A DNA stretch of 12,034 nucleotides from contig JAMDDA010000014.1 of the NCBI GenBank assembly GCA_023488925.1, positions 1-12,034 on the forward strand, read 5' to 3'. The notes below the pieces were generated by a model. It worked only from the letters and a program-made list of their open reading frames with translations. It made no database searches and had not been told where the DNA came from. The position numbers and the translations under genes were made by a program. Shown here piece after piece: positions 1 to 12,034 of this stretch. Source of the stretch: Actinomycetota bacterium. Lineage in GTDB: Bacteria; Actinomycetota; Thermoleophilia; RBG-16-64-13. Each line of letters begins with the position of its first letter. Within the stretch, counting starts at the first letter, position 1.

Positions 1-76
1 TATGAGGGTGGTGATCAATCCGGACAACGGAGGGCAGCTCCCGGCTTTGCCCCCGGAGACATTGCAGGCGGACTGA
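1..76 (+). CDS. Possible C-terminal tail of an upstream gene (partial)
   Basis: Reading from base 2, the frame gives a hydrophilic tail (RVVINPDNGGQLPALPPE, then TLQAD) ending at a TGA at 74-76. The window begins inside it, so the gene body is missing. The composition looks like a normal protein C-terminus, and non-coding sequence with hairpins follows, which fits a gene end. A second frame (base 1) also stays open, to about 150, but gives a less protein-like product. I do not recognise the family. This is a weak call that rests only on the open frame and its context. Confidence 0.3.
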   Translation, partial: MRVVINPDNGGQLPALPPETLQAD

Positions 77-80
77 TCTA

Positions 81-98
81 TTTGCCGATTCGGCTAAA
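81..98. repeat. Short inverted repeat just after the possible upstream stop codon
   Basis: The arms GCCGA and TCGGC flank a single T, with TTT on the left and TAAA on the right, giving a near-symmetrical 18-base element five bases after the stop at 76. It could be an operator or a chance palindrome. It does not match the TGRYCGGCCARYT motif found elsewhere in the window. Confidence 0.3.
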
Positions 99-124
99 CA
101 ATGGGGATTCCGTGTGCTCGACCC

Positions 125-153
125 TTTACCGAGGTGACCGAGTGGGCTAGAAT
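125..153 (+). promoter_or_regulatory. Candidate sigma70-type promoter facing the hairpin region
   Basis: TTTACC (125-130) and TAGAAT (148-153) are separated by exactly 17 bases, giving 4/6 and 5/6 matches to the consensus hexamers. A transcript starting near 160 would run straight into the hairpins at 202-245 and, if not stopped, antisense to the M24 peptidase gene. No coding sequence that I believe lies downstream. This is a weak call based on hexamer matches alone. Confidence 0.2.
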
Positions 154-201
154 TGCCGGGCCGGTACATGAAACCCGGCACAACGACCGAGCCCCCCAAT
201 A

Positions 202-245
202 CGGGCCTTTCTCTCCCCCCCGAGAAAGGCCCGATCCTTTCTCGG
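202..245. terminator. Two mutually exclusive hairpins, probable terminator region
   Basis: CGGGCCTTTCTC (202-213) pairs perfectly with GAGAAAGGCCCG (222-233) around a C-rich loop. The same GAGAAAGG segment also pairs with a second copy of CCTTTCTC: CCGAGAAAGG (220-229) with CCTTTCTCGG (236-245), 10 bp with a 6-base loop. The two stems share bases 220-233, so only one can form at a time. The element lies 39 bases past the stop of the minus-strand M24 gene and past the possible + strand gene ending at 76, so it most simply serves as a terminator for one or both. U-tracts are poor. Confidence 0.5.
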
Positions 246-284
246 AGAGGCACGAGCCGCCAAATGACCCGGGACAACGGCGTT

Positions 285-1523
285 TCAGTCGGCGGGCGAT
301 TCCCACACGTGGTCGCAACCGAGCGTGATCCGCTCGGCCCCGGAAGCCGTGACCACCCACGTGTTCTCTACGCCGACCGCCCCCCACCCGGGGAATACCA
401 ACTTCGGCTCCAGGGCGAAAACGTTCCCCTCGACCAGCACACCCCGCGCTCCGCGCGCCAGGTAGGGCGGCTCGTCGATCTCCAGCCCCACCCCGTGCCC
501 GATGAACCCTACCTGGTTAGGGCGGGCTCCCATGAAGTGGTCTCCATAGCCCATGACTTCAGCCTGTTCCACGGCGGCCGCATAAAGATCGCCGCAGACG
601 GCGCCCGGTCGCACCCGAGCCACCACCGCGTCTTGAATCCGCAGGCAGGCCTCGTGCGCGTCGGCCAGCTCCCGCGGCAGCGGGCCCAGGCTTAGTACCC
701 GGGTCTGGTCCACGAGGTACCCGTCCACCGCTCCGGCGAAATCGACCACCACGGGTTCGTGGCGACCGATGTGGCGACGGCCCGCCCCTTGAGCGACGGC
801 CGGAGTGAGGCCTCGCCCTCCCAACGGTGCGTCCATGTAGGAGCCGACGGCCGCATCTTCGCCGGCAAACGCGTGCACCAGCAGCATCTCCTGGCCGAAC
901 GCCCGGAAGCGCACGATCCCTTGGTGGCCGGAGCGGCGGGCCACGGCCTCCAGGTGGGCGGAAAGCTCGATCTCGGTCATCCCTTCGCGCAGCACGGCGG
1001 ACGCCTCCCGCATCACGACCTCCGCCTGAGCGGCACACCGGCGGAGCACGTCGAGCTCGAAAGCCGACTTGACCGACCGGACGAGGCGGATCACGCCCGA
1101 GCAGTCGACCAGGCGCATCCCGGGGAAAAGGGCCTCGTAGCGGCGGAAAACGTTGACCGGCAGTACATCGAGCTCGAGACCCAGAGTGCCCTCGAGGTCC
1201 ACGCCCTCCCGGGCCAGGACCGCCGGCAGGCGGCGGAGACTCTCGAGAGCCTCGACGCGCTGAAGACTCGATTCCGCCCGGGCGCGGGCCACATCGCGGC
1301 GCACCAGATACAGAGGCTCGCCGACGGCCGGTACCAGCAAGTGACCCTCCTGGATGGAGCCTGTCAGGTAGAACAGGTCCACGTTCTGCACCACCAGGGC
1401 CGCGGTGATGCCCTCCGCGCGCAGCCCGGACTGCACCGCTTCCAGGCGCCGGGCGAGCTCGGAGAAGGGCACCCGGCACGAGCCTACGGGCACGGCGTTC
1501 TCCCTGGGAAGACTCCCGCTCAC
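285..1523 (-). CDS. M24-family metallopeptidase (Xaa-Pro aminopeptidase-like)
   Basis: A 412-residue protein with the two-domain layout of Xaa-Pro dipeptidases and aminopeptidase P: an N-terminal creatinase-like domain (about 20-150) and a C-terminal pita-bread catalytic domain (about 160-405). All five expected metal ligands are visible: D261 in VVVDFAG, D272 in LVDQTR, H343 in FIGHGVGLEIDEPP, E372 in ALEPK and E386 in GVENTW. It should be a cytoplasmic dinuclear-metal hydrolase cleaving bonds before proline. Some M24 members instead act on creatine-like or other C-N substrates, so the substrate is open. The start is a GTG that overlaps the stop of the upstream MBL gene in a GTGA (1520-1523), which implies translational coupling and a shared operon. 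There is no signal peptide. Confidence 0.9.
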   Translation of the reverse strand: MSGSLPRENAVPVGSCRVPFSELARRLEAVQSGLRAEGITAALVVQNVDLFYLTGSIQEGHLLVPAVGEPLYLVRRDVARARAESSLQRVEALESLRRLPAVLAREGVDLEGTLGLELDVLPVNVFRRYEALFPGMRLVDCSGVIRLVRSVKSAFELDVLRRCAAQAEVVMREASAVLREGMTEIELSAHLEAVARRSGHQGIVRFRAFGQEMLLVHAFAGEDAAVGSYMDAPLGGRGLTPAVAQGAGRRHIGRHEPVVVDFAGAVDGYLVDQTRVLSLGPLPRELADAHEACLRIQDAVVARVRPGAVCGDLYAAAVEQAEVMGYGDHFMGARPNQVGFIGHGVGLEIDEPPYLARGARGVLVEGNVFALEPKLVFPGWGAVGVENTWVVTASGAERITLGCDHVWESPAD

Positions 1524-2482
1524 GCCGCCTTGACGATCTCCACCGATCCCTCCATGCGCCGGGCGAGCCGTCCCTGCTCCAGGAGGATCTCCACATGGCC
1601 ATACACTTCGCGCAAAGCCAGAAAAGCGTGCTCCGCCCGCACGTGCGGGAACATGTGCGCGCTGATCTCGAACACGCTCCGCCCCCGGCCGGCAGCCTTC
1701 CGTACCACCTCCAGCCGGGCTTCGTGGTGCGCCTCGATCTCTTCGATGCGTTCCTGCGCTCCCCCGAAGGGCGCCCCATGACCGGGGAGCACCCGAGCGA
1801 CCGGGAGACGGCGCAGCGTGTCGAGTGAACGGATGTAGTCGGCCAGGCCGCTGCGGGGTGGGGAGGTTCCCTCCACGTAGAGACCGGGGTTCGGCGTGAT
1901 CTCGGCGAGCAAATGGTCACTGGATAGGAGCACCCCGTCCGCCGCCCGGAAAAGGGCAACCAGACCCTCGGTGTGCCCGGGGAGTTCGTACACCTCGAGG
2001 TCGGGCCCGAGCCCCGAGAGGATGCCGCCCTGAACGAGCTCGCGCACATGGGGGACCGAGCCTCCCATGCTGATCATATCGGTGAACAGATCCTCCACCG
2101 AGTCCGCCAGAAACCCGGGCACACCCCAGGGTTCGGTGAGGCGGCGCATGGCCGCGGCGTAGGCGCGCAGGTGTCCGGGGAAATCCCGGACCTTGTGCGC
2201 ATCGCGCCGACCGATGAGGATCTCCGCGCCCGTGAAGTCGCAGGCCATACCCGCGTGATCTACGTGCGCATGCGTCACGACGACAACCTCCACGTGCTCG
2301 TGCCTCACACCGAGGCTACGTAGCCCCCCGAGCAGATCGTCGCGGGCCTTGGGGTGCCTGAGCCCCGTGTCCACCAACCCGATCCGGTCTCCCCGCAGGA
2401 CGTAGACGTTCGTCTGCGGGGTGTCGAAGGGTGTGAACACCGGGATGCGGTACAACCCTTCGGCTTCTTCGAAGACAGCCAT
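1520..2482 (-). CDS. MBL-fold metallo-hydrolase (glyoxalase II / LACTB2-like)
   Basis: A 320-residue metallo-beta-lactamase-fold hydrolase. The zinc motif is complete: THAHVDHAG supplies H71, H73, D75 and H76, LPGHTEG gives H170, SSDHLL gives D189 and LPGHGAPF gives H235. The C-terminal 60 residues (ISAHMFPHVRAEHAFLALRE) look like the winged-helix tail of LACTB2-type members. It probably hydrolyses a thioester or other ester; the substrate cannot be told from sequence. I chose the ATG at 2482, preceded by a G-run Shine-Dalgarno. The frame stays open to a GTG at 2545, but that extension is low-complexity Gly/Ala/Arg encoded by a hairpin-forming leader. It is first in an operon with the M24 peptidase, joined by the GTGA overlap. 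Confidence 0.9.
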   Translation of the reverse strand: MAVFEEAEGLYRIPVFTPFDTPQTNVYVLRGDRIGLVDTGLRHPKARDDLLGGLRSLGVRHEHVEVVVVTHAHVDHAGMACDFTGAEILIGRRDAHKVRDFPGHLRAYAAAMRRLTEPWGVPGFLADSVEDLFTDMISMGGSVPHVRELVQGGILSGLGPDLEVYELPGHTEGLVALFRAADGVLLSSDHLLAEITPNPGLYVEGTSPPRSGLADYIRSLDTLRRLPVARVLPGHGAPFGGAQERIEEIEAHHEARLEVVRKAAGRGRSVFEISAHMFPHVRAEHAFLALREVYGHVEILLEQGRLARRMEGSVEIVKAA

Positions 2483-2828
2483 GCGTCCCCCCGCTGCGGC
2501 GGCGCCCCCGGCGCCGCCGCGATCTCCACCACGCGCGCCCACCACCTGCCGCCGGTGAACCCGCGTCGATCTTCAGTGAACCAGCGGGAGGCTATCAGAA
2601 AGCGCAAGAGACGGCCAGCGCGACCGAGCATTGGAGATGACCGATCTTTTGGCACGGACGGCAACCAGCCAAGCTTCCGTGTTGCTGCACCCTCTCGGCA
2701 GAGTCCTTGGCGCGCGTAGGGAGCCGGAGAGGGCCGCCCCCGTCCGCCGGTGGCCGGCCGGCACGCCGGATGAGGCCTTGGCACGCTAACAGGCATGTTG
2801 CGCCGGGGTTGCGGGCGTGGCGGAAATC
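2483..2828. other. 346-base intergenic region between YqeC-MocA and the MBL gene
   Basis: Both flanking genes are on the minus strand, so this stretch holds the 3' end of the YqeC-MocA transcript and presumably the promoter of the MBL-M24 operon. I see no convincing coding sequence: the open frames are Arg/Pro/Gly-rich shadows. No clear -35/-10 pair stands out. A GC-rich hairpin lies at 2496-2520, and an imperfect GC palindrome around 2745-2770 could act as a terminator, but it lacks a U-tract. A partial match to the shared operator near 2748-2760 is too degenerate to call. Confidence 0.5.
2496..2520 (-). repeat. Perfect 11-bp hairpin in the MBL gene leader
   Basis: GCGGCGGCGCC (2496-2506) and GGCGCCGCCGC (2510-2520) form a perfect stem with a 3-base loop. 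It ends 13 bases upstream of the MBL start codon, next to its G-run Shine-Dalgarno. In RNA it could tune translation of the MBL-M24 operon. It may also simply reflect the high GC content. Confidence 0.45.
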
Positions 2829-4280
2829 TCAGCCGCCGCCCTCGAGGGTGCGGGCCCGGGCGAGGTCGCCCGGCTCGTCGATGTCCAGAAGCTCGCGGCC
2901 TTCTGCCGGCACCCCCACGACCGCCCCGGCGTAGCGTTCCAGCAACGACCGCGCTCCTCGGTCCCCAGTCAGCTCGAGTATCTGCGGCAGCAAGGACCGG
3001 TACAACACCACGGGGGGCCGCACGGAGCCCCGCCATTCAAGGCCCACCGCGGCCGCTCGGGGGTGGCGCCGGCGGGCTTCCAGCAACCGGGCGATCGTGG
3101 CAGCCGTAACGAAAGGCTGGTCACCCAACAACACCAGCACATCGCGGGCCGCCGACAAGGCTCTCACCCCCACGTGCAGGGAGGAGGCCATACCCCGCTC
3201 CGGATGGGGGTTCTGCGCCACCCGAAAGCCGCCCCCGGGCAGTTCTCGGCGAAGCACCGCGCCCACCCGGTCCGTGTCGACCCCGGCCACCACGATGACC
3301 TCGGCACAGGCACCCGAGCCTACCGCCGCCCCTCCGACGCGGCCGAGCACCGTGCCGCCGCCCAGCGCGGCCAAGACTTTGTCTCCCCCCATGCGCCGCG
3401 CCAGCCCGGCGGCGAGCACGATGGCGGCCGGCCGCGTGTCGGCCGGCCGCAGCACTTCCAGCACCGGTTCCCCCCCCTCGGGCCACCAGGGACCCTGCCC
3501 GGCCCTGCCTACCGACCCGGTCCATACTTCGAAGGGAGCCCGCGCCGCGGCCGCGCGCAGCGCGGCCGGCGGCGGGGCCACATCCGCTTTGTTCAGGAAA
3601 GCCAGGAACCGAGCCGGCGGGGAAATCGCGGCCGCGTATCCCCTCTCCAGGGCAAGTAGCGGCGCGGCCGGCGGCAGCCGCGATCCGAGGGGCAAACCCA
3701 GCAGCCCGGCCAGGAGCTCCGGCCGGTGCACGGCGCCTTCGTCGAGAAATGCTCCCTGGGCATCGAGGCCCGCCGTGCCCACCACCAAGCCGGCGCAGTC
3801 CGGCACCACGGGCTCCCAGGCAGCAGGCGCCTTGAGAGGGCGACCCGCCGAACCGTCGGCCTCGACCAGCACAGCCGCCACTCCGGGCAGATCGCGTAGC
3901 CCGCGAATCCAGTCCGAGGGCAGACCCTCCACCTTGCCCCCGTGGCAACGTCGTCCCACCAAGGGGCTACTCCCACCGGTTCGTGGGGCACCCGGTTCGT
4001 CGCCTCGCAACGGTCCCCCCTCGCGACCCAGGATCGCCGCCAGCTCCGCGAAGCTCTCCCCCAACACCAGCGGCCGGCCGCCCGACGCGGGGGGCCGCAC
4101 CTTGGTCGTGGTCGTGACGAGCACTCGAGCCCCCTCCCGCTCGTAGTGCCGAGCCAGCACCTCGAGGAGCGAACTCTTCCCCCCGGCTCCGACGGCGGCG
4201 ACGACCTCCGCCGGACCCAACCGCCAAAGGTCGGGCAGGCCGGCGGGCGCGGAATCCCTCCCCGCATGCTCCTTCAACAT
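2829..4280 (-). CDS. YqeC-MocA fusion: molybdenum hydroxylase accessory ATPase plus molybdenum cofactor cytidylyltransferase
   Basis: A 483-residue fusion. Residues about 20-255 match the YqeC family associated with selenium-dependent molybdenum hydroxylases, with a P-loop GAGGKSS (31-37), TTTTKVRPP, LVEADGSAGRPLK (about 138-150) and FLNKAD (228-233). Residues 284-480 are a MobA/MocA-type nucleotidyltransferase, with LAAGLARRMGGDK (289-301), ERGMASSL (361-368), the metal-binding GDQP (386-389) and LLDIDEPGDL near the end. MocA transfers CMP to molybdopterin to form the MCD cofactor used by xanthine-oxidase-family enzymes. I start at the ATG at 4280, preceded by AAGGGGG about 8 bases upstream. 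The longer open frame to 4463 would overlap the start of the divergent hydroxylase operon and is not family-like. The divergent position supports a role in maturing that hydroxylase. Confidence 0.88.
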   Translation of the reverse strand: MLKEHAGRDSAPAGLPDLWRLGPAEVVAAVGAGGKSSLLEVLARHYEREGARVLVTTTTKVRPPASGGRPLVLGESFAELAAILGREGGPLRGDEPGAPRTGGSSPLVGRRCHGGKVEGLPSDWIRGLRDLPGVAAVLVEADGSAGRPLKAPAAWEPVVPDCAGLVVGTAGLDAQGAFLDEGAVHRPELLAGLLGLPLGSRLPPAAPLLALERGYAAAISPPARFLAFLNKADVAPPPAALRAAAARAPFEVWTGSVGRAGQGPWWPEGGEPVLEVLRPADTRPAAIVLAAGLARRMGGDKVLAALGGGTVLGRVGGAAVGSGACAEVIVVAGVDTDRVGAVLRRELPGGGFRVAQNPHPERGMASSLHVGVRALSAARDVLVLLGDQPFVTAATIARLLEARRRHPRAAAVGLEWRGSVRPPVVLYRSLLPQILELTGDRGARSLLERYAGAVVGVPAEGRELLDIDEPGDLARARTLEGGG

Positions 4281-4343
4281 CCCGAACACCCCCTTGCGGT
4301 GGGGAATAGCCGCCTCATGCTCTGGCCGGGCCGCCCGGCCCGG

Positions 4344-4352
4344 TGCTATACT
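4344..4352 (+). promoter_or_regulatory. Extended -10 promoter of the hydroxylase operon
   Basis: TGCTATACT (4344-4352) is an extended -10 element (TGnTATACT). There is no good -35; that position is instead occupied by a GC palindrome (GGCCGGG 4324-4330 with CCCGGCC 4334-4340). The predicted start is near 4359, giving a leader of about 100 bases before the ATG at 4462. The shared operator begins 9 bases after the -10. Confidence 0.5.
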
Positions 4353-4361
4353 CGCGGTGGG

Positions 4362-4383
4362 ATTGATTGGTCGGCCAGTTAAT
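4362..4383. promoter_or_regulatory. Shared operator palindrome, copy 1 (hydroxylase operon / YqeC-MocA)
   Basis: An imperfect 22-bp palindrome centred between 4372 and 4373, with the core TTGGTCGGCCAGTTAAT. All its internal mismatches are purine/purine or pyrimidine/pyrimidine swaps, so it reads as ATTRAYTGGYC and its mirror. The same motif, differing almost only by transitions, occurs at 10469-10490 and 11529-11550. Here it lies at or just after the predicted transcription start of the hydroxylase operon, where a bound repressor would block transcription. It also sits in the divergent region upstream of YqeC-MocA. Confidence 0.65.
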
Positions 4384-4461
4384 GCCGATGCCTCGGGGGG
4401 CGCAAACCGGTCGACAGGGAGAGGCTGTGCCCGACCGCAGCCGCAGAGGAGGTAAAGGTCC

Positions 4462-5334
4462 ATGTACCTGCCGGACTTCGATTATTACGCTCCGGAAAGC
4501 CTCGAGGAGGCCTGCAACCTCCTGAATGCGTTGGGGCCACGCGCCAAGGTCTTGGCAGGCGGCACCGACGTGCTGGTCAAGATGAAGCACGGCCTTTTGG
4601 CGCCCACGGCCCTGGTTTCCCTGAAAGCCCTCCACGAGCTGAAAGGTATCACTTACCAGCCGGGCCGGGGCGTCGTTATCGGGGCGCTCGCCACACACAA
4701 CGACCTGGTGAACTCCCCCATACTGCACGAGCGCTTTCTCTCCGTGAGCGAGGCCGCCCACCAGATGGCCAACAACCAGGTACGCAACCGCGGCACCGTC
4801 GGGGGCAATCTGGTCAACGCCATCCCCTCCGCCGACCTGCCCCCCATCCTCATCGCCCTCGATGCCTCCATCACGCTGGTGGGTTCCACGGGCAGCCGTT
4901 CGGTACCTCTGGACAGCTTCTTCACCGGCCCTTCCTGCTGCGTGATCGACCCGGAGGGCGAGATCCTCACCGAGGTCGTCCTCCCCGAGCAGGACACAAC
5001 CGGTAGCACCTATATCAAGTTCGGCCTGCGTCGCTCGGGCGCCCTCTCGGTGGCGGGCGTCGCCGTGGCCGTGACCATGGAGGGCGATGTCATCCGCGCC
5101 GCGCGCATCTGCCTGGGGGCTGTCTATCCCGTGCCCGTCCGGGCCAAGGACGCCGAAGAGGTACTGGTAGGCAAGAGGTGGAGCGACGACCTGTTGGCCG
5201 AAGCCGGGGAAGCGGCGGCCTGCTGCGCCCTGCCGATCTCCGACATCCGGGGGTCGGCCGAGTATCGGCTCGACCTGGTGCGGGCGTTGACCCGCCGGGC
5301 TCTGAAGCGGGCCATCACCGAGGGTCACGTCTAG
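4462..5334 (+). CDS. FAD-binding subunit of a molybdenum hydroxylase (CoxM/XdhB-type)
   Basis: A 290-residue member of the FAD-binding family of molybdopterin dehydrogenases. The two flavin-contact motifs are present: AGGTDVLV at 32-39 and RNRGTVGGNLVNAIPSAD at 108-125; GALATHNDL (74-82) is also typical. The C-terminal CO-dehydrogenase-flavoprotein domain follows from about 180. The subunit passes electrons between the 2Fe-2S clusters and an external acceptor. There is no cysteine-rich insertion after the GTVGGN segment, unlike the 4-hydroxybenzoyl-CoA reductase beta subunit, which carries an extra [4Fe-4S] loop. The start is well supported by AGAGGAGGT (4445-4453) 8 bases before the ATG. It is first in the operon, followed by the FeS subunit after a 51-base gap. 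Confidence 0.93.
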   Translation: MYLPDFDYYAPESLEEACNLLNALGPRAKVLAGGTDVLVKMKHGLLAPTALVSLKALHELKGITYQPGRGVVIGALATHNDLVNSPILHERFLSVSEAAHQMANNQVRNRGTVGGNLVNAIPSADLPPILIALDASITLVGSTGSRSVPLDSFFTGPSCCVIDPEGEILTEVVLPEQDTTGSTYIKFGLRRSGALSVAGVAVAVTMEGDVIRAARICLGAVYPVPVRAKDAEEVLVGKRWSDDLLAEAGEAAACCALPISDIRGSAEYRLDLVRALTRRALKRAITEGHV

Positions 5335-5385
5335 CCGCCGCAGGGGCGACCGGCCACAACCGCATAGAGAAAAGGGGACCACACC

Positions 5386-5970
5386 ATGCAGGCCATAGCC
5401 GACAGACAGGGCGTCAAGCGCTACGTGATCGACCTCACCGTCAACGGCGACCCGCACACGATCGTCGTCAAGGCCAACACTCTCCTCGTGAACGTGCTGC
5501 GCGACGAACTCGACCTCACCGGTACCAAGAAGGGCTGCGAGCTGGGCGATTGCGGCTCCTGCACCGTGCTGCTGGACGGCAAGCCCGTGGACGCCTGCCT
5601 AGTTCTGGCTGTGGAGGCCGACGGCCATGACATCGTCACCATCGAGGGCGTGGCCGAGCACGGAGAGCTCGACCGCCTGCAGCGCTCGTTCATCGACAAC
5701 GCCGCCGTGCAGTGCGGGTATTGCACGCCGGGCATGATCCTCTCCGCCAAGGCCCTGCTCACGCGGAACCCCCACCCCACCGAGCTCGAGGTCCGGCAGG
5801 CCATAGCCGGCAACCTCTGCCGCTGCACCGGCTACGTGAATATCGTGAAAGCCATCCTGGCGGCCGCCGATGGCTCTGCGCCGCAAACCGCCGCCGCCTC
5901 CGCATCCGCCGCCACTGCGACGACCAACGCCGCGGGAGTGACCGCCGGTCTCGGGGAGGAGGCCCGATGA
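5386..5970 (+). CDS. 2Fe-2S subunit of a molybdenum hydroxylase (CoxS/XdhC-type ferredoxin subunit)
   Basis: A 194-residue small subunit with both [2Fe-2S] clusters. The plant-ferredoxin-like N-terminal domain has C51, C56, C59 and C71 (GCELGDCGSC, then DAC). The four-helix C-terminal domain has C110, C113, C145 and C147 (QCGYCTPGM and NLCRCTGY). It relays electrons from the molybdenum centre to FAD. After residue about 162 there is a 30-residue Ala/Thr/Ser-rich tail not needed for the fold, making it longer than the usual roughly 160 residues. The ATG at 5386 follows a GGGGA Shine-Dalgarno. The stop overlaps the next gene's ATG (ATGA, 5967-5970), so the two are translationally coupled. Confidence 0.95.
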   Translation: MQAIADRQGVKRYVIDLTVNGDPHTIVVKANTLLVNVLRDELDLTGTKKGCELGDCGSCTVLLDGKPVDACLVLAVEADGHDIVTIEGVAEHGELDRLQRSFIDNAAVQCGYCTPGMILSAKALLTRNPHPTELEVRQAIAGNLCRCTGYVNIVKAILAAADGSAPQTAAASASAATATTNAAGVTAGLGEEAR

Positions 5971-8279
5971 GCACAGACACCAAACAGGACTATGCCGTCA
6001 TCGGCCACAGCGTGCCCAAGATCGACGCCCGCGAGAAGGTGACGGGCACGGCCAAGTACACGGCCGACCTGAAGTTCCCCAACATGCTCTACGGCAAGAT
6101 CCTCACCAGCCCCCACGCCCACGCCCGCATCCTCTCCATCGACACCTCCGAGGCGGAAAAGATCCCCGGCGTAAAGGCGGTGGTCACGCACAAGGACGCG
6201 CCCACTCTCAAGTACGGCATCAGCCCCGCCCGCTGGGACGAGAACATCTTCTGTATCGACAAGGTCCGCTTCGTCGGCGACAAGGTGGCCGCCGTGGCCT
6301 GCGTGGATGAAGAGACCTGCTACAAGGCCCTGGCGGCCATCAAGGTGGAGTACGAGGTGCTGCCCGCCGTGCTCGACCCCCTGCACGCCACGGACGAAGA
6401 CCAACCCCAGATCCACGACGAATTCCCGCGCAACATCAACGCCGAGATCCACCAGAACTTCGGCGACGTGGACGAGGCCTTCCGCCGCGCCCATTATGTC
6501 CGTACCGACACCTTCGTGGGCAACCGCACCTACCAAACGCCCTTGGAGCCGCATACGGCCACCTCGATGTGGGAGGGCGACAAGCTCACTGTCTACTCGA
6601 GCACGCAGTCACCCCACTACTTCCAGTACTACATCGCCCGCGAATTCGGGCTGCCCATGGGCAACGTGCGCGTCCTCAAGACCTACGTCGGCGGCGGCTT
6701 CGGCGGCAAGCTGGAGCCCACCGGCCTGGAGTTTGCCGGAGCTGTGCTCGCCCGCATCACCGGCCGCCCGGTGAAGATGTTCTACGACCGCGCCGAGATG
6801 TTTGCCCACAACCGGGGCCGCCACCGCCAATACATGACCCTGACCACCGGAGTCGACGAGAACGGCAAGATCCTGGGCGTACACGCCGACTTCATCATGG
6901 ATGGGGGGGCTTACACCAGCTTGGGCATCGCCACCGCGTACTACGCCGGCGCCATGCTCACCCTCACCTATGAGTTCGACAACTTCCGCTTCGACATGCT
7001 CCGGGTATACACGAATCTGCCCGCCTGCGGCGCCCAGCGCGGCCACGGGGCGCCTCAACCCCGCTACGCTTTCGAGGCCCACCTGGACAACATCGCCAAA
7101 GACCTGGGCATCGACCCCATCGAGATCCGCATACGCAACGCCCGCCGGCCGAACACCGTCACCCCCAACGAGTTCAAGGTGAACTCCTGCGAGCTCCGCG
7201 CCTGCCTGGAGAAAGCCCGGGAGATATCGGGCTGGAGGGAGAAGAAGGGCAAATTGCCCAAGGGCCGGGGCATCGGCGTAGCCACCGGGAGCTTCGTCTC
7301 CGGCGCCGGTTACCCCATCTACCGCACCGACTTGCCCCATGCCGCCGCCATGATCAAGGTCGGCGAGGACGGCACCTCGGCCACCCTCTACACCGGCGCC
7401 GTGGACATCGGCCAGGGCTCCGACACCGTGCTCTGCCAAATGGCGGCCGAGGCCATGGGCTATACCTACGAACAGATGAAGATCGTGGCCGCCGACACCG
7501 AGACCACCCCCCATGACTTCGGCGCCTACGCCAGCCGACAGACCCTCATGTCGGGGGCGGCTGTCCGCCAGGCGGGGGAAGAGGTCAAGCGCCAGCTCTT
7601 GGAGACCGCCGCCGAGATGCTGGACTTCCCCCCGGAGCAGCTCGACGTGCGCGCCGGCCGGGTTTTCGCCAAGGACAATCCCGAGACGACCCTCACCTTC
7701 GGGGAGGTGGCGCGCCGCCACTTCGTCACCAAGGGACCCCTGGTGGGCAAGGGCTCCTACACCCCGCCCAAGCTGGGTGGCACCTTCAAGGGAGCACCGG
7801 TGGGCACCTCCCCGGCCTATAGCTTCGCCGCCCAGGTGTCGGAGGTGGAGATCGACGAGGAGACGGGCGAGATCAAGGTGCTCGACGTCTGGGACGTGCA
7901 CGACTGCGGCACGGTGATCAACCCCTCCTTGCTGCACGCGCAGGTACACGGCGCCCTTTTCATGGGCATGGGCGAAGCCATTTGGGAGGAGGTCAAGTTC
8001 GACGGCAACGGCCGCATCCTCAACGCCAACCTCTCCGAGTACCGCCTGCCCACCGCGCTCGACATGCCGCGGGTTCACTCCGAGCTGGTGGAGTCGTACG
8101 ATCCGGCCGGGCCTTGGGGAGTCAAGGAAGTGGGGGAAGGAGCCACCTTGCCCACCATGGGCTGCTTCCGCAACGCCATCTTCGACGCCATGGGCGTGAG
8201 CGTGGACAGCCTGCCCCTCTCCTACGAGAAGGTATGGCGCGCCCTGAAAGAGAAGCGGGAGCGGGAGGCGGCCGGGTAG
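5967..8279 (+). CDS. Molybdopterin-binding catalytic subunit, xanthine oxidase family (4-hydroxybenzoyl-CoA reductase alpha-like)
   Basis: A 770-residue large subunit: aldehyde oxidase a/b hammerhead domain (about 20-135), then the molybdopterin-binding domain. Cofactor motifs are visible: VGGGFGGK (241-248), ACGAQRGHG (353-361) and DIGQGSDT (480-487). The catalytic base is expected at about E724 in GVKEVGEGA. The 353-361 loop and GKLPKGRGIGVA resemble the 4-hydroxybenzoyl-CoA reductase alpha subunit as I remember it. It lacks the CSFR loop of true CO dehydrogenase. The substrate is therefore an unknown hydroxylatable or reducible, perhaps aromatic, compound. The start at 5967 is chosen by GGAGGAGG (5955-5962) and the ATGA overlap; the frame is open further upstream but only inside the FeS gene. 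It is last in the operon, with a strong hairpin after the stop. Confidence 0.93.
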   Translation: MSTDTKQDYAVIGHSVPKIDAREKVTGTAKYTADLKFPNMLYGKILTSPHAHARILSIDTSEAEKIPGVKAVVTHKDAPTLKYGISPARWDENIFCIDKVRFVGDKVAAVACVDEETCYKALAAIKVEYEVLPAVLDPLHATDEDQPQIHDEFPRNINAEIHQNFGDVDEAFRRAHYVRTDTFVGNRTYQTPLEPHTATSMWEGDKLTVYSSTQSPHYFQYYIAREFGLPMGNVRVLKTYVGGGFGGKLEPTGLEFAGAVLARITGRPVKMFYDRAEMFAHNRGRHRQYMTLTTGVDENGKILGVHADFIMDGGAYTSLGIATAYYAGAMLTLTYEFDNFRFDMLRVYTNLPACGAQRGHGAPQPRYAFEAHLDNIAKDLGIDPIEIRIRNARRPNTVTPNEFKVNSCELRACLEKAREISGWREKKGKLPKGRGIGVATGSFVSGAGYPIYRTDLPHAAAMIKVGEDGTSATLYTGAVDIGQGSDTVLCQMAAEAMGYTYEQMKIVAADTETTPHDFGAYASRQTLMSGAAVRQAGEEVKRQLLETAAEMLDFPPEQLDVRAGRVFAKDNPETTLTFGEVARRHFVTKGPLVGKGSYTPPKLGGTFKGAPVGTSPAYSFAAQVSEVEIDEETGEIKVLDVWDVHDCGTVINPSLLHAQVHGALFMGMGEAIWEEVKFDGNGRILNANLSEYRLPTALDMPRVHSELVESYDPAGPWGVKEVGEGATLPTMGCFRNAIFDAMGVSVDSLPLSYEKVWRALKEKREREAAG

Positions 8280-8287
8280 AGCGGGCT

Positions 8288-8328
8288 TCTGGTGGCGGCC
8301 GGCGCCTCAGGCGCCGGCCGCCACCAGA
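8288..8328. terminator. Perfect 19-bp bidirectional terminator hairpin between convergent operons
   Basis: TCTGGTGGCGGCCGGCGCC (8288-8306) is exactly complementary to 8310-8328, with only three bases (TCA, 8307-8309) between. Those three bases are the AOR stop codon read from the minus strand, and the 8310-8328 arm encodes the last residues of AOR (LVAAGA). The + strand hydroxylase operon stops at 8279, nine bases before the stem. Only a short T-run (GACTTT) follows on the + strand and none on the minus strand. Confidence 0.75.
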
Positions 8329-10157
8329 CTTTCGAGCTCCGCGATCCGGTTCGCGGGCAGGCGACCCTCCTCATCCCAACCCCGCCGGCGGTAATAACGG
8401 GTGAGCAGACGCGCAAACTCCTCCCGCTCGATGTAATGCCCCTGGGCGGCGCCCAGAGGCGCCGGCTCCTCGAAGTAGCGGGGAGGAAGGGTGTCGTCGG
8501 CCCGGGTGAGTCCTTCGCGGGCGTTCAGCAGCCGCTCCAGGTCAATGACGCGTGCTCCCACCGCACGTAGCTCTTCCGGGCTCAGGTCCAGCCCCACCGC
8601 AAGGCGGGCGAGGGCCGCGAAGTGCTCGTAGCCGAGAAGCTTCGGGCTGTTCCAGAGCCGGCACACGAACCGGCAGATGCCCAGCGAGTCGCTCACGGCA
8701 AAGATCGTCTCGCTGGCCTCGACCATGATCTCCTTGGTGGCGTAGCCGGTCAGTTCGCCGTCGGTGGCCTCGCCGAACACCGCCGCGCGCACGTGGTCGG
8801 GCAGCTGGAGAATGTCGAGGGTGGGCCGGCTGCGCAGGTGGTCGGCTCCCCGGGACGAGATAGCCGTTCCCAGAGCGAAGCTCTTGATGTAGCGGACGTC
8901 GATGGGATCGGACTGGGGTAGGTTCTTCACCGCGCTCAGGTAGCGAGTGGCCTCGGCCGGCAGCAGACCCAACCGAGGAGCCTGCGACGACTCGGCGAGC
9001 ACAGCGCCGAAGCCGCGCCGCTCGGCGATGTCCTGCAGCAAGGCCTTCACCCGACCCACGTCGCCCCACGCGAGCGGACCGTCCGTCTGCGCGGCGGTGA
9101 GTAGCCCGCGCTCCGCCAGCTCCATCGCCCAGCCGATGATACCGCCGGCGGAGGCCGTGTCCAGACCCAGGTCGTTGCAGAGGTTGTTGAGCTCGATGAC
9201 CCCCACCAGGTCGTCGATTCCCAGGTTCGCGCCCAACAGCCCGACCGTTACGAACTCCGGACCCTCGCCCCCATACTTGTTCACGTGCCGGCAGTGCACC
9301 GTGCAGCCGGCACAGGCGACCATCCGCTCGACGTGCTCCTCCACCCGAGCGCCGTCCAGGGCGGCCGACCACTGGTTCAGCCGGGAGTTCTTCGTACGGA
9401 CGATGCCCAGGCGGTTCGCGTTCTCGTAGAGCATGGGCGTGCCCAGCTTCCCCAGGATCTTGATCACCTTGGAGGTGTGCAGGTACTCGTTGAGTTCTTT
9501 CCGCAGAGCGAGCAGAGCCTCCCGGTCGGCGATCTCCGGCTCCTGCTCGCCCGCCGCCACCACGGCCTTGAGCCTCTTGGACCCCATGACCGCTCCCATG
9601 CCTCCCCGCCCGGCAGCGTTTTTGCGGCCGTTCATGACACAGGCGAAGCGCACGAGATTTTCGCCGGCCCGACCGATCACCGCGGAACGGACGCCCCCGC
9701 CCAGGTCCTCCGCGAGGGCCGCCTGCGCGGCCGTCGCGTTCAGGCCCCAGTAGCGCCCCGCCGGCCGGATCTCCAGGTACCCCCGGCTCAAGTACAAGTA
9801 CACCGGCTCCTCGGCCCGGCCGGTGACCACGATCCGGTCGAAGCCCGACTTTTTCATGGCGGCCGGGAAGAAGCCGCCCATGTTCGCATCACCCAGGATG
9901 CCCGACTCGGGCGACTTGGCGCTGATGTTCATGCGTCCGGAGTTGGGGACCGGATAGCCGGTGAGGAGACCGGTGCCGAAGATCAACACGTTCTCGGGTC
10001 CCAAGGGATCGGCTCCGGCCGGGAGCAGACGGTACAGGTAGGCCATGTTGAGACCGCGGCCGCCCAAGAAAGCCCGCACCAGCTTCTCGGCGGTCGCTTC
10101 CACCCGGATGCTGCCCGCACTCAAGTCGACGAAGGCGGTCTTGCCCAGCAATGTCAT
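8307..10157 (-). CDS. aor: Tungsten-type aldehyde:ferredoxin oxidoreductase
   Basis: A 616-residue full-length AOR-family enzyme; Pyrococcus furiosus AOR is about 605. It oxidises aldehydes to carboxylic acids with ferredoxin, using a bis-molybdopterin tungsten (sometimes molybdenum) centre and one [4Fe-4S] cluster. Cluster ligands are visible at nearly the classical spacing: C282, C285 and C289 in CAGCTVHC, and C495 in SLGICRF. Other family motifs are GGRGLNMAYL (32-41), NGRKNAAGRGGMGAVMGSK (176-194), GPEF (299-302) and LGLDTASAGG (330-339). The ATG at 10157 follows AAGGGGGA. It sits 22 bases downstream of the MoaD-like gene in the same operon. Its 3' end is built into the convergent terminator. 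The substrate range is unknown; the IorA neighbour makes aryl aldehydes plausible. Confidence 0.93.
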   Translation of the reverse strand: MTLLGKTAFVDLSAGSIRVEATAEKLVRAFLGGRGLNMAYLYRLLPAGADPLGPENVLIFGTGLLTGYPVPNSGRMNISAKSPESGILGDANMGGFFPAAMKKSGFDRIVVTGRAEEPVYLYLSRGYLEIRPAGRYWGLNATAAQAALAEDLGGGVRSAVIGRAGENLVRFACVMNGRKNAAGRGGMGAVMGSKRLKAVVAAGEQEPEIADREALLALRKELNEYLHTSKVIKILGKLGTPMLYENANRLGIVRTKNSRLNQWSAALDGARVEEHVERMVACAGCTVHCRHVNKYGGEGPEFVTVGLLGANLGIDDLVGVIELNNLCNDLGLDTASAGGIIGWAMELAERGLLTAAQTDGPLAWGDVGRVKALLQDIAERRGFGAVLAESSQAPRLGLLPAEATRYLSAVKNLPQSDPIDVRYIKSFALGTAISSRGADHLRSRPTLDILQLPDHVRAAVFGEATDGELTGYATKEIMVEASETIFAVSDSLGICRFVCRLWNSPKLLGYEHFAALARLAVGLDLSPEELRAVGARVIDLERLLNAREGLTRADDTLPPRYFEEPAPLGAAQGHYIEREEFARLLTRYYRRRGWDEEGRLPANRIAELESLVAAGA

Positions 10158-10179
10158 AGAAATCCCCCTTGCCCCGGCC

Positions 10180-10461
10180 TCAACCGCCCGAGAGCATCAG
10201 CTGCACCACCACCCGGTCGCCGTCGCGCAGGCGCAGGTCCTTCAACCGGCCCCCGGGTACGGCTCGCCCGTTGACGAACACCGAAGGCGGCCCTTCCTCG
10301 CCGGCCCAAGACTCCGCGGCCTCGCCGTGTGCCCCGGCCAGCGCCAGGAGTTCCCGGAGCGTGAGGCCGGCGGCCGCCCGCTCGGGCGGGATCTCGACCT
10401 CGGCTTCGCGGACGCCCCAGTCACGCCAGAAAGGCTCTCCGAGAACGAGCGATACGGTCAT
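10180..10461 (-). CDS. MoaD/ThiS-family small sulfur-carrier-like protein
   Basis: A 93-residue beta-grasp protein. The C-terminal half has the family pattern: VFVNGRAV (about 63-70), then LKDLRLRDGDRVVVQLMLSGG ending in the required Gly-Gly. In MoaD this terminus is thiocarboxylated and donates sulfur to build molybdopterin. Such proteins are often encoded next to AOR-family genes, which supports a role in AOR cofactor supply or maturation. I chose the ATG at 10461, with a GGGAA about 7 bases upstream. A TTG at 10485 in frame would add eight residues but lies inside the operator and has no Shine-Dalgarno. It is first in the MoaD-AOR operon. Confidence 0.82.
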   Translation of the reverse strand: MTVSLVLGEPFWRDWGVREAEVEIPPERAAAGLTLRELLALAGAHGEAAESWAGEEGPPSVFVNGRAVPGGRLKDLRLRDGDRVVVQLMLSGG

Positions 10462-10468
10462 GGCGATT

Positions 10469-10490
10469 CCCAGTTGGCCGGTCAACCAAT
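10469..10490. promoter_or_regulatory. Shared operator palindrome, copy 2 (MoaD-AOR operon)
   Basis: Read on the minus strand, this is ATTGGTTGACCGGCCAACTG followed by GG. The inner 12 bases (TTGGCC|GGTCAA on the + strand) form a near-perfect palindrome centred between 10479 and 10480. It matches copy 1 at 14 of 22 positions, and nearly all differences are transitions. It starts 8 bases after the predicted -10 of the MoaD-AOR promoter, the same placement as copy 1, and ends just before the MoaD Shine-Dalgarno. Confidence 0.65.
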
Positions 10491-10498
10491 ACGCGGAG

Positions 10499-10507
10499 AG
10501 GATACCA
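10499..10507 (-). promoter_or_regulatory. Extended -10 promoter of the MoaD-AOR operon
   Basis: On the minus strand the sequence is TGGTATCCT: an extended -10 (TGnTATnnT), with the TG at 10507-10506 and TATCCT at 10504-10499. There is no good -35 upstream. The start is predicted near 10492, giving a leader of about 30 bases to the MoaD ATG at 10461. It lies in the 123-base gap after the PNPOx gene, so MoaD-AOR can be transcribed separately. Confidence 0.5.
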
Positions 10508-10584
10508 CGCCGGCCGCCGGCTCGGGTTCCCCGGACAACCGCGGGGTAGGCTCCCGGCGTGTCGCCCGACAGTCGAGTCGCGCT

Positions 10585-11112
10585 TCAGTCGCGCAGCTCG
10601 AGCACCTCCCGCCCGAAGAGGCCGCTGCGGTTGTCGGTGAAAGCCGCCCGCAGCGGCGTCACGCGAAAGACCTCGATACCCTTCAGGGCGGCGGCCAGAC
10701 GCCGATCAGTCAAGAGTTCACGCACAAAGGGGAAGCGGGCGACGTACGTGGCCAGCGCCGCCGCCCGTTCGAAGCCCGAAAGGACGACCGCCTCCCCCCA
10801 GAGCTGCACGCCCTGGATCTCCCGCCACGCCTGGAACTCCTCGGCCACGGTGACGGCCACAGGGCTCCCCTCGCGTATATGGGTACCGTGCAGGCTGGTG
10901 CCTTTGCTCAGAAAGATCAGGCGTAACGCGTCATCGACGGCGTAGAACACGGTGGCGGCGTGAGGCACCACGGTGGGCAGAGATGCGGACAGACCGCCCA
11001 CCGCCCCAGGGGGGAGACTCCCGCCCGCTGCGCCCGGACGCCCGCAGGTGGCCACGGACATTGTGTGGTGACTGCGTAGGTAGGCCTCGATGCGGGCCCG
11101 CAGCTCCACCAC
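10585..11112 (-). CDS. Pyridoxamine 5'-phosphate oxidase-family (split-barrel flavin-binding) protein
   Basis: A 175-residue member of the PNPOx-like split-barrel family, which usually binds FMN or a related flavin and may act as a reductase or flavin carrier. Typical strands are visible: HAATVFYAVDDALRLIFLSK (51-70), GTSLHGTHIREGSPVAVTV and IQGVQLWGEAVVL, followed by the C-terminal FRVTPLRAAFTDN segment. A Gly/Ala/Pro/Ser-rich stretch at about 27-49 interrupts the usual short GRPxAATVFY hairpin. The start is a GTG at 11112, strongly supported by AAGGAGG (11119-11125 on the + strand) six bases upstream. The true substrate is unknown. It lies upstream of MoaD-AOR on the same strand, but a promoter in the gap suggests a separate transcript. 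Confidence 0.85.
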   Translation of the reverse strand: MVELRARIEAYLRSHHTMSVATCGRPGAAGGSLPPGAVGGLSASLPTVVPHAATVFYAVDDALRLIFLSKGTSLHGTHIREGSPVAVTVAEEFQAWREIQGVQLWGEAVVLSGFERAAALATYVARFPFVRELLTDRRLAAALKGIEVFRVTPLRAAFTDNRSGLFGREVLELRD

Positions 11113-11244
11113 TTTCCGCCTCCTTCCTCGCCGCCCGCGGCGTGACCAATCCCGCCGGGAGTCCGAGTGTTTCGCGGAAGCTCCCAGGCGCGCCCTGGAG
11201 TCTACACCGAAAGCGCGCGGCCGCCCGCCGCAAGGTGGAGTCGG

Positions 11245-11283
11245 TGCACGAACGAGGAGCGGCTTGCACGAACAAGGGGCGGC
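11245..11283. repeat. Two-copy imperfect tandem repeat, 20-base period
   Basis: TGCACGAACGAGGAGCGGC (11245-11263) and TGCACGAACAAGGGGCGGC (11265-11283) differ at 2 of 19 positions and are offset by 20 bases, about two helical turns. This spacing suits side-by-side binding of a protein on one DNA face. The second copy runs into the left arm of the hairpin at 11274-11314. Confidence 0.55.
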
Positions 11284-11314
11284 GGCCGGTGTCGGTCACC
11301 GCCCGCCGCCCCTT
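11274..11314. repeat. Strong 41-base hairpin in a divergent intergenic region
   Basis: AAGGGGCGGCGG (11274-11285) pairs perfectly with CCGCCGCCCCTT (11303-11314). After one C/C mismatch, an inner stem CGGTG (11287-11291) pairs with CACCG (11297-11301), leaving a 5-base loop. No U-tract follows on either strand. It could be a GC-type terminator, the core of a small RNA, or a processing or protein-binding site. Confidence 0.5.
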
Positions 11315-11526
11315 GCCATCTCGGAGCGGGGCCCTACCCCCCGGATTCCGCCACCCCCCGTCGGCGGGTCCGGGCGAACCACCGCCTCCAAGCCGCTACG
11401 CGCTCCCGGCCTCCGGGTCGCGGCCGCCACGGACGAGTGCACATGGCGGCGGCGACAACTCCCCGGCCCCCCAGTCGGGGCGTGTCGCCCGCAGCGACGA
11501 CGTTCCCCCCGGAACGGACCTTCCCC

Positions 11527-11555
11527 TTGCTAGCTGACCGGCCAATTAGTAAAAT
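11527..11555 (+). promoter_or_regulatory. Candidate iorA promoter
   Basis: TTGCTA (11527-11532) and TAAAAT (11550-11555) are spaced by 17 bases, with 4/6 and 5/6 matches to consensus. The start is predicted near 11562, which leaves a leader of about 220 bases to iorA. The operator palindrome fills the spacer exactly, so a bound repressor would exclude RNA polymerase. Confidence 0.5.
11529..11550. promoter_or_regulatory. Shared operator palindrome, copy 3 (iorA)
   Basis: The core CTGACCGGCCAATTAGT lies within a 22-bp imperfect palindrome centred between 11539 and 11540 (arms CTAGCTGACC / GGCCAATTAG). It shares TGRYCGGCCARYT with the other two copies, and its differences from copy 1 are all transitions. 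It lies between the -35 and -10 of the candidate iorA promoter. Confidence 0.62.
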
Positions 11556-11561
11556 CCGCCT

Positions 11562-11780
11562 GCACAAGGCCGGCAACCTGGCTCGCCGTTCGGGCTCCAA
11601 TGATACGACCCGTTTCTCACCGGCACAACAAAAAAAGCCTGGACGGAACGAATCGAGCCGCGGATGGGACAATACGAGGGACGAATGGGACCCCGCCCGG
11701 ATCCCCGACCGCGAGCCCCAGCCGGATTTCTACCCGCCCGCCACACGGACCGGCGCCCCGACCACTTTGCGGAGGAAGTC
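11562..11780 (+). other. Long untranslated leader of iorA
   Basis: If the promoter at 11527-11555 is right, about 220 bases precede the iorA ATG. The stretch contains an A7 tract (near 11631-11637) and three closely spaced GGGAC words at 11666, 11678 and 11687. I see no known riboswitch signature and no clear terminator hairpin. Short open frames here do not look like real peptides. Confidence 0.35.
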
Positions 11781-12034
11781 ATGCGAGAGATCTTGTCAGG
11801 TAACGAGGCGATCGCCCGGGGGGCGTGGGAAGCCGGAGTGCGGCTGGCGGCGGCCTATCCAGGCACGCCGAGCACCGAGATCCTCGAGAACATCGCTACA
11901 TACCCAGACGTCTACAGCGAATGGGCTCCCAACGAGAAGGTGGCCCTGGAGGTGGGGCTGGGCGCGGCTGTCGCCGGCGCCCGTGCCCTGGTGGCGATGA
12001 AACACGTGGGCGTCAACGTGGCCGCGTTCCCAGC
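11781..12034 (+). CDS. iorA: Indolepyruvate:ferredoxin oxidoreductase alpha subunit, N-terminal part
   Basis: The first 84 residues of IorA are present; the gene continues past the window edge. IorA/IorB convert aryl pyruvates (indolepyruvate, phenylpyruvate) to aryl-acetyl-CoA with thiamine diphosphate and reduce ferredoxin. The start MREILSGNEAIARGAWEAGV, then YPGTPSTEI, EWAPNEKVALEVGLGAAVAG and ARALVAMKHVGVNVAA, is the characteristic IorA N-terminus. YPGTPSTEI belongs to the pyruvate-ferredoxin-oxidoreductase-like domain. GGAGG (11771-11775) lies 5 bases before the ATG, fixing the start. Downstream iorB is expected but unseen. The ferredoxin link to AOR and the shared operator suggest co-regulation. 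Confidence 0.9.
   Translation, partial: MREILSGNEAIARGAWEAGVRLAAAYPGTPSTEILENIATYPDVYSEWAPNEKVALEVGLGAAVAGARALVAMKHVGVNVAAFP

Follow-up and report, generated by a model that had tools for sequence, protein, structure and literature searches.

A palindrome upstream of dispersed anaerobic aromatic-degradation genes is the predicted operator of an autoregulated TetR-family repressor in one Thermoleophilia family

The window (the whole 12,034-nt stretch of DNA that was analysed, from the genome designated G000) carries genes for a Mo-hydroxylase resembling 4-hydroxybenzoyl-CoA reductase, a divergent yqeC-mocA fusion, a moaD-AOR unit and the beginning of iorA (Table 1). The HcrA subunit scores 1158 bits with TIGR03194, above the cut-off of 994.55 for the alpha-subunit equivalog, and has 1rm6 as its best PDB match (573.8 bits; next 291.5). 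The HcrB and HcrC subunits score below the beta and gamma cut-offs for the same enzyme (127 vs 404.55 and 189.5 vs 257.8 bits, respectively). A role in Mo-enzyme maturation is probable for the YqeC-MocA protein. Identification of the window's AOR as BamB was rejected, with 370 bits to a solved AOR vs 185 bits to BamB.

Table 1. Genes, predicted operators and promoter-like elements of the window.
Feature	Position	Strand	Remarks
yqeC-mocA fusion (YqeC + MobA-like NTP transferase)	2829..4280	-	start about 4280
-10-like TATACT	4347..4352	+	10 nt ahead of 20-bp operator 1 core; into hcrB
Operator 1 (predicted)	4362..4383	.	hcrB / yqeC-mocA divergent intergenic region; also before hcrB in G009, G006, G007, G008
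Mo-hydroxylase FAD subunit (HcrB-like)	4462..5334	+	ATG 4462; short, 290 aa
Mo-hydroxylase [2Fe-2S] subunit (HcrC-like)	5386..5970	+	
4-hydroxybenzoyl-CoA reductase alpha subunit (HcrA)	5964..8279	+	
Aldehyde ferredoxin oxidoreductase family protein (AOR)	8307..10157	-	
MoaD/ThiS-like protein	10180..10461	-	ATG 10461
Operator 2 (predicted)	10469..10490	.	upstream of moaD-AOR; weakest copy
-10-like TATCCT	10499..10504	-	9 nt ahead of operator 2 core; into moaD
Promoter-like TTGCTA-17-TAAAAT of iorA	11527..11555	+	
Operator 3 (predicted)	11529..11550	.	overlaps -35/-10 spacer of iorA promoter; G009 layout identical
iorA (indolepyruvate ferredoxin oxidoreductase alpha)	11781..12034	+	ATG 11781; contig end cuts gene; POR_N domain

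Three palindromes of 20-22 bp, adjoined by promoter-like sequences, lie in the intergenic regions of this locus. The pattern TGRYCGGCCARYT matches these three sites and nothing else in the window, and the degenerate palindrome YTRRYTGRYCGRYCARYYAR, at three mismatches or fewer, gives three matches against a mean of 0.16 and a maximum of 2 in 200 dinucleotide shuffles, none of which reached three. The initial annotation had placed three 22-mers here, upstream of three units, with no other full match and with differences that are almost all transitions and preserve the symmetry. All of this was confirmed, including the position relative to the hcrB, yqeC, moaD and iorA starts, the sole exception between arms being an A/C pair in site 2. 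A weight matrix was built from the family's sites with the window's own genome left out (9 of 44 rows dropped: four 2-mismatch matches, the yqeC orientation, one at a contig end and three AT-rich sites on C24/C28), and it places the three sites at ranks 1-3 in the window, with scores of 32.1 (site 1), 24.0 (site 3) and 18.6 (site 2). No window position clear of the sites scores above 3.4, and the best background values are 11.1 (31 mononucleotide shuffles) and 13.9 (reversed window). Site 2, having the lowest score, is the weakest copy; it departs from the palindrome at one end, where an apparent SD-like GGGA precedes the moaD ATG by 6 nt.

Conservation before orthologous operons, named in the initial annotation as a test, differs among the sites. 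Site 1 is present upstream of the orthologous operon in all four relatives aligned, giving five genomes in all, and across these five species no other block between yqeC and hcrB is as well conserved as the operator, with its 20 bp kept more than the flanks. The expectation failed for site 2, which was not found at the only close AOR ortholog (G008), and for site 3 it held only within the genus. When the iorA region of the window was aligned with that of G009, a member of the same genus, the site was present in both; at iorA in five other genomes examined it was not found, and no conservation outside the genus was seen. The second-copy iorA loci (L116-L120) have matches with 3-4 mismatches or none.

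A scan of 18 family genomes, including the window's own, revealed an association between the palindrome and one regulatory gene. In the six relatives with an orthologous TetR gene (66-100% identity to the query), 36 sites with at most one mismatch were detected, compared to 6 matches of a control pattern (2, 3, 8, 9, 7 and 7 sites per genome; control 1, 2, 0, 0, 0 and 3). The eleven relatives lacking a TetR ortholog have 3 sites in total, 0 or 1 each (control 4). According to gene calls from a custom codon-score script rather than a standard gene finder, 34 of the 36 sites are intergenic (28) or at the 5' end of a called gene (6), whereas 7 of 11 control matches lie inside genes and 4 are intergenic, at least one of these (L122) overlapping a real site. 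Equal motif density in coding and promoter regions, which would have counted against a regulon, was thus not observed. The two interior sites fall in ORFs judged doubtful, one of them a weak antisense ORF. The sites are dispersed across each genome, and the regulon is not local as had been suggested. Among the 36 are three sites of an AT-rich type, which adjoin other genes in G006 and G007 and may be those of a different regulator. Matches with two mismatches were not taken as sites, since the control pattern is roughly as common as the operator pattern, or commoner, in seven of eight genomes (exception G007, 17 vs 5); with such similar counts, weaker sites are not callable from sequence alone. 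Of four extra 2-mismatch matches in the window's genome, C121:6041 (score 20.8) was retained as a likely site, its counterpart ahead of the same gene in G009 being nearly identical; the others are C121:6133 (12.5), C134:3660 (13.7) and C40:1380 (10.7, inside a gene).

The placement of the sites relative to promoters was assessed on 37 oriented sites, with orientation assigned from neighbouring genes (44 rows minus four 2-mismatch matches, the yqeC orientation, one at a contig end and one far upstream in G009). A -10-like hexamer occurs 3-14 nt upstream at 22 of them, compared to a mean of 2.2 and a maximum of 8 for shuffled flanks (500 runs), and a further four have a -35 within the operator. 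Neither layout was found at the remaining 11, two of which are the iorA sites, where the -35 is weak or starts just beyond the scanned stretch.

A site lies directly upstream of all six tetR orthologs, with one mismatch in G005-G008 and two in G009 and G004. Six TetR proteins (those of G004, G005, G006, G008 and G009 and a database homolog with 73% identity) all match TetR_N at 45-55 bits (cut-off 24) and all exceed the TetR_C_6 cut-off, and four of six pass the Pfam YsiA-like C-terminal model. The top solved structures in a profile search are 1vi0 and 3whb (fatty acid metabolism regulator), with MbdR (4uds) third. The 221-aa G008 protein falls below the NCBIfam FadR equivalog cut-off (78.1 vs 200 bits); BetI models score best but are likewise below their cut-offs (84.2 vs 201.3 and 83.1 vs 118 bits). 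Since the top-scoring models, both in NCBIfam and for the C-terminal domain in Pfam, are of the BetI type, the family scans do not decide the acyl-CoA ligand class; the ligand is probably an aryl-CoA ester. The initial idea of a shared operator for one dimeric regulator encoded outside the window was supported. A regulator gene with its own site, which the initial annotation had suggested looking for nearby, is present in the relatives but not in the window's own assembly, where the closest counterpart of the ortholog was a paralog with 43% identity at the end of a contig; two TetRs of this assembly also match TetR_N. As the assembly is a 65%-complete MAG, this absence is no proof, and the organism presumably possesses the regulator.

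The predicted sites precede anaerobic aromatic-degradation genes, namely those for 4-hydroxybenzoyl-CoA reductase and BamB, the bzdQ operon and thiolase-Oah. NCBIfam equivalog cut-offs are passed by Oah in G000, G004, G007 and G009 and by BzdQ (bzd-type class I benzoyl-CoA reductase) in G007, G008 and G009. BamB of G009 (class II benzoyl-CoA reductase) scores 830 bits with the solved BamB (next match 226), and its orthologs in G006, G007 and G008 share 78% identity. Sites recur at orthologous targets in more than one genus (hcrB in five genomes, bamB in four, an SDR in four). The redox theme initially proposed was not supported: every target above a specific family cut-off is an enzyme of anaerobic aromatic, benzoyl-CoA metabolism.

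Taken together, we consider it highly probable that an autoregulated, aryl-CoA-released TetR-family repressor uses the palindrome as its operator and controls dispersed anaerobic aromatic genes in this one family. A TetR dimer bound to the operator would cover the transcription start just 3' of the -10, or overlap the -35/-10 region, and would thereby block RNA polymerase, acting presumably as a repressor rather than an activator. The dimer would be released when its C-terminal domain binds an accumulating CoA thioester of an aromatic acid, benzoyl-CoA or 4-hydroxybenzoyl-CoA being the likeliest, and tetR would be turned on along with the dispersed genes for the anaerobic benzoyl-CoA pathway and the routes leading into it. 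The window's 4-hydroxybenzoyl-CoA reductase with the YqeC-MocA gene, its AOR with MoaD, and IorA would in this way be coupled to one another.

It is unlikely that the sites mark a general fatty-acid or acyl-CoA (FadR-like) regulon of Thermoleophilia in which the aromatic genes are just one component, an explanation that draws on genomes outside the family. In 281 class genomes beyond it, 257 pattern and 200 control matches occur, with a clear excess in families f5 (91 vs 32) and f9 (28 vs 10). In six f5, f7 and f9 genomes, 10 of 18 retrieved loci with similar palindromes have acyl-CoA dehydrogenase-, thiolase-, ETF-like or other TetR-like genes alongside (names assigned by eye from the first residues of the proteins); the remaining eight lie beside other genes. 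However, no TetR ortholog was found in these or other genomes beyond the family among the best candidates scored (up to 10 per genome), and since the f5/f9 excess occurs without it, similar operators appear to be used by other regulators. Many f5, f7 and f9 sites are centred on CCAG/CTGG rather than being of the CCGG type, and in the window's family the targets with a specific cut-off or structure match are aromatic-pathway enzymes. Bacillus FadR is a TetR-type fatty-acid regulator. FadR chains of the fatty-acid type rank with the solved structures nearest in sequence to the candidate TetR, and the regulon is dispersed in both, but the TetR-type FadR of Thermus differs in its consensus, TTRNACYNRGTNYAA, and its fatty-acid targets, as given in the excerpted source (PMC5597230).

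Still less probable is that the operators belong to a different TetR paralog (that on C202 of G000, or a clade with 52% identity), the ortholog being one of several related repressors that share sites. The C202 paralog is present in the window's own genome and matches, at 87%, a TetR of G009 whose gene lies roughly 1 kb away from a second iorA, and related palindromes with 3-4 mismatches precede the 52% clade in G006-G009, such as TTGGTCGGCCGGTCAG (G006) and TTGGTCGGGCGGTCAG (G007). Nonetheless, C202-type paralogs have no upstream site at five or fewer mismatches in G000, G008 (109 nt upstream only) and G009, and in G006 and G007 have only sites at 5-6 mismatches, in contrast to the 1-2 mismatches at every TetR ortholog. 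That the palindrome is a chance or structural feature (repeat element, terminator) without regulatory role is barely credible, for although TGGCCG/CGGCCA words occur 33 times in the GC-rich window, the shuffles, the conservation of the 20 bp beyond that of the flanks across species and the co-occurrence with one gene argue against it.

The proposed aryl-CoA-responsive repressor resembles known systems in part. MbdR is the TetR repressor of anaerobic 3-methylbenzoate degradation in Azoarcus sp. CIB; according to the excerpted account (PMC4424350), 3-methylbenzoyl-CoA releases it but benzoyl-CoA does not. Alike are the TetR family, the repression of an anaerobic aromatic CoA-thioester pathway, the binding to the promoter of its own gene and the several operators lying over the start, -10 or -35 (PMC4424350). 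In contrast, the MbdR operator is ATACN10GTAT and its promoters are those of the mbd cluster (PMC4424350), whereas here the operator is TTGGTTGGYC-GRCCARYYAA-like and the regulon is dispersed over the genome. PaaR of Thermus thermophilus (TTHA0973) likewise belongs to the TetR family and represses a pathway of aromatic CoA thioesters, but its operator is AACnAACGTTnGTT, its ligand phenylacetyl-CoA and its pathway that of phenylacetate with an epoxide step, according to the excerpted source (PMC6651687). Benzoyl-CoA pathways are controlled by BzdR/BoxR, BadR/BadM, BgeR and another Geobacter regulatory system, the named regulators coming from Geobacter, Rhodopseudomonas and Azoarcus (PMC4424350); BzdR/BoxR differ in being XRE family members (PMC4424350), and BadR is of the MarR family. 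Among the papers listed in literature searches, no title or abstract opening describes a benzoyl-CoA regulator in Thermoleophilia, a lineage whose records in this analysis are MAGs.

More tentatively, a single aryl-CoA-sensing TetR could act in Thermoleophilia as the master switch for anaerobic aromatic genes across the whole genome, joining ATP-dependent (bzd-type) and tungsten-dependent (Bam) ring reduction with peripheral routes and having derived from the class's FadR-like regulators with the operator grammar kept and the ligand changed; this broader reading is possible, if somewhat doubtful. Tying the operator matrix to one regulator would allow the whole aromatic regulon to be mapped, including genes of unknown role, and makes this TetR a candidate aryl-CoA biosensor.

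The initial annotation had claimed three 22-bp palindromes in the window, and all of them were confirmed at the positions listed in the table. The source MAG, G000, is a 1.25-Mb assembly of 221 contigs with 65% completeness, and the window is its entire contig C106 (12,034 bases). The degenerate 20-bp search pattern, YTRRYTGRYCGRYCARYYAR, is matched exactly by sites 1 and 3 and with one mismatch by site 2, and three matches, even at 3 mismatches, were obtained in 0 of 200 dinucleotide shuffles of the window. A scan of G000 with 2 mismatches returned these three sites and four weaker matches, two of them directly 5' of a thiolase gene with oah behind it, where only the first is strongly supported.

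When the 18 genomes of the family were scanned at up to 1 mismatch with the operator pattern and a control pattern, G006, G007, G008 and the genus mate G009 presented 8, 9, 7 and 7 sites (control 0, 0, 0 and 3), followed by G005 with 3 (2), G004 with 2 (1) and G000 with 3 (1); the remaining eleven genomes held 3 sites altogether, with 4 control matches. At 2 mismatches, control counts were close to the real ones in seven of eight genomes. All 36 sites from the six relatives G004-G009 were retrieved and inspected, with the recurrent targets compiled in the table.

Operator sites, recurrent targets and accompanying features
Feature	Genomes	Coordinates	Remarks
Site 1	G000	4362-4383	intergenic, hcrB vs divergent yqeC-mocA
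Site 2	G000	10469-10490	7-8 bases 5' of moaD ATG
Site 3	G000	11529-11550	iorA upstream region; covers 17-bp spacer of TTGCTA/TAAAAT promoter
hcrB	G000, G009, G006, G007, G008		site upstream
bamB	G009, G006, G007, G008		also 55% second copy in G008
tetR			regulator's own gene
thiolase-oah	G006, G007; G000, G009		1 mismatch; 2 mismatches
SDR gene	G006-G009		best NCBIfam model BadH, under cut-off (G007 copy scanned)
thiolase/3-hydroxyacyl-CoA dehydrogenase operon	G006, G007
activase-bzdQ pair	G007, G008
HdrB/HdrA-like genes	G004, G005		HdrA-like in G008
PEP-synthase-like two-gene pair	G009		additional target
CTAATTGATCGATTAATCAG-type palindromes	G006; G007	L053 (C24) 7547, 15142; L054 (C28) 2545	AT-rich, related
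PNPOx-like gene	G000	10585-11112	near MoaD-AOR unit
Similar-looking gene	G009	L028 14115-15304	adjoins UbiX-like gene and iorA (by eye)
3-kb stretch between activase-bzdQ genes and tetR site	G009	L029 5425-8448	contains one long ORF, coding status doubtful
Third TetR paralog	G009; G006; G007	C1:2606328, 2607853; C22; C12	close to second iorA
Its ortholog (87% to G009)	G000	C202:3788	contig end

Among these targets, the ring-cleaving hydratase encoded by oah of G000 scored 569.5 bits, above its cut-off of 464.45, and the PEP-synthase-like pair presumably resembles phenylphosphate synthase. The misfit sites comprise one close to a contig end in G005 and three AT-rich variants in G006 and G007 adjoining dehydrogenase genes and a distant TetR. 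The CTAATTGATCGATTAATCAG-type palindromes, with this second TetR-like gene and genes for NAD-binding dehydrogenase/SDR-like proteins in their neighbourhood, are probably part of a regulon of their own.

With respect to the genes of the window, the Mo-hydroxylase alpha subunit scored 1158 bits against the 994.55 equivalog cut-off for 4-hydroxybenzoyl-CoA reductase, which is also its closest solved structure by a wide margin; the beta and gamma subunits each fall under their own subunit cut-offs. A BamB identity was rejected for the AOR, a member of the aldehyde ferredoxin oxidoreductase family. Its single close ortholog among the 18 genomes occurs in G008 (69%; remaining matches 41% or less). 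On record L024, whose gene map agrees with this G008 contig throughout their shared stretch, the AOR closes a cluster that also encodes an over-cut-off phenylphosphate carboxylase alpha subunit. Considering this cluster and the HcrA-type alpha subunit, the window's transcription units fit aromatic-compound metabolism. The IorA reaction is able to deliver aryl-acetyl-CoA. Site 3 is kept at iorA in G009; the best iorA loci of G004-G008 (L111-L115) showed no match at up to 4 mismatches, the G008 iorA being just 53% identical, and site 2 was not found at the G008 AOR ortholog.

A PF00440 scan of eight genomes detected TetR genes adjoining sites in G005-G009. Using the G008 protein as query, orthologs 66-75% identical were found in G004, G005, G006, G007 and G009, and the six ortholog-bearing genomes coincide precisely with the relatives that have at least two sites. 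A random draw of six from seventeen genomes would give this separation with a chance of 1 in 12,376 (combinatorics, uncorrected for kinship). At E 1e-30, a search of 299 class genomes (at most 10 candidates scored per genome) gave matches only in these six and in G000 (a 43% paralog), with no match in the other 292. A site lies just 5' of each ortholog, at 1 mismatch in G005, G006, G007 and G008 and at 2 in G004 and G009; in G006 it overlaps the longest called ORF, yet lies 5' of the MARPRS start. A protein database search at E 1e-20 yielded 49 clusters 65-100% identical and one with a partial-length match of 76%; all further clusters were at 50% or less. Organism names are attached to three of these 50 homologs, each from Thermoleophilia. 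Across 33 aligned homologs, the recognition segment GVSKGLISYYF does not vary. The ortholog was not found in the window's own 65% complete assembly, and the link to the window therefore depends on G009, where sites and gene occur together.

TetR paralogs that are 50-52% identical have upstream palindromes at 3-4 mismatches in G009, G008, G007 and G006 (L075-L078), TTGGTCGGSCGGTCAG-like in G006 and G007, which likely represent a sister operator; no upstream palindrome at up to 5 mismatches was found for the G004 and G005 copies (L079, L080). In 281 further class genomes, 257 pattern matches were counted vs 200 for the control, with the excess in families f5 and f9. Inspection by eye of 18 loci from six such genomes placed similar palindromes by acyl-CoA dehydrogenase-like, thiolase-like, ETF-like or other TetR-like genes in 10 and beside different genes in 8. 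The palindromes at those 10 loci, from families f5, f7 and f9, are TTGACTGGTCAGTCAACCAG-like (L135, L136, L138, L142-L147 and L149, with L143 and L149 overlapping). The acyl-CoA-type neighbours fit an old operator grammar common to the TetR proteins that control acyl-CoA metabolism in the class; the aromatic regulator may represent one specialised branch of these.

Of the 37 oriented sites, 22 have a -10-like hexamer ending 3-14 nt 5' of the operator, compared with a mean of 2.2 and a maximum of 8 in 500 runs on shuffled flanks; this would set a bound TetR dimer on the transcription start. At four other sites and iorA, the operator contains the -35 or overlaps the spacer between -35 and -10; the promoter-layout scan assigned neither layout to 11 of the 37, including both iorA sites. 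For a simple DNA-binding dimer, both placements would suggest repression. By profile, the top solved relatives of the TetR protein include FadR-type chains and MbdR. FadR senses a CoA thioester. MbdR does so too (PMC4424350). Since the pathway under control proceeds via aryl-CoA esters, an aryl-CoA ester is by analogy our best guess for a candidate inducer; what speaks against it is that the highest-scoring NCBIfam and Pfam C-terminal models are of BetI type, below cut-off or just generic.

MbdR behaves as such a repressor, with sites over the start, the -10 and, in part of its promoters, the -35 as well, and its authors consider MbdR the first TetR member of the aryl-CoA-responsive group for anaerobic aromatic catabolism (PMC4424350). 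A TetR-like gene is also mentioned within Gram-positive bad-ali clusters (PMC9795900). MbdR and PaaR are known aryl-CoA-responsive TetR repressors whose operators differ from the palindrome described here. What is new is the operator sequence itself, its assignment to a TetR group that the search of the class located only in the window's family (just three of the 50 database homologs being organism-named), and a dispersed regulon covering both BamB and bzdQ-type genes.
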